DNA of 64,000 bases from positions 1 through 64,000 of IMG/VR virus record IMGVR_UViG_3300032241_003073; one strand, 5' to 3'. This DNA is from a virus. The position numbers and the translations under genes are program-made. Shown piece after piece: positions 1 to 64,000 of this stretch. Positions within the stretch are counted from its first letter, which is position 1, and every line of letters starts with the position of its first letter. The notes under the pieces are model-generated. The model was not told the origin of the DNA and did not search any database. It saw nothing but the letters and a program-made list of their open reading frames with translations.

Positions 1-323
1 AGAATACCAGCAGAAGGAGTTGAAGTTGATCCTGATCCAGATATTGTATAAATACTTGTAGGAGTTGCAACAACAGTTCCCGTGTTAATCGTGGCACCAG
101 TAATAACACCAGTTGTTGTATATGTTCCATTAGGAATAGCTGTCGTAGATCCAGATACAGTGTATATGCTTCCCGACCCTGGTGTTATTGTAAATGTTCC
201 GGTTGGAGATACTGGTTGGGTAGCAGTAGATCCATCCACTTTAAGCGCAGATGAAGATGTAATACCAACAGTGTATGTGTTATCTGTTAGTTTAACAGGC
301 ATCTGTGTTTGAATATCAGCCAT
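1..323 (-). CDS. Phage virion structural protein, N-terminal part (runs off the left edge)
   Basis: The reading frame starts at an ATG (complement of 321-323) preceded by GGAG six bases upstream and stays open to the window edge, so only about 107 residues are visible. The protein starts MADIQTQMPVKLTDNTYTVG and continues as a low-complexity Ser/Thr/Gly/Val-rich sequence with repeated SGS and TxTxG turns, no charged clusters and no signal peptide. This composition is typical of beta-rich phage fibre, decoration or head-fibre proteins. I do not recognise a specific family. The adjoining downstream-strand gene at 359-601 is on the same strand and probably co-transcribed. Confidence 0.75.
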   Translation of the reverse strand, partial: MADIQTQMPVKLTDNTYTVGITSSSALKVDGSTATQPVSPTGTFTITPGSGSIYTVSGSTTAIPNGTYTTTGVITGATINTGTVVATPTSIYTISGSGSTSTPSAGI

Positions 324-358
324 TTATATCTCCTTTTATTTTTTTTTTTTTTTTTATT

Positions 359-601
359 TTACTTTGATTCTGCTGGCTGGTCTTTCTTTTTAGCTTCTGC
401 TTCTATTTGAATTTTAATATTATTATCTTGGTCAGATATTAATTTTTTTTGTGCTTCTATATCTACATTGCATCTTTCAATTTCTTCTTGAAGCTCTATA
501 ATTCTAATTTTTCTTGCCTGAATGTTTGTTTGAGCCACAAGTTTAATGTGTTCAAATCTCATAACTGTTAAATTATTGTTTGTACTGAATAAATCTGCCA
601 T
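359..601 (-). CDS. Small coiled-coil protein
   Basis: An 80-residue protein with an AAGGAAAAA-type ribosome site ahead of its ATG. After residue 25 it is a continuous run of heptad-like, strongly charged sequence (IQARKIRIIELQEEIERC, then Lys/Glu-rich to the C-terminus), predicted to be one long alpha-helix or coiled coil. There is no membrane segment or catalytic motif. It lies just upstream of the structural gene at 1-323 in the same orientation, which suggests a small virion, scaffold or assembly helper, but this is context only. Family not recognised. Confidence 0.7.
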   Translation of the reverse strand: MADLFSTNNNLTVMRFEHIKLVAQTNIQARKIRIIELQEEIERCNVDIEAQKKLISDQDNNIKIQIEAEAKKKDQPAESK

Positions 602-660
602 TGGTTTTTTCCTTTCTTTACTTATTTATGTTTGATAAATTTTTTTTCAAAGGTAGTTAT

Positions 661-2022
661 ATGAATTTAGATAATTTTTTGTTTAAAATGTATGAAGAGT
701 CTTCAATTTTAAATTCTGAAGGAAGGGATTCTGAAGCTATATATTTTTCTGAAAGCGTTGCTGTTCAAGCACTTAATTCTTTAGGGTTAACATATTGTCG
801 TAATTCTGAAAATTGGAATAAATCAATTAATTGTTTTAAGGATGCGCTTAAAATTGATCCTGGAAGCTGGCTTTTATGGTCTAATATGTGCCATGCTTTT
901 AATATTCAAGAAAAAGATGAAGATGCATTGAACGCATCTTTTCAAGCAATTAAATTTTCTGGAGGGATTCTTTTTGATCCTTATTATAATGCAGGAGTTA
1001 CATTAACTGCTGTTGGAAGATTAGAAGAAGCTGTGAATATGTATCGTGCGGCATTACAAATAAACCCTGAGCACAATCAAACAATTTATAATTTAGCTCT
1101 TTGTTTATTAAGAATGGGCAATTATAAAGAAGGCTGGGAAAAGTATGAATACCGATTTAAAACTGGGGAGTTTACTCAAAAATTTAAAGATAGATTTGTT
1201 CAAGATCATTGGGATGGAAGAAAATATAAGAAAAAATCTATTTTGGTTTATAACGAACAAGGAATTGGAGATTTTATATTTTATTCAAGATTTTTTCCTC
1301 AACTAAAATCTTTAGGTGGAAAACTTTTAGTAGAAGTACAAGATGTATTATCTCCAGTTTTGGGAGAAAATTTAAAAATTGATAAAATTTTTACTCGTCC
1401 AAACACGATTGATTGGCCAACACCTCCTGATTCTGATTATTGTGTTTCTGTTTCTAGTTTGCCTTTTCTACTAAAAATAGATTCTACAGACAAGATACCC
1501 AATGATCCTTATATAATTGCTCCCAATAGACCAAAGCCTAGAAATTTTAGCTCTAAAAAGTTTAAAATTGGAATATGTTGGGCTGGAAATTCTGATCACA
1601 AAAGAGATCACACTCGCTCTATGTTTTTAAATCAATTTAGACCTCTTGCAAACAATCCTAAAGTTCAATTGTTTGGATTGTTAAAAGGTGTAAATTCTTA
1701 TAGAAAGTGGCCACAAGGAAATTTTAATTTAAATGAAGGAATAGAAAATTTTCCTATGATTAATTTGCACGATGAAATTAAAGATTTTTCGGACGCTGCA
1801 CATTTTATTAATCATTTAGATTTGGTTGTGACTGTAGATACTGGATTAGCACATTTAGCGGGAGCCATGGGAAAACCAGTGTGGACATTGATTGGAAAAG
1901 AAGTAGATTGGAGATGGGGAAATGATAATTCATCTATTTGGTATCCATCTATGCGTTTGTTTCGTAGAAAAGATACTTGGGAAAATCTCATTCAAGAAGT
2001 TTTAGAACAATTGCCAGTATAA
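661..2022 (+). CDS. TPR-repeat glycosyltransferase (heptosyltransferase-like, GT9 fold)
   Basis: A 453-residue protein. Start chosen at ATG 661, which has AAAGGTAG upstream; the open frame extends to 601 without a good ribosome site. The N-terminal 150 residues hold TPR-type helical repeats (NCFKDALKIDPGSWLLWSNM and AVNMYRAALQINPEHNQTIY blocks). The C-terminal half matches ADP-heptose:LPS heptosyltransferase-like domains: KFKIGICWAGN near the middle and VTVDTGLAHLAGAMGKPVW close to the end, the nucleotide-sugar binding part of GT-B enzymes. TPR-plus-GT9 proteins are common in bacteria and large phages. The acceptor is unknown; a surface glycan or virion protein are both possible. It is followed directly by a strong terminator and faces the FkbM methyltransferase. 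Confidence 0.82.
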   Translation: MNLDNFLFKMYEESSILNSEGRDSEAIYFSESVAVQALNSLGLTYCRNSENWNKSINCFKDALKIDPGSWLLWSNMCHAFNIQEKDEDALNASFQAIKFSGGILFDPYYNAGVTLTAVGRLEEAVNMYRAALQINPEHNQTIYNLALCLLRMGNYKEGWEKYEYRFKTGEFTQKFKDRFVQDHWDGRKYKKKSILVYNEQGIGDFIFYSRFFPQLKSLGGKLLVEVQDVLSPVLGENLKIDKIFTRPNTIDWPTPPDSDYCVSVSSLPFLLKIDSTDKIPNDPYIIAPNRPKPRNFSSKKFKIGICWAGNSDHKRDHTRSMFLNQFRPLANNPKVQLFGLLKGVNSYRKWPQGNFNLNEGIENFPMINLHDEIKDFSDAAHFINHLDLVVTVDTGLAHLAGAMGKPVWTLIGKEVDWRWGNDNSSIWYPSMRLFRRKDTWENLIQEVLEQLPV

Positions 2023-2051
2023 AAAAAGGTGCCATTTTGGCACCTTTTTTT
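2021..2051. terminator. Bidirectional rho-independent terminator
   Basis: Inverted repeat AAAAAGGTGCC-ATTT-GGCACCTTTTTT with an A tract on one side and a T tract on the other. It lies between two convergent genes (TPR glycosyltransferase and FkbM methyltransferase) and can stop transcription from both sides. Confidence 0.85.
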
Positions 2052-2059
2052 ATTATTTT

Positions 2060-2866
2060 TTAATTTACTTTTGCCATTCCAAATTTATTTGTGTCAATTG
2101 GACAATCAATGCTTTTGTGATGACAGAATAAATTTATTGATACTATTTGAGAATATATGTCTCCTTCTTCTTTTGTTACAAATACATTCTCTTTTTCTTC
2201 ATAAAAATTGTTAGAATTATATAAAGGAGCATAATGTTTGTAGCAAACATAATCCATAGATTCTAATAGTTCTAATAAATCTTTTGATTTTTCTTGTCTA
2301 TCATCTTCTATGTAAAGCAAAGGCTTTAATTTTTCAATTGTTTCTTTCCCTCCTTCTAGGGCCAATTTCTCCATTCCTTCTATATCAATTTTAACAAAAT
2401 CCAATCTAATAAAATTTTGTTCGTCTAAAGTTATAAGAGGAACTGGATAGTTTTGAGATGAAGAGTAATCTTCACAAAGCGAAAGTGCTCCAAAATTTGT
2501 TGTTCTTTCTTTATCAAGTTCAGGTACGGAAATAAAACCAGCAGATGATCCTACTGCTTTTTGGAATAAATAAACATTGTGTAAATTGTTTATTGATACA
2601 TTTCCGGCCAAGGTGTTGAAATTAGTTCTTTCAGGTTCATAAGCAAATACCAGTCCGTTTGGTCCAACAATTCGAGATAGAGCGATTGTATGCGATCCAA
2701 TATTTGCTCCAATATCTAAAACAAAACTTCCTGGTTTGATTGCGTCAGAAAAAACTTGAACTTCAGCTTCTGAATATTCTCCGTATCTTTCAAAAGATCT
2801 TCCAACCCAAATGTCTTTGCTGTTGTAGATCATAAGCCCGTATTTGCATTTTTTGATTAAATTCAT
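2060..2866 (-). CDS. FkbM-family SAM-dependent methyltransferase
   Basis: A 268-residue protein with GAGGAAT upstream of its ATG. Residues about 50-60 carry the SAM-binding motif I, FVLDIGANIGSHT, followed by an acidic motif II (FAYEPERTNF) and the FkbM-type VKIDIEGMEKLALEGG near residue 155, where the acidic pair is characteristic of this family. FkbM enzymes O-methylate sugars or small molecules. It sits tail to tail with the glycosyltransferase at 661-2022, so glycan synthesis and methylation may be linked. Substrate unknown. An unrelated alternative fold is very unlikely given the motifs. Confidence 0.85.
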   Translation of the reverse strand: MNLIKKCKYGLMIYNSKDIWVGRSFERYGEYSEAEVQVFSDAIKPGSFVLDIGANIGSHTIALSRIVGPNGLVFAYEPERTNFNTLAGNVSINNLHNVYLFQKAVGSSAGFISVPELDKERTTNFGALSLCEDYSSSQNYPVPLITLDEQNFIRLDFVKIDIEGMEKLALEGGKETIEKLKPLLYIEDDRQEKSKDLLELLESMDYVCYKHYAPLYNSNNFYEEKENVFVTKEEGDIYSQIVSINLFCHHKSIDCPIDTNKFGMAKVN

Positions 2867-2946
2867 TTTTTTTATTCCTCAAAATAAGATTTTAATTAAC
2901 ATAGTGAACTCGATGAAAATTTAATATATATTATAAAGGAGTAAAT

Positions 2947-3606
2947 GTGCCGTTAATTCAATGGATAATGCAAAATCTTTCACCGACAGCCATTCAAAAA
3001 GAAGGCGTTGTTGTTGGAGGTACTGCTGATGTTGCAAAACAATCATATATTATACCAAAACCAGCAGGATTATTGGCTGGAGGTGGGGCTTTTTATTCAA
3101 AAATTTCTAACATAATTGCTTCTGGAGGAATAGCTGTTGGTGGAAATGCAATTGTTTCTAAAAGATCAACAAAATATAAAGAAATTAAGCATATTCCTGG
3201 AGATACAGTTTACGATAAATGCAATAAATCTTGGGTTGTTGTTAGTTTTGAGTTTGCTCCATCTGGAGAGCCTAAATTTAATTTATCCAATAGCACTGGA
3301 CAACAAAAAATACTTTATGAAAGTCAACTATCAGATCAACCAGTATATGTTTTAGGCGAAGGTTTTTTAGATTGTCCTATGGCTCAATCTCAAGTTTTTT
3401 CGGGAAGAAGGATTCAAAAATTTGGATCTATAGATCTTTCTTACGAAAAAGAAATGATAGAATCTAAAATAAATCATTTACATCAAGAAATAATTCCTTC
3501 CGTGGTCAATCCTGGAAAAAAAACTTTTACATCAAATTATTGTTCAAGTTACGAGCAAAAAAAATATTTAATTGAATCTAAGATTTCTGATCTTATGAAT
3601 TCATAA
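2947..3606 (+). CDS. Unknown protein with Gly-rich N-terminal half
   Basis: A 219-residue protein starting at GTG 2947; an ATG two bases upstream is closed at once by a stop, while AAAGGAG at good distance fits the GTG. The first 75 residues have two similar Gly/Val-rich stretches (EGVVVGGTADV and SGGIAVGGNAIV), reminiscent of beta-rich virion proteins. The middle has a compact mixed region ending DQPVYVLGEGFLDCPMAQ, and the tail is helical with repeated IESKI. The last part shares PGKKTF with GGKKTF in the next gene. Family not recognised; possible structural protein. Confidence 0.65.
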   Translation: MPLIQWIMQNLSPTAIQKEGVVVGGTADVAKQSYIIPKPAGLLAGGGAFYSKISNIIASGGIAVGGNAIVSKRSTKYKEIKHIPGDTVYDKCNKSWVVVSFEFAPSGEPKFNLSNSTGQQKILYESQLSDQPVYVLGEGFLDCPMAQSQVFSGRRIQKFGSIDLSYEKEMIESKINHLHQEIIPSVVNPGKKTFTSNYCSSYEQKKYLIESKISDLMNS

Positions 3607-3626
3607 ATTTAATTGAAAGGAATAAA

Positions 3627-3956
3627 ATGCAAGAATACGTTGGATCTGGTATTGCAAGATTTGGAGGATGTGCAAAAACAACAAAAACAGTTTATATTGG
3701 ATATAAATGGGGAGAAAATTCAATTTTGTATGTAAAATATAAAGCTCAAAAAGGAATTTTAGAAACCGTTGCAATTAAAAGAGTTTTGCTTAATGGTGGA
3801 AAAAAAACCTTTAATAAAATTATTCCAATTTATCAGGACACATTAAACAGTCTTTGGAATGAAAATGATTTAATTTTAGCGGAAGAGGCTCGTAGTTTGG
3901 CACTGGATTATTGGCAGAAAAGACAAGAAGAAATTAACGCTCATTCTTGCGGATAA
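3627..3956 (+). CDS. Unknown small protein
   Basis: A 109-residue protein with GAAAGGAAT before the ATG, 20 bases after the previous stop, so probably in one operon with it. N-terminal part is Gly-rich (GSGIARFGGCAK), followed by short beta-strand-like pieces and a helical end (EEARSLALDYWQKRQEE). No known motif. Its last 16 bases overlap the 3' end of the opposite-strand gene at 3941-4576. Not recognised. Confidence 0.65.
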   Translation: MQEYVGSGIARFGGCAKTTKTVYIGYKWGENSILYVKYKAQKGILETVAIKRVLLNGGKKTFNKIIPIYQDTLNSLWNENDLILAEEARSLALDYWQKRQEEINAHSCG

Positions 3957-4576
3957 TTCATGTATTCATCTAATTTTTGAGAAAGACTTTCTAAAAAATC
4001 TGAATTTTCAGCGGGACCACCAATAAAAGAAATATCCCAATATATTGTATCCAAAACATCTAAAAGACTAAAATCTGAATTTCTTTTTTCTATGGCGTTA
4101 TTTTCTAAATTTTTATATAAAGTAACCTCTTCTTTTAATTTAACTGGTGTGTCTGCGAATTGCCAAAGAGGACTATAGGAAATTGAATATGTTTCTTTTT
4201 CTCCAACACCATAGAATTCAGTATAACTAGTGAAAAACTTTTTATCTAAATATTCAGATAACTTTACGAAACGACAAATTTCCAAATGAGTAATTTTATT
4301 GTTTTCAATTTGTCTCATCGGTTCTTTTACTTGTGCCTGAAATTCTTCAATCTGTGGACACCAAGAATATTGAGAAATAAAAAATTTAAGGGTTTTATAG
4401 CGATCTATAGTTTTGAATATTTGTTTTAAAGTTGTTCCTTCTGCAATTCGACACTCCCATCGCAGATATGTAAGAATTTTGCTTTTTTTAACTTTTTTCT
4501 TAACATATTCTTTTTTAGACTTGTCCCATTCATTTAAAATAAAGCCATTAGAAGTAAACTCAATATACTCAGACAT
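3941..4576 (-). CDS. Unknown phage protein
   Basis: A 211-residue protein. I take ATG 4576 (MSEYIEFTSNGF), which has GGAAAG upstream; the frame extends further only through the neighbouring gene. It overlaps the end of the upstream gene (4569-4919) by 8 bases, typical of translational coupling. The sequence is charged and globular with several Trp residues, without membrane segments or catalytic signatures I know. It is read as a pair with 4569-4919. Function unknown. Confidence 0.65.
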   Translation of the reverse strand: MSEYIEFTSNGFILNEWDKSKKEYVKKKVKKSKILTYLRWECRIAEGTTLKQIFKTIDRYKTLKFFISQYSWCPQIEEFQAQVKEPMRQIENNKITHLEICRFVKLSEYLDKKFFTSYTEFYGVGEKETYSISYSPLWQFADTPVKLKEEVTLYKNLENNAIEKRNSDFSLLDVLDTIYWDISFIGGPAENSDFLESLSQKLDEYMNYPQE

Positions 4577-4919
4577 TTTTTCTTTCCTTGGTTCTGGAGT
4601 ATTTGCAAATTCCAAAGTTGCTATTCAAATTCTTTCTGGGAATAGAATCATGGCTAATTACTGTAACAAGACGGTACTCGTCAATTGTTATAGATTCCAT
4701 TACAAACAGTATGTTTATTTCATTGTTAAAACTATAAACAGTTCCATTCTTTCTAGGAGTTCCAAATGGGATATATTCTTTTTTTTTGATAATTTTTGAA
4801 AATTTTACAGATTCTGTAATTTCATCAAACAATGTAAATCCATTTTTTTTCTTTTTTTTTACACGTTCTTTCCATCGTATCAGTGCATGATCTGTTATGT
4901 GGAGAATATTAAATTTCAT
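4569..4919 (-). CDS. Small protein with HALIRWKERV motif
   Basis: A 116-residue protein. Residues 7-20 read ITDHALIRWKERVK, a pattern seen at the start of many small phage and plasmid proteins of the DUF4258/BrnT-like kind (HAxxRWxxR), several of which are toxin-like or regulatory. The middle is basic (KKKKKNGF), followed by a beta-rich stretch (GTVYSFNNEINILFVM). The assignment to that superfamily is tentative. The gene has its own promoter at 4967-4994 and is coupled to 3941-4576. Confidence 0.6.
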   Translation of the reverse strand: MKFNILHITDHALIRWKERVKKKKKNGFTLFDEITESVKFSKIIKKKEYIPFGTPRKNGTVYSFNNEINILFVMESITIDEYRLVTVISHDSIPRKNLNSNFGICKYSRTKERKNV

Positions 4920-4966
4920 TTTTAAACTTTCTATTGTGGCAAGTTAATTTCCCCTTTCGTTGTTTA

Positions 4967-4994
4967 ATTTTATCACAATCCTCAATAAAATCAA
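4967..4994 (-). promoter_or_regulatory. Host-type promoter for the 4919-3941 gene pair
   Basis: On the minus strand TTGATT (4994-4989), a 16-base spacer and TAAAAT (4972-4967), with TTGTGA directly before the -10 box. It overlaps the 3' end of the helicase gene and lies about 50 bases upstream of the ATG at 4919. The same TTGTGA-plus-TA block occurs ahead of the tRNA-Leu gene and at 33469. Confidence 0.6.
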
Positions 4995-6076
4995 TTCAAA
5001 TATTTTGGAATGTATGTTTGAAGGGCAATCCAAATAAGCGATCTTTTTGCTCTGGATGCTACAGTATAAGACCAGCGATAATGATTCCAATTTTCATGTC
5101 TTTGTTCGTATGCAATTACAGAACCGAATTCTGCCCCTTGAGACTTGTGAGCCGTAATTGCATATGCATAATCAAATGGATTTGGAGTTTGCCCAAAGTC
5201 AAACTCATTCGTTTTTTTGCCAAATTGTTCAATGTCGTAGTGAACTTTTTCATAAAGAACACCATCTGAAATGAAATCAAAACGATCATTTTTATGAATC
5301 TTTGTTACTACGCCTTGCATTCCATTGAATAATCCTTGTTTTTTATTATTTCTTAATGAAATTATTTTTTCATCTTTTCCTACAAATGTATATTCAATTC
5401 TTTTTTGTCTTCTGACTTTTTCATTGATTTCAACACGAGTTTTATTGTAAGCACAAATAACTTGATCGACGGAAGCCAAATGGCGGTCCTCAATTGCCGA
5501 AGAATTTACAATTTGTACATTGTTTTCACATTTAAATGTCGTTGATGGATTTCCATTTCGAAGATGAGCAGCAAAATGAGCAATTTCTCCAGCATTTCTA
5601 TGTATAGTTTCTAATTTATACATAGGATCTTCCATTAAATTGAATTTGGTTCCAATAGGCTCTAATTGTCCATGATCACCGACATATATGATTGGAAGAT
5701 TGAAAGATAGCAAATCCATATGAATTTCTTTGCTTACAAAAGATCCTTCATCAATAATAAATCCTTCTATTCCTTTGGAATTTAAATCATAAGCATCAGC
5801 AATCATCCAAATTGTTTCATCTCTATCGTTCTTGTAGGGTTTATAAATTGTTCCATGAATTGTGTTGGAATCAAGACCTTTTTTTCTTAATACATTCGTA
5901 GCTTGTCCAGTAAAAGCACACACAGCGAAATTTTCAAAATATTTAGATAAGTAGGTCAAACAAGTTGTTTTTCCACATCCTGCATGACCTCCTAAAGTTA
6001 CAACTTGATTGTTGCCACTTTTTATTTCTTTTATAACGTTTTTGACTGCATCTTTTTGTTCTGTTGTAAGAATCAT
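4991..6076 (-). CDS. SF1B DNA helicase, Dda/RecD type
   Basis: A 361-residue ATP-dependent 5'-3' type helicase. Walker A is GGHAGCGKTT (residues 29-38), motif Ia is AFTGQA, motif II is the IIDEGS variant, motif III GDHGQLEP, motif IV-V region includes YNKTR, and motif VI is YAITAHKSQGAEF followed by TVASRAK. The length is close to T4 Dda (about 440) minus some of the accessory regions. Such helicases act in phage replication initiation and recombination. The motif II carries DEGS where most relatives have DEA/DEV-S, still within family variation. It is followed by the small membrane protein gene upstream on the strand, one base apart. Confidence 0.88.
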   Translation of the reverse strand: MILTTEQKDAVKNVIKEIKSGNNQVVTLGGHAGCGKTTCLTYLSKYFENFAVCAFTGQATNVLRKKGLDSNTIHGTIYKPYKNDRDETIWMIADAYDLNSKGIEGFIIDEGSFVSKEIHMDLLSFNLPIIYVGDHGQLEPIGTKFNLMEDPMYKLETIHRNAGEIAHFAAHLRNGNPSTTFKCENNVQIVNSSAIEDRHLASVDQVICAYNKTRVEINEKVRRQKRIEYTFVGKDEKIISLRNNKKQGLFNGMQGVVTKIHKNDRFDFISDGVLYEKVHYDIEQFGKKTNEFDFGQTPNPFDYAYAITAHKSQGAEFGSVIAYEQRHENWNHYRWSYTVASRAKRSLIWIALQTYIPKYLN

Positions 6077-6077
6077 A

Positions 6078-6296
6078 TTAATGAATGCAAGAAGCTATGA
6101 TGTGGGATAGTGACAAAAACATTGCAGCTATGACAATTGCCATTGCAATCGGATTATCCTTTAATCCTGCTTGAAAGTCAACCTTTGGCAATAGCCAATC
6201 AAATACTTTAAATCCACCAAAAAGCAAGAATATACTAGATACTCCAAAAATCATTGATCCAGCTAGACCAATCCAAAAGTTATTAGGCAAGTTCAT
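6078..6296 (-). CDS. Small inner-membrane protein, DUF350-like
   Basis: A 72-residue protein with AAGGAG six bases before ATG 6296 (the longer frame to 6359 has no ribosome site). It has two membrane helices: WIGLAGSMIFGVSSIFLLFGG and AMAIVIAAMFLSLSHIIASCI, with a polar loop containing DNPIAMAIVIAA. The pattern of a GL..FD..P..D....L..GN.A.A...A resembles DUF350 (YjfL-type) membrane proteins, which normally hold two such repeats (four helices), so this would be a single-repeat version. Role in a phage is unknown; superinfection exclusion or membrane physiology would be guesses. It abuts the helicase gene. Confidence 0.65.
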   Translation of the reverse strand: MNLPNNFWIGLAGSMIFGVSSIFLLFGGFKVFDWLLPKVDFQAGLKDNPIAMAIVIAAMFLSLSHIIASCIH

Positions 6297-6333
6297 TGTT
6301 TGCTCCTTATAAAAATCTACATAATTAATATAG

Positions 6334-6864
6334 TTACCATGCACTTTCAAATGGTTCAAAAATTGATCTTACTAGATTTTCTTTTTTCTTTTTTGGAGGT
6401 TTATGTGATCCAAAACCATATTCTTCATAATAATTTAGCATCCAAAACATATCTCTAAACAAAACAAAATAATTTCTTGGACTATAAAAAATATCGCCAG
6501 TTGGAATGCTTGTTAAAATGTGGACCGACTCTCCATCTTTATGGTTGTCTTCAGCCCATAAATTGTAAGAAGGGAGCCAACCTTCAGGATCTGATACAGT
6601 TCTTGAAAAAGCCGGAAATGGATCATAAATTAAAGTCCATTCTTCAACATCTTCAATTTTATGCTTTTTTGAATCTTCTCCAATAGCTGGCAAGTCAATT
6701 AAATTTTTTCTTGGAGTGTGGATGTTACAGAAAATTCTTTTATGGTTCCAATCATGTTTGTAGCCATTATATCCATTTTTTTCTACGTTTAATTTAAAAT
6801 TATTCCATTTTTCAATATGTAGGTAAACTTTGCCATTGTCCCAATGTTCAAATTCCCATTGCAT
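6334..6864 (-). CDS. Unknown phage protein
   Basis: A 176-residue protein; the start is ATG 6864 (MQWEFEHWDNGKVYL). The open frame runs back into the tRNA-Leu gene, so the longer start is excluded. Rich in Trp and aromatic residues, with a basic C-terminal cluster (KPPKKKKENLVRS). No catalytic motif found. A terminator separates it from the tRNA gene upstream, so it needs its own transcription start or readthrough. Not recognised. Confidence 0.65.
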   Translation of the reverse strand: MQWEFEHWDNGKVYLHIEKWNNFKLNVEKNGYNGYKHDWNHKRIFCNIHTPRKNLIDLPAIGEDSKKHKIEDVEEWTLIYDPFPAFSRTVSDPEGWLPSYNLWAEDNHKDGESVHILTSIPTGDIFYSPRNYFVLFRDMFWMLNYYEEYGFGSHKPPKKKKENLVRSIFEPFESAW

Positions 6865-6889
6865 ATTTAAATTTCCCAAAAAATGATTA

Positions 6890-6921
6890 AATAAAAAAAC
6901 TCCTAAAAAAATTAGGAGTTT
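6890..6921 (-). terminator. Rho-independent terminator of the tRNA-Leu gene
   Basis: On the minus strand, right after the tRNA 3' end: AACTCCTAA, a short A/T loop, TTAGGAGTT, then a run of T. The nine-base stem with a T tract is a classic intrinsic terminator and marks the tRNA-Leu as a single-gene transcript. Confidence 0.8.
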
Positions 6922-6923
6922 AG

Positions 6924-7213
6924 TCGCCTCGGTGGGAATCGAACCCACACTCCGGTTTCCCAGAAACGGATTTTCTTACCACTACGACTTTCGTCGCCTC
7001 AAAAATGAGTTTGTGGTCTGGACTATGCCTTCACCATATCTTGCGATTTAGGTGGATGCCGTCTAGTCTCTACACCTTCCTATTTCTAGGCTTGGCTCGG
7101 CGTTGCCATTTGAAAGGTTTCACCGAATTTGACATCATCCCACCAGAAGTTTCCTATCTGATGGCTCATTAGGTAGACAAGTCCGTTGCGTCTGCCAGTT
7201 CCGCCACGAGGCG
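6924..7213 (-). tRNA. tRNA-Leu (anticodon UAA) interrupted by a group I intron
   Basis: The 5' exon (7213-7179, 35 nt) and 3' exon (6974-6924, 51 nt) join into an 86-nt class II tRNA. The acceptor CGCCTCG pairs perfectly with CGAGGCG; the anticodon stem is ACGGA/TCCGT with loop CTTAAAA, giving anticodon UAA; the long variable arm is a 5-bp stem closed by GAAA; the T arm is GTGGG-TTCGATT-CCCAC. The discriminator base is A and CCA is not encoded. The loop only closes correctly when 204 nt are removed between U34 and A35. It has its own TTGACA promoter upstream and terminator downstream. Confidence 0.9.
6975..7178 (-). ncRNA. Group I self-splicing intron in the tRNA-Leu(UAA) anticodon loop
   Basis: A 204-nt intron beginning after a U (5' exon ends GGACTT) and ending in G, as in group I introns. 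Core pieces visible on the minus strand: the P3 strands GATGATGTC and GACGGCATC, the P7 halves in GTAGAGACTAGACGG and GCATAGTCCAGACC, a P8 hairpin CACC...GGTG between them, P4-P6 in TTCGGTGAAACC...GCCGAGCCAAGCC, and P9-type hairpins CTCATTTTTGAG and CGACGAAAGTCG. An internal guide GAGCC shortly after the 5' site can pair with the exon end, with G opposite the splice-site U. No homing endonuclease frame. The position U34/A35 is the same as in cyanobacterial and plastid tRNA-Leu introns (subgroup IC3). Confidence 0.9.
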
Positions 7214-7225
7214 TCAACACATATA

Positions 7226-7253
7226 ACTATATCACATTATTTTAGAATGTCAA
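7226..7253 (-). promoter_or_regulatory. Promoter of tRNA-Leu
   Basis: Consensus TTGACA (7253-7248), 16-base spacer and TATAGT (7231-7226) on the minus strand, with AATGTGA just before the -10 box. Transcription would start a few bases before the tRNA 5' end at 7213. It overlaps the last codons of the gene at 7250-7447. Confidence 0.75.
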
Positions 7254-7447
7254 TCTTTTAAAATTCTGAAATCTTGATAATTTCTCATAAAATCCTCAAG
7301 TTCCCTAATGCAGTCTTTTAGCGACAATGTGCGTCCATGCTGCACGCCCATAGCGATATTTGAATCCATATCTTTTGCAACATGAGGATTGTTTTCGAAC
7401 ATCTTCAATTTTTCTTTCCAATGTACAATCAATTCTTCTATATTCAT
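7250..7447 (-). CDS. Small unknown protein
   Basis: A 65-residue, mostly helical protein with AAGGCAAT before its ATG. It contains GVQHGRTLSLKDCIRELEDF, a pattern of small helical phage proteins (a -xxGxxxG-R-x-L-x-xCIxELE- segment), but I cannot place it in a family. It follows 7483-8148 with a 35-base gap and its end overlaps the tRNA-Leu promoter. Confidence 0.6.
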   Translation of the reverse strand: MNIEELIVHWKEKLKMFENNPHVAKDMDSNIAMGVQHGRTLSLKDCIRELEDFMRNYQDFRILKD

Positions 7448-7482
7448 TTTATTGCCTTGATTGTTGGTATTATGCTATTTTT

Positions 7483-8148
7483 TCAATCAAAAAATTGTAA
7501 TTTGATATCACCATCGCCTTTGTTTAAGCGAATTGTTTTCGTCAATGTTATTGTTGCATTAATTGATTCTTTTTCTTCGTTGGTTTTTCTAGAGAATGCG
7601 TCTAACTTTACACATTCTTTTAAAGATAGATTATGAGGGATTTCATAATATCCCCATTCTGGAATATTTTTTATGATTCCTTCATGTGTTTGAGAAATGT
7701 CTCTAATTTCTATTTTCCATGAGTTGTCATCGCCCCAAACACAACCAGCAACAAAAGCGAAGTTTTCATAAAAAATTTCTTTTTCTGGTTCAAAACATTC
7801 AGGATCGTATTCTTTTACTTCTTGTATCTCACCATCCTTGTCAGTCCATTCATGTATTTGATATTGAGGTACAAAAATATCAACTGGACAAAATCCATAA
7901 GCACTTGATTTTTCACCTCCAATTTCCTGACAGTCAGGAAGGCTCATTATTTTTATACAAGTATAATTAGGACTATACAGAGCGAACCATTGATCTTTAA
8001 TTTTAAAAGGTGCAAATGTTCTTACTCCATATGAACTATAATTTCTTAAAAATTCTCCAACCTTTTCTTCATTTTCAAAGATGCCAATTTTGGGGTATTC
8101 CCTACCATTTTCATCTTTCACTTTTTCAATTTCTTTTGCTGTGTACAT
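7483..8148 (-). CDS. Unknown phage protein
   Basis: A 221-residue protein. I choose ATG 8148 (MYTAKEIEKVKDENGREYP) because GGGAG lies at the right distance; a TTG further upstream is less likely. Its start lies three bases after the stop of 8151-8543, so the two are probably coupled. Acidic and aromatic-rich with cysteine-containing segments (FAPFKIKDQWFALYSPNYTC and AGCVWGDDNSWKIE), resembling small globular phage proteins that reappear in many host-plasmid sets. No catalytic motif known to me. Confidence 0.65.
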   Translation of the reverse strand: MYTAKEIEKVKDENGREYPKIGIFENEEKVGEFLRNYSSYGVRTFAPFKIKDQWFALYSPNYTCIKIMSLPDCQEIGGEKSSAYGFCPVDIFVPQYQIHEWTDKDGEIQEVKEYDPECFEPEKEIFYENFAFVAGCVWGDDNSWKIEIRDISQTHEGIIKNIPEWGYYEIPHNLSLKECVKLDAFSRKTNEEKESINATITLTKTIRLNKGDGDIKLQFFD

Positions 8149-8150
8149 TT

Positions 8151-8543
8151 TCACTCCCAAATTCTATGATTTTCAACGATTTTTTCCCAACCATCATATT
8201 CATCAACATACCAGCCTTCAATGCTATCAAATGGAATTTCAATTATGGCTAATTTTGAAAAACGTGCATTGGCTTCTTCTTTTAGCTCTGTAATTGATTG
8301 AATTAATCTTTTGTCTGTTCTAAACGTATTGTTATTAAGTTTATTTTTAATATCATCTTCATCATAATTCAAAGTTACTCTATAACTTTGTCTATCTTTA
8401 TTATAAACAAAATCAGCATTTTCGTTGATGTAGTTGCCGTCTTGGTCATACTCTGTCACAGTCATTCCTAACTCTATGCACCTTTTGGCGTCTTTGTCTG
8501 ATAGTCCAAAGCCGCCAAAACATTTGTTTATTGCAACTTTCAT
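8151..8543 (-). CDS. Conserved small phage protein (MKVAINKCFGGFGLS)
   Basis: A 130-residue protein. The N-terminus MKVAINKCFGGFGLSDKDAKRC is a recurring start in small phage and bacterial hypothetical proteins; the Cys followed by GGFGLS suggests a compact fold, with the rest strongly acidic (DYNEDDIK type). The C-terminus FDSIEGWYVDEYDGWEKIVE is also typical. The biochemical function is unknown. ATG is preceded by AAGAAAG. Coupled to the next gene. Confidence 0.7.
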   Translation of the reverse strand: MKVAINKCFGGFGLSDKDAKRCIELGMTVTEYDQDGNYINENADFVYNKDRQSYRVTLNYDEDDIKNKLNNNTFRTDKRLIQSITELKEEANARFSKLAIIEIPFDSIEGWYVDEYDGWEKIVENHRIWE

Positions 8544-8561
8544 TTTAGTTCTTTCTTATAA

Positions 8562-9032
8562 TTAGTAATTTGTAAGTGTTTCTGGGCTTTCGCTGGATAT
8601 TTTTTTATCTTCAGGATCGGGAGCAAGCCATCTGTTCATGGATGCTGGTTTTGTATAGCCAAATTGATTGATTGCGGCATGATAACCATCTGCATAACTT
8701 AGCTTTCCATCGACTCTTTCAAAAATTCCATATGCTTTGGTTGCATCATCCCATCCTTCTTGGTAAGAGCCAGCATTTTGAGGTCCACCCAATTTTACTA
8801 ATGCATCTTTATAGCCTTGATCATAAGTTGGCTTTTCTTTGTATTCAATAATTTTTTCTCGAAGCTCTTCCATTCCGTCTTTAATGATTCGATGCTCATG
8901 CTCAAAAATTGTATTAACAATCGAAAGTTTTTGATTTTCTCTTTGAACTCTCCATGTGACGTATGCCATCACAGCACAAAAAATAAGTGACATTGTTGCG
9001 ATGGTGCGTAGAACTTTTGGATTGTCGGTCAT
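8562..9032 (-). CDS. Membrane-anchored small protein
   Basis: A 156-residue protein with AAGGGCAAAAGAA before ATG. Residues 9-27 (IATMSLIFCAVMAYVTWRV) form one N-terminal membrane helix; a coiled-coil stretch follows (NTIFEHEHRIIKDGMEELREKIIEY). The C-terminal half has two copies of a motif like YDQGYKDALVKLG / YADGYHAAINQFG, probably a duplicated helical element. A topology with the soluble part in the periplasm or the cytoplasm is not decidable. TTGACA-type promoter at 9076-9103. No family recognised. Confidence 0.65.
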   Translation of the reverse strand: MTDNPKVLRTIATMSLIFCAVMAYVTWRVQRENQKLSIVNTIFEHEHRIIKDGMEELREKIIEYKEKPTYDQGYKDALVKLGGPQNAGSYQEGWDDATKAYGIFERVDGKLSYADGYHAAINQFGYTKPASMNRWLAPDPEDKKISSESPETLTNY

Positions 9033-9075
9033 TTCTTTTGCCCTTAAAAGGATGACGGTCTGTTAAAGTTCGTTT

Positions 9076-9103
9076 ATGCTACCACTTATGAGAATAATGT
9101 CAA
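9076..9103 (-). promoter_or_regulatory. Host-type promoter for the 9032-7250 gene string
   Basis: TTGACA (9103-9098), 16 bases, TAGCAT (9081-9076) on the minus strand, about 45 bases upstream of the ATG at 9032. Overlaps the 3' end of 9100-9489 by a few bases. Confidence 0.55.
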
Positions 9104-9489
9104 GCTTGAGCTATTAGTTTTTGACCACGTTCTCGAACCGCCAAATAAAACACATAAGATGTTTTTACCTCTCCAATTTCTGCTTTACTTGGCGATTGCG
9201 TTTGTCTATAGACTAATTGCAGCTTTGTTGCCGCAGATTCGTAGTTTGACATGTCTTTTAATCGTCCAACGACAGATGCTATAAACTGAGGACTTCCTGT
9301 GATTCTAATGCCATCTTCTCCATAGGTCGATCCTTTGTGCGAATATGGAATGGGTTTGATTAAAATCGGACTATCGGATCTTAATGTCTTCCAATAATTC
9401 AAAATTTGAGGCTTTGTAGCCTTCCACAAATGAGATACTTGTTGTTCTTGAATATCTCGGGATTTTAAAAACTCATTGAACGTTTCCAT
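9100..9489 (-). CDS. Putative capsid-targeted internal protein
   Basis: A 129-residue protein that starts METFNEFLKSRDIQE, a leader of the M-x-x-F-x-x-F type ending in I-x-E, like the T4 capsid-targeting sequence (MKTYQEFIAE) cut by the prohead protease. The rest has no known motif: helical parts around WKATKPQILNYWKTL and a beta-rich part GEDGIRITGSPQFIASVVG. No Shine-Dalgarno; CTATATAAC ends about 3 bases before ATG, as in other late genes here. The next gene (9494-9694) has the same kind of leader. Function inside the head would be unknown. Confidence 0.65.
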   Translation of the reverse strand: METFNEFLKSRDIQEQQVSHLWKATKPQILNYWKTLRSDSPILIKPIPYSHKGSTYGEDGIRITGSPQFIASVVGRLKDMSNYESAATKLQLVYRQTQSPSKAEIGEVKTSYVFYLAVRERGQKLIAQA

Positions 9490-9493
9490 AATG

Positions 9494-9694
9494 TTATATA
9501 GATTTTTTATTTTTGTTTTTACTTTTAACTTTTTTATGAGTTATTTCGCCATTTCTATATGCTAAATTGGTTTTATTAGAATTCTGATCACTACAGGCAC
9601 CTAAAACTTGATAATCGTTTGTGTCTGTGCAATTGCCGATATATGGCCCAACACCCATTTCTCTTATTTTAATCCACTCAGAAAATTTTATCAT
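9494..9694 (-). CDS. Small putative capsid-targeted protein
   Basis: A 66-residue protein starting MIKFSEWIKIREMGVG, again a short aromatic leader with I-R-E. After a Cys-containing middle (GNCTDTNDYQVLGACSDQ) the C-terminus is strongly basic (KKVKSKNKNKKS), suitable for DNA contact inside a head. No Shine-Dalgarno; ATATATAAAAT directly precedes the ATG. The short length leaves only about 54 residues after the proposed cleavage. Assignment as cargo is inference. Confidence 0.6.
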   Translation of the reverse strand: MIKFSEWIKIREMGVGPYIGNCTDTNDYQVLGACSDQNSNKTNLAYRNGEITHKKVKSKNKNKKSI

Positions 9695-9697
9695 ATT

Positions 9698-10426
9698 TTA
9701 TATATTGCTTGATAAGTCTGAAATTACCCCCCAATTTTTGTTTACATTGGCAATATAGTTTTTATTTTTTTCCAGTTCATAAAGAGATTCAATGCTTATT
9801 AGTTTAGTCTTTTCGATGTCCTTATCTTTAAAGTTTTTAACTCTATCTTCGTTCGAATGATCTATTGTTCGGCAAAACTTTTTTTCTGTATTAATATAAA
9901 ATAATCCATTTTGCATTTTTACTCTATATTGAAAGTTTGTATCATCCCATCCCCATCCTAAATTTAAATTTTCATCATATCCATTGACGCTATAAAAGTG
10001 CTCTCTACGTACAGCTATTTTGCCACAACTTCCATGATTGTTCATCGAATCTAATGAAGGCGAACACACAAGACAATTATATTTTTTAAAAGAATGGGCC
10101 AAAAATTCAACGAATCCTGGTACGATATAGTTGTCTGCATCAATATTACAAATAATATCTCCGACTGCTTGTCTGTGTGCTATGTTTTTTGAATGTGTTG
10201 CAACAAAATATTCAGGCATTTGCGTTCTATAGTATTTTAATTTTCCTGTTTCTATGTATTTATTTAAATTGTTCTTAACCCAATCATGCATCCCGTCTCT
10301 ACTTCCGTAATTTAAAACGATAAATTCACAATTGGGATAACTTGAAGTATTAATAATATTAATTGGAAGTGTTTGTTTTAAATGATGCAACCTTCCCATG
10401 CAAGTTGTGCAGAATGATATTTTCAT
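9698..10426 (-). CDS. Glycosyltransferase family 2
   Basis: A 242-residue GT-A type enzyme. MKISFCTTCMGRLHHLKQTLP is the nucleotide-sugar entry strand; the metal-binding acidic motif is NIDADNYIVPGFV near residue 110, and the acceptor side shows GYDENLNLGWGWDDTNFQYR near residue 170, as in galactosyltransferase-like (Glyco_transf_7C type) domains. It transfers a sugar from a nucleotide donor to an unknown acceptor, in the cytoplasm. Its stop overlaps the start region of nothing; the upstream gene (10426-10614) touches it by one base, so they form an operon. Confidence 0.82.
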   Translation of the reverse strand: MKISFCTTCMGRLHHLKQTLPINIINTSSYPNCEFIVLNYGSRDGMHDWVKNNLNKYIETGKLKYYRTQMPEYFVATHSKNIAHRQAVGDIICNIDADNYIVPGFVEFLAHSFKKYNCLVCSPSLDSMNNHGSCGKIAVRREHFYSVNGYDENLNLGWGWDDTNFQYRVKMQNGLFYINTEKKFCRTIDHSNEDRVKNFKDKDIEKTKLISIESLYELEKNKNYIANVNKNWGVISDLSSNI

Positions 10427-10614
10427 TAGTTTTCATTTGGCAAATCTATGTATTCTGTTGTGAATTCTTCATTTTCAATGCTAATAGATATTGTTACGGT
10501 TGATGATCCTCCATAATATTTGGATGATTGATTTATTCTAATTTTTAGATTTTTTTGAATATACTCTTTGATGAAATTATTCAATTCTTCTTTTGTTTTT
10601 GGAATTTCATTCAT
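10426..10614 (-). CDS. Small unknown protein
   Basis: A 62-residue protein (MNEIPKTKEELNNFIKEYIQ...). The first half is helical, the second a probable beta hairpin (STVTISISIENEEFTTEYIDLP). Overlaps its upstream neighbour by 4 bases and its downstream neighbour by 1 base, typical of translationally coupled phage genes. No motif known. Confidence 0.6.
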   Translation of the reverse strand: MNEIPKTKEELNNFIKEYIQKNLKIRINQSSKYYGGSSTVTISISIENEEFTTEYIDLPNEN

Positions 10615-10997
10615 TTTATTTCTTTTATTTCACCTTCATCAGTAGAATAATAAACATTGTCAAAAATGTTTTGAACCCAAGGTAAACAAAGGTCACACGG
10701 AAAACTATTCCTCATTTGACCTTTTTTGTTGAATCTAAAATTAATTAATGTTAGTTTTTTATTTTTTGGACACTTTATAAAAGCATCTATTTCTGAATGG
10801 ACTTCGTTGAAGCGATAGCCGATTTCGTGAGCCGCAGGATGTGTTTTGAAGGCGTTTACACCTATAGATATTAGTTTTCCTTTACATAAAATAAGACTTA
10901 TGTGTTTTTGTTTTCTTAAACAAAAAAATTCATGTTTTTTGTATTCATTTATTGCTATCTTTGTTAGTTTTTTTATTTTCTTTTCTGATAAATTCAT
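10611..10997 (-). CDS. Cytidine-deaminase-like zinc enzyme
   Basis: A 128-residue protein with the two zinc-binding motifs of the deaminase fold: HSEIDAF (His and catalytic Glu, residues about 64-70) and SFPCDLCLPWV (PCxxC, residues about 95-105). The order and the 30-residue spacing fit the CDA/dCMP deaminase superfamily, at the short end of its length range. Substrate could be dCMP, cytidine or a nucleobase; nothing in the sequence decides. It may feed the phage nucleotide pathway with RNR and CTP synthase encoded elsewhere in the window. The start overlaps the previous gene by 53 bases. Confidence 0.75.
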   Translation of the reverse strand: MNLSEKKIKKLTKIAINEYKKHEFFCLRKQKHISLILCKGKLISIGVNAFKTHPAAHEIGYRFNEVHSEIDAFIKCPKNKKLTLINFRFNKKGQMRNSFPCDLCLPWVQNIFDNVYYSTDEGEIKEIK

Positions 10998-11265
10998 TTA
11001 AATTTTCTTTCCAAAGATCGTGAAATGTTTCTTCAGAATCATCGCCACAAACAAGCCAATCAATTCTTTTCACCATTATAGATGAAATTTCTAATAACTG
11101 AATAGTTTTTTCAAATTTTTTAATGGTTTCTTCTGAATAATGTCTTCCTTTAATTTCTCCATATTTATTCAAATCTTCATCTTTGTTGGTGACTATAAGA
11201 TCTTTAATTGTATTGATAATGTCATCAATATGAAATTGCTTGTAGTCAAAATGACCGCCAGACAT
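10945..11265 (-). CDS. Conserved small protein MSGGHFDYKQF
   Basis: A 106-residue protein from ATG 11265. The MSGGHFDYKQFHIDDI start is a well-known opening of small hypothetical proteins in phages and bacteria, followed by helical segments (IKKFEKTIQLLEISSIMVKRIDWLVCGDDSEETFH). The DWLxCGDDSEExFHxxW tail is part of the same family. The function of this family is unknown. The Lys/Asn-rich C-terminus overlaps the deaminase start. Confidence 0.75.
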   Translation of the reverse strand: MSGGHFDYKQFHIDDIINTIKDLIVTNKDEDLNKYGEIKGRHYSEETIKKFEKTIQLLEISSIMVKRIDWLVCGDDSEETFHDLWKENLNEFIRKENKKTNKDSNK

Positions 11266-11388
11266 GATTTTTGCCTTTCTTGAAATCAAAATTATTCGTA
11301 AGGATGGTTCCATTATTGCAAAAATCAAAATTTTTTGCAATAATTTTTTTTTGAAACATTAAATACATATCGCTAAAAAGGAAAAAAA

Positions 11389-13506
11389 ATGAGTTTTAAA
11401 TCTTGGATTTTAGCAGAAAACATTATTGTAAAGTACGGAAAAGACGAAGCATCTTTAGTGCCAGCAACAACTAACATTCTTCCATATGATTTTCATTATC
11501 AAAGTGAAAATGATTATGCAACATACTTTATAGGATTTTATCGAGCAGAAAGAACTGGTTATGTTTCTTTAGGTTCCCAGCCAACCCATATTGGAATCAT
11601 AAAGACAAATTCTATTAATCATGGAAATGCAGTTGATATTGGTTTTATCAAAAATTTAATTGGTGAATTGTCAAAAATGGGTTTTAAATCTGTTCCTTAT
11701 AAAGAGGTTGGAACCAATTTTGACAAGGCTTTTTCAAATGTAGGATACAAACCAGAAAATCCAGCACAAACAGGATACACTACTGGAGAAAATATTCCAG
11801 ATATAGATTTAGGACAATCTTCCACTCATTCAATGTCTCCTGGAATTTCTGTTTCTAGAGCGGCAGGATCTTGGGCTTATTTTATTGAAGTTGGTACAGG
11901 AAGTTCCCAATTTTATTTGTCAAAATTAATTAATGCTATTAAACAAGCCGCACAACCTCTGGTAAATAATGATTTAATTGATTTTTATAGTTTTCATAAT
12001 CGCACATCAGGAAAAGACGAAATTGTTTATTCTTCTAAAGGCAAAGAATCAAAAGAAAATTATTCTACACAATTAAGCCAATGTATGTCTCAATTAAAAT
12101 ATATGGCTTCTGTCATGCAAAAAGAAATGCCATCTTATATTAAACAACTACTCAATAGAATTAATCTTGAAGGTGCAAAAAACGCAGAAAACTGGACAGG
12201 AAGATTGGCAGAGCCTAAAAATTATAAGTTGAAATTTTCTAAGATGTATGAATTGATTCAGTCTTCTTTAGGTGACGATATTATAATTAAATCATTCCTA
12301 GATGCGATGAAACTACAAGATACAGAAAGGTTTAATCAATTAGAAAAAATCGCAAAATGGTCTGAAAATAAAGATTCTAATCGTTCTTGGATTGGTGGGG
12401 CTCTAGAAAACATAGAAAAATTTTGGGGCAATGACGAGTCCAAACTTGTTCGAGCATATTCAGACCCAGAAAAAGTTTTTCTCTATATTTCTAGTCTGTA
12501 TGAGACTCTTGTTGTTTATGGCGATTTATTAAAAGAAATTGAACCAGACGAATATGATCATTTGGTGCAAACTGCTAAATACTCAATAGAAAAAGGATTT
12601 GAAGAGGGTCATGCTCGTGGGTTGTCTAGGCATGAAATTGTTCGTCTGAATGATTTAGCAGATGTTTTAGATTTAAATCCAAAAATTAAACATGAATTAG
12701 AACAAAATTCTCAAGAGCTTAAAGATCAAGAAGAAAAAAGACAGAATAAAATGAAAGAAGAAAGATTGTCTCAAAGGTTCTTAATTCCCGAAGGTCAATT
12801 TTCATATCTTGAAAAAGATGTTTGGAAAACTATACCTGATAAATTTCTTGAATATTATAATGGAAAATATGAAATTAACTTTGGTGAATTAGCATTGGAT
12901 TTTATTGATGACGATACCAAAGAATCAATAAGTCATGACGCTTATGAAAAAGCAGAAGAAGAGGCTCATGGAGATGTTTCTGAAAGACCTTCAGAAACAT
13001 ATGGGCAGGATAAGAAAGAATTATTTGACGATATTGATTATTATTGGGATAAATTCATAGAAGATTATGAATTGGATGATATCAACGAAGATACTCCTGA
13101 ACAGGAAATTCCAGAAATAATTAAAAAGCATTATGTTGATGATTTTATTGATTGGCGAAAAGAAAAAATGCAAGAAGACGAAGATAGTGATGGTAGATAT
13201 ACACCAGACACGGAATCACATGAATTCCAAATGAGAATTCACGAAATTGAAAAAGAATTGGCCGAGGAAAAAGCTTGGGAACAAGGATTGGCAACAATAT
13301 ACAATGATGATGGGGATATATTCATCCAAACTCATAAGAATAATTATGAAAAAATTAAGTCAATTATCAAAAAAACTATAGAATTAAATCTTTCTAAAAA
13401 AGACAATGATGGAATTCCATATTGGAAAAGTAGTACACCTATAAATATTGATTTTATACCTCAAGGGGGATTTAGAAAATCTGCTTATGATATGCTAAAC
13501 ATGTGA
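11389..13506 (+). CDS. Large putative capsid-targeted internal protein
   Basis: A 705-residue protein with AAAAAGGA before ATG. It starts MSFKSWILAENIIV: a compact leader in which L-A-E after residue 10 fits the T4 prohead-protease site. Residues 30-130 look like a small alpha/beta domain (YFIGFYRAERTGYVSLGSQPT, GFIKNLIGELSKMGFKSVPYK); the middle is helical; residues 430-620 are very acidic with coiled-coil stretches (KDQEEKRQNKMKEERLSQRF and DEDSDGRYT). No enzymatic motif recognised. Likely a large internal virion protein, by analogy only. Confidence 0.7.
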   Translation: MSFKSWILAENIIVKYGKDEASLVPATTNILPYDFHYQSENDYATYFIGFYRAERTGYVSLGSQPTHIGIIKTNSINHGNAVDIGFIKNLIGELSKMGFKSVPYKEVGTNFDKAFSNVGYKPENPAQTGYTTGENIPDIDLGQSSTHSMSPGISVSRAAGSWAYFIEVGTGSSQFYLSKLINAIKQAAQPLVNNDLIDFYSFHNRTSGKDEIVYSSKGKESKENYSTQLSQCMSQLKYMASVMQKEMPSYIKQLLNRINLEGAKNAENWTGRLAEPKNYKLKFSKMYELIQSSLGDDIIIKSFLDAMKLQDTERFNQLEKIAKWSENKDSNRSWIGGALENIEKFWGNDESKLVRAYSDPEKVFLYISSLYETLVVYGDLLKEIEPDEYDHLVQTAKYSIEKGFEEGHARGLSRHEIVRLNDLADVLDLNPKIKHELEQNSQELKDQEEKRQNKMKEERLSQRFLIPEGQFSYLEKDVWKTIPDKFLEYYNGKYEINFGELALDFIDDDTKESISHDAYEKAEEEAHGDVSERPSETYGQDKKELFDDIDYYWDKFIEDYELDDINEDTPEQEIPEIIKKHYVDDFIDWRKEKMQEDEDSDGRYTPDTESHEFQMRIHEIEKELAEEKAWEQGLATIYNDDGDIFIQTHKNNYEKIKSIIKKTIELNLSKKDNDGIPYWKSSTPINIDFIPQGGFRKSAYDMLNM

Positions 13507-13556
13507 TCTAATTATTTCACTAATTTTTTCCAGTTTTCCTGTTCGGACATATAAAG

Positions 13557-13631
13557 TGGGCTGTCTCAGAGTCGAACTGAGTTCTCATGTTCTTCAGACA
13601 TGCGATAAATGACCGCACTAGCTCACAGCCC
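13557..13631 (-). tRNA. tRNA-Phe (anticodon GAA)
   Basis: A 75-nt gene with acceptor GGGCTGT/ACAGCCC, anticodon stem CATGT/ACATG with loop CTGAAGA (anticodon GAA), a 4-nt variable region and T arm CTCAG-TTCGACT-CTGAG. The D arm region is longer than normal and does not form the usual 4-bp stem; a GCG/CGC pairing is possible. CCA is not encoded. Its 5' end overlaps the end of the gene at 13618-13920 by 14 bases, so it is processed from a common transcript. Confidence 0.8.
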
Positions 13632-13920
13632 AAACAATCTCTTTAACATCAGACGATGGATCGCAGTCATAAACTACGGTTGTAAAATTAGATTCAGAAA
13701 TGACATAAATCATTCCTTCAAAATCATCGTCGGATTTTTTATACGCAGATTCATCACGATATAGGAAAAATTCATTTTCGAGAGAAATATCATTGGTATA
13801 AGGTATCGCAACATCATCATCCACCCCTTGATACCACATATTTTTCCATTTTTTGAAACAAATCTCGACAATATATTCTTTTGAAAGATTTGTCAAAATA
13901 TCAATGCCGCCTATTTCCAT
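13618..13920 (-). CDS. Small unknown acidic protein
   Basis: A 100-residue protein (MEIGGIDILTNLSKEYIVEICFKKW...) with many Asp/Glu residues and short beta-like stretches (EGMIYVISESNFTTVVYDCD). No motif known. Its stop codon lies inside the tRNA-Phe gene, so RNA processing of the tRNA must destroy or follow translation of this message. It lies between the tRNA cluster and tRNA-Phe in the same orientation. Confidence 0.6.
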   Translation of the reverse strand: MEIGGIDILTNLSKEYIVEICFKKWKNMWYQGVDDDVAIPYTNDISLENEFFLYRDESAYKKSDDDFEGMIYVISESNFTTVVYDCDPSSDVKEIVWAVS

Positions 13921-13941
13921 TATTATTTTCCTAAAAAGTGT

Positions 13942-14128
13942 TTAATCGCATCTTCCTTCGCATATCGTTTTTAATTCGTCGTTAACCATTCCAGATATTG
14001 CCCACTTTGGTAATTTTAAAGACCAAGCAAGACGAATACTTGCAACCCATATCTACAATGCCTTCTTTTCCAGGCTCAGTGCAGCCTAGAATAAAAGCAC
14101 CAACAATTTTCACTTCTTCTTTTTTCAT
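13942..14128 (-). pseudogene. Small gene with a single-base frameshift
   Basis: The frame from ATG 14128 gives MKKEEVKIVGAFILGC, then GIVDMGCKYSSC, and ends at 13982. The alternative frame after about codon 28 gives ASIRLAWSLKLPKWAISG and goes on to ICEGRCD, ending at 13942; this looks far more protein-like than the first-frame tail. One extra base near 14043 would join the two into a protein of about 61 residues. Either a broken gene, a sequencing error or a frameshifted one. The two CxxC-like halves (GCTEPG and CEGRC) hint at a metal site. Confidence 0.5.
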
Positions 14129-14157
14129 TTTTTAATTATTTTCTGAAAACAAGGGAG

Positions 14158-14244
14158 CGGAAGGCTGAGGTCTCGATCCCCAAACCCGTTAGGATTCCAA
14201 CCGTTTTCAAGACGGTGTTGGCACGCCAGTCCAATTAACCTTCC
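14158..14244 (-). tRNA. tRNA-Ser (anticodon UGA)
   Basis: An 87-nt class II tRNA. Acceptor GGAAGGT/GCCTTCC (last pair T-G), anticodon stem ACCGT/ACGGT with loop CTTGAAA, anticodon UGA, a long variable arm (TCCTAACGGG region), and T arm GGGGATCGAGACCTC. The discriminator base is G, as expected for serine. No encoded CCA. Confidence 0.88.
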
Positions 14245-14251
14245 AATTTAA

Positions 14252-14334
14252 TGGGCAGAGAGGGATTCGAACCCCCGAACTCATAAGAGACCTGATTTAC
14301 AGTCAGGTGCATTTAGCCACTCTGCCACCTGCCC
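14252..14334 (-). tRNA. tRNA-Tyr (anticodon GUA)
   Basis: An 83-nt class II tRNA. Acceptor GGGCAGG/TCTGCCC, anticodon stem CCTGA/TCAGG with loop CTGTAAA (anticodon GUA), a long variable arm, T arm GGGGG-TTCGAAT-CCCTC and discriminator A. No encoded CCA. Spaced 7 nt from the downstream Ser(UGA) gene. Confidence 0.9.
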
Positions 14335-14350
14335 ATTATTTTTCCAAAAG

Positions 14351-14434
14351 CGGAAGTGACAGGCGACGACCCTGTAAGGCTATTAAGCCCACCTGTTTAG
14401 CAAACAGGCTCCTAAACCACTTCGGGTCACTTCC
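14351..14434 (-). tRNA. tRNA-Ser (anticodon GCU)
   Basis: An 84-nt class II tRNA. Acceptor GGAAGTG/CACTTCC, anticodon stem CCTGT/ACAGG with loop TTGCTAA (anticodon GCU), a long variable arm (GGGCTTAATAGCCT) and discriminator G. The T arm stem ACAGG/CCTGT closes a loop GTCGTCG, lacking the usual TTC at positions 54-56, which is unusual. First tRNA after the structured leader RNA. Confidence 0.85.
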
Positions 14435-14463
14435 ATTTGGAATTAATCAAATTTTCAAAGATC

Positions 14464-14512
14464 AAATAAAAAACCCTCAGCAACCCTCTTTTGAAAGGTT
14501 GCTGAGGGTTTT
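14464..14512 (-). terminator. Strong terminator between the leader RNA and the tRNA cluster
   Basis: On the minus strand a 15-bp stem AAACCCTCAGCAACC / GGTTGCTGAGGGTTT with an 11-12 nt loop, followed by TTTTTATTT. It stops transcription just before the tRNA-Ser(GCU) gene unless bypassed; the 5' arm can alternatively pair with an upstream segment (see the leader RNA). Confidence 0.85.
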
Positions 14513-14652
14513 ACCCCACAATTGTTCCTTTAGTCTAGGAAGCAACCTTCATCTTGTCATTGGATGACAAGTAATAATAGGATGACGAACTAAAGGATGA
14601 CTTACTCACGATTTGCCTCAATTGTGTGTGTTTGAAACTTTATCAATGTTGT
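14466..14652 (-). ncRNA. Structured leader RNA or small RNA upstream of the tRNA cluster
   Basis: From the predicted start near 14652 to the terminator there is no credible gene, but strong nested pairing on the minus strand: CACAATTG (14626-14619) with CAATTGTG (14524-14517); CCTTTAGT (14596-14589) with ACTAAAGG (14534-14527); and an inner hairpin CTTGTCAT-CCA-ATGACAAG (14571-14553). GTCATCC occurs three times (near 14601, 14586, 14568). The segment AAGGTTGCT (14549-14541) is perfectly complementary over nine bases to AGCAACCTT in the 5' arm of the terminator, so an antiterminator fold is possible. Not a known riboswitch or tmRNA that I can recognise. Confidence 0.6.
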
Positions 14653-14658
14653 GAAGGT

Positions 14659-14687
14659 ATATTAGCATCTCAGATTCAATTTTTCAA
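14659..14687 (-). promoter_or_regulatory. Promoter of the leader RNA and tRNA cluster
   Basis: TTGAAA (14687-14682), 17-base spacer, TAATAT (14664-14659) on the minus strand; a near-consensus host sigma-70-type promoter. Predicted start about 14652. It lies after the end of the membrane protein gene region and before the structured RNA. Confidence 0.75.
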
Positions 14688-14713
14688 GGTTTTTTTAAAA
14701 ATTTTTTAAAAAA

Positions 14714-14881
14714 TTATTTTTCATCTGTTTCTGTGGCTCCTTTTGGAAGATTCATTTTGTAAATTCTATTTGAGATTGCTTGAAGTTTTGATGCCATTAA
14801 ATTGTAAATTTTATTGCAAATTTTTCTAATTGTATCATTTAAAATCGTGTAAATAAAAGATAGTGGCCAAAATAAAATTCA
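14714..14881 (-). pseudogene. C-terminal continuation of the membrane protein after an in-frame TGA
   Basis: Directly after the TGA at 14881-14879 the same frame stays open for 54 more codons, reading ILFWPLSFIYTILNDTIRKI, then CNKIYNLMASKLQAI, and ending in a polar tail and TAA (14716-14714). The first 20 residues are a hydrophobic segment with a conserved-looking WPxS...xNDxxRK pattern common at the C-terminus of small phage membrane proteins. No ATG or GTG begins it. With Trp in place of TGA the protein would read FFGWILFWPLS. This suggests a TGG-to-TGA change or readthrough. Confidence 0.55.
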
Positions 14882-15289
14882 TCCAAAAAATACTTCTTTG
14901 TGTGAAGATATCCGTGGCGGATCGAGCGAAATTCTAGAACTTTGTTTATAAGCATTCCAAGAACTTGCATCTTCTGGAATTTTTGTATATTCGCAATATA
15001 GGCGAAATTTTTCTTTAATTTCATCAACTTGATTTTTGACATATACTATCCATTTGATAATTCCCCATAAAGTTCCTATCAAAAAATATCCCGCTATAAT
15101 TCCTAAAGTCATAAATGGATGAATTTTTATAAATCCCCATGTATCTAAAATCCCAAACCATTGAAGCATTGTGATGTATAAAAACGAACAAATAGTTACG
15201 CCAAGATATAGATAAAATGAATCGTAGACAATGCACAAAAGAAATAAAAGCACACAAACTGATGTGATTGGAAAAAGAATATATGGCAT
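14879..15289 (-). CDS. Membrane protein, probably truncated by TGA
   Basis: A 136-residue protein from ATG 15289, with GGAG before it; the frame extends upstream without a ribosome site. Membrane helices: ILFPITSVCVLLFLLCIVYDSF, LGVTICSFLYITMLQWFGIL and FMTLGIIAGYFLIGTLWGIIK. After a helical linker (VKNQVDEIKEKFRLYCEYTK) comes a cytoplasmic part rich in Ser/Arg ending in HKEVFFG. The frame continues past the TGA (see the next entry), so the intact ancestor was probably about 191 residues. Function unknown. Confidence 0.65.
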   Translation of the reverse strand: MPYILFPITSVCVLLFLLCIVYDSFYLYLGVTICSFLYITMLQWFGILDTWGFIKIHPFMTLGIIAGYFLIGTLWGIIKWIVYVKNQVDEIKEKFRLYCEYTKIPEDASSWNAYKQSSRISLDPPRISSHKEVFFG

Positions 15290-15352
15290 TTTATTCTCCA
15301 AAAAAAAATAGATTTTTGTTTGATGGCACAAAAATCTAAAAGCCTTTAAATT

Positions 15353-16177
15353 TTAGTGATATTCGTGAGCATTAAAGGAAATGTAATTATTTCTAATCAA
15401 AATAATTCCTATTCCTGTAATTCCTTGGAAATCACCACTTCCACTCGTAATGGTATAGTTTCCGCCTGTAACATCGTAAATTGTCATCACATTCATTTCA
15501 ATTGTTCCACTTGATGTGGTAATTGTAATGTTTCCTACTTGATCTTTTATGCTGCCAGCAATCGTGCTGGGGTAAATATTTCCACCAATTCTAATATTGG
15601 CAGATCCAGAAAAAGTCCAATCTGAACTAGATGGAGAATCTACATTGACTTGTCCTTGAATCAATGTTCCTGATGCAAACGAAGGTCTGTATTCATGTGG
15701 ATTAAAACTTGTGTTTGAACCACTAAAAAACAAAACACCAGTGCCTACCGAATTGACAAAATTACCAGTTCCACCAGTAATTTTGTAATTTCCTGCTGTC
15801 ATATCGTTTAATGTAATGACAGATAGAGTCAAATTGCCATCACTGGTAGCGACAGTCAATGTTCCGGTGTATGTTTGGGTTGAAATTGTGCCTTCAACTG
15901 AGGCTGAATTATAAGAGATCCCATTAATTATAATGGGTCCAGTATAAAATACAGTATAAGGAGCATTTGCAAGGGCTGGAGGTGTCAGTGAATCACTTAG
16001 AGATCCTGTGATTTTAGTGGGCAAAGCAACATCGGTATGCGGAGAAACATGATTTTTATGATTTTGTGATACATGCGATACAGGATGGTGAATGGGATTG
16101 TGAATAGGATGATGAACAGTTGTCGAAAGAAGCTCAATCTTTTCAAGATTTTCAAGAACTGGCTTAAACTTTTTCAT
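15353..16177 (-). CDS. Planctomycete-type secreted protein with LExLExxxLLS N-terminus
   Basis: A 274-residue protein. It begins MKKFKPVLENLEKIELLSTT, matching the LExLE(x)3LLS N-terminal signature (LEPR-XLL type) found on very many planctomycete surface and secreted proteins. A His-rich linker (HHPIHNPIHHPVSH) follows, then two beta-rich repeats, each with a T-x-x-GNYKITGGTGNF / GNYTITSGSGDF unit followed by GTGVLFFSG or GIGIILIRN. The two repeats are about 130 residues apart and end with the same FNPHEY / FNAHEY motif. Probably acquired from the host. A TTTACA promoter lies upstream at 16242-16269. Confidence 0.7.
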   Translation of the reverse strand: MKKFKPVLENLEKIELLSTTVHHPIHNPIHHPVSHVSQNHKNHVSPHTDVALPTKITGSLSDSLTPPALANAPYTVFYTGPIIINGISYNSASVEGTISTQTYTGTLTVATSDGNLTLSVITLNDMTAGNYKITGGTGNFVNSVGTGVLFFSGSNTSFNPHEYRPSFASGTLIQGQVNVDSPSSSDWTFSGSANIRIGGNIYPSTIAGSIKDQVGNITITTSSGTIEMNVMTIYDVTGGNYTITSGSGDFQGITGIGIILIRNNYISFNAHEYH

Positions 16178-16241
16178 GCTCTTGGTTTCTCCGTTTGAGT
16201 TGGCGTTGGTAATTGTTGCTTTTTGTGTGGCAACGATAATG

Positions 16242-16269
16242 ACTATACCATTACTTTTTTTATTGTAAA
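16242..16269 (-). promoter_or_regulatory. Promoter for the planctomycete-type gene
   Basis: TTTACA (16269-16264), 16 bases, TATAGT (16247-16242) on the minus strand, about 65 bases upstream of the ATG at 16177. The -10 box is identical to that of the tRNA-Leu promoter. Confidence 0.6.
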
Positions 16270-16305
16270 GAAGAAAATTTAGAATTCTTTAGACTAAATA
16301 ATTTA

Positions 16306-16632
16306 ATGAATACTTTTAAAGAATTTCTAGAGTCTAAGTTAATAAATGAAGATGCTCCTCCTCCTGGCGGTGCAGACATGGGAGGAATTAGTTCTCCTGG
16401 CTCTTTACCTCCGGGTGGGGGAATGGGTTCTTCTCCTATGCCTGGAGGATTAGGTGCTGGTTTAGGTGACCCTCCTATGGGTGGTGGTCTTGGTGGTGGT
16501 CTTGGTGGTGGTCTTGGTGGTGGTCTTGGTGGTCCATCTATGGGTGGTGGACCCACAGGAACAGCCCCAACAAAACTTAAAGCGTATAATGTTTGGGATG
16601 TCTTGGAACGAGTGCTTGGCGATAAAAAATAA
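16306..16632 (+). CDS. Gly/Pro-rich putative capsid-targeted protein
   Basis: A 108-residue protein whose leader MNTFKEFLESKLINE is a near-ideal capsid-targeting sequence with I-N-E as the cleavage site. The rest is low-complexity Gly/Pro (PPGGADMGG, then GGLG repeats coded by four perfect copies of a 12-base unit) ending in the more normal helical KAYNVWDVLERVLGDKK. No Shine-Dalgarno; ACTAAATAATTTA precedes the ATG. The Gly-rich middle is likely flexible; the C-terminal helix may bind DNA or another core protein. Confidence 0.7.
   Translation: MNTFKEFLESKLINEDAPPPGGADMGGISSPGSLPPGGGMGSSPMPGGLGAGLGDPPMGGGLGGGLGGGLGGGLGGPSMGGGPTGTAPTKLKAYNVWDVLERVLGDKK
16483..16530 (+). repeat. Four perfect 12-base tandem repeats inside a coding region
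   Basis: The unit GGTGGTCTTGGT occurs four times without mismatch, encoding Gly-Gly-Leu-Gly. The repeat lies in frame in the capsid-leader protein, so copy-number change would lengthen or shorten the protein without breaking it. Confidence 0.9.
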
Positions 16633-16704
16633 TTGTTCTATTGATTTATTTTCAAAATTTCTGTAAATTTATCGCTTCAAGTTTGTTTTTTTGGAGCAAT
16701 CCCG

Positions 16705-17763
16705 ATGAGTGATGAAGTTTTGCTTTTTTCCGATCTGCATTGTCATTGCCACAAAAGAAAAAACGAACGATTGGAAGATTGTTTAAAGGTTTTGAATTGG
16801 GTTTTTGACACAGCGGAAGATAAGGGCATAGAAAACATATTATTTGGTGGTGATTTTTATCATGATCGCCAAAAAATAGACGTTTATACATACCAAAAAG
16901 CTTTTGAAGTTTTAGAAAAAAGACTTAAATCAAATCGTTTTAAATTGTATCTTTTATTAGGAAATCACGATCTGTGGTACAATGAAAACACGTCTGTTAG
17001 CAGTACAATTCCTCTTTCATCCCTTCCTGGCATAAAAATTATATCCAAGCCAGAAAGAATTAATATTTCAGGTTGTAATTGGGACTTTATACCTTTTACT
17101 CATAATCCCATTGCTTCGTTGGAAGATTTGAATCAAAGTCCGGGAAATCCTGAATATGCTTTAGGTCACATTGCAATTGATGGTGCGATTTTGCATGGAT
17201 CTCAGCACTCTGAAGTTTCCGTCGAACATGATGGAGATATGATCAGCATAAGTCCAAGTATTTTTAGTCGTTACAAACATACTTTTCTTGGACATTACCA
17301 CGCTGCACAAAAAATTAATTCAAACGTTGAATATATTGGATCGCCTCTTCAGCTTTCTTTTGGAGAAATGTTTCAAGATAAGCACATTATTGTGTTTAAT
17401 GGATCAACAGGAAAAAAGGATTACATTTTAAATTCTTTTAGTCCTGTTCACTTGTACTTGGACGCAAATGATATAGATAAACACAATCTTGATGGCAATT
17501 TTGTTAAAATTAAAGTTGACGATATTGGATCAACAGACTTAGTTGCACTAAGAAAAAAAATAAATGATTCCAATAATCTTGCTAGTTTGGAAATTAAACA
17601 GCAAAAAAAACCAATCGAAGACCATTTAATTCAAGATGCCAAAGCTATTTTATATAATGGAAGTTTAATGTTTTCAAAATATGTGGATGAAGTTGGATGT
17701 AATGGATTAGATCGTGATAAACTTCTTCAATTTGGACAAAAGATATGTCAAAAAACCAATTAA
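16705..17763 (+). CDS. gp47: SbcD/gp47-type recombination nuclease subunit
   Basis: A 352-residue Mre11-like metallophosphoesterase. Motifs in order: FSDLHCHCH (DxH), FGGDFYHDRQ (GDxxH-like), LLGNHDLWY (GNHD), then IDGAILHGSQH and FLGHYHAAQ (GHxH). It matches the length of T4 gp47 (about 340). With gp46 it forms the Mre11/Rad50-type complex that processes DNA ends for recombination-dependent replication. TTGGAGCAATC before ATG. The gene is followed by a glycosyltransferase and then gp46, so the pair is split by one inserted gene. Its stop overlaps the next gene's start by 19 bases. Confidence 0.92.
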   Translation: MSDEVLLFSDLHCHCHKRKNERLEDCLKVLNWVFDTAEDKGIENILFGGDFYHDRQKIDVYTYQKAFEVLEKRLKSNRFKLYLLLGNHDLWYNENTSVSSTIPLSSLPGIKIISKPERINISGCNWDFIPFTHNPIASLEDLNQSPGNPEYALGHIAIDGAILHGSQHSEVSVEHDGDMISISPSIFSRYKHTFLGHYHAAQKINSNVEYIGSPLQLSFGEMFQDKHIIVFNGSTGKKDYILNSFSPVHLYLDANDIDKHNLDGNFVKIKVDDIGSTDLVALRKKINDSNNLASLEIKQQKKPIEDHLIQDAKAILYNGSLMFSKYVDEVGCNGLDRDKLLQFGQKICQKTN

Positions 17764-18401
17764 ATTATGTTATTACAGGATTTGATTCTAGCTACTATTG
17801 GAACTGGGGGGTGTCTTGGCTCACATCCCTAAGTTCCAAACACGACCCCAGCCACACGATTGTTATAGATTGTAATTTAAATTATAATATAAAAAAAAAG
17901 ATATCAGATATGGGAGTTAAATTAATCCCATGTGAATATCAATATGATGACATTAAATCTTCTATTTTATTTACAATTATAAATTTTAGTAAAAAAACGT
18001 CTGGAATATTTGCGTATTGGGACGCAGACGTTTTTTTTCAAGATGATATATCAGATATTTTTGAATTGTCAAAAAATGGTTTAATCGTTTCAAAAAATAA
18101 TAATTCAGGGTTTATTTCTGGACCAAGTTCCGAATGGAGTGAATTATTAGACATTCAAAATATAATCAACTTTGCTGGAGATAAAAACAATTTGTGTGAT
18201 TGTTTAATTGAGCATTTTGGCCAATTAATATCTAAAGTTGACAATACATGGAATTTTATAGAATTGCCCGAATTAAAAAATATTGATGGGAAATTATATT
18301 TTGAAAATAAATTACAAAAAGTGATTCATCCTTCTGGAGTGATTAAAGACTATTTGCTTGGAAGCAATATTGATTGTTGGGAAAAAGTTTGTTGTAAATA
18401 G
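17745..18401 (+). CDS. GT-A type glycosyltransferase between gp47 and gp46
   Basis: A 218-residue protein with an acidic GT-A metal motif, FAYWDADVFFQDD, preceded by an alpha/beta stretch (NYVITGFDSSYYWNWGVSWL). It ends PSGVIKDYLLGSNIDCWEK. Assignment to the GT8/nucleotide-diphospho-sugar fold rests on DAD and on overall shape. Its start lies inside the end of the gp47 gene, its location between the two recombination nuclease genes is unusual, and it stops with TAG. Substrate unknown. Confidence 0.65.
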   Translation: MSKNQLNYVITGFDSSYYWNWGVSWLTSLSSKHDPSHTIVIDCNLNYNIKKKISDMGVKLIPCEYQYDDIKSSILFTIINFSKKTSGIFAYWDADVFFQDDISDIFELSKNGLIVSKNNNSGFISGPSSEWSELLDIQNIINFAGDKNNLCDCLIEHFGQLISKVDNTWNFIELPELKNIDGKLYFENKLQKVIHPSGVIKDYLLGSNIDCWEKVCCK

Positions 18402-18453
18402 AAAAATTTATGTTGAGATTGCATTTTTTTTAAATAACAATATTATTGTTTTT

Positions 18454-20496
18454 ATGAAAAACCTCAAATTCAAAATTATTTCTGCTCAGAATTTCATGCC
18501 TTTTGGTCCAGAAGGCATCCGTTTGGATTTTAGCCAATATCAGAACATTATTCTGATACGGGGAGAAAATCGAGATGCCAAGCAGATTGATCCGGCATTT
18601 AATTTTTCCGACGAATTTAAAATTAGCAGTAATGGATCTGGCAAAAGCTCCATTCAAGAGGTTGTTTCTTGGACTTTATTTGGGAGAACCATTAAACGTC
18701 CTGAAAAAGTTAAAGCAAAAAGTGTGGTTCACTTCAAGGTTGGAAAAGATTGTAAAACTGAAGTCTTATTTGATGATTATCGAGTTGTAAGAACTCGATC
18801 AGAAGGTGGAAATGACAATAAAAACTCTTTGAGGCTTTGGAAAAGCGATCAAGGAATTTGGGATAAAAGTACCGAATTAACTCAAGGTACTATGGCGATG
18901 ACCCAAAAAGAAATTGAGAACATTATTGGATTATCATATGATTCTTTTGTAAATATTTGCGTATTTACAGACGATCAAAGAAATTGTTTTTTAGAATGTG
19001 AAAATAAACAAAAAAGAGAAATAGTAGAAAACCTTCTATCTTTGGGAGAATATCGAGAATGGAGTGAGAATGCAAAGAATTTAAAAAAGGAAGTTAAATC
19101 GAAAATTGATTTAAAATCAAAAGAATACAACATTCTTTTAAACAATAAGGATGACGCCAAACGCAGATTGGATCTTTCTCAAAAGAAAGATCAAGATTGG
19201 AAGTCTTCTAAAAAAAATGAAATAACTGTAATTGAAAAATCTATTGAGTCCAAAATAAAAGAACTCACATCGACAGATGCGGGATCTGCAATTATTGCTT
19301 ATCAAGAAGCACAGGCAAAAATTAAAGAAATTAATGAAAATTTACCAAATTTAGAAACAACAAAAGATTCTTTATTAAAAAACCTTCAGGCTGTTCAAAA
19401 TAAAGAGACAGAACAAAAAAATGAAGCCCAAGAACTTTTAAAACAATACAATGATTTTTCTAATCAGGCCAAAATTAAATTATCGGAAAGGAAGAAAAAG
19501 GAGTCCGAAATCCTTGACCTTCAGTCTAATAATCCAGGAACTAACTGTGAAAAATGTCGAGGATTGATTGAAAAGGAAAATATTGATTTATACGTTTCTA
19601 AATTAAAAGATGATATTGGGAAAATTAATTTAGAAATAAACTCTTTGATGGAATCTGCATCTGAAATTTCAAAAAGCATAGAAGATTTGAAGCAAAGGCA
19701 AGAAAAAGTCAAAAAGATGCTCTCTCAATTAAACACTAAGATTTCTGGTGTTGATATTGAAATACGCTCTCTAATGAGCCAATTAACAGCAGCAAGCAAA
19801 GTTCGTGAGCCTAAAGTTGAAAATTCTGAAGCTTTGCTAGAACAGCAAAAAAATGATCTAGAAAGCCAGCTTGAACAAAAAAAATTAGAATTAGCCGGTC
19901 GGTCTCCATTTCAAGATATCATTGACAATGATATTGTAGAAATGGACAAAGTGTCTGTTAATATTTCTGAAAAAGAAAAAGAAATTAAAGATTTAGAGGA
20001 AGATTTGCCATATTTTGATTATTGGATTGCCGGATTTGGGGAACATGGAATTCGTAAATGGGTTATTGAAGGTATTATTCCAGAACTTAACAATCGTATA
20101 AACTATTGGCTTCAATTTTTGATTGACAATAGAATTACTCTTAAATTCGACAATGAGTTAAATGAAAAAATTGAAAGAAATCCGGTTGATGGTGATCCAT
20201 ACGTTTATGATGTTATGTCTACAGGGCAAAGACGTAGACTTAATTTGGCTGTTAGTCAAGCTTTTGCACACATCATGACAATTAGCACAGGATCTATTCC
20301 ATCTATTGTATTTCTTGACGAAGTCAGCACGAATGTTGATCCTTTAGGTGTTCAGGGCATCTATAACATGATTTGTGAATTGGCAGAGGACAAACAAGTT
20401 TTTATTACAACACACGACCCAGATCTATTAAAAATGCTTCAGGGATCAAGCGTTATTAATTTAATGCATGAAGATGGATTTACAAAGTTAACCTAA
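18454..20496 (+). CDS. gp46: SbcC/Rad50/gp46-type ATPase subunit of the recombination nuclease
   Basis: A 680-residue protein from ATG 18454 (MKNLKFKIISAQNFMPFG); the longer frame starts inside the previous gene. N-terminal ATPase half with Walker A region SNGSGKSSIQEVVSWTLFG; long coiled coil with a central zinc hook CEKCRG (near residue 360); C-terminal half with signature STGQRRRLNLAVSQA, Walker B SIVFLDEVSTNVD and the switch His in ITTHDPDLL. The length is slightly larger than T4 gp46 (560). It partners with gp47 at 16705-17763. Confidence 0.92.
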   Translation: MKNLKFKIISAQNFMPFGPEGIRLDFSQYQNIILIRGENRDAKQIDPAFNFSDEFKISSNGSGKSSIQEVVSWTLFGRTIKRPEKVKAKSVVHFKVGKDCKTEVLFDDYRVVRTRSEGGNDNKNSLRLWKSDQGIWDKSTELTQGTMAMTQKEIENIIGLSYDSFVNICVFTDDQRNCFLECENKQKREIVENLLSLGEYREWSENAKNLKKEVKSKIDLKSKEYNILLNNKDDAKRRLDLSQKKDQDWKSSKKNEITVIEKSIESKIKELTSTDAGSAIIAYQEAQAKIKEINENLPNLETTKDSLLKNLQAVQNKETEQKNEAQELLKQYNDFSNQAKIKLSERKKKESEILDLQSNNPGTNCEKCRGLIEKENIDLYVSKLKDDIGKINLEINSLMESASEISKSIEDLKQRQEKVKKMLSQLNTKISGVDIEIRSLMSQLTAASKVREPKVENSEALLEQQKNDLESQLEQKKLELAGRSPFQDIIDNDIVEMDKVSVNISEKEKEIKDLEEDLPYFDYWIAGFGEHGIRKWVIEGIIPELNNRINYWLQFLIDNRITLKFDNELNEKIERNPVDGDPYVYDVMSTGQRRRLNLAVSQAFAHIMTISTGSIPSIVFLDEVSTNVDPLGVQGIYNMICELAEDKQVFITTHDPDLLKMLQGSSVINLMHEDGFTKLT

Positions 20497-20573
20497 TTAT
20501 TATTTTTTTAAATAAAAATTTTTAAATTAGTAAACTATACCTACATGTCCATACACAAAGAATTGAGGTCAAC

Positions 20574-21548
20574 ATGAGCATTTTTGAAAAAAGAGTGGCG
20601 TTTAAACCATTTGAATATCCTGAAATTACTGCATACAAGGATGCAATCAATCATAGTTATTGGTTGGTTAGCGAATGGAATTTTTTAAGTGATATCCATG
20701 ATTTCCATATAAAGTTAGACGATGTTCAGAAGAATGCAATTAAAAATGCATTACTTGCTATTTCTCAAATTGAAATTAGTGTAAAGAAATTTTGGACAAA
20801 GTTAGGAGATAGATTTCCAAAAGCAGAATTTGAACAAGTTGGTGTAACTTTTGGCGAAAGCGAAGTTCGTCATGCTGATGCATATTCTCACTTGCTTCAA
20901 GTCTTGGGTCTAAATGACGACTTTGCCTTGCTTTTACAAAATCCGGTAATTCAAGGAAGAGTTGATTATTTGACTAAATATCTAAAAGGCGCATCAGACA
21001 ACAATAATGAAAATTACACTTTAACTCTTACTTTATTTTCAATTTTTATTGAAAATGTAAGTTTGTTTTCTCAATTTGTTGTTATAAAATCTTTCAATAA
21101 ACATATGAACATCTTAAAAGATGTTGATAATGTTGTGCAAGCGACTCAAAAAGAAGAAGCTATTCATGCATTATTGGGAGTTTATATTATCAAACAAATA
21201 CAAAAAGAATTTCCCGATTGGTTTAACGAAACTTTCTATAATAAACTTTATAGAGCTTGTAAAAAAGCTTATGATTCTGAATGTAATATCATTGATTGGA
21301 TTTTTGAAAAAGGAGAGCTTTCATTTTTACCAAAAGACGTTCTTAAAGAATATGTTAAATCACGTTTTAATGAAAGTTTGGAAATGATTGGTGGAAATAA
21401 AATTTTTGACATAGATCAAGACAAAGTATCTCAGTTAAAATGGTTTGAAACTGAAATTCACGCCGAATTGAATACTGATTTCTTTCATAAGAAACCAGTA
21501 ACTTACTCCAAAAAGATGCAATCAATTCAAGCAGAAGATTTATTCTAA
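20574..21548 (+). CDS. nrdB: Ribonucleotide reductase class I beta subunit
   Basis: A 324-residue R2 protein. Diiron and radical site: GESEVRHADAYSHLLQ holds E-x-x-H with the radical Tyr four residues on; further ligands in SIFIENVSLFSQ and KEEAIHALLG. The ligand spacing matches NrdB. The C-terminus IQAEDLF is the short tail that docks on the large subunit. Upstream AGGTCAAC gives a weak ribosome site. nrdA follows 16 bases downstream. With it, the enzyme makes dNDPs for phage DNA synthesis. Confidence 0.95.
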   Translation: MSIFEKRVAFKPFEYPEITAYKDAINHSYWLVSEWNFLSDIHDFHIKLDDVQKNAIKNALLAISQIEISVKKFWTKLGDRFPKAEFEQVGVTFGESEVRHADAYSHLLQVLGLNDDFALLLQNPVIQGRVDYLTKYLKGASDNNNENYTLTLTLFSIFIENVSLFSQFVVIKSFNKHMNILKDVDNVVQATQKEEAIHALLGVYIIKQIQKEFPDWFNETFYNKLYRACKKAYDSECNIIDWIFEKGELSFLPKDVLKEYVKSRFNESLEMIGGNKIFDIDQDKVSQLKWFETEIHAELNTDFFHKKPVTYSKKMQSIQAEDLF

Positions 21549-21564
21549 TTAAAGGGAAATACAC

Positions 21565-23211
21565 ATGAACAATTACAGATGGCTTACAGAACTTTCGCAA
21601 ATCTTTTTGGAACGTGATTACCTGCTTCCAGGTCAAACCGTTGATGAGCGTGTTGATATTATCTGCAATAGAGCAGAAGAAATTTTGCAAAAGCCAGGAT
21701 TTGCAAAAAAGTTTAAAGAAAATTTCCAAAAAGGGTGGTATTCATTTAGCACCCCTATTTGGTCCAATTTTGGAACAGAGCGAGGATTGCCAATTAGTTG
21801 TTTTGGCAGCTTTATAGAAGATTCTATGGAATCTATTGCATACACTTGGTCAGAAGTATGCATGATGACTAAGCATGGTGGAGGAACCAGTGGTTATTTC
21901 GGTAACTTACGTCATCGTGGAGCAGCAATCACAGATAACGGTGAAAGTTCCGGCTCTGTGAACTTCATGCAAGCTTTTGATAATTTGATTAATGTTGTAA
22001 GCCAGGGAAAAACTCGCAGAGGTAATTTTGCGGCTTATTTGCCAATCGACCATGCAGATATTGAAGAATTTTTAACTATTCGTCATGAAGGTGCAAAAAT
22101 TCAAGATTTGTCATTTGGCGTCTGTGTGCCAGATTACTGGATGCAAAGCATGATTGATGGCGATGTTGATAAACGTAAGGTGTGGGCAAAAGTAATCGCA
22201 TCTCGAACCAATACGGGATTTCCTTATATCTTTTTCACTGATAACGTCAACAATAACACCGTTGATGTTTATAAAGATAAAGGGATGAAAATTACACACT
22301 CCAACCTCTGCACAGAAATACTCGAACCTGACTCTGCTGATGAGTCCTTTGTTTGCGATCTTGCTTCTATGAACATTCTTTATTATGACGAATGGAAAGA
22401 TACAAACGCTGTAGAGCTTCTAACGTATCTTCTTGATGCTGTGATGACTGAATTTATTGAAAAAGCAAAAAAAATTAAATTTATGGAAAGAGCAGTACGA
22501 TTTGCAGAACGCCATCGTGCGGTAGGGATTGGATGGTTGGGTTATCATAGTTACTTACAGAGTAAGATGATTCCTTTTGAAAGCATGGATGCAAAGTACA
22601 TCAATACTGAAATAGCAAAAAACATCAAAGACGCAGCTTATAAAGCGTCTGCCAAATTGGCAGAAGAATATGGTGAACCTGAAGTTCTTAAAGGATATGG
22701 TAGACGAAATACAACATTGTGTGCTATTGCCCCCACAAAGTCATCGTCGTTTATTTTGGGACAGGCTTCTGAAGGTATAGAGCCAGCCAGAACCAACTAC
22801 TATATTAAGGATCTTCAAAAGGGTAAATTTACAATTAAAAATGCTCATCTTGAGGTTTTACTTAAAGAAAAAGGCAAAGATACTGATGAGGTATGGACGA
22901 GCATTTTGAAAAATGGTGGAAGTGTTCAACACTTAGATTTCTTGTCTGATCATGAAAAGAACGTGTTTAAAACTTTTGTTGAAATTTCTCCTAAAGAAAT
23001 TATCATACAGGCCGCTCAAAGACAGAAGTTTATTGACCAAGGACAGTCTTTGAATTTATTGATTGACCCAAAGACTCCGGCTAAAGATATTAACACTTTA
23101 TATATTGAAGCGTGGAAAATGGGCATTAAAACACTTTATTATCAAATTAGTGTTAATGCGGCTCAACAATTCACAAGAAATATTTTGACTTGTACTAATT
23201 GTGAATCTTAA
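21565..23211 (+). CDS. nrdA: Ribonucleotide reductase class I alpha subunit, compact form
   Basis: A 548-residue large subunit lacking the N-terminal ATP cone and shorter than the usual 700-780. All key residues remain: PISCFGSF (redox Cys), HSNLCTEI (Asn, Cys radical site, Glu), FVCDLASMNI (second redox Cys), IKTLYYQIS (paired Tyr for radical transfer) and the C-terminal CTNCES thiol pair. AAAGGGAA before ATG. It is expected to be insensitive to dATP inhibition at a cone that it does not have. Terminator directly after the gene. Confidence 0.95.
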   Translation: MNNYRWLTELSQIFLERDYLLPGQTVDERVDIICNRAEEILQKPGFAKKFKENFQKGWYSFSTPIWSNFGTERGLPISCFGSFIEDSMESIAYTWSEVCMMTKHGGGTSGYFGNLRHRGAAITDNGESSGSVNFMQAFDNLINVVSQGKTRRGNFAAYLPIDHADIEEFLTIRHEGAKIQDLSFGVCVPDYWMQSMIDGDVDKRKVWAKVIASRTNTGFPYIFFTDNVNNNTVDVYKDKGMKITHSNLCTEILEPDSADESFVCDLASMNILYYDEWKDTNAVELLTYLLDAVMTEFIEKAKKIKFMERAVRFAERHRAVGIGWLGYHSYLQSKMIPFESMDAKYINTEIAKNIKDAAYKASAKLAEEYGEPEVLKGYGRRNTTLCAIAPTKSSSFILGQASEGIEPARTNYYIKDLQKGKFTIKNAHLEVLLKEKGKDTDEVWTSILKNGGSVQHLDFLSDHEKNVFKTFVEISPKEIIIQAAQRQKFIDQGQSLNLLIDPKTPAKDINTLYIEAWKMGIKTLYYQISVNAAQQFTRNILTCTNCES

Positions 23212-23218
23212 TTTTCTT

Positions 23219-23254
23219 GGGTCGAATCCACTTAATTGAGGATTCGACCTTTTT
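23219..23254 (+). terminator. Terminator after nrdA
   Basis: Stem GGTCGAATCC / GGATTCGACC with a 10-base loop and TTTTT. It closes the nrdB-nrdA operon. Confidence 0.85.
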
Positions 23255-23267
23255 AAAGGTTTTTTGA

Positions 23268-23456
23268 ATGAGTAAACTATCAGGTCGTAGGTTTTCGATG
23301 TCGCAAGATTGTCGGCCTCTGCATGGATTGGGTCCAGATAAAAATTGGACGTTTACTGATATAAATGGACATGATCATTTTTATGAAGATGGTTATCCAA
23401 CTTTAAAAGAAGTTAAAAAAATTCATTATTTTGGAGATGATGAATCTTATGAATGA
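23268..23456 (+). CDS. Small unknown protein
   Basis: A 62-residue basic-to-acidic protein (MSKLSGRRFSMSQDCRPLHG...) with AAAGG upstream. The middle INGHDHFYEDGYPTLKEV has an HxHxYEDGYPTL pattern like small phage proteins that share a similar middle and unknown role. Its end overlaps the next frame by 8 bases. Confidence 0.6.
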   Translation: MSKLSGRRFSMSQDCRPLHGLGPDKNWTFTDINGHDHFYEDGYPTLKEVKKIHYFGDDESYE

Positions 23457-23616
23457 TGCTGGTTGTCCTCAAGGTCGAGATGAAGAATTTTAGATTGAAG
23501 CACAAGAATGCTTCAAATTGCCAAACCATGATACTTTTGGTCATGGATTTGGTGCTGACGATCCTGACTTTCAGAAAATTTTAGAATATTATAAGAAATC
23601 TCATGATCATCTTTAA
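23449..23616 (+). pseudogene. Small gene interrupted by an amber codon
   Basis: From ATG 23449 the frame gives MNDAGCPQGRDEEF, an in-frame TAG (23491-23493), then 40 more residues (IEAQECFKLPNHDTFGHG...DPDFQKILEYYKKSHDHL) to a TAA at 23614. The continuation is composition-wise protein-like and shares the FGHGFGADDPDF style with other small phage proteins. There is no start codon after the TAG. TAG is a normal stop elsewhere in the window (for example at 18399-18401), so genome-wide recoding is not supported. Confidence 0.55.
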
Positions 23617-23631
23617 TCTATGTGTTGAATT

Positions 23632-23667
23632 ATTTGCCCAAATAAATTAGACTTTATTTGGGCAAAT
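23632..23667. terminator. Inverted repeat, possible terminator
   Basis: Perfect 15-bp inverted repeat ATTTGCCCAAATAAA / TTTATTTGGGCAAAT with a 6-base loop. No clean T tract follows, so it may stop transcription weakly or stabilise mRNA ends upstream of pyrG. Confidence 0.55.
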
Positions 23668-23712
23668 TACTACTTTATCAAAAACATCATTGCATTTTCT
23701 AAGAAAGAAAAA

Positions 23713-25371
23713 ATGGCTAAATATCTTGTTATTGCGGGTGGAGTTATTAGCGGTACAGGGAAAGGAATTTCTGCTGCTAGTATTGGGCTTTTGATGAAAC
23801 TCCGTGGCCATAAAATTACACTTGTAAAATTTGACCCTTATTTGAATGTAAACGCAGGTGTTCTTGCTCCACGAGAACACGGAGAATGTTTTGTTTGCAA
23901 TGATGGAAGTGAGGTAGATTTAGACTTAGGCAGCTACGAAAGAGTAGCTGGAATTGAAACTTCTGCTAAAAATATTTGTACTTCTGGGACACTTTATAAA
24001 CAACTTATTGAAGAGCAAGAAAAAGGTTCTTATTTAGGCCAAACAATCCAAGTCCAGCCACATATTACCAATTTAATTCAAGATAGATTGGAAGATTTAG
24101 GCAAAGAAAATGAAATCGTTATTGTAGAAATTGGAGGTTGTGTTGGCGATAGTGAAAGTTTTGCATTTTTTGAATCGGTCAGACAATTTAAACAAAAATA
24201 TAAAGATGATGTTTTGATTGCTATGGTTGCACCTATTCTTTGGGTGAATACAATTAAGGAATTTAAAACGAAACCGCTTCAAAATAGCGTAAAAGAACTT
24301 CAGCGACACGGACTTCAGCCGGATGTTATTTTTTGTAGAGTCGAAAAGCCAGTTCCAGAAAAAATTCTGGACAAGGTTGCAATGCTTACTAATGTCAAGC
24401 GTGAAGCAATTATAGAAGCTGTAGACGTACAAAGCATTTATCAGGTTCCTTTAGAGTTTTATAATCGTCATGTTGATGATCTTTTTACAGATTTGTTTCG
24501 TTTAAAGAGATCTTCTTGTCGAATTCAAAGGTATCGTGAAGTTGTTGAAAAGTATATTGCAAATGAATTGCCAGCCATCCAGATTGGAATATTTGGCAAA
24601 TATGATAATTGCGACGAAGCTTATGTTTCCTTGAAAGAATCTTTAATTCATGCTGGAATTGCAAATGATGTTAAAATAGAAATTAAATGGATTAAAGCAG
24701 AAGATATAGAAAAATATAAAGATCAAAGAGGGATGCACAAATATTTTGAAGGATTAAGTGGAATAATTGTTCCTGGTGGGTTCGATAACCGTGGAACTGA
24801 AGGAAAAATTAAAGCTATTCAGTATGTCAGAGAAAAGAAAATACCTTTTCTTGGAATTTGCTTAGGATTGCAGTGTTCTGTTGTAGAATTTGCAAGGAAT
24901 GTTTGTGGTCTCGATGGTGCCAACAGTTTGGAGTTTGATAAAGATACAAACTATCCAGTTGTACACTTTGTTCAGGGACAAGAGGGTCTTGATAAAAAAT
25001 CTGCAAATATGAGATTAGGATCATATAATTGTGAATTAAAAAAAGATAGTTTGGCGTTAGAGTTGTATGGTTCTAAATTAATTAGCGAAAGACATAGGCA
25101 TCGTTATGAGGTAAATTCAATTTTTGTAGACCAATATGAAAAGAAAGGTTTCAGGGTTACAGGAAGAAATCCTGAAACTGGTCTAATTGAAATTATGGAA
25201 TTGGATAGAAATATTCACCCTTATTTTATAGGAACACAAGCACATCCAGAGTTTAAATCTAGATTAATGCATGCTGCTCCTTTGTTTAAAGGTCTTATTT
25301 CTGCTGCTGTTAATTTTAGAAATAGTTTTTCTAAAGAAAAAGAACTATCAAATGCAATTATATCATCTTAA
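23713..25371 (+). CDS. pyrG: CTP synthase
   Basis: A 552-residue CTP synthase of normal length. N-terminal amidoligase domain: GGVISGTGKGISAASIG with the P-loop, KFDPYLNVNAGVLAPREHGE and EIGGCVGDSES. C-terminal class I glutamine amidotransferase domain: PGGFDNRG, GICLGLQ (nucleophile Cys) and AHPEFKSR (His/Glu pair). Converts UTP to CTP with glutamine, supplying dCTP synthesis together with RNR. Phages rarely encode it. Located after an inverted repeat and before a capsid-leader gene. Confidence 0.96.
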   Translation: MAKYLVIAGGVISGTGKGISAASIGLLMKLRGHKITLVKFDPYLNVNAGVLAPREHGECFVCNDGSEVDLDLGSYERVAGIETSAKNICTSGTLYKQLIEEQEKGSYLGQTIQVQPHITNLIQDRLEDLGKENEIVIVEIGGCVGDSESFAFFESVRQFKQKYKDDVLIAMVAPILWVNTIKEFKTKPLQNSVKELQRHGLQPDVIFCRVEKPVPEKILDKVAMLTNVKREAIIEAVDVQSIYQVPLEFYNRHVDDLFTDLFRLKRSSCRIQRYREVVEKYIANELPAIQIGIFGKYDNCDEAYVSLKESLIHAGIANDVKIEIKWIKAEDIEKYKDQRGMHKYFEGLSGIIVPGGFDNRGTEGKIKAIQYVREKKIPFLGICLGLQCSVVEFARNVCGLDGANSLEFDKDTNYPVVHFVQGQEGLDKKSANMRLGSYNCELKKDSLALELYGSKLISERHRHRYEVNSIFVDQYEKKGFRVTGRNPETGLIEIMELDRNIHPYFIGTQAHPEFKSRLMHAAPLFKGLISAAVNFRNSFSKEKELSNAIISS

Positions 25372-25386
25372 ACAATAGATAAAATT

Positions 25387-25917
25387 ATGAGATTCAAAGA
25401 ATTTATTTTAAATGAACAAAAGGCTTATCTTTCACAAAAAGTTGGAGATATATTAACTGCTGTACATGAATTACAAGATGATTCAAAAAATATGGGAACT
25501 AGAGATTTGATTCGATTCTCTGAAAGAATTGTTAATCAAATTAGACGAATTTTGCACAGCAATTGGCCTAGAGAAGAAAAAAAATATTTAAAAAGTCTTC
25601 AAAAAGTTGGAGTCGCTTTAATGAAAGCCATTGAAGATAAAGATGATCTTCCTGGCACGATTTCTGGTTCTGTATCAGTTCTTGAAAAATTAGTAGCTGA
25701 TTTGGGAATGCCAATCAATAAATTGGCAACTACTGATAAGCCGCCAGAAGAAGATGATAAGGGTGTTGATAAATCTGTTAAAGATCAATCTGTGCCTCCT
25801 CCTTCGCCTAAAAATATTGAAAATTCTGGACCGGCAACGCCTCCTACGGGTGGAACGGGACAAGATTTGACAACACCTCCATTGGGTGGAAGTAGTGGAC
25901 CTTTAGATGCTTTCTAA
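25387..25917 (+). CDS. Putative capsid-targeted protein with Pro/Ser-rich tail
   Basis: A 176-residue protein starting MRFKEFILNEQKAYL; L-N-E near residue 10 fits a prohead-protease site. Residues 20-120 are helical (SEKIVNQIRRILHSNWPREEKKYLK); the C-terminal third is unstructured, rich in Pro/Ser/Thr/Gly (SVPPPSPKN, GPATPPTGG, GGSSGPLDAF). AATAGATAAAATT before ATG instead of a Shine-Dalgarno. Likely internal head protein, by the leader. Confidence 0.7.
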   Translation: MRFKEFILNEQKAYLSQKVGDILTAVHELQDDSKNMGTRDLIRFSERIVNQIRRILHSNWPREEKKYLKSLQKVGVALMKAIEDKDDLPGTISGSVSVLEKLVADLGMPINKLATTDKPPEEDDKGVDKSVKDQSVPPPSPKNIENSGPATPPTGGTGQDLTTPPLGGSSGPLDAF

Positions 25918-25933
25918 AAATAAGGTATAAACA

Positions 25934-27043
25934 ATGTGTGGTATTGCTGGTTATATTGGTCAATCTAATGATCTAAATATTACTTATAATCTTATAACAA
26001 AACTTTTTGAAAAAATTGAGATTAGAGGTATTGATGCTTCTGGTTATTGGGGAGCAGAGCCGGGGGCAAAAGGAAAGGTTTATTATCATAAAGAGCCAAT
26101 AAAGTCTAGTTTGTTTATAAAAAATTATTATTGGAAATCAGTCATGTTTAATGCCAATTTAAATATACTGTTGGTTCATTCTCGTGGTGCATCAAAAGGT
26201 GTTGGCGAACCATCAGAAAATTACAATAATCATCCTTTTACAAATTGTAACAAATCTATAGGATTGATTCATAATGGTCGAATAGATGATGTTGAATATA
26301 ATGCTTTTAAGCAAAAATATGAAATTAAAACTAAATGTGATTCTGAAATATTGCTAAGAATATTTGAATCTGGAGAAATGTATGATGAAGAAGATTTAAA
26401 TCATTTGAGGGATATTGATCATCCTCAAAGAATTGCAGGAATTAGTGATATTTTTAGTTTAATTAATGAAGGCCACATGGCCGTTGCTATTGGAGAAAGA
26501 GGATCTGGCAACAATAGAATGTTGTGGCTGTTTAGAAATTATCATCGTCCGCTATGGATTGTTGATTTGAGAGACATTTTAGGTCAGATTTTTTTTGTTT
26601 CTGAGCCTAGTATTTGGGAAAGTGCTATCAATGAATGTTATGATCTTAAAAGTATTTTTAAAAATCAAAGATTATATGAGTTGCCCACAGAAGAAATTTG
26701 GTATTTAAATGTCAATCAAGAAAATTTAATTCCAAATGTTGAAAGATATCAGGTTTTTAAAAATGATTTAAAACCTTGGGTTTTTGATGGAAAAAGAGTT
26801 TACTTAAAAGAAAAAGAATCAAATTTTGAAGTCATAAGCGGTCTTGATGATAATGATTTTTTAGATAATGATTATTATTTAGATGATTTTCATCAAGCTT
26901 GCGATGATATAATTGATTCGATTAATAATATTAGAAATGTTAATGAATTATCATTTCAAAATAATTTTATGTCTTATAATGAATTATATGAATTAACTGA
27001 AAATTTAGAAAAACAAAAAAATATTTTAGATAGGTTTTATTGA
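25934..27043 (+). CDS. Class II glutamine amidotransferase domain protein
   Basis: A 369-residue protein. Mature Met-Cys start MCGIAGYIGQ puts the nucleophile Cys at residue 2; also RGIDASGYWG and VHSRGASKGVG, and NHPF, GLIHNGRI and CDSEILL, matching the glutaminase domain of GlmS/PurF-type enzymes. It has no following synthase domain, so its ammonia acceptor is another protein. Large phages of the phiEco32 kind pair such a protein with a COOH-NH2 ligase; a ligase of that type is encoded at 61691-62629. AAGGTATAAACA before ATG. Confidence 0.8.
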   Translation: MCGIAGYIGQSNDLNITYNLITKLFEKIEIRGIDASGYWGAEPGAKGKVYYHKEPIKSSLFIKNYYWKSVMFNANLNILLVHSRGASKGVGEPSENYNNHPFTNCNKSIGLIHNGRIDDVEYNAFKQKYEIKTKCDSEILLRIFESGEMYDEEDLNHLRDIDHPQRIAGISDIFSLINEGHMAVAIGERGSGNNRMLWLFRNYHRPLWIVDLRDILGQIFFVSEPSIWESAINECYDLKSIFKNQRLYELPTEEIWYLNVNQENLIPNVERYQVFKNDLKPWVFDGKRVYLKEKESNFEVISGLDDNDFLDNDYYLDDFHQACDDIIDSINNIRNVNELSFQNNFMSYNELYELTENLEKQKNILDRFY

Positions 27044-27063
27044 ATTTAAATATATAATTATGT

Positions 27064-27606
27064 ATGATTAATGAATTTGAAGATTCCGAAGACTTTATTT
27101 TGGAGCCATTAAAGCCTAAAAGAAAAGATAAAGTAAACGGCAAAAGAAAAGGTAATAGAGTAGAACTTGATCTAACTAAAGTTTTAAATAAAAGATTTGG
27201 TCAAGGGTTTAGCAGATCTGTAGGATCTGGAAATCGTTGGTCTCAAGTTAAAAATTTATCAGAAGAAGCAACTCAGATTTATAGCGGCGATTTAGTAACA
27301 CCAAAAAATTTTAAATTTGTTATTGAAAGCAAAGGTGGTTATGACGCTATAGATATGAGTTCTATTTTTATATGTGGCAATAGTGAAATCGACAAATTTT
27401 TAGAACAAGTAACAAAAGATAGTAAAAGATGTGGTAAAAAACCCATGCTTTGTTGGAAAAAGAATCACAAACCATGGCTTGTTTTTATTCACACACAAGA
27501 TTTAGTTGGTGATTTTAAATATAAAATGCAATATGGAAAATGGTCGATTGTTGCATTAGATCATTTTCTTAAATTAAATGATGATTTCTTTTTAGATAAT
27601 ATGTGA
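27064..27606 (+). CDS. PD-(D/E)XK nuclease, Holliday-junction-resolvase-like
   Basis: A 180-residue protein. Residues 20-35 KRKGNRVELDLTKVLNKRFG are the alpha-helix with the first acidic residue; GDLVTPKNFKFVIESKGG holds the D and E-S-K motif of the PD-(D/E)XK fold; the C-terminal part has an aromatic cluster (KPWLVFIHTQDL). Such proteins resolve branched DNA or nick recombination intermediates. ATATATAATTATG and a second ATG just before the coding start. Confidence 0.65.
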   Translation: MINEFEDSEDFILEPLKPKRKDKVNGKRKGNRVELDLTKVLNKRFGQGFSRSVGSGNRWSQVKNLSEEATQIYSGDLVTPKNFKFVIESKGGYDAIDMSSIFICGNSEIDKFLEQVTKDSKRCGKKPMLCWKKNHKPWLVFIHTQDLVGDFKYKMQYGKWSIVALDHFLKLNDDFFLDNM

Positions 27607-27962
27607 TCAATCTCGAAATCATTCTGTAATCAACCACAATAGTTAAGATCACAACATTACCGAGTTGGTATTCCACGATTTGGATTTCCAATGTGATCCA
27701 TGTTTTTTGTATTTTTTCATTGTAATGGTTTTATTGTGTGAATTATTGTCGGGAATGATTTTGTGTCCGCAACCAAGAATGTGAACTTCGACATGAACCC
27801 GAACTTAATAATTTTTCTCCATGGTTAAATCATATTTTCTAGACATCGCTTCAAAATTGTAAGATGTAATAAATGCTCTAGACCATGGATGTGAAATAAA
27901 AAAATTTTCAGACCATGAAATTGATTTAAGCCATGATTTTTCTGACTTCATGGATTTTTGCA
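27607..27962. other. Gene-poor stretch with fragmentary frames
   Basis: No frame here carries a ribosome site plus a normal length. On the minus strand, MKSEKSWLKSISWSENFF (from 27952) breaks at an 8-T run, and another frame goes on ISHPWSRAFITSYNFEAMSR...; a third piece HVEVHILGCGHKIIPDNN lies at 27790-27740. The mixture looks like a decayed gene set rather than a regulatory region. No tRNA, terminator or promoter seen. Confidence 0.4.
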
Positions 27963-28226
27963 TCATGATGTGCCACTTTCTGGATATCTTATTAAGATAA
28001 AATGTTCAGCTAGAGAAATCTCCACAACATTGACGTTAACTGTAATGGATTCGTATTCTAATTCTAACGGACAAATAATTTCTCGTGCCGTTTTTTCGGC
28101 ATGATCCTTATTCAAGATTCCTTGCCCATTGAGGAAGAATGTTGGGATTTGTTTGGTGGCTGATACAGAGAGTCCGATTCTATCGGTTGTATGATGAACG
28201 ATAGTGGCTTGAACTTGGTAGATCAT
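27963..28226 (-). CDS. Small unknown protein
   Basis: An 87-residue protein from ATG 28226, with AGGAGAATTGCA ahead of it. Predicted alpha/beta (IYQVQATIVHHTTDRIGLSVSAT; TVNVNVVEISLAEHFILIRYPESG) with a central helical part (NKDHAEKTAREIICP). The pattern resembles small phage and plasmid proteins of a double-stranded fold with a middle helix, but I have no name. It is in the same orientation as the MoxR-VWA cluster. Confidence 0.6.
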   Translation of the reverse strand: MIYQVQATIVHHTTDRIGLSVSATKQIPTFFLNGQGILNKDHAEKTAREIICPLELEYESITVNVNVVEISLAEHFILIRYPESGTS

Positions 28227-28249
28227 TGCAATTCTCCTAAAGTTTGTTT

Positions 28250-29350
28250 TTATGTGTCTTTATTTTTCATTGTGTAGGTAACACTAGTATTTTTATTTTC
28301 TCCAATAAAATACTTAGCTCGAATTAATACTGGTTTTCGGAATATCATTTTTCTTTCTCTTCGTCCAACTCCATGTGCTTGCATTGCAAAGTGGCCTCTT
28401 CTCCAATGAGATTTTGGAGACTTGTGCAGCTTTTCAATGTCTGTGTTTTGTGCAACTTCAATTTGTTCTTCAATTTCATCATAGAATGATACTTTTTGAT
28501 CAAATTCTAAGATGTTAATTGTGGCTAAAAGTTTTTGTTTTGCTTCCGATGCTTTTCTTGTTGGAATTCCTCCACGTTTAGTTGCTTTGGCTTCATCTGT
28601 CCAAATTTTATAATTTGTTGGATCTAAGGGTCCACCAACTTTGACAGTATAAAGAGACATCATCATAGCGAAATTAATGCCTAATCTTTGAACATTCTCG
28701 GCTGCATCAAATTCGTTTTGATGAGAATATCCTTGTCTTCGATTTCTATTTCGAACAATGCTGTCTTCAATTGTTTCATATTCTTCACGATCAGGAGTAA
28801 TATGAGTGATAATATTGTTTTTGTTGTAAAAAGCACTAACTGCAATATAGTGATTTTTTTCATCATGATGTACAAAAACATATTTTGGAGACTCTTCAAT
28901 TTTGTATTTTTCTTTGAGTTGTTCCCTATAATTTTCAGGAATTTCTAAAATAATGACAGGAAATGGCTGTTTGTAATCTTTGAAGCTATATCTTGCTTCT
29001 GCATTTTCCAAGGCTTCACATTGAAGTGCTGTGGGTTGGAAAATCTTAGGACCATCAGCCAAAGACTTTGAAAGTGTGTAGTACCATAGTGTTCCAACTA
29101 CATCGAATTCAATAACGTTTATAATTTCATGAAATACCTTCCACATCATTGTTGGTTGAGAATTAAATTCTTTTTCACTAACGACAATGTCTTGTGGGCT
29201 TGCAGCGATTTCATTGTGAAATACAAATCTACGTGGTCTTGCTTTAATCGCACGTTGCGAAGGAATATCTTCATAAATTATCCAATCTTTTTTCCCAATC
29301 CAGTTTAATGTCGGGATATGCTCACGATGATCAAAAATTGTAAAATCCAT
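28250..29350 (-). CDS. Unknown phage protein with C-terminal RRGHF motif
   Basis: A 366-residue protein from ATG 29350, which follows GGAGGTC at good distance. The C-terminus has HWRRGHFAMQAHGVGRRERK, IIFRKPVLIRA and YFIGEN: a typical end of a group of phage and plasmid proteins with HWRRGHxRxQ. The middle contains AMMMSLYTVKVGGPLDPTNYK and TKRGGIPTRKASEAKQKLL. No known catalytic motif. It lies directly downstream of the VWA-like gene, so it may belong to that operon. Confidence 0.6.
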   Translation of the reverse strand: MDFTIFDHREHIPTLNWIGKKDWIIYEDIPSQRAIKARPRRFVFHNEIAASPQDIVVSEKEFNSQPTMMWKVFHEIINVIEFDVVGTLWYYTLSKSLADGPKIFQPTALQCEALENAEARYSFKDYKQPFPVIILEIPENYREQLKEKYKIEESPKYVFVHHDEKNHYIAVSAFYNKNNIITHITPDREEYETIEDSIVRNRNRRQGYSHQNEFDAAENVQRLGINFAMMMSLYTVKVGGPLDPTNYKIWTDEAKATKRGGIPTRKASEAKQKLLATINILEFDQKVSFYDEIEEQIEVAQNTDIEKLHKSPKSHWRRGHFAMQAHGVGRRERKMIFRKPVLIRAKYFIGENKNTSVTYTMKNKDT

Positions 29351-29360
29351 GATGACCTCC

Positions 29361-30632
29361 TTATTCAAAGTCCGATAGTTTGTAAAAATTACAGTTTTTA
29401 TCAATACAATTCTTTGTTGCACCTTCGGTAAGAAACCAATGCCAATATTTTGGCTTAGATGTCTTAATGGTGTTAATACTAAGTCCATCTGTTATTACAA
29501 AAATCGCTTCAGGATGTTTTTCCCCATTTGCAATTTCTTTTTGAATTTTTTCTTCTAAAATCGAAAAGCTTGTTCCTCCTCCTCCATATATTTTTTTACT
29601 TTCTATTGTTGTTTCTTCAACCTTGGTATCGAAACAAAACAATCTAACATTGAATCTTTCTTCTGGAAGACTCATTGCTGCTGTAAAGAAGCGATCTTTT
29701 AAATGACCGCAAGATCCAGAAGTGTCCAAATAAAAATAGACATCAATTTTTTTATTGTCGTCTGCTTCTTCAATTTCTCTTTCAGAAGGCAGAAACATAT
29801 GTCTTGACATTGCGTTCAATCTTCGGTCAATTGTTGCCCATTGCTCCTGATCTTTATCTTTGTCAGATAGATATTTTTTACTCCATTTTTTGATAATGCT
29901 TTCCCACTTCTTTTTCTTTTGAGGTTGGCTTACATTTACAAAATCCCATCCTCCTGTGCCAGAGCCAGCAGTGGGATTTTTTTCTTTTTCTTGAAAGTGT
30001 TTTTCTATGATTCCTTGTAAAGATTTTTTTTCTTCTGGAGAAAGTTTTTTATTAAGTTCTTCAATAATTTGTGAAGACTCTTCCATTAAATCGTGATCAT
30101 CCACAAGAACAGGTGTTCCTCCACCTTCTCCATCTCCGATCCATCCATCACCATAAGTTTTATCAAAAAGGTTGTAATAAAATTCAAAAGTTTCTGTTGT
30201 CGGTGGCAATGGATTTTTATGCTTAAAAATTGTATCTACCCAGCAATAGTTTTCTTGTCCAAAAATATTCTCTCTAGAGAATCCAAAATTTTCTACTAGC
30301 GAATGATTGACAACAATATCAATCGCATAATTTACCGCTAAATTATTGGCTTTTCCAGAATCCTTTGCTCTCAATCCATGATTTAATATGATATGTAGTG
30401 CTTCGTGTGCAATCACAAATAGCTTGTGTTCAAATTCAATTTTGCTCCAAAATTTTGGATTAAAAGTAAATAAAACAAACTTTCCCATTTTGTCAAAACC
30501 TACGGCAGCAGTTTCTATTTCTTCGGAAAATACTGGTTTCCCCATCTGCCAAATTTTGTAAAAAACAGCATGATGCTGCTCTAAAGCAAGGCTAATTTCC
30601 AACCATTCTTTGTTTGAAACAACTTCTTGCAT
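29361..30632 (-). CDS. Metallopeptidase-fold and VWA-like domain protein (MoxR partner)
   Basis: A 423-residue protein from ATG 30632, with AAGGATAAAATAT before it; an earlier ATG lies inside a hairpin and lacks a ribosome site. N-terminal half: FVIAHEALHIILNHGLR is a zinc-metallopeptidase HExxH signature. C-terminal half: VYFYLDTSGSCGHLKD is a VWA metal-adhesion DxSxS site, followed by GGGGTSFSIL and AIFVITDG. This is the DUF2201/VWA-like two-domain layout found beside MoxR ATPases. The ATPase at 30700-32265 is its neighbour. Exact role in a phage unknown; remodelling of a host or virion protein is a guess. Confidence 0.78.
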   Translation of the reverse strand: MQEVVSNKEWLEISLALEQHHAVFYKIWQMGKPVFSEEIETAAVGFDKMGKFVLFTFNPKFWSKIEFEHKLFVIAHEALHIILNHGLRAKDSGKANNLAVNYAIDIVVNHSLVENFGFSRENIFGQENYCWVDTIFKHKNPLPPTTETFEFYYNLFDKTYGDGWIGDGEGGGTPVLVDDHDLMEESSQIIEELNKKLSPEEKKSLQGIIEKHFQEKEKNPTAGSGTGGWDFVNVSQPQKKKKWESIIKKWSKKYLSDKDKDQEQWATIDRRLNAMSRHMFLPSEREIEEADDNKKIDVYFYLDTSGSCGHLKDRFFTAAMSLPEERFNVRLFCFDTKVEETTIESKKIYGGGGTSFSILEEKIQKEIANGEKHPEAIFVITDGLSINTIKTSKPKYWHWFLTEGATKNCIDKNCNFYKLSDFE

Positions 30633-30661
30633 ATATTTTATCCTTTTTTTTGGTGAAAATG

Positions 30662-30693
30662 AAACAGAGATATCCAAAGATATCTCTGTTTTT
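30662..30693. terminator. Inverted repeat between the VWA and MoxR genes
   Basis: Stem AAACAGAGATATC / GATATCTCTGTTT with a 4-base loop and a short T tract on the plus strand. On the minus strand the tail is T-poor, so it may attenuate rather than fully stop transcription between the ATPase and the VWA gene. Confidence 0.5.
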
Positions 30694-30699
30694 AAGCAA

Positions 30700-32265
30700 T
30701 TAGATGTTGGTTGTTGTTCTAACTAATTCGTCCCATAATTGTAAATTCGGCCATTTTTCTTTGGGTGTTAGAGCCTCCTCTTTGATATTCAAATAAGCCT
30801 CGATCGCTTGGAAGCAGTTTTTTGCAATTCCCCACAAATTAGGAAATAACCGCACTGAAGAAGCAAACTCGTTTGCAGCAATTTTTTCTAAAATTGTTAG
30901 TGTTACTAGGCATTGTGTTTCTGATGGTATTTTTGGAACATTTTTTTCAATTTCGGTGTAAACTTTTTTCTTGTCTTCAAGATTTTGAATTGGTAGAAGT
31001 ATGATTTTTCTAAGTGCTTTTTCATAATCTTCCTTGGATTTATTTGGGTTATAATAAAGTTGTGTTGCGGCACTAGATTCTGAATCGCTAAAGACATTTG
31101 CAATGTCTTGATTGTTTGTTAAAAATCTTTTAATTTGAGTTGATAAATTTTTGTTTGTATTTGCTGCTACGATTTCTTTGCAAATGTTCATGTAAACAGG
31201 AACATTTGCAGAATTATCAATAATATGTCGGCAGATGGCATCATTTTCAGCCATAAGCTTAGAGATTTTTTCTTTGGGTAGTAAAGGAATAAAGTATTTT
31301 ATGAATGAATTTGATTTAAGAATATAATTCATTGCTGAACTATAATTGTTTTCATTTTTAAGAAACTTACGAGCGTCTTCTGAATTGCCTGATTGCATGA
31401 GCATTTCAAGTTTTTCAGTAATTGGCCCATTGTTCAAAGCGTCAATAAGACGTGTAACATTACATCCCATAGGCAAAACATCTCTCATGTCGCCTCTGAG
31501 TGTATAAATGTTCAAAGCATATTCTAGCCTTCGTGGGCTAATTTTGTTTTGCCAATTTTGATCTAGTTCCTTCCACCATTGAACAGCCGAATCTGCCAAT
31601 CTATTCCCATATTTTTCACGAAACCATTCAATATTTGGCTCATAAGGAACTTCAATGTGAATGTGATATCTGTCCGTTTGAGCAACGTCCATTTTTTCTA
31701 CATTATATGCGATTTCGTTATCATCATCTGGGTTAATTGCCGCCCAAATGATTTTAAGTTTTGGAAAAGGAGTTCCATTAATAGTTTTAAATTGAGTTAA
31801 TTCCATCAATGCATTTTGAACTTTGGGCTTAGAACGATTTGCCTCATCAAAAAACATAGCTTCAACTGTATTGGGATCAATTCTATGTGGTCGGATTAGT
31901 TCGAGATGACTCCTTCCAGGATCAGCTTGCAAAGCATGCTCTACAATTGACAAAGAGTTTTTTTCTGACATTTTCCAATTATTGCTGACCCATTCAATTG
32001 CCAGATTACGATCAATCTTGTACAATTCTTTAATAATATAGAATTCTTCAGGGATCTTGTTCTCTTGTTTTTCGCAAGGAACGCCTACAAAATCAACCCA
32101 AGGGTCAATAGTAGCCGCAGAGAAATAAAGGAAATTTAACTTATTTCTTTTAAATGCATCTAGAACAATTGTGCTTTTTCCAACGCCTTGTCTTCCAACA
32201 AACAAGACGTTTTGATTGTGCTCAATCCACCAGTCCAATTTCTTTGCCAGCACAAAACTGCTCAT
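30700..32265 (-). CDS. MoxR-family AAA+ ATPase
   Basis: A 521-residue protein. Walker A FVGRQGVGKSTIVLDAF (residues 22-38), Walker B and arginine parts in AMFFDEANRSKPKVQNALMEL, and sensor 1 IIWAAINPDDDNE. This is the MoxR/RavA-type AAA+ layout, with a longer C-terminal helical half. The next gene downstream carries the VWA domain, which is the classic MoxR partner. Such pairs act as chaperones or remodellers. Promoter-like boxes at 32305-32332. Confidence 0.85.
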   Translation of the reverse strand: MSSFVLAKKLDWWIEHNQNVLFVGRQGVGKSTIVLDAFKRNKLNFLYFSAATIDPWVDFVGVPCEKQENKIPEEFYIIKELYKIDRNLAIEWVSNNWKMSEKNSLSIVEHALQADPGRSHLELIRPHRIDPNTVEAMFFDEANRSKPKVQNALMELTQFKTINGTPFPKLKIIWAAINPDDDNEIAYNVEKMDVAQTDRYHIHIEVPYEPNIEWFREKYGNRLADSAVQWWKELDQNWQNKISPRRLEYALNIYTLRGDMRDVLPMGCNVTRLIDALNNGPITEKLEMLMQSGNSEDARKFLKNENNYSSAMNYILKSNSFIKYFIPLLPKEKISKLMAENDAICRHIIDNSANVPVYMNICKEIVAANTNKNLSTQIKRFLTNNQDIANVFSDSESSAATQLYYNPNKSKEDYEKALRKIILLPIQNLEDKKKVYTEIEKNVPKIPSETQCLVTLTILEKIAANEFASSVRLFPNLWGIAKNCFQAIEAYLNIKEEALTPKEKWPNLQLWDELVRTTTNI

Positions 32266-32304
32266 TGTTTCCCTCTAAATTAAAGTTTTAAAAATAACTC
32301 TGTA

Positions 32305-32332
32305 AAATTAACACTAAAATTTTATTTGTAAA
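32305..32332 (-). promoter_or_regulatory. Possible promoter for the MoxR-VWA operon
   Basis: TTTACA (32332-32327), 16 bases, TAATTT (32310-32305) on the minus strand, about 40 bases from the ATG at 32265. Upstream CTGATTTACA resembles TTGATTTACA at 33496 and 57340. Confidence 0.45.
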
Positions 32333-33427
32333 TCAGTTTTTTTTATTCCACCAAGATCCCTTTGGAATTTCCCATCCTTCTTCCCAATGGAAAATATCAT
32401 CTTCTTTTTCGTAGACTCGGTATTGTGGTTTTTCATTTATAACACTTTCAATGCTTGAAAGTGTCTTTTTGTAAGCAATTAGATGAATATTGACTCTGCT
32501 AATTTTTGCTTTATTTAAAACCAAATACAAAGCTTTAGCAGGATCTCCATCTTCAGAAAACTGAACGTCTCTCAATCTTGAAACAAAAGGTTCAATTTTT
32601 TCTGGTCCATACCACAAATATGCTTTGGCAACGGCAGCTTGAACTTCTGCTCGTGCAATTGGTAGTTTTTCACTTACCCATTCAATCACAGGTTGCCACT
32701 TATGGGCAAATTCAGCGATTTCTGTTTCAGTGTATCTAACCTTATTTTGCAGACCATTCATGATTGCTCTGCAAAATCCTGCTGTTCGATTGCCAAGTTT
32801 GGTATCAATAACCAATTTAAGTTTTTCAATTGAACTTCTTTTTGCTCCTGAATCTACTGTAAACTTGGCCTCTTCCAAACAATTAAATGTAACATAAAAT
32901 GGCCATTGTTTGCCAGACTCGACTAATCCTGTTAGTCGATGGCGACCATTGTAAACAACTCCATTATAATCAATTCCAATTGCTTCGTCAGATGGTATCC
33001 AACGATCATTTTCAATATCTCTTCTATATGAATCTTTTAGCCATGGTTTGATTTTTCGATTTCCATCTGACTCTTTCCATGTGTTTTCTAAAAGAGATTT
33101 GGCCATCTCTGTTGTCAACATGACGAATTCAGAGTATTGGCTCCCTTTTTTCACATAGTGAAACCAAGGAAGTTTTTCATCATCTTCTAGTTGTTTAAAA
33201 AGGTAATGATCTCTATTTTCGATAGCTTCAGCAAAGATCATCTCTTTGTGCTTTTCGCTTGTGATAATCTTTGGTTCTGGTTTTTTAATTCCTGATGGAC
33301 TGACAAGATGGATGTTGGGAGGATTTAATAGCTTGGTCCTGGCCAGAATCAGGTCAGCTACGGATGTTCTTCCTACAGTAGTAGAATTTTTAACTTCACG
33401 ACTTTTAATTTTTGGTCGCCTTGACAT
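32333..33427 (-). CDS. ParB/Srx-fold-like protein
   Basis: A 364-residue protein from ATG 33427 with GGAGCATTCT. Residues 150-190 have SYRRDIENDRWIPSDEAIGIDYNGVVYNGRHRLTG, matching the ParB/sulfiredoxin-like fold in which an NGRHRLTG segment binds a nucleotide; the following SGKQWPFYVTF and AKFTVDSGAKRSS are also typical. The C-terminal half is helical. Phage members of this class occur as DNA-binding or modification factors; here no catalytic residue can be named. It has its own promoter at 33469-33496. Confidence 0.65.
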   Translation of the reverse strand: MSRRPKIKSREVKNSTTVGRTSVADLILARTKLLNPPNIHLVSPSGIKKPEPKIITSEKHKEMIFAEAIENRDHYLFKQLEDDEKLPWFHYVKKGSQYSEFVMLTTEMAKSLLENTWKESDGNRKIKPWLKDSYRRDIENDRWIPSDEAIGIDYNGVVYNGRHRLTGLVESGKQWPFYVTFNCLEEAKFTVDSGAKRSSIEKLKLVIDTKLGNRTAGFCRAIMNGLQNKVRYTETEIAEFAHKWQPVIEWVSEKLPIARAEVQAAVAKAYLWYGPEKIEPFVSRLRDVQFSEDGDPAKALYLVLNKAKISRVNIHLIAYKKTLSSIESVINEKPQYRVYEKEDDIFHWEEGWEIPKGSWWNKKN

Positions 33428-33468
33428 AGAATGCTCCTTTTTTTGCTTTTGAAGCTGAACCCTATGCC

Positions 33469-33496
33469 ATAATATCACAAAAATTTTGATTGTAAA
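33469..33496 (-). promoter_or_regulatory. Promoter with extended -10 for the ParB-like gene
   Basis: TTTACA (33496-33491), 16 bases, TATTAT (33474-33469) on the minus strand, with TTTGTGA directly before the -10 box. Near-identical TGTGATA blocks occur at the tRNA-Leu and 4967 promoters, suggesting a common promoter class. Confidence 0.6.
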
Positions 33497-33522
33497 TCAA
33501 ATTTCTCGTGAATTTTTTTCCT

Positions 33523-34269
33523 TTAGCTGTAAATCTGAATTGCGTTTTTGTCAGAAACAAATATATTCTCTCCAAAAGCAAGCTCAAACCAAATATTGTA
33601 TATGCCTTCGTCATAATCTTCTGTGTCTAAGAAGTAGTAGGCATATCCTTTTTCCCTATAGTCCACAAGAGCCCGATCCACTATCAATCTAAGGTCTTGT
33701 TCTGCTGGGACACAATCTCCGCAGGCAAGTTCTATAGAAACTCGTAAATCTGAGACTATGGCGAGATTTTCGTAATAAGGGAGTATATCGGACCCTCGTG
33801 GAACATTGGGAACAACTTGAATTAAAATATATCGCTTGCTGCCTTTGCGTATTTTATTTGGTCTAAAATTGAAATTAAAATCATATATGGGAGGTATTGG
33901 CGTAGTAAACCACAGGTCTGAATACAATTGAAAATTGTTTGTAATTTGTGCGGTTGAACATTCTCCGCTTTCAAAAACAACAGACCATACGTCTTTATAT
34001 TGTCCAATTGTGTATAAAGGATCTTGTGCCAAAACTTGAACTATATATTGTCCAGTTGCCTCTTGAACAACTTCATTGCCAAGAATTGTTTGAACTAATC
34101 GCAATCCTTGTGGATTGTCTGCTGATTTAAAAGTGTTATCTTGAGTGTAAATTTCTACTTTTTCAATAGATTGGACATCTCTTCGATTGTTACTGTTATA
34201 GGTAAACAATCGAAGATTGATTGTGTCTCCACATGTAGGATTTTGAAAACGCTCAACAGTTCTTGACAT
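33523..34269 (-). CDS. Beta-rich phage structural protein
   Basis: A 248-residue protein. It begins MSRTVERFQNPTCGDTINLRLFTYN and carries regularly spaced short beta-strand segments with Tyr/Ile patterns (VQSIEKVEIYTQDN; QYIVQVLAQDPLYTIGQYKD; WFELAFGENIF). It lacks charged clusters or motifs. It sits at the end of the tail/baseplate gene string, directly after the gp26-like gene and the duplicated small frames, so it is probably a virion protein such as a baseplate or tail-tip part. Family not recognised. Confidence 0.65.
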   Translation of the reverse strand: MSRTVERFQNPTCGDTINLRLFTYNSNNRRDVQSIEKVEIYTQDNTFKSADNPQGLRLVQTILGNEVVQEATGQYIVQVLAQDPLYTIGQYKDVWSVVFESGECSTAQITNNFQLYSDLWFTTPIPPIYDFNFNFRPNKIRKGSKRYILIQVVPNVPRGSDILPYYENLAIVSDLRVSIELACGDCVPAEQDLRLIVDRALVDYREKGYAYYFLDTEDYDEGIYNIWFELAFGENIFVSDKNAIQIYS

Positions 34270-34273
34270 TTTT

Positions 34274-34640
34274 TCTCCAAAAATTATTTAACGACGCAAA
34301 ATTTTAACTTGAATTAATTGATTTTATTTTCTTTTTGTTCAATAAATTTTTCAATTAAATATTTTCTTAAATTAATTGGCAATTTATAAACTTTTTCAGG
34401 TTCTAATTCCATATGATACAAAAAGAAAAAAATTTCTTCAATAGTTATTGGCATTTTTTGCTCCAAAAATTATTTAACGACGCAAAATTTAATGTTTCTT
34501 TTTACGGGCAGCTTCCATTGCTTGATTTTCTTTTTCTTTTTGCTCAATAAATTTTTCAATTAAAAATTTTCTTAAATTAATTGGCAATTTATAAGTTTTT
34601 TCAGGTTCTAATCCCATGTGATACAAAAAGAAAAAAGTTT
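34274..34640 (-). repeat. Imperfect tandem duplication of about 186 bases
   Basis: The segments 34275-34445 and 34461-34640 are alike, including the shared string CTCCAAAAATTATTTAACGA at 34275 and 34461 (offset 186) and the same coding block (LPINLRK, IEKFIEQKE). The second copy has a 15-base insertion (GCAGCTTCCATTGCT) adding an AMEAARKKKH tail. Both copies stay open in frame, so both are probably used. Confidence 0.8.
34314..34454 (-). CDS. Small tail-assembly-chaperone-like protein, stand-alone copy
   Basis: A 46-residue protein (MPITIEEIFFFLYHMELEPE, then KVYKLPINLRKYLIEKFIEQ). ATG 34454 is preceded by GGAGCAAAAA. It is homologous over about 40 residues to the frameshifted C-terminal extension of the upstream gp26-like gene. 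Tail assembly chaperones of long-tailed phages are often a pair where one partner is made by -1 frameshifting; this could be a duplicate that became separate. Role inferred, not proven. Confidence 0.6.
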   Translation of the reverse strand: MPITIEEIFFFLYHMELEPEKVYKLPINLRKYLIEKFIEQKENKIN

Positions 34641-34710
34641 CTTCATTGGTTGCTGTCCAAAATTCTAAGCTTGGGTCTTGTCCTTCTTGCGTCGAGGGGA
34701 GAAAAAATTT
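34489..34710 (-). other. Probable -1 frameshift extension of the gp26-like gene
   Basis: The gp26-like frame ends at 34665, but the -1 frame is open from just behind a slippery AAATTTTTTC (34710-34701) to TAA 34491-34489, about 70 codons, and encodes LPSTQEGQDPSLEFWTATNE, then the block ETFFFLYHMGLEPEKTYKLP. There is no ATG before the conserved part and the preceding -1 frame has a TGA right before the slippery site. The heptamer A-AAT-TTT in zero frame suits a tandem shift. This is the arrangement of G/GT (lambda) and E/E' (P2) tail chaperones. Confidence 0.6.
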
Positions 34711-35780
34711 GATTCAATTGGTAAATCAATTTCAAAATCCTGTAAGCAGCTTGGGCAAATGATTTCTACGCTTGTGTTTACTCCGAAAGGAGGTTCATTA
34801 ATGCAATTTCTAATATAAGATACATCGCTCATAGGAAGATTTTTAATTAAAATTTGCAATTCGTTTTTGTTTTCTATGCCATCAATATTGTTTAATAGCA
34901 TTGCCGTTCGATAGGTAAGAGTATCATCTGTGGCCGAATCGCCAAACATTTTTATTTTTCTTTCACGATAATTAGAAATTTCTTGTTCATCTCGTCCTGT
35001 AGAAAGTCGATAAGAAAATGGAAGTTTCGTAGTTGGAAGAACGTCTTGTAAATTTGGTCCAAATTCATCTGGACAACTGTCAACATAAAGAGCGTTTAAA
35101 TCAATGGATGTGCTGAATTTTCTTTCGCACTCAGGACATTTAATTTCAACATCGTAGTTTGACCCATAGGAAATGCCACGAAGATAAATTAAAAGATATA
35201 TTCTGTCAATACTTAGCAATTGATCTGTTCGGAATTTTTCTTTGATACATTTTTGAAAAATCATATCCATTGCTTGTCCCTTTTTGACAAGACGAGATGT
35301 TGCTAAAATTTGTTCTTCTTCGCCAGTCATAGTTCTAATCGAAACAATTCCATTAGAAGGTCCATTTGATCCATCATAAAACCTTCCCTTGGAAGGAAGT
35401 TCAATTTCTTCATAAACAGAATTTGTTCCTTTTAGTTCTTCTAATAGTTCTTTTAGGTGATTGGAAGAATTTCCCGAACTTCTATTTTGTGGTTGTGGCG
35501 ATGGGTTTTGTCCAAATCCACTCTTGGGTTCAGGCATCACTCCTTGACTTTTTTCTGCTCTAATCGCTTGAAGAAATTCAGGAGGAATATTTCCTTTAAT
35601 GTTTAATCCTTCTAATGGTCTAATATTCGTGTCTTCATGGGAACTTTGCTTTATTCTTTCTGAAACATTTAATTTGTTTAATTCATCTTCTTCTGTTTGA
35701 TGAGAATGAGATTCGTACATTCCTTCTTGATGAGGTTGCTCTTGATGGGGTCTTCTTGGGCGAAAGCTTTCATCTGCCAT
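34665..35780 (-). CDS. gp26: gp26-like baseplate hub / tail assembly protein
   Basis: A 371-residue protein. The N-terminal 130 residues are polar and disordered; residues 130 onwards match the T4 gp26 family: IELPSKGRFYDGSNGPSNG, RTMTGEEEQILATSRLVKKG, LLSIDRIYLLIYLRGISYG and IKCPECERKFS, with a second Cys pair IICPSCLQDF near the end, a probable zinc site. It is much longer than T4 gp26 (208) because of the disordered N-terminal region. The reading frame ends at 34665, but a -1 shift at AAATTTTTTC would extend it. RBS GGAGATAAAAT. Confidence 0.75.
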   Translation of the reverse strand: MADESFRPRRPHQEQPHQEGMYESHSHQTEEDELNKLNVSERIKQSSHEDTNIRPLEGLNIKGNIPPEFLQAIRAEKSQGVMPEPKSGFGQNPSPQPQNRSSGNSSNHLKELLEELKGTNSVYEEIELPSKGRFYDGSNGPSNGIVSIRTMTGEEEQILATSRLVKKGQAMDMIFQKCIKEKFRTDQLLSIDRIYLLIYLRGISYGSNYDVEIKCPECERKFSTSIDLNALYVDSCPDEFGPNLQDVLPTTKLPFSYRLSTGRDEQEISNYRERKIKMFGDSATDDTLTYRTAMLLNNIDGIENKNELQILIKNLPMSDVSYIRNCINEPPFGVNTSVEIICPSCLQDFEIDLPIESNFFSPRRKKDKTQA

Positions 35781-35839
35781 ATTTTATCTCCTTAGATTAC
35801 TAATTTATAATCAAGATATCTTATGGTTAATATAGCTTT

Positions 35840-36199
35840 ATGGAAATAAATTTAAAAAATATTGAAGAATTAATTTTTTTTGACAAAAAATTGCAAGATC
35901 TACTGCCAGAATACCGTCATATATTTGATCAATGGCAAATCGGACAAAGAGTTCCTGGAATGAAATCTCTAGGACAAAGAAGTGTTTTTGAATTGCTTAA
36001 TTCTTTAGGAAAAAAAGAAATTAGTGTTTTACAGAATTATTTTAATGATATAATTGTTTTAAACAGAATTAACAATAAAATTGTTGATCATTATCAATCA
36101 TTTTTTGATGATCAAAATGATTTATGTCAATTTTTTGATTATAAAGATTTTTGTTTAACTATGGATAAAGATAAATTTAATATTACTTTTTGGAGATAA
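35840..36199 (+). CDS. Small unknown protein
   Basis: A 119-residue helical protein (MEINLKNIEELIFFDKKLQD...). No Shine-Dalgarno; GTTAATATAGCTTT precedes the ATG. The middle GQRVPGMKSLGQRSVFELLNSLGKKEI has a GMKSxGxRSVFxLLxSL pattern of small phage tail or hub-adjacent proteins, unnamed. First of a plus-strand string (35840-38358) after the divergent gp26-like gene. Confidence 0.65.
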   Translation: MEINLKNIEELIFFDKKLQDLLPEYRHIFDQWQIGQRVPGMKSLGQRSVFELLNSLGKKEISVLQNYFNDIIVLNRINNKIVDHYQSFFDDQNDLCQFFDYKDFCLTMDKDKFNITFWR

Positions 36200-36202
36200 A
36201 TT

Positions 36203-36532
36203 ATGAGTTTGCAAGTTTTGATTCTATTTGTTTTAAGCACAATTGGAATGTGTCACATTATTGTTGATGGCTCTATTATGGAATGGTTTAGGAATTATTT
36301 AAAAGAATTTTGCACAAAAATTGGAATTCCTAGTTTTGGAGGAGTGGTAGATTGTTATCTTTGTTGTGGAACATGGTGCGGGTTTTTTATGGGATTAGTT
36401 TGGATTTCACACAATCCATTTCAAGTTTTTGCATGCGGTTGTGCTGGAGGTTTTCTTTCTAATCTTGCGGCTGTGATTCTTAATTGGGTGGAAGCTTCAA
36501 CTATGGTGAATTTGCCAAATGAAAATAATTAA
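36203..36532 (+). CDS. Membrane protein with Cys-rich loop, DUF1360-like
   Basis: A 109-residue protein with one N-terminal membrane helix (VLILFVLSTIGMCHIIVDGSI) and one or two near the end (VFACGCAGGFLSNLAAVILNW). The central CYLCCGTWCGFFMGL resembles DUF1360 sporulation-type proteins with a CxxC...W region found in phages. Function unknown. It overlaps the next gene by 14 bases. Confidence 0.6.
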   Translation: MSLQVLILFVLSTIGMCHIIVDGSIMEWFRNYLKEFCTKIGIPSFGGVVDCYLCCGTWCGFFMGLVWISHNPFQVFACGCAGGFLSNLAAVILNWVEASTMVNLPNENN

Positions 36533-36827
36533 TTTTTATCAATTTTTTTGTGATAATTGTAGTTATAAAAGAATTTCTACAGGATCTGATATTCAAGATT
36601 TAATTCAATTAAAACAAAATGCTATACCTCGTGGATCGCCATACCTAGATAAACATACAAATGAAAAAATTGTACCTCCTCCTATAAGTCGATCAAAAAT
36701 TTTTAAGTGTCCGAAATGTGGACATGCGATTAAACCTTTTAAATTAAAAGAGGAAAGTTCAAATGACAGGAAAATCAGTGGGATTGATGGAAGTGAAACA
36801 GGCTTTACGGGACAAGAGATTTCGTGA
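36519..36827 (+). CDS. Small zinc-ribbon protein
   Basis: A 102-residue protein. Two Cys pairs: FFCDNCSYKR at residues 8-14 and FKCPKCGHAI at about 70-77, the CxxC-x(n)-CxxCG spacing of zinc ribbons. The distance between pairs (about 55 residues) holds a polar loop. Such proteins often bind DNA or partners. It overlaps the next gene start (36763) by 65 bases. Specific role unknown. Confidence 0.65.
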   Translation: MKIINFYQFFCDNCSYKRISTGSDIQDLIQLKQNAIPRGSPYLDKHTNEKIVPPPISRSKIFKCPKCGHAIKPFKLKEESSNDRKISGIDGSETGFTGQEIS

Positions 36828-37146
36828 AAGTTTGCCGGGCGAACTACAACCAGAAATACAAAAATATTTACAAAATCCAGGGTGTGCCTGTAATGTTCCT
36901 ATTTATAAAAAAATTATGATTGAAGCCAAGCAACAACTTCAAAATTATTATCCAAACAGATCAATTGCTAACTTGGAAGAAGAAGCTTCTAAATTAGCTG
37001 AAAATCATTTTAGTGTGATAAATTGTCATGTTGATGAGTTAGAAGAAAAACTAAGAAGGCTCAATCCTGGAAGAAAACAATTAGCCGTAGCAAGGTATGA
37101 GGACAGAGTTACTGTGGTTGTTAATGAATTAGATTTAGTTTTTTAA
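36763..37146 (+). CDS. Small unknown helical protein
   Basis: A 127-residue protein from ATG 36763 with GAGGAAAG ahead. It is helical with Pro/Gly breaks: SLPGELQPEIQKYLQNPGCACNVP, then coiled-coil-like IANLEEEASKLAENHFSV. The GCAC segment could bind a metal but no pattern is known. Overlaps the zinc-ribbon gene, forming one operon with the MT-GT fusion 10 bases downstream. Confidence 0.6.
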   Translation: MTGKSVGLMEVKQALRDKRFRESLPGELQPEIQKYLQNPGCACNVPIYKKIMIEAKQQLQNYYPNRSIANLEEEASKLAENHFSVINCHVDELEEKLRRLNPGRKQLAVARYEDRVTVVVNELDLVF

Positions 37147-37155
37147 GGGGAAATT

Positions 37156-38358
37156 ATGATAAATCGTAGTGAAATTGGAGATGTTCTGAATCATTTTGGA
37201 TTGGTTGGCAATGGAATTGAAATTGGTGTTCAAAAAGGAGAATTTTCTAAAGAAATTCTTTCTTCTTGGAAAGGCGAAAAATTATATCTTGTAGATTGTT
37301 GGCAAAAACAAGAAAATTATGATGATATTGCAAATAAAGATGATAATGAACAAGAAGAAAATTATAAACAAACATTAAAAAATGTGGAAAAATATAAAAA
37401 AAGAGTAAAAGTTATCAAAGCTTTTAGTAAAGATGCAGCAAACAGTTTTGAGGACGGGTTTTTTGATTTTATTTATATAGATGCTAATCATTCTTATGAA
37501 GCTGTTAAAGAAGATTTAAATTTATGGTATCCTAAGCTAAAAGATGGTGGAATGTTTTGTGGTCATGACTTTTTAGAAGGAAGATTCTACGATAGTGATT
37601 TTGGCGTAAAGTCTGCTGTTACAGAATTCGCAAGATATTTGAATAAAGAGCCTTATGTTTGCGGTTGCACGTCTTGGTATTTTTTCAAATCAAAAGATTC
37701 TAAAAAAAAAAAAATAGGGTTATTAAATGTTTATGATCAAAATTATCAGAGTTTAGCTGATATTACAATTCAAAATAAAAAAGATTATTGTGACTTACAT
37801 GGATATGAATTTATAGATTTTTCAATTGCAAAAAATAATACTGGAAAACATGTTGCATTTAGCAAATTTTATGCAGCACTTAAAAAGATGTATAATTACG
37901 ATTGGATATTTTATAATGATTTGGACTCATTGATCATGAATTACAATATAAAATTGGAAAGTTTTATAGACAATAATTATGACATGATTGTAAGTTATGA
38001 CATTAATGGATTAAATTCTGGACAATGGTTTGTTAAAAATTCTCCGTGGGCTCATAGTTTTATGAAAAAAGTTTTTTGTAGAGATGAATTTAATGAATTT
38101 GGAGGATGGGCAGACCAAATAGCTTTTTGCAACACTTGGTTATATTCAGGTGAAGCAATGCAAAAAACTAAAGTCGTTCCTCAAAAATTATTTAATTCTT
38201 ATTTGTATGAAACTTTTGGAAAAAACGATGAAGGTGATAGTCCATATTGGCCACAAGGTCAATTTCAAAAAGGTGATTTTTGTCTTCATTTTTGCGGCAT
38301 GCCACACGATATGAGAGAATCTTATATCAAACAATATTTACCAATGGTGATTAAATAG
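37156..38358 (+). CDS. Fusion of a SAM methyltransferase and a GT-A glycosyltransferase
   Basis: A 400-residue protein with AAGGGGAA before ATG. Residues 1-175 form a SAM methyltransferase (GNGIEIGVQKGEFSKEILSSW, with FDFIYIDANHSYEAVKEDL and GGMFCGHDFLEG). Residues 185-400 look like a GT34-type glycosyltransferase: IGLLNVYDQNYQSLADI, DWIFYNDLDSLIMNYNI (DxD), QWFVKNSPWAHSF. An unusual combination that could methylate and glycosylate the same acceptor. The domains are also found separately in phages. The acceptor is unknown. Confidence 0.75.
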   Translation: MINRSEIGDVLNHFGLVGNGIEIGVQKGEFSKEILSSWKGEKLYLVDCWQKQENYDDIANKDDNEQEENYKQTLKNVEKYKKRVKVIKAFSKDAANSFEDGFFDFIYIDANHSYEAVKEDLNLWYPKLKDGGMFCGHDFLEGRFYDSDFGVKSAVTEFARYLNKEPYVCGCTSWYFFKSKDSKKKKIGLLNVYDQNYQSLADITIQNKKDYCDLHGYEFIDFSIAKNNTGKHVAFSKFYAALKKMYNYDWIFYNDLDSLIMNYNIKLESFIDNNYDMIVSYDINGLNSGQWFVKNSPWAHSFMKKVFCRDEFNEFGGWADQIAFCNTWLYSGEAMQKTKVVPQKLFNSYLYETFGKNDEGDSPYWPQGQFQKGDFCLHFCGMPHDMRESYIKQYLPMVIK

Positions 38359-39313
38359 TGACATATCCTTTTGTTGAATCTTTAATTCTTTCGCAAGAAT
38401 TAATCATTTTTTCAGGATATTCTTTGTATTTTGATATTTCTACCGGATAATCATCATCTCTTCTTCTTTTTTGTCCAATAATTAAAGCGTTTTCATAAAA
38501 ATCTTTGGCTTTTTCATAATCCTTTACAGCGTAATAAATATCACCAAGTAAGCACCAAAATTCAGACATGGTTGGCATTTTCGCAATACAAGGAACTATA
38601 AATTTAATTGCACTATGATAATCTTTTTTAATGTAACAATTAACCATTGAACAATAGTAATTTGTCATATAGACAGATACTCCGTTTGATTTTTCTTGAT
38701 GTAGATAAAGATCTGCTAAATTTAAAAAAGAATCCCAATTTTTATTTATTAGGTGGAAGCATGCTGTGTAATATATTGGTTCTGTCGCTAAAGGGTTTTT
38801 AGATTGCCATTTTTTAAGTAAATCTAAATGTATGTCTGAATTTTGATTATTGCCAGAAGATATATAAATTTCTGTGGGTTTTGAGTTTTTAAAATTGATT
38901 GTTTCGTAAACGGGGTTTTTAAATTTAATTTCCATTTCTTTATGAAACAATCTAATTTGCTTTGTGATTATGTCATTCTGTATTATCGAGACATTATAAA
39001 CATCTTCTTTTTTTTTGATTAATTCTTTTATTTCATCTTTTCCGCTTATTAGTATTTCCCATGGTTCTATATAAAAGTTCCATGGACTTTCTGAAATTTT
39101 TAACATTTCATTTTTAATTTGAGATAAGTCATTATTTAATTCTATTTTAATTGGATTTAATTTATATTTGTTACATAGGCTTACAGTGTTATCTTTAGAT
39201 CCGATATCGCAAATAATTATTTTAGAATTTAAATTAAAAACAGATTCAATAGTCTTTTCAATTGTGCTTTCATTGTTCCTGGTCATGATGTGAATCGTCA
39301 GAGGTGATATCAT
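38351..39313 (-). CDS. GT2 glycosyltransferase with C-terminal TPR repeats
   Basis: A 320-residue protein. N-terminal GT-A domain: MISPLTIHIMTRNNESTIEKTIE, IIICDIGSKDNTV (SunS-type, GSxD pattern) and YIEPWEIL as acidic metal site. The second half has TPR-like pairs (EPIYYTACFHLINKNWDS; FWCLLGDIYYAVKDYEKAK). This layout, GT2 plus TPR, is seen in peptide or protein glycosyltransferases such as SunS. Overlaps the end of the plus-strand fusion gene by 8 bases and the gene at 39270 by 44 bases. Confidence 0.72.
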   Translation of the reverse strand: MISPLTIHIMTRNNESTIEKTIESVFNLNSKIIICDIGSKDNTVSLCNKYKLNPIKIELNNDLSQIKNEMLKISESPWNFYIEPWEILISGKDEIKELIKKKEDVYNVSIIQNDIITKQIRLFHKEMEIKFKNPVYETINFKNSKPTEIYISSGNNQNSDIHLDLLKKWQSKNPLATEPIYYTACFHLINKNWDSFLNLADLYLHQEKSNGVSVYMTNYYCSMVNCYIKKDYHSAIKFIVPCIAKMPTMSEFWCLLGDIYYAVKDYEKAKDFYENALIIGQKRRRDDDYPVEISKYKEYPEKMINSCERIKDSTKGYVTI

Positions 39314-39464
39314 CTTTTTTCCTGAATTTTTGTTGTATTAGCCAATCAATTGCGGAAGATTCTAATGGCATTTCTTCTTTTTTGTATTGATCACGTAAAT
39401 TTCTGTAAAATTTTGATACATTTGGTTTTTCTAATATTTCAATTAATATTTCATATATTTTCAT
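39270..39464 (-). CDS. Small unknown protein
   Basis: A 64-residue helical protein (MKIYEILIEILEKPNVSKFYRNLRD...) with basic middle and acidic/His tail. It overlaps the GT2-TPR gene by 44 bases. No Shine-Dalgarno; the region before the ATG is TAGTAACAAAT. The MKIYEILIEI opening is similar to the aromatic leaders but lacks the cleavage motif. Not recognised. Confidence 0.5.
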   Translation of the reverse strand: MKIYEILIEILEKPNVSKFYRNLRDQYKKEEMPLESSAIDWLIQQKFRKKDDITSDDSHHDQEQ

Positions 39465-39554
39465 ATTTGTTACTAAAATAGTTTAAGAAAGAATAAATTG
39501 TCGGCAGTATATAGATATCCTTTCTAAGATCTTTTGATAAATTTAAGGAGTTTG

Positions 39555-40103
39555 ATGGCAACAGAATATCTGAACAATAAAGTCTTTGAAATACTTATTG
39601 TTAAATTTCAACAATCTAAGAAAAATAGAAATAAGTATAAAATGTTTATGGATGATATTATTGCCACAGAACAAAGGACTTTAAAAAGAGGAAAGTTTAA
39701 AAAGCCAGAATCTTGGATAGAAGCAGAAAAAACTTATTTATTGGTAGATTCTGAATTTCAAGAGATACAAGGACAATTAGCTATAGCATTTTACACTCTT
39801 TCTCAAAATATTGTTAGATATGCTAAATTTAATCTTATTGATCAAGACGATGCAATTCAAGATGGTGTAATGGTTTGTTTTGAAAAAATAGATAGATTTG
39901 ATCCCAAAAAAGGCAAAGCATTTAATTATATGACAACTTGTATATTGAATGCTTTTCGTCAGCTTTATAGAACGGCAAGAAATTATAATGAATTAAAAAG
40001 AAAATATTTAGATCTTATGCAGATTCAGATGGAACAACAGTTGCCCGCATCGAAAAACAAAGGATATATTAAAAAAAATTATAATTTCAATGAAATGTTA
40101 TAA
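39555..40103 (+). CDS. gp55: gp55-like late transcription sigma factor
   Basis: A 182-residue protein from ATG 39555 (AAGGAGTTTG). The segment RYAKFNLIDQDDAIQDGVMV and FEKIDRFDPKKGKAFNYMTT is the well-conserved T4 gp55 core, followed by ILNAFRQLYRTARNYNELK. T4 gp55 is a small sigma subunit that directs host RNA polymerase to late promoters (TATAAATA). Its presence fits the TATA-rich, leaderless late genes listed in the findings. Upstream is a promoter-like CAGTATATAGATATCC. Confidence 0.92.
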   Translation: MATEYLNNKVFEILIVKFQQSKKNRNKYKMFMDDIIATEQRTLKRGKFKKPESWIEAEKTYLLVDSEFQEIQGQLAIAFYTLSQNIVRYAKFNLIDQDDAIQDGVMVCFEKIDRFDPKKGKAFNYMTTCILNAFRQLYRTARNYNELKRKYLDLMQIQMEQQLPASKNKGYIKKNYNFNEML

Positions 40104-40169
40104 AAAATATTTGAATTTTTTGATTTAAATTTTATAATTATATGTTATTTAAATTATTTGGCTGGTAAA

Positions 40170-40427
40170 ATGAAAAATTATATTAGTAATTCTTTTGATC
40201 AATTGGAAAACCAAGAACTTATTCAAAAATTAGTAGATAATGGATATGGATCTCTTGTAGATGCTTTTTTGCTTAATGACAGTAAAGTTTACACAAAAAA
40301 GGGAAGATTGAATAAAAGCGGCGCATGTCGGGTTATGAAGTGCAAACCTAAAGATCTTGAAGATGCAATTAAGGCTTGTCAAGAATTGTTGCAAAAAGAA
40401 ATGGATTTTGAAGAAAACGTCGATTAG
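40170..40427 (+). CDS. Small protein next to gp55, possibly a late transcription accessory
   Basis: An 85-residue protein from ATG 40170. It contains NGYGSLVDAFLLNDSKVYTK, KGRLNKSGACRVMKCKPKDL and EDAIKACQELLQKE; the VYTKKGRLNKSGACR block is strongly conserved-looking. T4-like phages carry small proteins (for example gp33) that join gp55 to the sliding clamp. Its place directly after gp55 suggests such a role but sequence identity is not evident. No Shine-Dalgarno of note. Confidence 0.55.
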   Translation: MKNYISNSFDQLENQELIQKLVDNGYGSLVDAFLLNDSKVYTKKGRLNKSGACRVMKCKPKDLEDAIKACQELLQKEMDFEENVD

Positions 40428-40467
40428 GCCGTTATCATAATCAAGTTGGGTTGTATTTTGGGTTCGT

Positions 40468-40989
40468 TTAAAGAGATCCTGCATAATCAATGTATGCTCT
40501 ATCATATCTAATTGTCAGATCGCAAGTAATAACTTCTGACGTAGACATGTCTAGTTCCCCGAATTCTACTGATTGAGGCCATATTGACTCAAATATCCAC
40601 GATTCAATTGCTTCTCCGCAACCATCATAAAGTTCCAATATGCCTTGTGGTTTTTTAAAATTATTTAGCGTGGGGTTAAACTCTCCTTTGTCTGGATTAT
40701 ATGCTAATTTTATCCATTCAAAAACTGGATGAGATATATTATTTTTAAGATCGTATAGTGTTAATGTGATTGGCTTCCATTCAGGTCTTCCTGGAAAATA
40801 AACAGTTTCTGTAACATGCTGTGCTTCAATTTCTTTAAAAGAAACTGATGGTCTCGCCCCTTTAGATGGAGGCAAAGAATTGACGCCTTGGGCACTAACT
40901 CCATCAATTTTAAACAGCCAACGATTTTTTCTTTTAAAACAAGCATTTGGACTCTCTAGTCCAAAGTCAAATCCCATTGATCTTGCCAT
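40468..40989 (-). CDS. gp19: Tail tube protein, second copy
   Basis: A 173-residue protein of the T4 gp19 tube family: MARSMGFDFGLESPNACFKRKNRW, then VSFKEIEAQHVTETVYFPGRPEW, LTLYDLKNNISHPVFEWIKLAY and YDGCGEAIESWIFESIWPQS. It matches the other tube paralogue (41062-41742) in fold and order of motifs. T4 encodes one tube gene; two suggest specialised tube or tail-tip ring. A strong terminator separates the two. TATATATCAAGAGG lies before the ATG. Confidence 0.85.
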   Translation of the reverse strand: MARSMGFDFGLESPNACFKRKNRWLFKIDGVSAQGVNSLPPSKGARPSVSFKEIEAQHVTETVYFPGRPEWKPITLTLYDLKNNISHPVFEWIKLAYNPDKGEFNPTLNNFKKPQGILELYDGCGEAIESWIFESIWPQSVEFGELDMSTSEVITCDLTIRYDRAYIDYAGSL

Positions 40990-41007
40990 TTAAACCTCTT
41001 GATATAT

Positions 41008-41051
41008 AAAAACACCTTGCTATCAATATAGTTTGATAGCAAGGTGTTTTT
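41008..41051. terminator. Strong terminator between the two tail tube genes
   Basis: A perfect 19-bp stem AAAAACACCTTGCTATCAA / TTGATAGCAAGGTGTTTTT with a 6-base loop, and T tracts on both sides. It ends the upstream tail tube transcript, so the downstream tube copy must use its own start. Confidence 0.9.
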
Positions 41052-41061
41052 ATTTTTAATT

Positions 41062-41742
41062 TCACGCAACAGAGTTTCCGCCCAATCCTGGAGGAAAAGA
41101 CCCAATTGGACCACCACCAGTGCCAGTACCAGCACCAGATCTTCCACCAGATCCTCCTCCAGAAGTACATCCACTGCAAATAGAGTATGGGTCTTTTGAT
41201 CCACATAGATTTGTGTATGTCACTTCTGAATAACGAAGAGTCGCTTCAATTGTAACTTCTTCAGAAGAACTAAAATCAAGTTCTCCAAAATTAATTGCTT
41301 GTGGCCACATGTTGTCAAGATCCCATATTTCCAACTCAGTTCCACAACCATCATATAGTGTTAATATACCTGCTCCAGAATAACCTTTGCCAGTTCCTCC
41401 TTGTGGTCCTTTTCTTGACATTTGTTGCAATCCAACTGGGTCAAGAAAGTTATAAACAGAAGCTAACCAACTATAAAGAGTTGTTATGTCTGATCCTGGC
41501 CCAAACAAGTCATAAAAAGTAACTGTTATAGTTTCCCAAGATGCTTTGCCTGGAATCCACATTTTTCCATTAAGAAAATTTATTTCAGTTTCTTCAATGC
41601 TTACATTAGGACGAGATGCTATTTTAACCAAGTAAGGCGAAATGGTTGATCCGTTCCAATCTATTTGAAGCGTCCATCTAAATTTTCTTTTAAATCCTAT
41701 ATTTGGTCCGGCCAATGCCCCCATTCCCATATTTATTGCCAT
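41062..41742 (-). CDS. gp19: Tail tube protein with Gly-rich C-terminal tail
   Basis: A 226-residue gp19-type tube protein: MAINMGMGALAGPNIGFKRKFRW, PNVSIEETEINFLNGKMWIPG, TVTFYDLFGPGSDITTLYSWL and YDGCGTELEIWDLDNMWPQA. The last 40 residues are a Cys/Gly/Ser-rich tail (GSKDPYSICSGC...GGGSGGRSGAG) not present in the other tube copy. It follows the sheath gene 25 bases downstream, the classic sheath-tube order, and has GGAGATAAAAA. It should be the main tube subunit. Confidence 0.88.
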   Translation of the reverse strand: MAINMGMGALAGPNIGFKRKFRWTLQIDWNGSTISPYLVKIASRPNVSIEETEINFLNGKMWIPGKASWETITVTFYDLFGPGSDITTLYSWLASVYNFLDPVGLQQMSRKGPQGGTGKGYSGAGILTLYDGCGTELEIWDLDNMWPQAINFGELDFSSSEEVTIEATLRYSEVTYTNLCGSKDPYSICSGCTSGGGSGGRSGAGTGTGGGPIGSFPPGLGGNSVA

Positions 41743-41766
41743 TTTTTATCTCCTTTTTTAATTATA

Positions 41767-44151
41767 TTATAATGTTGTTGCAGGCTCCGTAAAACTTCCG
41801 GTTCGATGTATAGAAAATTCTAAGAAGATAAACTCAGCAGCACGTACTGGTTGAATCCCAATTTGAGCACGGAATTCATTTCTATCTACTACATCTGGTG
41901 TATTTAATGTTGCATCGGCTACAATGATAAAATCATTAATGCCACGACCAACTTTTACTTGATTTAGAATTCCTGACGCAACTCTAATAAATTTATTTTG
42001 GAAAATAGAATCATTTGGATCAAAAAGAAGTTGGCGACTAGCAATTCTAATTTCTTTTTCAATATAGAACATTAATCTTCTAACATTTACACGATCCAAA
42101 GCTGTTGGGGTTCTTTGCATGGTTTTTTGTCCCCATACCAAGAATCCATTGACATCTGGGAATTGAACAATTGGATTAATACAGTTACGATTTCCATACA
42201 TCAAGTCACGTTCGGCAAGTGTGGGTCTGTTGTAAATATCTGTAATTCCAGGAACAATGCCACGAGTCATTCCAGCAGGAGCAAACCAAGGAGCCGACAA
42301 ATTGTCGCTACGAGCAATTGTTGCTAATATTGCACCACTTGGAGGAATCCAAACATCTACTTGATTGTAATTGTCACGATACTTAACCCATGGCCAATAA
42401 AGAGCACCAAAATCCGAATCAAATCTGGTTCCATTTAATGGATGTGCTCCATTTTGCCATGCTGTTATTTCATCTACCGTTAGACCAAAAGGAGGGTCAA
42501 TAATTGCCAAGCAATCTTGTCTATAGTTTTGACAAAAATCTAATAGTGCGGAAACAACTGATGTGCTTGGGTGTCCAGGAACAGCAATTAAGTCAATATC
42601 AATTTGTTCTGGTTCGGATAGAGTATAAATTCCTGTGTATCCAACGCTGTTTCCTATTAGCAAAGAGTCTTGTTTATCTGGATCGGCAGGAATACCATCA
42701 GTTCCTCCAGAAAGGCTATATGTTCCATTTAAAGGGCCAGCACCTTCTGCCATGTTGTCTGTCACTCTGATATAGTCAGAAACTAGTGAAATATATGTTT
42801 CAACATAGTAGCTGCTTGTTTGATCTTTACTTAGATTTCCCCAAGATTCTACTCCAACCCCATTGTTGAAAACCTGAAGAACAAAGTGTCCCTGGCGGGT
42901 ATCGTTTGTTATGACAACTTGAGTTGAGTTTCCATCAATACCTGGGCTATCTGCAAAAACAGAGAACGAATTGCTTCCAGTTGTGTTTGCGGCACCTGTT
43001 ACCAATCCATAGCTTGGAACACCAACATTTCCAGTGACTCCTTCTGGAGTATAGCCACTTTGTGTAATTGTGGTTAAACCAAAAATATCTTGTGCGGTTC
43101 CATCTGGTTTAACTCTAATTCGGGCATCAGTTCCGGTGTGATTTGTAGTAAATTCAAGATTATTTCCAACAGCTTTTGCAGTCCATCCTCCTGGTAAGCT
43201 ACCACCATCAGAAACTTTTTCTGCATTAATTGCTGTTACAATATTAGAAATTGTATTTGTTGATCCTTCTAGAGAAGACAAATCAATAACTTGAACGACT
43301 CCGTCAATTAAAACATTATCTGTTCCATCTACAACAATTTCTAGATTTAATCCGGTTAGTCCTGTGAAGTCATAATTTCCGCTAGTTTGATAGCTAACAT
43401 TAGGATATTGTCCCATGGTTCCAAGAACAGTTGCTTTGGTCATTCCTGTTCCTAAACCAGTTACGTTTCCGTTAAGAACAGTGTCTCCGTAAATAGCATT
43501 TTGAACAGAAACTAGTTCGATAGAAGCGTTTGGACCATATGCCCAGAACGATTTTACTCCAATTGTTTCGCTTGATGTTACGTAAAATTCAATTCCGTCA
43601 TTTTCATAATCAAGTTGGCTGTTTAGTTCTGCAACTAATTCGGCAACAGTATATGCATTTCCAGTGTATGGTGCTGGTCTATTAGCATCAGAAAAAACAA
43701 CTAAAGTCTTTGATGATAGATTCTCGTTTAATCTCCATCTGAAGAATGAATCAACATCAAATGAATAAGGTCCAGTTGTTGCAGATTCGATTTTTACTAG
43801 TGTTCCAGCAGCGGGAACATTGACCATTGCTGTTAATGCTTGCTCATCACTTACTGGATCAACATCAGCAACACGAACAACGAATAATTCTGTCGCTACT
43901 AACAAATAAAGTTGAGCCGCATAGATTAGGAATGGATCGCTCACGTCTGGATGTGGATTTCCGAAGGTTTGTTTAAGCTGGCGACTTGTTGTAATAAGAG
44001 TCGGCAGATTAACTGGACCTTTGGAAGCGAAACCAACCAAGCCCGCACGATGAAAAGATTGATTGGGCGCAATATAGCTTAAATCTTTTTCAGTTATTCT
44101 AACACTTGGGCTAATTGTGTTTGAAGGCGGGAACCCTTGTAAAATCGCCAT
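41767..44151 (-). CDS. gp18: Contractile tail sheath protein
   Basis: A 794-residue protein in the position and order of T4 gp18. It starts MAILQGFPPSNTISPSVRITEKD, typical of sheath N-termini, and has C-terminal sheath motifs RTPTALDRVNVRRLMFYIEKE, FEPNDSIFQNKFIRVASGILNQV-like stretch and the ending FIFLEFSIHRTGSFTEPATTL. The middle (residues 200-500) carries Ig-like, Gly/Thr-rich insertions that vary between phages. Slightly longer than T4 gp18 (659). Drives contraction during DNA delivery. Confidence 0.93.
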   Translation of the reverse strand: MAILQGFPPSNTISPSVRITEKDLSYIAPNQSFHRAGLVGFASKGPVNLPTLITTSRQLKQTFGNPHPDVSDPFLIYAAQLYLLVATELFVVRVADVDPVSDEQALTAMVNVPAAGTLVKIESATTGPYSFDVDSFFRWRLNENLSSKTLVVFSDANRPAPYTGNAYTVAELVAELNSQLDYENDGIEFYVTSSETIGVKSFWAYGPNASIELVSVQNAIYGDTVLNGNVTGLGTGMTKATVLGTMGQYPNVSYQTSGNYDFTGLTGLNLEIVVDGTDNVLIDGVVQVIDLSSLEGSTNTISNIVTAINAEKVSDGGSLPGGWTAKAVGNNLEFTTNHTGTDARIRVKPDGTAQDIFGLTTITQSGYTPEGVTGNVGVPSYGLVTGAANTTGSNSFSVFADSPGIDGNSTQVVITNDTRQGHFVLQVFNNGVGVESWGNLSKDQTSSYYVETYISLVSDYIRVTDNMAEGAGPLNGTYSLSGGTDGIPADPDKQDSLLIGNSVGYTGIYTLSEPEQIDIDLIAVPGHPSTSVVSALLDFCQNYRQDCLAIIDPPFGLTVDEITAWQNGAHPLNGTRFDSDFGALYWPWVKYRDNYNQVDVWIPPSGAILATIARSDNLSAPWFAPAGMTRGIVPGITDIYNRPTLAERDLMYGNRNCINPIVQFPDVNGFLVWGQKTMQRTPTALDRVNVRRLMFYIEKEIRIASRQLLFDPNDSIFQNKFIRVASGILNQVKVGRGINDFIIVADATLNTPDVVDRNEFRAQIGIQPVRAAEFIFLEFSIHRTGSFTEPATTL

Positions 44152-44155
44152 AGTC

Positions 44156-44377
44156 TTATTCTCCCTTTCGTATCTTGTTTGATATGTGTCTTGTGGAAAT
44201 TAATCCATTCTTCTCTGCTCTATCTATGTATTCAGTTGCTCTTTCTTCTTCTAAAAGATAAACATTTTTTCCTGAACCTATCCCTGGAATGTTTAGTACA
44301 GTAGAAGAGCGTGTAGCCGTCCTGGACTTTACAATTAACTGAACTGGGAACTTGTTTTTGTTTCTAATTTCTAACAT
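44156..44377 (-). CDS. Small unknown protein between tail genes
   Basis: A 73-residue basic protein (MLEIRNKNKFPVQLIVKSRTATRSS...) with a beta-like first half and Lys/Arg-rich helical end. It sits between the tail completion gene and the sheath gene in the same operon, overlapping 44371-45339 by 7 bases. Probably a minor tail or assembly protein. Not recognised. Confidence 0.6.
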   Translation of the reverse strand: MLEIRNKNKFPVQLIVKSRTATRSSTVLNIPGIGSGKNVYLLEEERATEYIDRAEKNGLISTRHISNKIRKGE

Positions 44378-45339
44378 TCTAATTCCTTAACAGATTCTTC
44401 TATTCTTGAGATAACTTGAGTTATTTCTTCTTCGCTCATGCCATCAACAAAATCAATTTTTGTTCTCAGCACGGCTTTTTTGCGTTCAATCGGTTGAGGT
44501 ATATATGTTTCTACTGTCAAATTAAATTCATATTTAATTATTCTTATTGCTTGATCTCCAGGTTCAGACTCTAGATTATTGGCAATAGAATCCAGTTTTA
44601 CTATGACTTCCCAAGGAACGCCAGTTACTCTTATGTATGCTGTTTGGCTAAATTTTAACAAAATTTGTTCAATTATTTGATTCATATCTTCACGATACAT
44701 TGTCCAAGATGTTATTGTGTATCCAATGTTAATTGGAACGCCTCTGGAAAGTCCAAAAATTGTATCTCTTTTATATTTTTCGTTAATTGTTAGTCCTGGT
44801 TTTCCATTTTCTCTAAAATAATTTATTGCTTTATGATAAGTGTATCGGTTTAAATCATAATCAATTTGTGTTTGAGAAATTGCAATCATTGGAAGTTTAA
44901 TTCGATCCACCACTAGTGTTTCATCTTTTCTTACATTATCTTGAACAATTGCAGCTACAGCTTTTTCTGGTGGTCCCAAAATAACAGGTATTGGCCATGC
45001 TTTTCCGTCCTCATCAATTACAACCACATTGCTAAATAAATCAATCATTGCTTCATCTGTGCCACGAATTGATTTAGAATAACGATAGAGGACATTTCTG
45101 TCGGGATTTTCAGGATCATCAATAATCAATCCTCTTTGGGCTGGATCACAATCTACCCTTGTTCCGAATCCCCTTTTTTTCATGGTTTCATTTTTAAGAA
45201 ATCCCAAGCTATCAGGATCTCTTAAATTTTCTGAATCGTCTTTGCCACAATATGGTGGAGAAACATCAAAATTTGGATCGTTAAAAGATGTTCCTTTAAT
45301 TCCGCAATCGTTTAAATTTTTTTGTTGATGATTTAGCAT
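44371..45339 (-). CDS. gp15: gp15-like tail completion / sheath stabiliser protein
   Basis: A 322-residue protein. After a polar N-terminus of about 85 residues, AMIDLFSNVVVIDEDGKAWPI and PVILGPPEKAVAAIVQDN are followed by IKLPMIAISQTQIDYDLNRYTY, patterns similar to the KVPxxYGPKEK...LPRMSxxxxxxxYD region of T4 gp15. It lies upstream of the sheath gene, in the right place for the protein that caps the tail at the neck. The assignment to gp15 is based on such motif likeness and order. Confidence 0.6.
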   Translation of the reverse strand: MLNHQQKNLNDCGIKGTSFNDPNFDVSPPYCGKDDSENLRDPDSLGFLKNETMKKRGFGTRVDCDPAQRGLIIDDPENPDRNVLYRYSKSIRGTDEAMIDLFSNVVVIDEDGKAWPIPVILGPPEKAVAAIVQDNVRKDETLVVDRIKLPMIAISQTQIDYDLNRYTYHKAINYFRENGKPGLTINEKYKRDTIFGLSRGVPINIGYTITSWTMYREDMNQIIEQILLKFSQTAYIRVTGVPWEVIVKLDSIANNLESEPGDQAIRIIKYEFNLTVETYIPQPIERKKAVLRTKIDFVDGMSEEEITQVISRIEESVKELEC

Positions 45340-45377
45340 TTTTCCTCTATAATTACATATTCAACTGAGATTAAATT

Positions 45378-46205
45378 ATGGACAAGTTAGAAATTAAATA
45401 TAGGTTGTGGCATAAAGGAGTTCCCCCACGTCAAATTAAATTACAGATTCCTGGATGGTCTGGTGAACAAAACAGCCATACAGATGGAGACAAACCACAG
45501 CCCTGGCACTGTCCCCCGTTTGTTGATGGTGCCACTTATGGATTGGAGCTTTATTATCCATTTGAAACTGAGTGTCATGTGCGATTAGTAGATGGAAAAG
45601 TTGTATTTGAAGGTGATTTTGATAAAGATCAAATACAATGTCCCGATGTGAAATTGCCTCCTTTTATGTCTTTTGCTCCCGGTCATTTTGGGATGACTTC
45701 TGCTTTGGATATTCAAGTTCCTACAGGTTATGTTTTAAGAACAGAGCCTCACCCAAGGTATTACACAAGTGAATGCAACACAGTTCCTTGTTGCATTCCT
45801 GGCCACATTCAAACCGAGTGGTGGCCAAAATTCTTTTTTGTTGTTTTTAAGAATCCACTTCCAGGGCAAACTATTATTTTTAGGCAAGGGGAGCCATATG
45901 GACAAATTCTTATAATTTCAAAAAAAATAAGCTATGATATAAAAGAAATGACTTTAGGCGAATCTTTAGAACGAGCAGATTGTGATAATAAAATCAATAA
46001 ATATTGTAAAAGATTTGTTAAAAATGATTGGCATGATCATTTGGGTCATAATTTTGATGATAAATATAAAGTTTTAAGCTCAATTTGCTCCAAACACGGG
46101 GCAGATTCTGTGAAAGACTTTATAAAATCAGTTGCAAAAAAAATAGAAGAAAAGAAAAAGATCCCATTTAAATTTTTCAAAAAAGGAAAAAATGAAAAGC
46201 TTTAA
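45378..46205 (+). CDS. DUF6065-like protein
   Basis: A 275-residue protein with features of DUF6065: GATYGLELYYPFETECHVRL, FAPGHFGMTSALDIQVPTGYV, LRTEPHPRYY, IQTEWWPKFFFVVFKNPLPG and FRQGEPYGQILII. The family is found in bacteria and phages with unknown function; the fold is all-beta in the first 200 residues and the rest helical and basic. It lies divergent from the tail completion gene. AACTGAGATTAAATT precedes the ATG, no clear Shine-Dalgarno. Confidence 0.65.
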   Translation: MDKLEIKYRLWHKGVPPRQIKLQIPGWSGEQNSHTDGDKPQPWHCPPFVDGATYGLELYYPFETECHVRLVDGKVVFEGDFDKDQIQCPDVKLPPFMSFAPGHFGMTSALDIQVPTGYVLRTEPHPRYYTSECNTVPCCIPGHIQTEWWPKFFFVVFKNPLPGQTIIFRQGEPYGQILIISKKISYDIKEMTLGESLERADCDNKINKYCKRFVKNDWHDHLGHNFDDKYKVLSSICSKHGADSVKDFIKSVAKKIEEKKKIPFKFFKKGKNEKL

Positions 46206-46353
46206 AATAAAAAAAAGAGAAAATAGGCAGCCAATTTTTATTGCTGGTCCTTCTATAGTCTCTTTCAAGAAGCCGAAATTGCCATTTTTACTTTTTACAA
46301 AAATTCATAAGCCAGGAATCCAAAATAATTCCAAATTTATATTTTTGCCTTAA
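46192..46353 (+). CDS. Small basic protein overlapping the DUF6065 gene end
   Basis: A 53-residue protein from ATG 46192 with a good AAAAAAGGAAAAA ahead. It is basic and hydrophobic (MKSFKIKKRENRQPIFIAGP, then SIVSFKKPKLPFLLFTKI). It shares MKSF with the capsid leaders but lacks the LxE site. Its start overlaps the previous coding end by 14 bases, and its end overlaps the opposite-strand gene by 4. Confidence 0.5.
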   Translation: MKSFKIKKRENRQPIFIAGPSIVSFKKPKLPFLLFTKIHKPGIQNNSKFIFLP

Positions 46354-46721
46354 CCTTGTGCTTGTTGTTGTGAAAATTGTTGATTTTGGTCTTGGTTGGA
46401 TTGATCGGGCTGATTTTGAAATTGGTTAGATTGATCGGTTTGATTTTGATCAGATGAATTGTCTGCGTTTGCTCCAATTTCTTTGGAGAATTTGTTAAAA
46501 GCATTTTTGAATGAGTCATCTGAAACATTTTTTAAAGTTTCAAGGGCTTTTTTAACTTCAGGATCATCAAGAGGATTTCCAATTGCTGGAGATGTTTGTC
46601 CTCCTTGAACATCAGGGGTAGGAGGCGATTGTTGTTGTGATTGCTGCTGCATATCATTTGAATTTTGCATCATTGCATTTTCTTTTAGTATTTTTTGATA
46701 AAATTCATAAAACGATTTCAT
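46350..46721 (-). CDS. Gln/Asn-rich putative capsid-targeted protein
   Basis: A 123-residue protein from ATG 46721 (GGTGAAAAA). It starts MKSFYEFYQKILKE, a capsid-type leader with L-K-E. The rest is extremely Gln/Asn/Ser-rich (QQQSQQQSPPTPD; SDQNQTDQSNQFQNQ) with one helical block in the middle (PEVKKALETLKNVSDDSFKN). Likely an unstructured internal head protein. No enzyme motif. Confidence 0.65.
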   Translation of the reverse strand: MKSFYEFYQKILKENAMMQNSNDMQQQSQQQSPPTPDVQGGQTSPAIGNPLDDPEVKKALETLKNVSDDSFKNAFNKFSKEIGANADNSSDQNQTDQSNQFQNQPDQSNQDQNQQFSQQQAQG

Positions 46722-46729
46722 TTTTTCAC

Positions 46730-47272
46730 CTATACAATTTTTATTTTTAAGTCTGGTTGTTTTTGGGTAACTTTGCCTTCTCCAGTAACCACGTCTTCTT
46801 GGAATCTTTGGCAAATTAATTCAATTCTCAAAACCCCCCACATTTTAAATTCGGCCAAGTTTCTTTGAACTATTACCCAATTTTCACGCAAATGTGGAGT
46901 GAATAATCTTGATCCAATTTTAGGAGGATGTCCTATATTTTGCAAAACTGCTCTATAGTTTAATTCAAACTTCATTTCATCTGGGGCATCAATTCCAAAT
47001 TGATTTAATAAGTTTTGTGATGGAATGGGTTCATAATTACACCATAATTGAACAGGATTGTTTGAAAAAATCTTTCCTCTTGCTTCCAAATACACTGGAT
47101 CTATCATATTTGGAGTAATAATTACTTCATAATAATAAATTGGAGATCCGCCACGCAATAACGCTTCTTGATCCCATAAATTAAAAAGATCAAATGTACG
47201 GTCATTTGGATCATACATTTGTGTGCTTCCACGCAGTTGATAGCAAGTTCCGTCTAGATTTTTTAATGCCAT
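46730..47272 (-). CDS. Phage neck/tail structural protein
   Basis: A 180-residue protein beginning MALKNLDGTCYQLRG, an opening shared with 47755-48420. The middle is beta-rich (YYYEVIITPNMIDPVYLEARG; FELNYRAVLQNIGHPPKIGS) with a C-terminal part LRIELICQRFQEDV. Located between the tail completion and neck-type genes, so a head-tail connector, neck or tail terminator component is likely. No exact family. CTATATAAATT directly precedes the ATG, no Shine-Dalgarno. Confidence 0.65.
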   Translation of the reverse strand: MALKNLDGTCYQLRGSTQMYDPNDRTFDLFNLWDQEALLRGGSPIYYYEVIITPNMIDPVYLEARGKIFSNNPVQLWCNYEPIPSQNLLNQFGIDAPDEMKFELNYRAVLQNIGHPPKIGSRLFTPHLRENWVIVQRNLAEFKMWGVLRIELICQRFQEDVVTGEGKVTQKQPDLKIKIV

Positions 47273-47283
47273 AATTTATATAG

Positions 47284-47712
47284 TTAATTAAGTGTTATTT
47301 TAGGAGTTATTGCTATTTGTCCACCATCAGTCGTTGGCAAAACATAAGGAGAAACTGTAAATCTTTCCACCCACAACAATTGAGGAGTTGCCTCGCTTGT
47401 TGTTACATAATATCCATAAACAGTTGCAATTGCTGTAAATGTAAAAATTTGTTGAGGATAGGATGCAGAACTTACTCCTCCTGAAGTTCCTACTGTCCAA
47501 TTTGTTCCTGTTAAAGTAATTGGACTATATCCAGCTTGTGTTGCTTCTGTTAGGTCTCCAATAACAGTATTTTTTCCTGGTGTAATATTGTTTGTAAAAA
47601 GTCTAAGTAATCTCTGACCTCCAGATGGGGCCGATCCTCCATCTTGTGCTTGTTGATTGATAATATATTGAAGCATTAAAACATCTGCTGTATTTGGAAC
47701 TACTAAAGACAT
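47284..47712 (-). CDS. Phage beta-rich structural protein
   Basis: A 142-residue protein. MSLVVPNTADVLMLQYIINQQ, then Gly/Ser/Thr-rich beta stretches (LLRLFTNNITPGKNT; GDLTEATQAGYSPITLTGT; FTFTAIATVYGYYVT). This resembles small phage virion proteins related to tail fibre or decoration domains (an LxLxxNxxxP...L...Ta.gY.p..L pattern). AAGGAAAAAAT precedes the ATG. Likely a structural protein. Confidence 0.65.
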   Translation of the reverse strand: MSLVVPNTADVLMLQYIINQQAQDGGSAPSGGQRLLRLFTNNITPGKNTVIGDLTEATQAGYSPITLTGTNWTVGTSGGVSSASYPQQIFTFTAIATVYGYYVTTSEATPQLLWVERFTVSPYVLPTTDGGQIAITPKITLN

Positions 47713-47754
47713 AATTTTTTCCTTTTTTATTTTTTTAAATGACTAATATATTAT

Positions 47755-48420
47755 ATGGCAATTCGTAATAAAGATGGCACTGTATATAGATTATCTGCAC
47801 CGAATCCTGTTATGAATACTCAAGAACTATGGAAAGAGTATCAAATTCACAATATGGAATGGGATACTGAAAAAATTGAAGAAGTTGAATTTATTCAAAA
47901 AAATGATGAACCGCAATATCAAGATGATTTTATTTCTAATTTAGACAAAGCAAAAGAAGAAATAAATGAAAAAGAAGAAATAAAGCCTAAAGAGGAAATA
48001 AAAGCAAAAGAGGAAAAGTTTGATTATATTTCTGAAGGAGAATCAAAAGTAGAAGGCTTTTCAAGAAAATCTATTATTAAGCCTGATCCTAAAGATGATG
48101 ATGAAGAACAAGATGTCATTAAAAAAGTTTTTATTCATTGTCTTCCTGCAAAGATTCGAGAGAGAAAAGATTCACTTTATGGTGATTCTTATAAAACTGT
48201 ACAATACGATGCTCCAACATCTTTTGAAGGTGTGGTTTTGCGTCAAGAGGATTTATTTATAGATGTTTGGGTAGATTTTGATGGCATTGGAATTGGTTCT
48301 ATTCTTTATCCAAAAGAAAATTTTAAAAGATGGTGGAGAGTTCAAGAAAAAATGAAAAAAGCAGGAGGTTGGATATTGACGGCAGTTCCATCAAGTTTCC
48401 AACCTTCTTTCGAATTATGA
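47755..48420 (+). CDS. Unknown protein with MAIRNKDGTVYRL start
   Basis: A 221-residue protein. Its opening MAIRNKDGTVYRLSAPNPVM resembles the opening of 46730-47272; the middle is a highly charged Lys/Glu region (EEINEKEEIKPKEEIKAKEE); the C-terminal half is globular with VFIHCLPAKIRERKDSLYGD and EVVLRQEDLFIDVWVDFDG. No Shine-Dalgarno; CTAATATATTAT abuts the ATG. Probably a virion or head-tail protein. Confidence 0.6.
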   Translation: MAIRNKDGTVYRLSAPNPVMNTQELWKEYQIHNMEWDTEKIEEVEFIQKNDEPQYQDDFISNLDKAKEEINEKEEIKPKEEIKAKEEKFDYISEGESKVEGFSRKSIIKPDPKDDDEEQDVIKKVFIHCLPAKIRERKDSLYGDSYKTVQYDAPTSFEGVVLRQEDLFIDVWVDFDGIGIGSILYPKENFKRWWRVQEKMKKAGGWILTAVPSSFQPSFEL

Positions 48421-48687
48421 TTTTGTTTCTCCCGGCACAATTCTGGCAACCAATCCTGCTTTTTTAAGTTGCTCTCGATGATCTTCTACAGCTTTTGTGT
48501 ATGCTGTTTCATACACATCTCTTATTAGCTTTAAAAAAGAATTTAAATCACCTTCAGTCATTAGGGAAACACTCAGTCTTTCAATAATTGGTTCGTTTGA
48601 AGAGTATTTTTCTTGCAATACTTCAAACATTGTTTTTTTTATATAATGACTACGAGGATTACTCATAAAGTCCATCCAATTTGCCAC
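48415..48687 (-). CDS. Small helical protein
   Basis: A 90-residue protein: MANWMDFMSNPRSHYIKKTM and helical EGDLNSFLKLIRDVYETAYTKAVEDHREQLKKAG. It follows the very large internal protein gene with only one base between, in the same operon. No motif; such small helical proteins beside virion genes often act in assembly. Overlaps the end of the plus-strand gene by 6 bases. Confidence 0.6.
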   Translation of the reverse strand: MANWMDFMSNPRSHYIKKTMFEVLQEKYSSNEPIIERLSVSLMTEGDLNSFLKLIRDVYETAYTKAVEDHREQLKKAGLVARIVPGETKS

Positions 48688-48688
48688 T

Positions 48689-51496
48689 TCAATCTCCTCT
48701 CTCTTTTAATGCTTTTTGAATGTTTTGAATTGAAGATTGGTATTGTTTCATCTCTTCTTCGTTTTGCGTTAATTTTATTTTTGTTTCAAACCATTGCAAA
48801 AGATTGTTTAGAGATTTTGGATTGGTTGTTTTGTCATATAACCATAATGAATTATGAGCAATTCCAACATAATCTCCTTTTGCTTTTTGTTCTGCAAAAT
48901 TACCATTGTTCATTGGTATCGTTGGAACAGATAAAGTTGGTTTTGGCGTTATTATTCTTGCAGCTTTTTTAATTTCTTCAGGCTTTTGTGAGAATCCAAA
49001 TTTTTTGTCAATTTCTTTTTGTAGTAGTGATAATATTGATTCGTCGTTTGAAGCATTTATTTGGGCTGCAATGCCAAGTGCGGCTTTGCTGTATTTTTCT
49101 CCTGTTTTTGGTTTCGCTATTTTTTCTATTTGTGATTCTTCCATATTTTGTTTTTCAACCAAATCTAAAAATCTTTCTAAAGAATCTAATGCTTCTTGTT
49201 CTTTTGGATTTTTTTGCATTGTAATAATGCCTTCTGATTCTTTTGCTTGCACAACCAAAGGATGTTTTTCAAATGCTTGCAATAAAGACTCAGATGTTTT
49301 ATTTCCTTCTTTTATCCAAGAAATAATTGTTTTTTGTGCTGTATTGTCTGCTTGTTCTTGAGATGTTCCTGTTTTTTGTTGAATTAATTCCGCAAGTGTA
49401 TTTTTAAGTTTAACTTGGAATATGATTTTATCATGAAGTCCCAATTCATAAATATCTGCATTTTTTTCTGCGTCTGTGCTTTGAGCAACTGTTTGCTTTG
49501 CTGCTGTGTTGATTTCATCTGTCATTTTTGCATCTTTTCTTATGGAAGATAATGAAGATCTTAAATTTTGTAAATCATAAGGAAAATTACGACCAGAAGT
49601 GTCTAGTATTTTTTGTCCTTTTTTCCTTTTTTCTTCAGAAGACGATCCATATAAAGATGCAGGGCCTTCTTTCGTTCGTGATTCAATTTCTGCTGTAATA
49701 TTTTTTTCTTCTCCTCCTCCTGAGAAGTATTGTGTTTTTTGGATTTGTCCTAAAATCCTAGTTCTACGAGTTCCACCTCCAGATAAATCTTTTTGTAAAA
49801 CAACGCCGATTTTATTGCGTGCAAAGTCTCTTCTTCCTGCTGCATCTAATAATTTCTTGTTTCCTAGATCTGCTATCATTTTCATAAAAACTAATTGATG
49901 AAAATCTTCTATTTCACTTCTTAATATTTCTATTTCATGGTTTGTTGCACCGCCACATCCATGTTTTAAACATTGTCTAATTCCCATTATAATATCTTCA
50001 AGATAATCTCCTTTTCCTGGCTCAAAATTGTTTTTTGAATCAATTCCGCCTCTTCTTTGAGAATTAATTATTTTTTCATATAGTTCATTATATTGTGGAT
50101 CTGCTGGCGTGACTTTTGTTGATCTTTCGCTGCTTTTGTTTATACTCATAGACCCAGGAGATTCATGTCTTGTTCCTTGGAATTCTTCATCATTAACTTT
50201 AACAAATTGTTTGTTGTGTCCTCTTAATTTTTCTTTTGGAACATTAATGATTCTTTGTCCTGTTTGTGGATCTGTTATAAAATCATTTTTTTCTTTTCCT
50301 AATTCACGCAAATAATGAGCGGGATTTACAATTGGAACCATTTTTTCAACTAGGTTTCCGTTTTCATGCAGAATTCTTTTTTCAAAAGGTAAATATAATG
50401 GAGGGTTTTTAATTTTGCCTCCTTCTATTGTTGGAGAAAACCCATCTTCATTCACTCCGGGAATTGGCGGTCCTTTTAACTCTCCTGATTTTATCATCTG
50501 TTTCAGTTTAATATCTGTAATTTCTTCTGCTTTCTTTTTTCTTTTTGTTATATTTTTTGCATATTCTGGATCGTGTTCTAATTTTAATAATTCTTGATTT
50601 AAAATAATTTCTTTGGCTCGTGATACAGTAAATGTATCTTCAAATCCATTTACCTCTTGCCATACTACATCCTTTGGAAGATCTCCAAACATTCTATGAC
50701 TATTGGCATTTAAAAAATCTCTTAACGCACTTTGAATAACTTGATTTTTAGGAAAATTCATTCCTTGGGTTGTTCTTGTGGGATCTTTATCTTCTTCATC
50801 ATTATCTTCATATTCATCGGAAATTGGATTTGTCATGTCAAACCCATATAGACCTTTGCCAGAAGGAAGTCCTGACTCTGGATGAAAATCCTCTCCGTGT
50901 GTGGTTTCTAATTTGTGATATAAACGATTAAGATATGGTTTTGCTCTAAATTTTGTTACTTTTTTAACACCAACTTTTTTATCGCTTGAATTTAATGAGA
51001 ATTCTACTTCTTCATTTGGATCTTCTAAAAGATGTGGAGTTTTTTGTTTAACATAATAATGTGCAATTTGTTTTGCTTTTTCCATAATTTGATTATCACT
51101 TAATCCTTTTGTGCTTGTTAAATGATTAAATTCTTCTTTATCTAAAAAATATTTTTTAATTGAATCAAAATTTTTTTCTTTTATTCCTTGGTATATTTCA
51201 TCTATAATTTCGCCTTCTTTGTGATCTTCTTGTCTGTGATTATGAAGCCTTTCTACAGCTTTAAATAACATGTCATATCTGGCTTTTATGGCATTTTTCC
51301 AATAATCATGTGGAAATTGTTTTAGAAAATTAATATCTTCTTTGTCAATTTTGATAGGATATTCATTTCTTATATCACCAAATCTTGCCATTTCATGGAA
51401 AATTTTGAAATAGTTTGGCCTTAAAAATTCATATTTTGAATTTTCACTAAAATCTTTTAAAATGAAGTCACGAAATGATTTAATTAATGAAGCCAT
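48689..51496 (-). CDS. Very large putative internal virion protein
   Basis: A 935-residue protein starting MASLIKSFRDFILKDFSEN. The leader has F-x-x-F-I-L like the others, but no perfect L-x-E after it. The protein is charged and largely helical, with Gly/Gly patches (SGGGEEKNI, GRRDFARNK), a CLKHGCGGATNHEIEIL segment around residue 510, and coiled-coil-like ends. Its length and composition are typical of an internal head or injected virion protein. No enzyme motif found. Followed by 48415-48687 in the same operon. Confidence 0.65.
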   Translation of the reverse strand: MASLIKSFRDFILKDFSENSKYEFLRPNYFKIFHEMARFGDIRNEYPIKIDKEDINFLKQFPHDYWKNAIKARYDMLFKAVERLHNHRQEDHKEGEIIDEIYQGIKEKNFDSIKKYFLDKEEFNHLTSTKGLSDNQIMEKAKQIAHYYVKQKTPHLLEDPNEEVEFSLNSSDKKVGVKKVTKFRAKPYLNRLYHKLETTHGEDFHPESGLPSGKGLYGFDMTNPISDEYEDNDEEDKDPTRTTQGMNFPKNQVIQSALRDFLNANSHRMFGDLPKDVVWQEVNGFEDTFTVSRAKEIILNQELLKLEHDPEYAKNITKRKKKAEEITDIKLKQMIKSGELKGPPIPGVNEDGFSPTIEGGKIKNPPLYLPFEKRILHENGNLVEKMVPIVNPAHYLRELGKEKNDFITDPQTGQRIINVPKEKLRGHNKQFVKVNDEEFQGTRHESPGSMSINKSSERSTKVTPADPQYNELYEKIINSQRRGGIDSKNNFEPGKGDYLEDIIMGIRQCLKHGCGGATNHEIEILRSEIEDFHQLVFMKMIADLGNKKLLDAAGRRDFARNKIGVVLQKDLSGGGTRRTRILGQIQKTQYFSGGGEEKNITAEIESRTKEGPASLYGSSSEEKRKKGQKILDTSGRNFPYDLQNLRSSLSSIRKDAKMTDEINTAAKQTVAQSTDAEKNADIYELGLHDKIIFQVKLKNTLAELIQQKTGTSQEQADNTAQKTIISWIKEGNKTSESLLQAFEKHPLVVQAKESEGIITMQKNPKEQEALDSLERFLDLVEKQNMEESQIEKIAKPKTGEKYSKAALGIAAQINASNDESILSLLQKEIDKKFGFSQKPEEIKKAARIITPKPTLSVPTIPMNNGNFAEQKAKGDYVGIAHNSLWLYDKTTNPKSLNNLLQWFETKIKLTQNEEEMKQYQSSIQNIQKALKERGD

Positions 51497-51543
51497 ATTA
51501 CACCTTTACTAGTTTCAATCGGATTTATGATATATATGTTACT

Positions 51544-52413
51544 ATGAACAATAATATGCTATTTATTCCCCGGCCAACTTCTGATCAATATTCTCAACTT
51601 TGTTGTGGTGGTTGTAATGATTTAGGTCCAACAGATCCTATAGATAGAATTGGACCACGTAAAAATAGAGAAAAAGTTCGTGGGCAAATTAAAGATTATG
51701 TGTTAACAATGCTGGGAGCACCCGTACTTCCATTAGAGTTAGACGATCAACAAGTTGAAAATTCTATAGATTTTGCACTTCAAGTTTTTGAGGATTATGC
51801 TCCTATGGAATATTTTCAATATTATACTTTTTATACCGTTCCCGGACAAAGTGTTTATAAACTACCACCAGACGTTGGTTTTATAAGACAAATATCATAT
51901 AAAGAAACTGCAAACTATGCATTTTCGGCTTCAGATTTAGGAGGAGTAATTCCTTTAGAATATATGGGTGCTGGAGCTTACGGATCTATTGCAGGTGGTA
52001 TTAATCCACAACAACCTGTTTGGGGTAAAATGGCAGATTGGGTAATGTACAAACAATATGAAGATATGTATAATAGAATTTCAGGCCAGCAGGGAGGATG
52101 GGAGTATCTAGCAGGATATAATCATGTGAAATTGTATCCTATTCCATATAGAACATATCCTGTTGCTGTCCACTATTTACAAAGAAGACCCGACTTTAGG
52201 CTTGTCACTCAGGCAATGCAAGAAGGTGCCTTGGCATTTGCTAAAATTATTTTAGGAAGAATTCGCAGTCGTATATCCAATCCTCCAGGGCCAAATGGTG
52301 GAATTCAATTGGATGGAGCCACAATTCTTGCAGAAGGACTACAAGAAAAAAAAGATTGGGAAGAAAGACTGATTAACAGATTTGGTGATTTGCTCGGACC
52401 ACGCATGATGTGA
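51544..52413 (+). CDS. gp13: gp13-like neck protein
   Basis: A 289-residue protein from ATG 51544 (MNNNMLFIPRPTSDQY). It has the head-completion neck signature: REKVRGQIKDYVLTMLGAPVL, PLELDDQQVENSIDFALQVF and EDYAPMEYFQYYTFYTVPG, then YKLPPDVGFIRQISYKE. Similar to T4 gp13 and its cyanophage relatives. It caps the head-tail connector. No Shine-Dalgarno; the start is preceded by GATATATATGTTACT. Confidence 0.75.
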   Translation: MNNNMLFIPRPTSDQYSQLCCGGCNDLGPTDPIDRIGPRKNREKVRGQIKDYVLTMLGAPVLPLELDDQQVENSIDFALQVFEDYAPMEYFQYYTFYTVPGQSVYKLPPDVGFIRQISYKETANYAFSASDLGGVIPLEYMGAGAYGSIAGGINPQQPVWGKMADWVMYKQYEDMYNRISGQQGGWEYLAGYNHVKLYPIPYRTYPVAVHYLQRRPDFRLVTQAMQEGALAFAKIILGRIRSRISNPPGPNGGIQLDGATILAEGLQEKKDWEERLINRFGDLLGPRMM

Positions 52414-52438
52414 CGTGTAATTTTTATAAAAGGCAAAA

Positions 52439-53296
52439 ATGAGAAGAAAAAAAAATCAAATTTGTGCATTTTCTTGGTATGGTGGAAAAACTTATCACTT
52501 AGATTGGATTTTACCCATTATAAATCAAGTAGATCACAAAATTTATATTGAATCTTTTGGTGGATCTGCTGCTGTATTGCTAAATAAAAAACCAAGCCCA
52601 ATAGAAGTTTATAATGATATTCATGGAGATCTTGTGAATTTTTTTAGGGTTCTTAGAACAGAAGGAGAAGATTTGATTTCTCTTTTACAGTTGACTCCTT
52701 ACAGCAGAGAAGAATTTGTATTATCGTGCGAAATTCCAAAAAATTTATCACCATTAGAAAGAGCAAGAATGTTTTTTGTTAGAGCGAGACAAATTAGAAA
52801 TGGCCTTGCTACTAATGCGACTCCTGGAAAGTGGAGTTATACAAAAAAAGATGTAAGAAGAAATTGGGCATTGCCTATCAGTCAATGGTTTAATGCTATA
52901 GATTCGTTAGAAGATATTTGCACTCGAATTGGTCAAGTTCAAATTGAAAATTTAGATGCATTCGATATTATTCAAAGATATGATACTCCTGAGTCTTTGC
53001 ATTATATAGATCCTCCTTATTTGTTAAGTTCTAGAACTGGAGGAAAAAATTATGAATATGAATACAATGAAGATCAGCATGTTAATTTAATTAATTTACT
53101 ATTAAATTTAAAAGGCAAAGTTGTTATTTCGGGTTACAAGAATGAATTATATCCTTCTTTGTTGAAAGGTTGGAATGAATATAGAAGGGCTGAATCTTTT
53201 GCAAATACAACTTTAAATAATGGTGAAAAAAAGTTAAGACAAGAAGTTATTTGGACAAATTTTGAATGCTCATTAGGCAAAGAAGGTTGGGAATGA
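52439..53296 (+). CDS. DNA adenine N6-methyltransferase (Dam/D12 class)
   Basis: A 285-residue protein. SAM-binding motif FSWYGGKTYHLDWILPII at residues 9-26, FGGSAAVLLNKKP and NDIHGDLVNFFRVLR, then DPPY in LHYIDPPYLLSSRTGG as the catalytic motif IV. The order is D12-class, as in Dam and T4 Dam. It could methylate phage DNA against restriction. Its stop overlaps the next gene start by 4 bases (ATGA). Confidence 0.88.
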   Translation: MRRKKNQICAFSWYGGKTYHLDWILPIINQVDHKIYIESFGGSAAVLLNKKPSPIEVYNDIHGDLVNFFRVLRTEGEDLISLLQLTPYSREEFVLSCEIPKNLSPLERARMFFVRARQIRNGLATNATPGKWSYTKKDVRRNWALPISQWFNAIDSLEDICTRIGQVQIENLDAFDIIQRYDTPESLHYIDPPYLLSSRTGGKNYEYEYNEDQHVNLINLLLNLKGKVVISGYKNELYPSLLKGWNEYRRAESFANTTLNNGEKKLRQEVIWTNFECSLGKEGWE

Positions 53297-53892
53297 AGAA
53301 CTTCCAAAATTGGCGAAACGAACAAAATATAGAAAAAAATAAAGATTTTTACGTTACCAGAGATGAGTTTTTAAATATTTGTCAAAAATATTTTGATTCT
53401 AATCTTCGTGGATCTATGAAAACTCATCATGAGTACATGCAAGAAAATTTAACAGAAGCTGTAGAAACTTCAAGATATTCAATTGAAGTTAATTATAGAA
53501 CTACGACTAAAGAAGCTTTGGAAGGGTTTGCCAAAATTTGTTTGGGATATGTTAGTGCAGCATTAAAGAATCATGGATATCATACAAAACATGTTTTTTC
53601 TGAAAAACCTTTAAGACTTTTAATTTCTTCTAGAAATTGGGATGATGGAGAGTGGACGGGAGTTGTGACATGGCATCCTGATCATAATTGTTTTGTAATT
53701 AGCAAAGGTTTTTATAATAAAGATCGTAAAACTGTGTCTATTCAAAGTTCACAAAAATGTAATGCAAATTCAGCCTCCGATGTCTCTAAAGAGTTACATA
53801 ACATGATGAATCATTTAAAAAATCAACCAGATAAAACATCAGAAAAAATTAAATTACGTCCTGTACCTTTGAAGAGAGGACCAAAAACATGA
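53293..53892 (+). CDS. Putative capsid-targeted protein
   Basis: A 199-residue protein from ATG 53293 that overlaps the methylase stop. It begins MKNFQNWRNEQNIEK, a leader in which R-N-E replaces the L/I-x-E. The body is alpha/beta, FYVTRDEFLNICQKYFDSNL and TKEALEGFAKICLGYVSAAL, with NWDDGEWTGVVTWHPDHNC, ending in a basic PLKRGPK. No enzyme motif recognised. It sits next to the Nudix gene, which has a similar leader. Confidence 0.6.
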   Translation: MKNFQNWRNEQNIEKNKDFYVTRDEFLNICQKYFDSNLRGSMKTHHEYMQENLTEAVETSRYSIEVNYRTTTKEALEGFAKICLGYVSAALKNHGYHTKHVFSEKPLRLLISSRNWDDGEWTGVVTWHPDHNCFVISKGFYNKDRKTVSIQSSQKCNANSASDVSKELHNMMNHLKNQPDKTSEKIKLRPVPLKRGPKT

Positions 53893-54374
53893 TTGAATTT
53901 TCAAAATGGCGAGAAAAAAAATTAAATGAACAATTTCACAGAATTGGCAAAGACAGTAAAAAATATTGGGGGCGACTTGGTGCTGGAATATTGTTTACAG
54001 ATGGAGAGCGTGTTCTTCTTTTAAGAAGAGATGGCAGCAGTGATAATAAAGGATGTTGGGGAATTCCAGGAGGTAGAGCAAAAGACGGAGAAGCACCAAT
54101 TGATGTTGCACGAAGGGAAACAAAAGAAGAATGCGGTTCGGCTGAAGGTCAAAGATTTGCACATTTTCACAGTGTGGATGGAGCCCATCATTTTCATACT
54201 TATTTGTTTGCAATAGCTTCGCCTTTTGATGTTGAGCTTTCTAAAGAGCACAATCAGTGGAAATGGGTCAAATTAGACAAAGTAAAAGATCTAGATTTAC
54301 ATCCTCGCCTTAAAAAAGATTGGCCTAGTTTTTTAAAGGCGATAAAGAAAAAATTTTCTTTAAAAGATGATTGA
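53889..54374 (+). CDS. Nudix hydrolase with a capsid-targeting leader
   Basis: A 161-residue protein. MIEFSKWREKKLNE is a capsid-type leader with L-N-E. The rest is a full Nudix domain: WGIPGGRAKDGEAPIDVARRE, TKEECG, which fits the G-x5-E-x7-RE-x-x-EE-x-G box. Other parts are RVLLLRRDG and HTYLFAIA. Nudix enzymes cleave nucleoside diphosphate derivatives; substrate could be NAD-like caps, oxidised dNTPs or signalling nucleotides. The leader suggests it is packed into the head and injected. It overlaps the previous gene by 4 bases. Confidence 0.82.
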   Translation: MIEFSKWREKKLNEQFHRIGKDSKKYWGRLGAGILFTDGERVLLLRRDGSSDNKGCWGIPGGRAKDGEAPIDVARRETKEECGSAEGQRFAHFHSVDGAHHFHTYLFAIASPFDVELSKEHNQWKWVKLDKVKDLDLHPRLKKDWPSFLKAIKKKFSLKDD

Positions 54375-54423
54375 ATTTATGATTTGTATTTTGTATATTT
54401 AAAATTTTAAGGAATAATGTCAG

Positions 54424-54819
54424 ATGTTTGAATTAATTCTTGTGGTTTTGATGCAAGTTCGGCCTGACACGACAACCGAAAAAATAATTGTTCAAAAAGT
54501 AGAAATTATTTTAAGAGACACAGACGAATCAAAAAACTTAATTCATCCAGAAGCCACCCAATTAAAAAAAATTAAAAAAGAAAGAATTTGGGTTGATTCT
54601 GGTTGTGTAAAAATTTTTGGTAACGATTGGTGTCTTGTTCCGATAAACATAACAGTTGGTCCTAAAAAAGTAGTAAGATCTTTTTTTATTGGCGAGAAAA
54701 TAAATGAAAATTGGAAATTTATTGATGAGCCTAATTATCGTGATATAGTTTCAAAAAATTCTTATTATATTTCAGATAATATAAAAATTTTTGTTGAAAA
54801 ACATTTTTTCTCATATTAG
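54424..54819 (+). CDS. Small unknown, perhaps exported protein
   Basis: A 131-residue protein. The N-terminus MFELILVVLMQVRPD has a short hydrophobic stretch and could be a weak export signal or membrane anchor. The body is beta-rich (VDSGCVKIFGNDWCLVPINIT; VVRSFFIGEKINENW). Two Cys residues could form a disulphide. AAGGAATAATG lies upstream, and a 4-codon frame (MSDV) precedes. Unknown. Confidence 0.55.
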   Translation: MFELILVVLMQVRPDTTTEKIIVQKVEIILRDTDESKNLIHPEATQLKKIKKERIWVDSGCVKIFGNDWCLVPINITVGPKKVVRSFFIGEKINENWKFIDEPNYRDIVSKNSYYISDNIKIFVEKHFFSY

Positions 54820-54852
54820 AATTGTGATATGAAATTTTATAAGGACTTTCAA

Positions 54853-55668
54853 ATGAAAGATAAAGATCCGTTGGGTGATCGAATGAAGGGTTATGAAAAA
54901 CAATACGATGGGAATTTAATGGATTTACTTCCCATTTGTGCAAGAATTGATGGAAGGTGCTTTCATTCTTTTACTGCTGGTCTAAATAGACCTTATGATT
55001 TAGGCTTGCAAAAAATAATGATTGAAACAACAAAATATCTCATAAATGAAACCAATGCTCTTATTGGATATACTCAATCAGATGAAATTAGTTTGATATG
55101 GTATCACGACAAATCAGAGAAAAGTCAATTGTTTTTTGGTGGAAGAATAATGAAATTGAACAGCATGTTGTCCTCGATGGCGACAGCTTTTTTCAATAAA
55201 AATTTATCTAATTTTATCCCATCTAAATCTGATAAAATGCCAATGTTTGATTCTAGGATTTGGCAAGTTCCAAATAAGACGGAAGCTGCCAATTATTTGT
55301 ATTGGAGAGAAGCTGACGCAATTAGAAATTCCATCAGCATGGCGGCTCAACATTATTATTCTCACAATCAATTGCATAAAAAAACTTCTTCTGAAAAGAA
55401 AAAAATGCTTTTAGAAAAAGGAGTGGTCTGGGAAAATTACCCAGACCATTTTAAAAAAGGTTGTTATTTGAGGAAGTCTTTGTTTAAAAGAAAGTTCACA
55501 TCAGAAGAAATTGAAAAATTGCCTTTGAAACATGAAGCGAGATTAAATCCAGATTTGTTAATTTCTAGGTGTGAAGTGTGTGAAATTGAAGACATTCCTT
55601 TATTTAAAAATATTTCTAATAAAAAAGAATTTATTTTTGATTTAGATTTTCCCTTAATTAAGGATTGA
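54853..55668 (+). CDS. Thg1-like 3'-5' RNA polymerase (tRNA 5'-end repair)
   Basis: A 271-residue protein; start chosen at ATG 54853 because of AAGGACTTTCAA, giving the normal MKDKDPLGDRMKGYEKQYD opening. Catalytic motifs are ICARIDGRCFHSFTAGL (first metal ligands) and IGYTQSDEISLIWYH (second), as in the tRNAHis guanylyltransferase superfamily. Bacterial and phage members are Thg1-like proteins that add missing 5' nucleotides to truncated tRNAs. It could repair tRNA damaged by host defence nucleases or finish the tRNAs encoded here. No usual C-terminal extra domain. Confidence 0.85.
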   Translation: MKDKDPLGDRMKGYEKQYDGNLMDLLPICARIDGRCFHSFTAGLNRPYDLGLQKIMIETTKYLINETNALIGYTQSDEISLIWYHDKSEKSQLFFGGRIMKLNSMLSSMATAFFNKNLSNFIPSKSDKMPMFDSRIWQVPNKTEAANYLYWREADAIRNSISMAAQHYYSHNQLHKKTSSEKKKMLLEKGVVWENYPDHFKKGCYLRKSLFKRKFTSEEIEKLPLKHEARLNPDLLISRCEVCEIEDIPLFKNISNKKEFIFDLDFPLIKD

Positions 55669-55671
55669 CAC

Positions 55672-56040
55672 ATGTGGCAAATTGATGATCAATTTATTGA
55701 AAAAACCTCAATTGGTTCTTTGGAGCCAATTGAGGTTTTGTTTGAGGTTGGATGTGAAGCAATAACTTATGTTTCTTATGGTTTAAATCAAGAATTAATA
55801 TTGGTTCATATTCTTTGTGTCTCTGGTTCTACATCTCGTTATTTGGCCGTACAAATTGATAATCAAACATTTGAAGATTTAAAAAATGATCGAATTTATT
55901 TTTTTAAACCATTTAAAAATAAGAAATGTTGGATTGTTGATATAGTTCCCGATAAGTTAACACAATGGAGAATAGAGAATTTATTTCTTGTTGATTTTTT
56001 TTCAATCCCCAAAAAATATTTGCCAATTGATCGTGATTAA
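55672..56040 (+). CDS. Small unknown protein
   Basis: A 122-residue protein with ATTGACAC upstream. Beta-rich: YVSYGLNQELILVHILCVSGS, then LAVQIDNQTFEDLKND and a hydrophobic KKCWIVDIVPDKL. The SGSTSRYLAVQID segment may be a beta hairpin. Found directly after the Thg1-like gene. Overlaps the opposite-strand gene by 4 bases. Not recognised. Confidence 0.55.
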   Translation: MWQIDDQFIEKTSIGSLEPIEVLFEVGCEAITYVSYGLNQELILVHILCVSGSTSRYLAVQIDNQTFEDLKNDRIYFFKPFKNKKCWIVDIVPDKLTQWRIENLFLVDFFSIPKKYLPIDRD

Positions 56041-56522
56041 TCGTGTAAAATAATTTCAACACCATCAAGTGGATCTTCAGTTAGAAGAACTTCGGATCGC
56101 TTTTTGGTGGGATATGTGTTGTCATTTAGTGGTCGGCTTTCTTGATTCACAATGATAGTTTCTACTTTTCCATTGTGTGTAATTGTATCTGGCTGATCAA
56201 GTAATAATTTTTTTTCTTGAGACACGTTTTCCTCCATTGTTTGTGGTTGCAAATTTTGATTTGTTATTTTAGGAGATATTTCTTCTACAAATCTAAGAAG
56301 ATTCATTGGAGATCCAACCCATTTCATATAATAGCTATCTCCTTGAAATCTTTTTCTTGGTCCAACCATTCTAATTCCTGAATCTGTTGGTTTGGGAAGT
56401 TTTAAATCGCCATCGGTGTTGTTTTCATATACATAAACACCTGTTCCGCCCATATCATGCTTTAATTTTTCTTCATGAACTTGTCTTCGTTCATAACGAT
56501 TCAATCTTGGTGCATATTTCAT
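56037..56522 (-). CDS. Unknown phage protein
   Basis: A 161-residue protein (MKYAPRLNRYERRQVHEEKL, then GGTGVYVYENNTDGDLKLP). GGPRKRFQGDSYYMKWVGSP follows, then a disordered acidic tail. The Gly-Thr-Gly and beta segments near residues 25-70 resemble small T4-like head or tail accessory proteins that I cannot name. AAAGGTAAAAAA precedes the ATG. Convergent with 55672-56040. Confidence 0.6.
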   Translation of the reverse strand: MKYAPRLNRYERRQVHEEKLKHDMGGTGVYVYENNTDGDLKLPKPTDSGIRMVGPRKRFQGDSYYMKWVGSPMNLLRFVEEISPKITNQNLQPQTMEENVSQEKKLLLDQPDTITHNGKVETIIVNQESRPLNDNTYPTKKRSEVLLTEDPLDGVEIILHD

Positions 56523-56626
56523 TTTTTTTACCTTTCTTTAAGCTTATGGTAATTATGAGGTTGAATATTTTTTCCAAACATCATAATATTATAATATGGT
56601 CGTTTGGTAATTTTTTGGAGAAAACA

Positions 56627-56962
56627 ATGAAAAATAAAATGAAAACGCCTCCTTCTTGGACAAATGTTTATCCGCAAGGAACAAAAGAGGGCGATGAAGA
56701 ACAGGGTTTTTTTATTGCTTTAAGCAGAAATCCTAAGTGGCAATGGCGTTCTACTGCACAAATTGCAAAAGAATCTAATTTGACGAGAGAAAGGGTGGAC
56801 GAAATACTGAATAAGTATTGGAAAAAAGGAATGGTTTTCCAAAATCCATCAAATGAAGACCAATGGGGTTACTGGGAACGTGTGCCTGAAATGCTGCCAA
56901 AAGACGAGAAATCTATAACAGAAAAAGATCATGAATATCGAATTAAAAAGGCAAAAAACTAA
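56627..56962 (+). CDS. Winged-helix DNA-binding-like small protein
   Basis: A 111-residue protein from ATG 56627 (TTGGAGAAAACA). Residues 48-85, WRSTAQIAKESNLTRERVDEI and LNKYWKKGMVFQNP, look like a helix-turn-helix with wing, as in small transcription regulators. The rest is charged. Divergent from 56037-56522; a terminator follows. A regulator role is inferred. Confidence 0.6.
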   Translation: MKNKMKTPPSWTNVYPQGTKEGDEEQGFFIALSRNPKWQWRSTAQIAKESNLTRERVDEILNKYWKKGMVFQNPSNEDQWGYWERVPEMLPKDEKSITEKDHEYRIKKAKN

Positions 56963-56963
56963 A

Positions 56964-56997
56964 AAAAAAACCACAGCTTATGGCTGTGGTTTTTTTA
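56964..56997 (+). terminator. Terminator after the winged-helix gene
   Basis: Stem CCACAGC / GCTGTGG with a short loop, flanked by an A run and TTTTTTT. It works in the plus direction and, with the A run, also in the minus direction for the next gene (56998-57231). Confidence 0.82.
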
Positions 56998-57231
56998 TCA
57001 ACCAGATGTATCTGGTTTCTTTTTTGGATTTCCGTTCTTATCATACCCCATTTTAAATAAAGCATCAGCAGCATAAGGTGTAAAATAAGCATCTGGATAT
57101 TGGTGGCGAACATAAGCATCTGGATAAGCCCAATATGCAATTCCCGCTCTTTTTATTCCAGACTTTTCGTCGTGCTTATAAAGTGGCAATTCTTTTTTAG
57201 ATTCGCCTGCCCATTGAATAAATGATTTCAT
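56998..57231 (-). CDS. Small putative capsid-targeted protein
   Basis: A 77-residue protein from ATG 57231 (GAGGAAAAAT). The opening MKSFIQWAGESKKELPLYK has the aromatic leader with A-G-E instead of L/I-x-E. Further on is a Tyr-rich repeat (WAYPDAYVRHQYPDAYFTPY), which is unusual. The end is basic (NGNPKKKPDTSG). Cargo status is uncertain because of the A-G-E. Confidence 0.6.
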   Translation of the reverse strand: MKSFIQWAGESKKELPLYKHDEKSGIKRAGIAYWAYPDAYVRHQYPDAYFTPYAADALFKMGYDKNGNPKKKPDTSG

Positions 57232-57339
57232 ATTTTTCCTCATTCTTACTGTTTGAGTTTAAACTCTCTTGTTATTATATATGAGTTTGTTTGTAATTTT
57301 AAAAATTACTGACTTTTTTAAATTTTTTATAAAAAAATA

Positions 57340-57368
57340 TTGATTTACAAGCAGTTAGTAACTAAAAT
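57340..57368 (+). promoter_or_regulatory. Host-type promoter for the basic protein gene
   Basis: TTGATT (57340-57345), 17-base spacer, TAAAAT (57363-57368). The motif TTGATTTACAA is shared with the region before the ParB-like gene. The ATG lies 53 bases downstream. Confidence 0.65.
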
Positions 57369-57421
57369 TAAAAAAGTGATGGATTTGCATCACAGATTTT
57401 TAAAAGGGCATAGGAAAAGAG

Positions 57422-57727
57422 ATGAGCAACACACTTTCTGTTCGATTGACTGGCCGAAAGACTGAAACAAGCGAATATTATGAAGGAACTGTAAGCATTG
57501 TTGGGCTAAAGCCAACCAAGTTGGCACGCCGCAGCGATGGTGGAACTCAGTTCCCTAATAAGTCCGCAGTAGGTGGAGCAGCTAGGGCTTTGGCAAAGTC
57601 TTTGGGTTTTGCTGATGTTGCTGTTGAAGATACAACCAAGCCCAAGGTTGCTTCTGTAAAGAAGGCAGCGGCCAAGAAGTCACCAATTAAGAAGTCTGCA
57701 AATCAAAGTACAAATAATAATTCTTGA
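57422..57727 (+). CDS. Small protein with Lys/Ala-rich, histone-H1-like tail
   Basis: A 101-residue protein. The first 60 residues are globular (SVRLTGRKTETSEYYEGTVS, then PNKSAVGGAARALAKSLGF), the last 35 are Lys/Ala/Ser-rich (KPKVASVKKAAAKKSPIKKS), like a histone H1 or HU-type DNA-binding tail. Codon use is more G/C-rich than neighbours (for example AAG and GCC codons), hinting at high expression or separate origin. It has its own host-type promoter and a strong terminator, so it is a single early gene. A nucleoid-like DNA binder is the best guess. Confidence 0.65.
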   Translation: MSNTLSVRLTGRKTETSEYYEGTVSIVGLKPTKLARRSDGGTQFPNKSAVGGAARALAKSLGFADVAVEDTTKPKVASVKKAAAKKSPIKKSANQSTNNNS

Positions 57728-57747
57728 TTTTTACAAACTTTTTAAAT

Positions 57748-57792
57748 AAAAAAGGGACAAATAAGCAATAAGTGCTTATTTGTCCCTTTTTT
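57748..57792. terminator. Strong terminator after the basic protein gene
   Basis: A near-perfect 20-bp stem AAAAAAGGGACAAATAAGCA / TGCTTATTTGTCCCTTTTTT with a 5-base loop and a long T tract. Bidirectional by symmetry. Confidence 0.9.
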
Positions 57793-57818
57793 ATTTTAGA
57801 TTTTTCATAAATACATAT

Positions 57819-58004
57819 ATGGATAATTCACAGACTACAAATGGATTAAATAGTTCTGGATGTGGTTGTGGTAAAAATAATTCTAAATCTATTGTTAAAC
57901 CAAAACCATTAAGCCAAAAACAAGAAGATTTAATTAACAGAATTCAAAAAACAAATCATAAAAATGATTCTGTTTATAAAACAAATACACGTTATTTTAT
58001 TTGA
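57819..58004 (+). CDS. Small Cys-rich-start protein
   Basis: A 61-residue protein (MDNSQTTNGLNSSGCGCGKN) with a CGCGK motif near residue 15 followed by a basic helical half (PLSQKQEDLINRIQKTNHKN). The next gene starts MACGCKKGN, a similar pattern. No Shine-Dalgarno; CATAAATACATAT lies directly before the ATG, matching a T4-type late promoter. Unknown small late protein. Confidence 0.6.
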   Translation: MDNSQTTNGLNSSGCGCGKNNSKSIVKPKPLSQKQEDLINRIQKTNHKNDSVYKTNTRYFI

Positions 58005-58013
58005 GGAGTTAAT

Positions 58014-58220
58014 ATGGCATGTGGATGTAAAAAAGGAAATTCTAAAGGTTCGCCTCCATCAAATGGAAATGCTGTTCGACGTGCAAATGCATTATCGCCT
58101 CAAGTTTTTAATCCGTCACAACAACCTCAACAGCCATTAAATTCGGCTGGGATAAGTGCAGAAAGACGTAAGGTTCAAGCAGTTAGAAGGGATGCAATTA
58201 GAAAAGCTTTTAATAAATAA
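58014..58220 (+). CDS. Small Cys/Lys-start protein
   Basis: A 68-residue protein with GAGGAGTTAAT. MACGCKKGNSKGSPP is followed by a Pro/Gln-rich link and a helical, basic end (SAERRKVQAVRRDAIRKAFNK). Such small phage proteins with N-terminal CGC-type and C-terminal basic helices are frequent beside head genes. The two neighbours with a CGC motif (57819, 58014) may be paralogous. Not named. Confidence 0.6.
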   Translation: MACGCKKGNSKGSPPSNGNAVRRANALSPQVFNPSQQPQQPLNSAGISAERRKVQAVRRDAIRKAFNK

Positions 58221-58224
58221 AAAA

Positions 58225-59046
58225 TTATTTTGAAATATCAATTGAATTATTTATTTTTGGCATATTCCAATATAAAGAATTCAATTCTTTGTTGATTGTT
58301 AAGTTAGAAACATTCCAATCCAATTTAATATCTTCCTCATGCCAAGTGATTAATATTCTGCTTGGCAAATTGTTTTCAAAATTATCATACTCAGTGCTTG
58401 CCATAATTTTTTTATATTCATCATATAAATATCTTCCAATTACATTTTTGCTGGTGGGATCTACTATTATTGTGACAATTACTTTTTTGTTGTTACTGCT
58501 GATTCTGTTTTGTTTTATGATCCAATAATTATTGGATTTTGAAATTTCTATATTTTTTGAATCAATTTCGTTAATTCCGATTGACTCCATGATCCAGAAT
58601 GGATTTAGAACTGTTCTAAGATTTGTTTTAGATAAATTTTCATATTGAGAATAGTACAAAGCAGAAGGAGTCATTCTTTTGGACCAGAACCAAAACAATT
58701 CTTCGTTTGATCCTATGTCCATTTCTGTTCCAGTAAAAAAAGTTTTTATTATAAGTCTAAACTTTTTTTCTTTTTCCATTGCCAGTTCTCCATTTGCTCG
58801 TGCAAAAAACTTTCCTTGTTTTAAAATAATTGGCATATTTGAAAGGTAAATATTTTTAATTTTTTTGTTTTTTTCATTAATTGTTTGAATTACTTCATAT
58901 ATTTCGTGTTTTTTATCTGGAATTTCTTGTTTTTCTAAAATATGTTCTGAAGTCGCTAAATAAATTGGCTTTATTTTTAAGCTGTTAAAAAATAAAACCA
59001 AATATAACATTAAATTTAAAAAAAATATGATAAGAAGTTTTTTCAT
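58225..59046 (-). CDS. Planctomycete-like LolA-type lipoprotein-carrier-like protein
   Basis: A 273-residue protein. The N-terminus MKKLLIIFFLNLMLYLVLFF is a membrane anchor or signal. The body is beta-rich and contains KKFRLIIKTFFTGTEMDIGS followed by NEELFWFWSKRMTPSALYYS. The combination A..KKFRL...G..DIGSN.EEFWFW.KR is a hallmark of conserved planctomycete envelope proteins with a LolA-like fold. Later TVLNPFWIMESIGINEIDSKN fits PxWLMEALGVxxLD in the same group. Probably acquired from the host. Role in the phage unknown. Confidence 0.65.
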   Translation of the reverse strand: MKKLLIIFFLNLMLYLVLFFNSLKIKPIYLATSEHILEKQEIPDKKHEIYEVIQTINEKNKKIKNIYLSNMPIILKQGKFFARANGELAMEKEKKFRLIIKTFFTGTEMDIGSNEELFWFWSKRMTPSALYYSQYENLSKTNLRTVLNPFWIMESIGINEIDSKNIEISKSNNYWIIKQNRISSNNKKVIVTIIVDPTSKNVIGRYLYDEYKKIMASTEYDNFENNLPSRILITWHEEDIKLDWNVSNLTINKELNSLYWNMPKINNSIDISK

Positions 59047-59116
59047 TTATTTTACTTTTAAAATGTGAATTCAATCATATATAGATTTATCCAGTTTAGA
59101 TCGAAAGAGGAACATT

Positions 59117-60028
59117 ATGCTATCATACAAACAATGGAAAACTTTGAATGAATCAGTAATGCCTAGCTTCACACTTGGCATTGCATCTCCTTCAAATCTT
59201 GGAATTCAATCTCCATTTGCTATGGATTTGGAAGAAGCCAAAAAAATGGCAAAAAAGAAATATAAGAAAAAGTTCAAAGATGAAGAAGAAGACGATGATG
59301 AAACAGGCGATGGAGAAATGGTTAAGCCATCATCTGATAAAGATGAGCCAGATGTTGATGTAGATGTTGATTCGGACGAAGATTCAGATGAAGACAAAAA
59401 CGTTTGCTCTAAATGTGGAATGATGTCTAAAAAGAAATCAAAGATGAAGTCCAAAAAGAAAATGTGGTCTGATGACGATGATCAAGACGATGATTCTGAA
59501 GATGACGACGATCAAGACGATGAAGAAAAGTCTAAAGATGATGATGAAGAAGACGAAGAGGGCGATGATGAAGTTTCACCAAAGAAGATGATGTCTAAAA
59601 AGAAAATGAAGTCCGACGAAGAAGATGAAGATGAAGATGAAGACGATGGTAATGAAGAAGATGATGATGACGAAGACGAAGGCGAAGAAGACGAAGACGA
59701 TGAAGGCGACGAGGAAGATGACGAAGATGACGAAGAAGAAGGCGACGATAAGCCTTCAAATAAAATGATGTCTAAAAAGAAAATGCTTAAAGGCAATCAA
59801 CACAAGATTGACATGAACAAAAATGGCAAAATTGACGCTGAAGACTTTAAGATTCTTAAAAACAAAAAGAAGAAAAATAAAAAGAAGGATGATTTGTCGG
59901 AAGATTCTTCTTGGTGGAACAGTGTTCAAAGCATGAATGTTTCTCCTTACACAAAATACAGTGATGGCTGTGAAAGTTTATTCACACCAATTGACACTGA
60001 AAATTTAACTCAAGGTGTTCGCTCCTAA
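59117..60028 (+). CDS. Very acidic EF-hand protein with capsid-targeting leader
   Basis: A 303-residue protein. MLSYKQWKTLNESVMPS has the leader with L-N-E. A very long Asp/Glu-rich low-complexity region (residues 55-215) is broken by short MMSKKKMKSD-type basic islands that recur four or five times. Near the end HKIDMNKNGKIDAEDFKILK is a good EF-hand/dockerin-like loop (D-x-N-x-N-x-K-x-D). The ending STPIDTENLTQGVRS is less charged. The protein could bind Ca2+ or counterions inside the head. RBS GAGGAACATT. Confidence 0.75.
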   Translation: MLSYKQWKTLNESVMPSFTLGIASPSNLGIQSPFAMDLEEAKKMAKKKYKKKFKDEEEDDDETGDGEMVKPSSDKDEPDVDVDVDSDEDSDEDKNVCSKCGMMSKKKSKMKSKKKMWSDDDDQDDDSEDDDDQDDEEKSKDDDEEDEEGDDEVSPKKMMSKKKMKSDEEDEDEDEDDGNEEDDDDEDEGEEDEDDEGDEEDDEDDEEEGDDKPSNKMMSKKKMLKGNQHKIDMNKNGKIDAEDFKILKNKKKKNKKKDDLSEDSSWWNSVQSMNVSPYTKYSDGCESLFTPIDTENLTQGVRS

Positions 60029-60051
60029 TTAAATGTATCTAATTTTGTAAA

Positions 60052-60083
60052 TAAAAAAGCCACAATTTTACTTGTGGCTTTTT
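60052..60083. terminator. Terminator after the acidic protein gene
   Basis: Stem AAAAAAGCCACAA / TTGTGGCTTTTTT with a 6-base loop and a T tract. Confidence 0.85.
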
Positions 60084-60196
60084 TATTTACAATAAAAATT
60101 TTAATTAAATTGTTTTTGATGTTTTTCATCAATGCATTTTTTGCAATAATTAAATCGTTCAAGGTTTTTTGCGATCTCAATTTTTTAGAGGTAGAT

Positions 60197-60355
60197 ATGC
60201 AGATAAATAATTTTTGGATTGATAGAATTAATGAGAAAAATGTTCTTAAAGTTGTTGAATGGGCACACAGACAGGGAATTTTGATTGAGAATTTGACAAT
60301 ATCTGATATAATTGAAGCTGCAAAGTCTTATCTTCGTGATCCATCTCATGCGTGA
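60197..60355 (+). CDS. Small unknown protein upstream of PrimPol
   Basis: A 52-residue protein from ATG 60197 (AGAGGTAGAT). MQINNFWIDRINEKNVLKVV is followed by EWAHRQGILIENLTISDIIE, a helical protein with an acidic N and conserved-looking HRQGxLI. The frame runs further upstream without a ribosome site. Located seven bases before the PrimPol gene, so likely co-translated. Confidence 0.55.
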   Translation: MQINNFWIDRINEKNVLKVVEWAHRQGILIENLTISDIIEAAKSYLRDPSHA

Positions 60356-60361
60356 AAATTT

Positions 60362-61090
60362 ATGTTAAAATGGTATGATGCTTATGTTTCTGTCGGACTA
60401 AAGCCAATTGCAATTTTTTGTGGAACAAAAATACCAGTTGGTCAAGATTGGAATAAAAATTGGGAACCAAATAAATGGCGAGATTATTTCAAGAGTGATT
60501 CCTATAATATGGGAATATTGCTTGGAGAAATAATAGATGTAGAAGGAGATACATCTGAAGCCAATAATTTTTTATTGGAAATGATTGGCGATACTGAACA
60601 TCCAATGTTTAGTAGCTCGAAATCAATTCATCATTTGTTTTTAAATCCAGATCCTAAATTAACTCGTTGGTCTTTTAATGGAATAGAATTTAGAGGTCAT
60701 AAACATCAATCAGTTGTTCCCCCATCTGTTCATGATGACGGAACTCCTTATAAATGGATGGTTAATTCAAATTCTTATTTTAAAATACCAAATTTACCAC
60801 CATCGCTTTTAGATTTTTATTTTCAAAATAAAAATCTAAATAAAAATAAATTTTCGCAAAAGCATAAAAATAAGCCAGGACACAAAAGAACAGAATGTAA
60901 AAAATGTGGCGGCTATTTTTACATTCATAAAAAAAGATTGATATTAGAAGTTAAAGCGTTTGCAATTATGGGGCAATTATGGTCATGTCACGGTTGTCGT
61001 CAAGCCGACGTTAAAGAGATGTGTCGATCTATTCGAAAAAATTTAAATAAGGATCAAAGTTCTCGTTTCTTTCCTGTATGGAAAGATTGA
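60362..61090 (+). CDS. Primase-polymerase (PrimPol N-terminal type) with zinc-binding C-terminus
   Basis: A 242-residue protein. MLKWYDAYVSVGLKPIAIFC and KIPVGQDWNKNW form the bifunctional primase/polymerase N-terminal pattern; GILLGEIIDVEGDT gives the acidic metal site; SSKSIHHLFLN and IEFRGHKHQSVVPPSVHDDG follow, with GTPYKWM. A Cys/His-rich end TECKKCGGYFYIHKKRL...WSCHGCRQAD adds a zinc finger, as in primases. Short size suggests a stand-alone primer-making unit without the helicase domain. It overlaps the opposite-strand hydrolase by 62 bases. Confidence 0.75.
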   Translation: MLKWYDAYVSVGLKPIAIFCGTKIPVGQDWNKNWEPNKWRDYFKSDSYNMGILLGEIIDVEGDTSEANNFLLEMIGDTEHPMFSSSKSIHHLFLNPDPKLTRWSFNGIEFRGHKHQSVVPPSVHDDGTPYKWMVNSNSYFKIPNLPPSLLDFYFQNKNLNKNKFSQKHKNKPGHKRTECKKCGGYFYIHKKRLILEVKAFAIMGQLWSCHGCRQADVKEMCRSIRKNLNKDQSSRFFPVWKD

Positions 61091-61691
61091 ATATTTCTGC
61101 GATCCATTCTCCAGCATCACTAATATTTTCTTTAGAAATATAATGTCCATCTGAATCATTTTCAATTGTTTTTATTTTATAGTTTTTTTCGATAAACGCA
61201 TTTTTCATTGGGATATATCTTTCTTTCCAATCAAAACAATCATCATTTTGATTGTGAAAAAGTAAAAATGGAGTTTTGTGTTTTGATGGAAGCAATTTAT
61301 CTGGTTCTAAAATTGCACCATTGTGAACCACAACGCCTCCAAAAGGTTCATCTGAAGTAGAGGCAATTTGAATTGCCATAACCGCTCCTGCTGAAAATCC
61401 CGCAAGAACTATTTCTGATCTATTAACATTGTGGTCTTTCTCAATTTTTTTTATACAAATGTCTAAGTCGGGAACTGAAATTTTTAACCCCCAAACCGCA
61501 TTCATTTGATCGTTTTCTCCATTGGGTATTGGATACCATTCATCAAATGGATCAATACCTATAATTTGCATGGGTACTCCAGAAAATTTAGAATACCCAT
61601 GCAACAAGTTATATGCAGTTTGTCCTCTTCCTGGCAATACTATGATTGTTCCATAATATGTGTCTGGAGTATAATTTACAATGTTATACAT
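61029..61691 (-). CDS. Alpha/beta hydrolase (phospholipase/carboxylesterase type)
   Basis: A 220-residue protein. TIIVLPGRGQTAYNLLHG is the oxyanion strand; GFSAGAVMAIQIA holds the GxSxG nucleophile Ser near residue 96; NQNDDCFDWKERYIPMK has the acid; DGHYISKENI has the His. This is the carboxylesterase/phospholipase 2 type of hydrolase. Substrate unknown; a small ester or lipid is likely. It shares one base with the start of 61691-62629, forming an operon with the amidoligase. Confidence 0.75.
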   Translation of the reverse strand: MYNIVNYTPDTYYGTIIVLPGRGQTAYNLLHGYSKFSGVPMQIIGIDPFDEWYPIPNGENDQMNAVWGLKISVPDLDICIKKIEKDHNVNRSEIVLAGFSAGAVMAIQIASTSDEPFGGVVVHNGAILEPDKLLPSKHKTPFLLFHNQNDDCFDWKERYIPMKNAFIEKNYKIKTIENDSDGHYISKENISDAGEWIAEIFNLSIQERNENFDPYLNFFE

Positions 61692-62629
61692 TATTTAATT
61701 TTCCATTCAATATAGGGGTCTGGAAGATTTACTCCAGATAATTTTTCAATTTCTTGAAATAGATTTTCTGGTAAATAATTGCTGATAAAAATCATAAATT
61801 TTTGTGCTAACTTTTTATCGCACGTATCAATTGCTCTTCTTAGTGAATTTACATCATAGCCAAAGCAATGATAGGCTTCACTTGGATCTTCTTCTAGTAA
61901 ATCTTCATCTACTGACCAAAATCTTTCATGTTGTTTGGTTTCAACAAAATTTAAAGAAAATTTAGTCAAATCGTAAATTAGAGATGCTATTTTAGGCGAA
62001 GAAAACCAAAAATTTCCAAGAGTTCTGTATTCTATTCCATATTCTGGAGTTCTGTGAGATCCAGCATGACCATAAATTCTTCTTCTGGCTTTTGATGTTG
62101 GATCGGTGTCGATAAAAATAGATGGTATTCCTAAAAATAGGTCCATCATTCTGACCACGCTAAAAGCATTTGAAGGATCTTGAAGCATGTTCGATCCAAT
62201 ATGGATGTGTCCACCCGCTGAACGAAAAGGAGTTTTAAACTGAAAATATCCGTCCAAGAGTTCAACATCTTCATCTGGAGGATAATCGCACTCTAACGTG
62301 TACACATTCCATTCTGGGCTACATCCAGCAACTTTTGCATCCATACAATTTAATTCTTTTTTAGGATAATTCGCAGATGCTTTAATTGTAAATTTATTTT
62401 TCCCAATTGCATCTGATAATCCCTGTAAAGATTTTCTAATGTTTTCTATTGATTCATCTTTTGTGTTGGCTGGTTTGATTGCAATTTCGGCCAACACATT
62501 ATCAAAATAATAATGATTATTTTGTTTTACAATTGCACGCTCTTTTTTAGGAAGAATGCCAATTGCACTTTTTAATTCGTTTTGACTCGTAAGCATGAAT
62601 TCAGGATCAGATCCAAAAGAAAAGTTCAT
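61691..62629 (-). CDS. Amidoligase, phage phiEco32-type COOH-NH2 ligase
   Basis: A 312-residue protein with the glutamine-synthetase-like amidoligase layout: FSFGSDPEFMLTSQNELKSA with the first Glu metal ligand, VLAEIAIKPANTKDE, GGHIHIGSNML and GIEYRTLGNFWF. Such enzymes ligate an amino group to a carboxyl group with ATP, often making peptide tags; known phage pairs include a glutamine amidotransferase like that at 25934. Substrate unknown. The operon continues with 62639-63451. Confidence 0.8.
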   Translation of the reverse strand: MNFSFGSDPEFMLTSQNELKSAIGILPKKERAIVKQNNHYYFDNVLAEIAIKPANTKDESIENIRKSLQGLSDAIGKNKFTIKASANYPKKELNCMDAKVAGCSPEWNVYTLECDYPPDEDVELLDGYFQFKTPFRSAGGHIHIGSNMLQDPSNAFSVVRMMDLFLGIPSIFIDTDPTSKARRRIYGHAGSHRTPEYGIEYRTLGNFWFSSPKIASLIYDLTKFSLNFVETKQHERFWSVDEDLLEEDPSEAYHCFGYDVNSLRRAIDTCDKKLAQKFMIFISNYLPENLFQEIEKLSGVNLPDPYIEWKIK

Positions 62630-62638
62630 TGCAAATCC

Positions 62639-63451
62639 TCATTTTTGATAGTGCCAGTACGGAACAAGAACGTTTTGGCCAAGAGATTTATACGTTAAAT
62701 CCTTAGCAAACCCGATAGCTCCCAAGCAATTGTGAATGGTGTCTACATTCATACTGCTTGGGTAGTTCAACTGAATATCTCGACAGAAGATTCGTCGATC
62801 TCCAACTCTCAAAATTTTTTGAAAAGCGGGATCAATTTTTTGTAAAAAAAATGCATCTTTTCTTTGGTAAGGTTTAATTTCGCCAGAAACAATTCCTTGT
62901 ATTGTTTCGGTAAAATGTTTTCCTTCTGTATGGCAAAACCCAGTTCTTAAAAAAAGAGAGTAAAGCGAAAGCATTGGAGGAGCTTGAATCCATCTTTTGC
63001 TTCCTTCAAACATAAAAATTCCAGATTTTTTGTAACAATCTGGAGGCGAGGCACACCTTCTTACAAATGATTTTTTTATTTTTAATTGATTTTCAATTTG
63101 ATTGATGAAATCAACAACCTTTGTAATTTTTTTTGAAAAACTTTTATCCTTTGGATTGGTTATTAGCAGTCTGGTTCGGTCTAAACAAGGAAGAGGATCA
63201 GTGAATGGATTAAACTTGAATTTATATATTGAAATATTTTTTTTGTTTGTTGCAGAATAAATTACATCTTGTAGAAAGTCTTTGCACCAAACAAAAGGGT
63301 GACATTGTTCGTAATTTGAGGAAACAAGAGAATATTCTAATCCCTTAGAATATATTTGAAGTATTTTATAATTTGCTTCAACAGGCTTCCATTTTATATG
63401 ACGACTATATCCTTCCATATAATCCTCTTTTGTTGTGGGGCAAAATTTCAT
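62639..63451 (-). CDS. Unknown protein linked to the amidoligase
   Basis: A 270-residue protein. It contains HPFVWCKDFLQDVIYSATNK, CLDRTRLLITNPKDKSF, FVRRCASPPDCYKKSG and KRWIQAPPMLSLYSLFLRTGF, with a Cys pair RRCASPPDC. Immediately upstream of the amidoligase (9 bases) and in the same operon, so they probably act together on the same peptide. No family I know by name. GATATTATATAAAATG at the start, no Shine-Dalgarno. Confidence 0.65.
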   Translation of the reverse strand: MKFCPTTKEDYMEGYSRHIKWKPVEANYKILQIYSKGLEYSLVSSNYEQCHPFVWCKDFLQDVIYSATNKKNISIYKFKFNPFTDPLPCLDRTRLLITNPKDKSFSKKITKVVDFINQIENQLKIKKSFVRRCASPPDCYKKSGIFMFEGSKRWIQAPPMLSLYSLFLRTGFCHTEGKHFTETIQGIVSGEIKPYQRKDAFFLQKIDPAFQKILRVGDRRIFCRDIQLNYPSSMNVDTIHNCLGAIGFAKDLTYKSLGQNVLVPYWHYQK

Positions 63452-63522
63452 TTTATATAATATCTTTTAAATTTCTTCGATCAATATATTTTTAGAAAAA
63501 AAATTTAAAACGTAAATAATGT

Positions 63523-63828
63523 ATGTTTGGATTTCGTCAATTTATCGCTGATCGGGGCAACGACTCAAGTATAATTAATTTATACCTCAACAATCCCAAA
63601 ATGAGGATTTCTGAAATTGCAAACGAATTTGGGAAGTCAGATGCGGAAATATACCGTATTCTTCACACACATCAGGTTTCCCCCAATCGTTTGAAAATTA
63701 ATCATCAAAAAGTTCATAATCTTTTTAATTTAGGTTGGAGTATTAAAGAAATTGCACAATTTACAGGATACACTCCTAGAAATGTTCGATATATAATTTC
63801 AAAAAATATTTCCGAAGGTGGAAAATAA
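63523..63828 (+). CDS. Helix-turn-helix DNA-binding protein
   Basis: A 101-residue protein. Two HTH units: IINLYLNNPKMRISEIANEF and GKSDAEIYRILHTHQVS, then LFNLGWSIKEIAQFTGYTPRNV, like a tandem HTH or homing-type DNA-binding region. MFGFRQFIADRG is similar to the capsid leaders without the cleavage motif. No Shine-Dalgarno; AACGTAAATAATGT precedes the ATG. Its stop overlaps the next gene start (TAATG). Confidence 0.65.
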   Translation: MFGFRQFIADRGNDSSIINLYLNNPKMRISEIANEFGKSDAEIYRILHTHQVSPNRLKINHQKVHNLFNLGWSIKEIAQFTGYTPRNVRYIISKNISEGGK

Positions 63829-64000
63829 TGGCAATTGGAGAAAACGATATAATTTTGTCTTATTCTGGTGGATCGTCAAATGCCGATCCCAATCTTTCAT
63901 TGGGCGGGGATATCTCGGAGCAGCCTATTTTAAGCACAAGATTGTTTAATGATGTTTCAGAAGCACAGTCGGCATCTGGATCTATTAATTATCGGTGTAT
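63828..64000 (+). CDS. Phage structural protein, N-terminal part (runs off the right edge)
   Basis: From ATG 63828 (overlapping the previous stop) the frame is open to the window end. It reads MAIGENDIILSYSGGSSNAD then SLGGDISEQPILSTRLFNDV and ASGSINYRC. The pattern NDIxLxxSGGSSNxDPNxSLGG...LFxDVS...GxxxYRC is a familiar opening of phage virion proteins, perhaps tail or capsid decoration. Only about 57 residues are visible. Confidence 0.7.
   Translation, partial: MAIGENDIILSYSGGSSNADPNLSLGGDISEQPILSTRLFNDVSEAQSASGSINYRC

What the first reader, a model, noticed from the sequence alone, without database searches (positions are those of the whole stretch)
6924..7213. Group I intron in a phage tRNA-Leu(UAA) at the cyanobacterial/plastid intron site
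The tRNA folds only when 204 nt are removed between U34 and A35 of the anticodon loop; the removed piece has group I P3/P7/P8 core strands, starts after a U and ends with G, and has no homing endonuclease. The insertion point is the one used by cyanobacterial and plastid tRNA-Leu(UAA) introns. A tRNA-borne group I intron in a phage genome is unusual; it could show horizontal transfer of the whole tRNA gene, and the clean promoter and terminator suggest it is expressed.
Basis: partly seen in the sequence, partly recalled or inferred. Interest (0 to 1): 0.85.

Follow-up and report, generated by a model that had tools for sequence, protein, structure and literature searches.

The report
Self-splicing intron in phage leucine tRNA
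A virus of bacteria carries a leucine transfer-RNA gene split at its anticodon by a small, probably self-splicing RNA intron; the intron type is well known in bacteria and chloroplasts, but a 2014 review said phage introns sit only in protein genes, and this search found the same arrangement in more than a hundred viral sequences.

Summary
Confirmed. The minus strand at 7213-6924 holds a complete tRNA-Leu(UAA) gene split by a 204-nt group I intron (7178-6975) exactly between U34 and A35. Rfam Intron_gpI scores 60.4 bits (cut-off 50). The spliced exons fold as tRNA-Leu(UAA). All 47 tested P2-P9 pairs form in the window; 29 show compensatory changes across 24 relatives. A near-consensus promoter and a terminator flank the gene; the host contig is a T4-like myovirus. 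It is not an isolated oddity: at least 112 IMG/VR contigs, two huge phages (735 and 595 kb) and the isolate Agrobacterium phage Atu_ph07 carry such an intron at the same site, and 31 viral contigs have the matching intronless site. Phages sharing the window's tail sheath include both intron-bearing and intronless tRNA-Leu(UAA) genes. The site is the cyanobacterial/plastid one, but the best tree puts the intron beside betaproteobacterial tRNA-Ile(CAU) introns (99/91), and cyanobacterial introns are its least similar relatives (about 61% identity). An AU test does not exclude a cyanobacterial link. The family is known; the setting (phage tRNA genes) appears overlooked: a 2014 review placed all phage introns in protein genes. 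Splicing is inferred, not shown.

The parts
7226..7253 (-). sigma-70-type promoter: -35 TTGACA (7253-7248), 16-nt spacer, -10 TATAGT (7231-7226)
   Evidence: 11 of 12 consensus matches, TG before -10; sequence
7179..7213 (-). 5' exon of tRNA-Leu(UAA), ending C32-U33-U34
6975..7178 (-). group I intron, 204 nt, follows U34, ends with omega-G (6975)
   Evidence: RF00028 60.4 bits at 7188-6998; unique splice solution; covariation
6924..6974 (-). 3' exon of tRNA-Leu(UAA), A35 to discriminator A73; CCA not encoded
7165..7181 (-). P1: exon C-U-U (7181-7179) plus intron G1-U2 pair with 7169-7165 (A-U-G-A-G); U34 forms the U.G wobble with 7167
   Evidence: read from sequence; the GAG is invariant in alignment A1
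7140..7164 (-). P2 hairpin with GAAA tetraloop (7153-7150)
   Evidence: pairs checked; 9 of 10 pairs with double changes among relatives, only 68% of cells paired
7131..7136 (-). P3 5' strand (pairs with 7055-7058 and 7062-7063)
   Evidence: the four variable pairs all covary, 100% of cells paired
7097..7126 (-). P4 (7126-7121 with 7102-7097) enclosing P5
7075..7095 (-). P6 (7095-7094 with 7076-7075) and P6a with GAAA loop
7064..7068 (-). P7 5' strand GACUA (guanosine-binding helix), pairs with 7025-7021
   Evidence: 100% of cells paired, A-U/U-A compensatory change in 6 of 24; motif unique in window
7055..7063 (-). P3 3' strand (GA + CGG bulge + CAUC)
7032..7054 (-). P8 hairpin, GCAA loop, with CCUAA(A)...UAUGG resembling the 11-nt tetraloop receptor (receptor match from memory)
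   Evidence: sequence; 100% of cells paired
7021..7025 (-). P7 3' strand UAGUC
6978..7017 (-). P9.0/P9 domain: ACCAC/GUGGU helix (7017-7013 with 6982-6978) and CGAC-GAAA-GUCG hairpin (6996-6985)
   Evidence: all four pairs of the CGAC/GUCG hairpin have double changes, 100% paired
6897..6921 (-). intrinsic terminator, 10-bp stem then T run

Best explanation
This is a phage-borne tRNA-Leu(UAA) gene, transcribed as a single-gene unit from its own promoter to its own terminator, whose anticodon loop is interrupted by a compact (204 nt), endonuclease-free group I intron of the tRNA (IC3-like) kind. The pre-tRNA is inferred to self-splice by two guanosine-dependent transesterifications: P1 places U34 opposite the internal guide GAG, P7 binds the guanosine cofactor and then omega-G, and U34 is joined to A35. 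The product is an 86-nt tRNA (CCA added afterwards) reading UUA, the commonest leucine codon of the genes sampled (38% of Leu codons). The intron is most likely a neutral passenger of a family that recurrently occupies this site in bacteria, plasmids and phages, moved within phages by recombination with intron-bearing relatives, with occasional help from an endonuclease in ORF-bearing members. Shown: sequence, structure, covariation, site, distribution, empty alleles. Inferred: splicing, charging, use in translation, route of spread.
For: RF00028 60.4 bits. Spliced exons are tRNA-Leu(UAA), unique splice solution. 47/47 pairs in the window are standard; across 24 relatives 92% of cells are paired against 28-42% for slid controls, and 29 pairs have double changes, none of 500 shuffles as high. 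At least 112 IMG/VR contigs have the same intron-in-Leu(UAA) arrangement, as do LR756511, LR756501 and isolate Atu_ph07. Empty allele: 31 viral contigs with the 28 bases GGCAGACGCAACGGACTT|AAAATCCGTT uninterrupted. Tail-sheath relatives: G003/G004/G006 have an intronless tRNA-Leu(UAA), G026/G027 an intron-bearing one. Promoter and terminator. UUA usage. HNH ORF in the LR756511 intron. T4-like genes: tail sheath, sheath stabilizer, baseplate hub, head-tail adaptor.
Against: No transcript or splicing data exist here. P5 of the window is short (2 bp, no clear L9 receptor). The intron's nearest relatives are only 77% identical, so direct donors are unknown. Recombination as the route is inferred; reverse splicing would leave the same trace.
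Confidence: 0.92

Rival explanations
1. Dead intron: the ribozyme has decayed and the phage tRNA-Leu is a pseudogene that is never matured.
For: No experiment shows splicing; P5 is short.
Against: All 47 tested pairs are intact in the window, the window keeps every column that is invariant among the 23 other aligned introns, the tRNA exons are fully paired, and a strong promoter and terminator are kept.
Confidence: 0.05
2. tRNA-Tyr(GUA) with a 202-nt intron, as ARAGORN's intron mode proposes.
For: ARAGORN -i output.
Against: Needs broken anticodon-stem and variable-arm pairs; excluded when U-before/G-end and a full stem are required; the same artefact appears in 14 relatives; a separate intact tRNA-Tyr(GUA) exists at 14251-14335.
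Confidence: 0.01
3. The intron and tRNA came together from a cyanobacterial host (or plastid lineage) by transfer of the whole gene.
For: Same tRNA and same insertion site (literature knowledge; cyanobacterial loci L134, L143, L178 and others).
Against: Lowest core identity of all groups (mean 61%); cyanobacterial introns form a separate 100/100 clade and the window groups with betaproteobacterial Ile(CAU) introns 99/91. The AU test does not formally reject it (p 0.27).
Confidence: 0.06
4. The intron has a phage-serving role, for example shielding the anticodon loop from host anticodon nucleases until splicing, or timing tRNA release.
For: Wide occurrence in phages at an anticodon-loop position; phages are known to fight anticodon nucleases (general knowledge).
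Against: The same introns sit in bacterial chromosomes and plasmids; intronless alleles are common in related phages; no direct evidence.
Confidence: 0.07

Closest known systems
Betaproteobacterial tRNA-Ile(CAU) group I introns (the Azoarcus sp. BH72 kind, IC3)
   Same: Core up to 75% identical; GAAA loops in P2 and P9; sister group in the careful tree, 99/91.
   Different: They split a CAU tRNA after position 36, not tRNA-Leu(UAA) after 34; chromosomal.
Cyanobacterial and plastid tRNA-Leu(UAA) (trnL) group I intron, IC3
   Same: Same tRNA, same U34|A35 site, same overall ribozyme architecture.
   Different: Core only about 61% identical, separate 100/100 clade, usually longer; largely vertically inherited in cyanobacteria/plastids (literature).
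Alphaproteobacterial tRNA-Leu(UAA) introns, including one on a Bradyrhizobium plasmid and one on pCTX-M3
   Same: Same tRNA and site; about 67% identical.
   Different: Chromosomal or plasmid-borne; often longer.
Other phage tRNA-Leu(UAA) introns (112 or more IMG/VR contigs, LR756501, LR756511, Atu_ph07)
   Same: Same tRNA, site, length class (mostly 196-213 nt), mostly no ORF; up to 77% identity.
   Different: Most fall in clades separate from the window; LR756511 carries an HNH ORF.
Phage group I introns in protein genes (td, nrdB, DNA polymerase, capsid)
   Same: Self-splicing group I core in phages; capsid introns of KT997847 and HTVC120P match the window core at 94% (87 nt) and 77%.
   Different: Inserted in protein-coding genes, often with endonucleases.

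Membership tests
Group I catalytic introns (RF00028) | Covariance-model score above the family cut-off | tested here: met
   60.4 bits vs 50
Group I catalytic introns (RF00028) | P3-P8/P4-P6 core with P7 pseudoknot supported by covariation | tested here: met
Group I catalytic introns (RF00028) | U.G wobble at the 5' splice site and terminal omega-G | tested here: met
   sequence, splice solution
Group I catalytic introns (RF00028) | Guanosine-dependent self-splicing | not testable with these tools
   needs an in vitro or in vivo assay
tRNA-Leu(UAA) introns at the cyanobacterial/plastid site | Insertion exactly between U34 and A35 of tRNA-Leu(UAA) | tested here: met
   empty alleles
Cyanobacterial/plastid trnL intron lineage | Groups with cyanobacterial introns in a tree | tested here: inconclusive
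   best tree places it elsewhere (99/91); AU p 0.27 does not exclude it; no plastid sequence was included
Subgroup IC3 | Subgroup-specific peripheral elements and a subgroup model score | not tested
   no subgroup model available; grouping with Azoarcus-type introns is indirect support
Mobile (homing) group I intron | Encodes a homing endonuclease | tested here: not met
   no ORF in the 204-nt intron; a relative in LR756511 has an HNH ORF

The most novel reading that the evidence does not exclude
Phage tRNA genes are a large, overlooked reservoir of tRNA-type group I introns and a main vehicle that carries them between bacterial lineages and between tRNA species, so that the shared U34|A35 site in cyanobacteria, proteobacteria and plasmids partly reflects phage-mediated spread rather than only vertical descent.
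Probability: 0.2. Interest if true: 0.8.

Novelty: new member of a known kind. Interest (0 to 1): 0.52.

Why it matters
A 2014 review states that all phage introns known then lie in protein-coding genes despite many phage tRNA genes (PMC3984707). The data here show tRNA-borne introns in at least 112 viral contigs, in the isolated jumbo phage Atu_ph07 (whose paper counted tRNAs with tRNAscan-SE and never mentions an intron, PMC6102473) and in huge phages. Intron-bearing and intronless alleles within one phage group, and in cyanophages, make intron gain, loss and donor identity directly testable. Practically, tRNA counts and codon-supply analyses of phages can miss these genes because standard tRNA finders are not designed for group I introns (PMC8450103).

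Tried and rejected
Whole-window Rfam scan at gathering settings missed the intron, so absence in such a scan means little. ARAGORN intron mode gave tRNA-Tyr (rejected). A first quick tree was not trusted: its search missed better trees in the clade tests, so it was replaced by a careful tree without long branches. Search for the window's exact exon sequences in other viral contigs found none, so whole-gene versus intron-only transfer could not be decided. The Dda-like helicase gave no relatives in viral contigs; the tail sheath did. An initial P3 register taken from the Rfam alignment was dropped for one that pairs fully in the window and in 100% of cells for the four variable pairs.

Full report
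WHAT IS THERE. On the minus strand, 7213-7179 and 6974-6924 are the two halves of a tRNA-Leu(UAA); 7178-6975 is a 204-nt insert. Rfam Intron_gpI matches 7188-6998 with 60.4 bits against a cut-off of 50 and is the only such match in the 98,314-base record. Default ARAGORN sees no tRNA here; spliced, it is tRNA-Leu(UAA). When every pair of splice sites with U before and G at the end is tried, with a full anticodon stem and U33 required, one solution remains: U34|A35. ARAGORN's intron mode suggests tRNA-Tyr instead, an artefact also seen in 14 phage relatives.

STRUCTURE. I wrote down P2-P9 by hand, including the P7 pseudoknot; all 47 pairs are standard in the window. On 24 tRNA-Leu(UAA) introns (23 from phages and viral contigs, one from a plasmid), 92.0% of cells pair (28-42% when partners are slid by 1-3 columns), 29 pairs show changes on both sides, and no shuffle of 500 reaches the observed values; the structure was partly read from the same sequences, so the slide control flatters it somewhat. 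P3 (its four variable pairs), P4, P7, P8 and P9 are 100% paired, with compensatory changes in each; P2 is less regular (68%). The window also has GAAA loops in P2 and P9 and a CCUAA...UAUGG motif in P8 that resembles the 11-nt tetraloop receptor (the last from memory).

CONTEXT. The contig is a T4-like myovirus: tail sheath, sheath stabilizer, baseplate hub, head-tail adaptor, NrdA/NrdB, SbcC/SbcD, Dda-like helicase. The tRNA stands apart from the Phe/Ser/Tyr tRNAs at 13556-14335, with its own promoter (TTGACA-16-TATAGT) and terminator. UUA is the commonest leucine codon (38% of Leu codons in 17 sampled genes), so a UAA-anticodon tRNA is plausible cargo.

DISTRIBUTION. blastn found the same gene structure in huge phages LR756511 and LR756501 and in isolate Atu_ph07. 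A Leu-directed pattern hit the limit again. Testing all of these loci, 112 contigs give tRNA-Leu(UAA) after removing an intron at U34|A35, mostly 196-213 nt long. Of 15 long intron-bearing records, 6 match a terminase family and 4 (one of them not among the 6) the phage tail sheath family; IMG/VR may still include some cellular contamination.

EMPTY SITES. Thirty-one viral contigs have the window's 28 bases around the splice site uninterrupted. Among contigs sharing the window's tail sheath, G003, G004 and G006 have an intronless tRNA-Leu(UAA), while G026 and G027 have an intron-bearing one. Intron-bearing contig L053 has exons about 90-94% identical to intronless cyanophage tRNA-Leu genes. 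The intron therefore appears to be gained and lost within phages.

ORIGIN. In a careful tree of 150 introns the window is sister to betaproteobacterial tRNA-Ile(CAU) introns (99/91), cyanobacterial introns form one clade (100/100) elsewhere, and phages appear in several places (at least 5 changes forced by starred branches). Mean core identity is 70% to phage Leu introns, 67% to alphaproteobacterial Leu introns and 61% to cyanobacterial ones. AU tests do not reject grouping with cyanobacteria (p 0.27) or with near phage introns (p 0.36), so the placement is a preference, not a proof.

MOBILITY. The window intron has no ORF. A relative in LR756511 encodes an HNH protein inside the intron, and capsid-gene introns of two marine podoviruses share the core, one at 94% over 87 nt, which suggests that cores move between tRNA and protein genes.

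LITERATURE. Hausner et al. [quoted passage not shown] tRNAscan-SE 2.0 was not designed to detect group I introns (PMC8450103). The Atu_ph07 paper reports 33 tRNAs and never uses the word intron (PMC6102473). I found no paper reporting phage tRNA group I introns, but the library lacks most subscription journals and all preprints.

VERDICT. Real, very probably functional, a new member of a known intron family in a setting that the review literature describes as empty but that turns out to be common.

Noticed in passing
window 54829-55668 (+): Thg1-like tRNA-His guanylyltransferase (PF04446, 105 bits) in the same phage; Atu_ph07 also has one according to its paper. A phage tRNA-processing gene alongside an intron-bearing tRNA.
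   Followed up: partly
L009 (pCTX-M3, 1361-1659): An IncL/M plasmid carries a tRNA-Leu(UAA) with the same kind of intron beside aac(3)-IId and an AAA-ATPase gene; the plasmid collection has 1336 matching records, many apparently this copy. Its intron is closest to one from Enterovirga (Alphaproteobacteria) in the quick tree.
   Followed up: partly
L006 (Gordonia phage Daredevil, 1340-1651): tRNA-Lys(UUU) with a 238-nt anticodon-loop group I intron, near the phage integrase gene in an isolated phage; not annotated.
   Followed up: no
L007 1450-1630 and 2159-2339: Two group I introns (78.0 and 76.9 bits) lie at the capsid genes of a deep-sea podovirus; the first shares 94% over 87 nt with the window's tRNA intron core.
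   Followed up: partly
L002 (LR756511) and L238 (Bacilli MAG): tRNA-Leu(UAA) introns of a huge phage and a Bacilli bin both encode similar-looking HNH-type proteins, a possible homing endonuclease for the tRNA-Leu site.
   Followed up: partly
L139: One bacterial contig has two copies of the intron signature within 500 bases on opposite strands; only one lies in a callable tRNA.
   Followed up: no
G027 (loci L359, L362): A 245-kb sheath relative has two different group I introns, one in tRNA-Leu and a second (90.7 bits) outside any callable tRNA.
   Followed up: no
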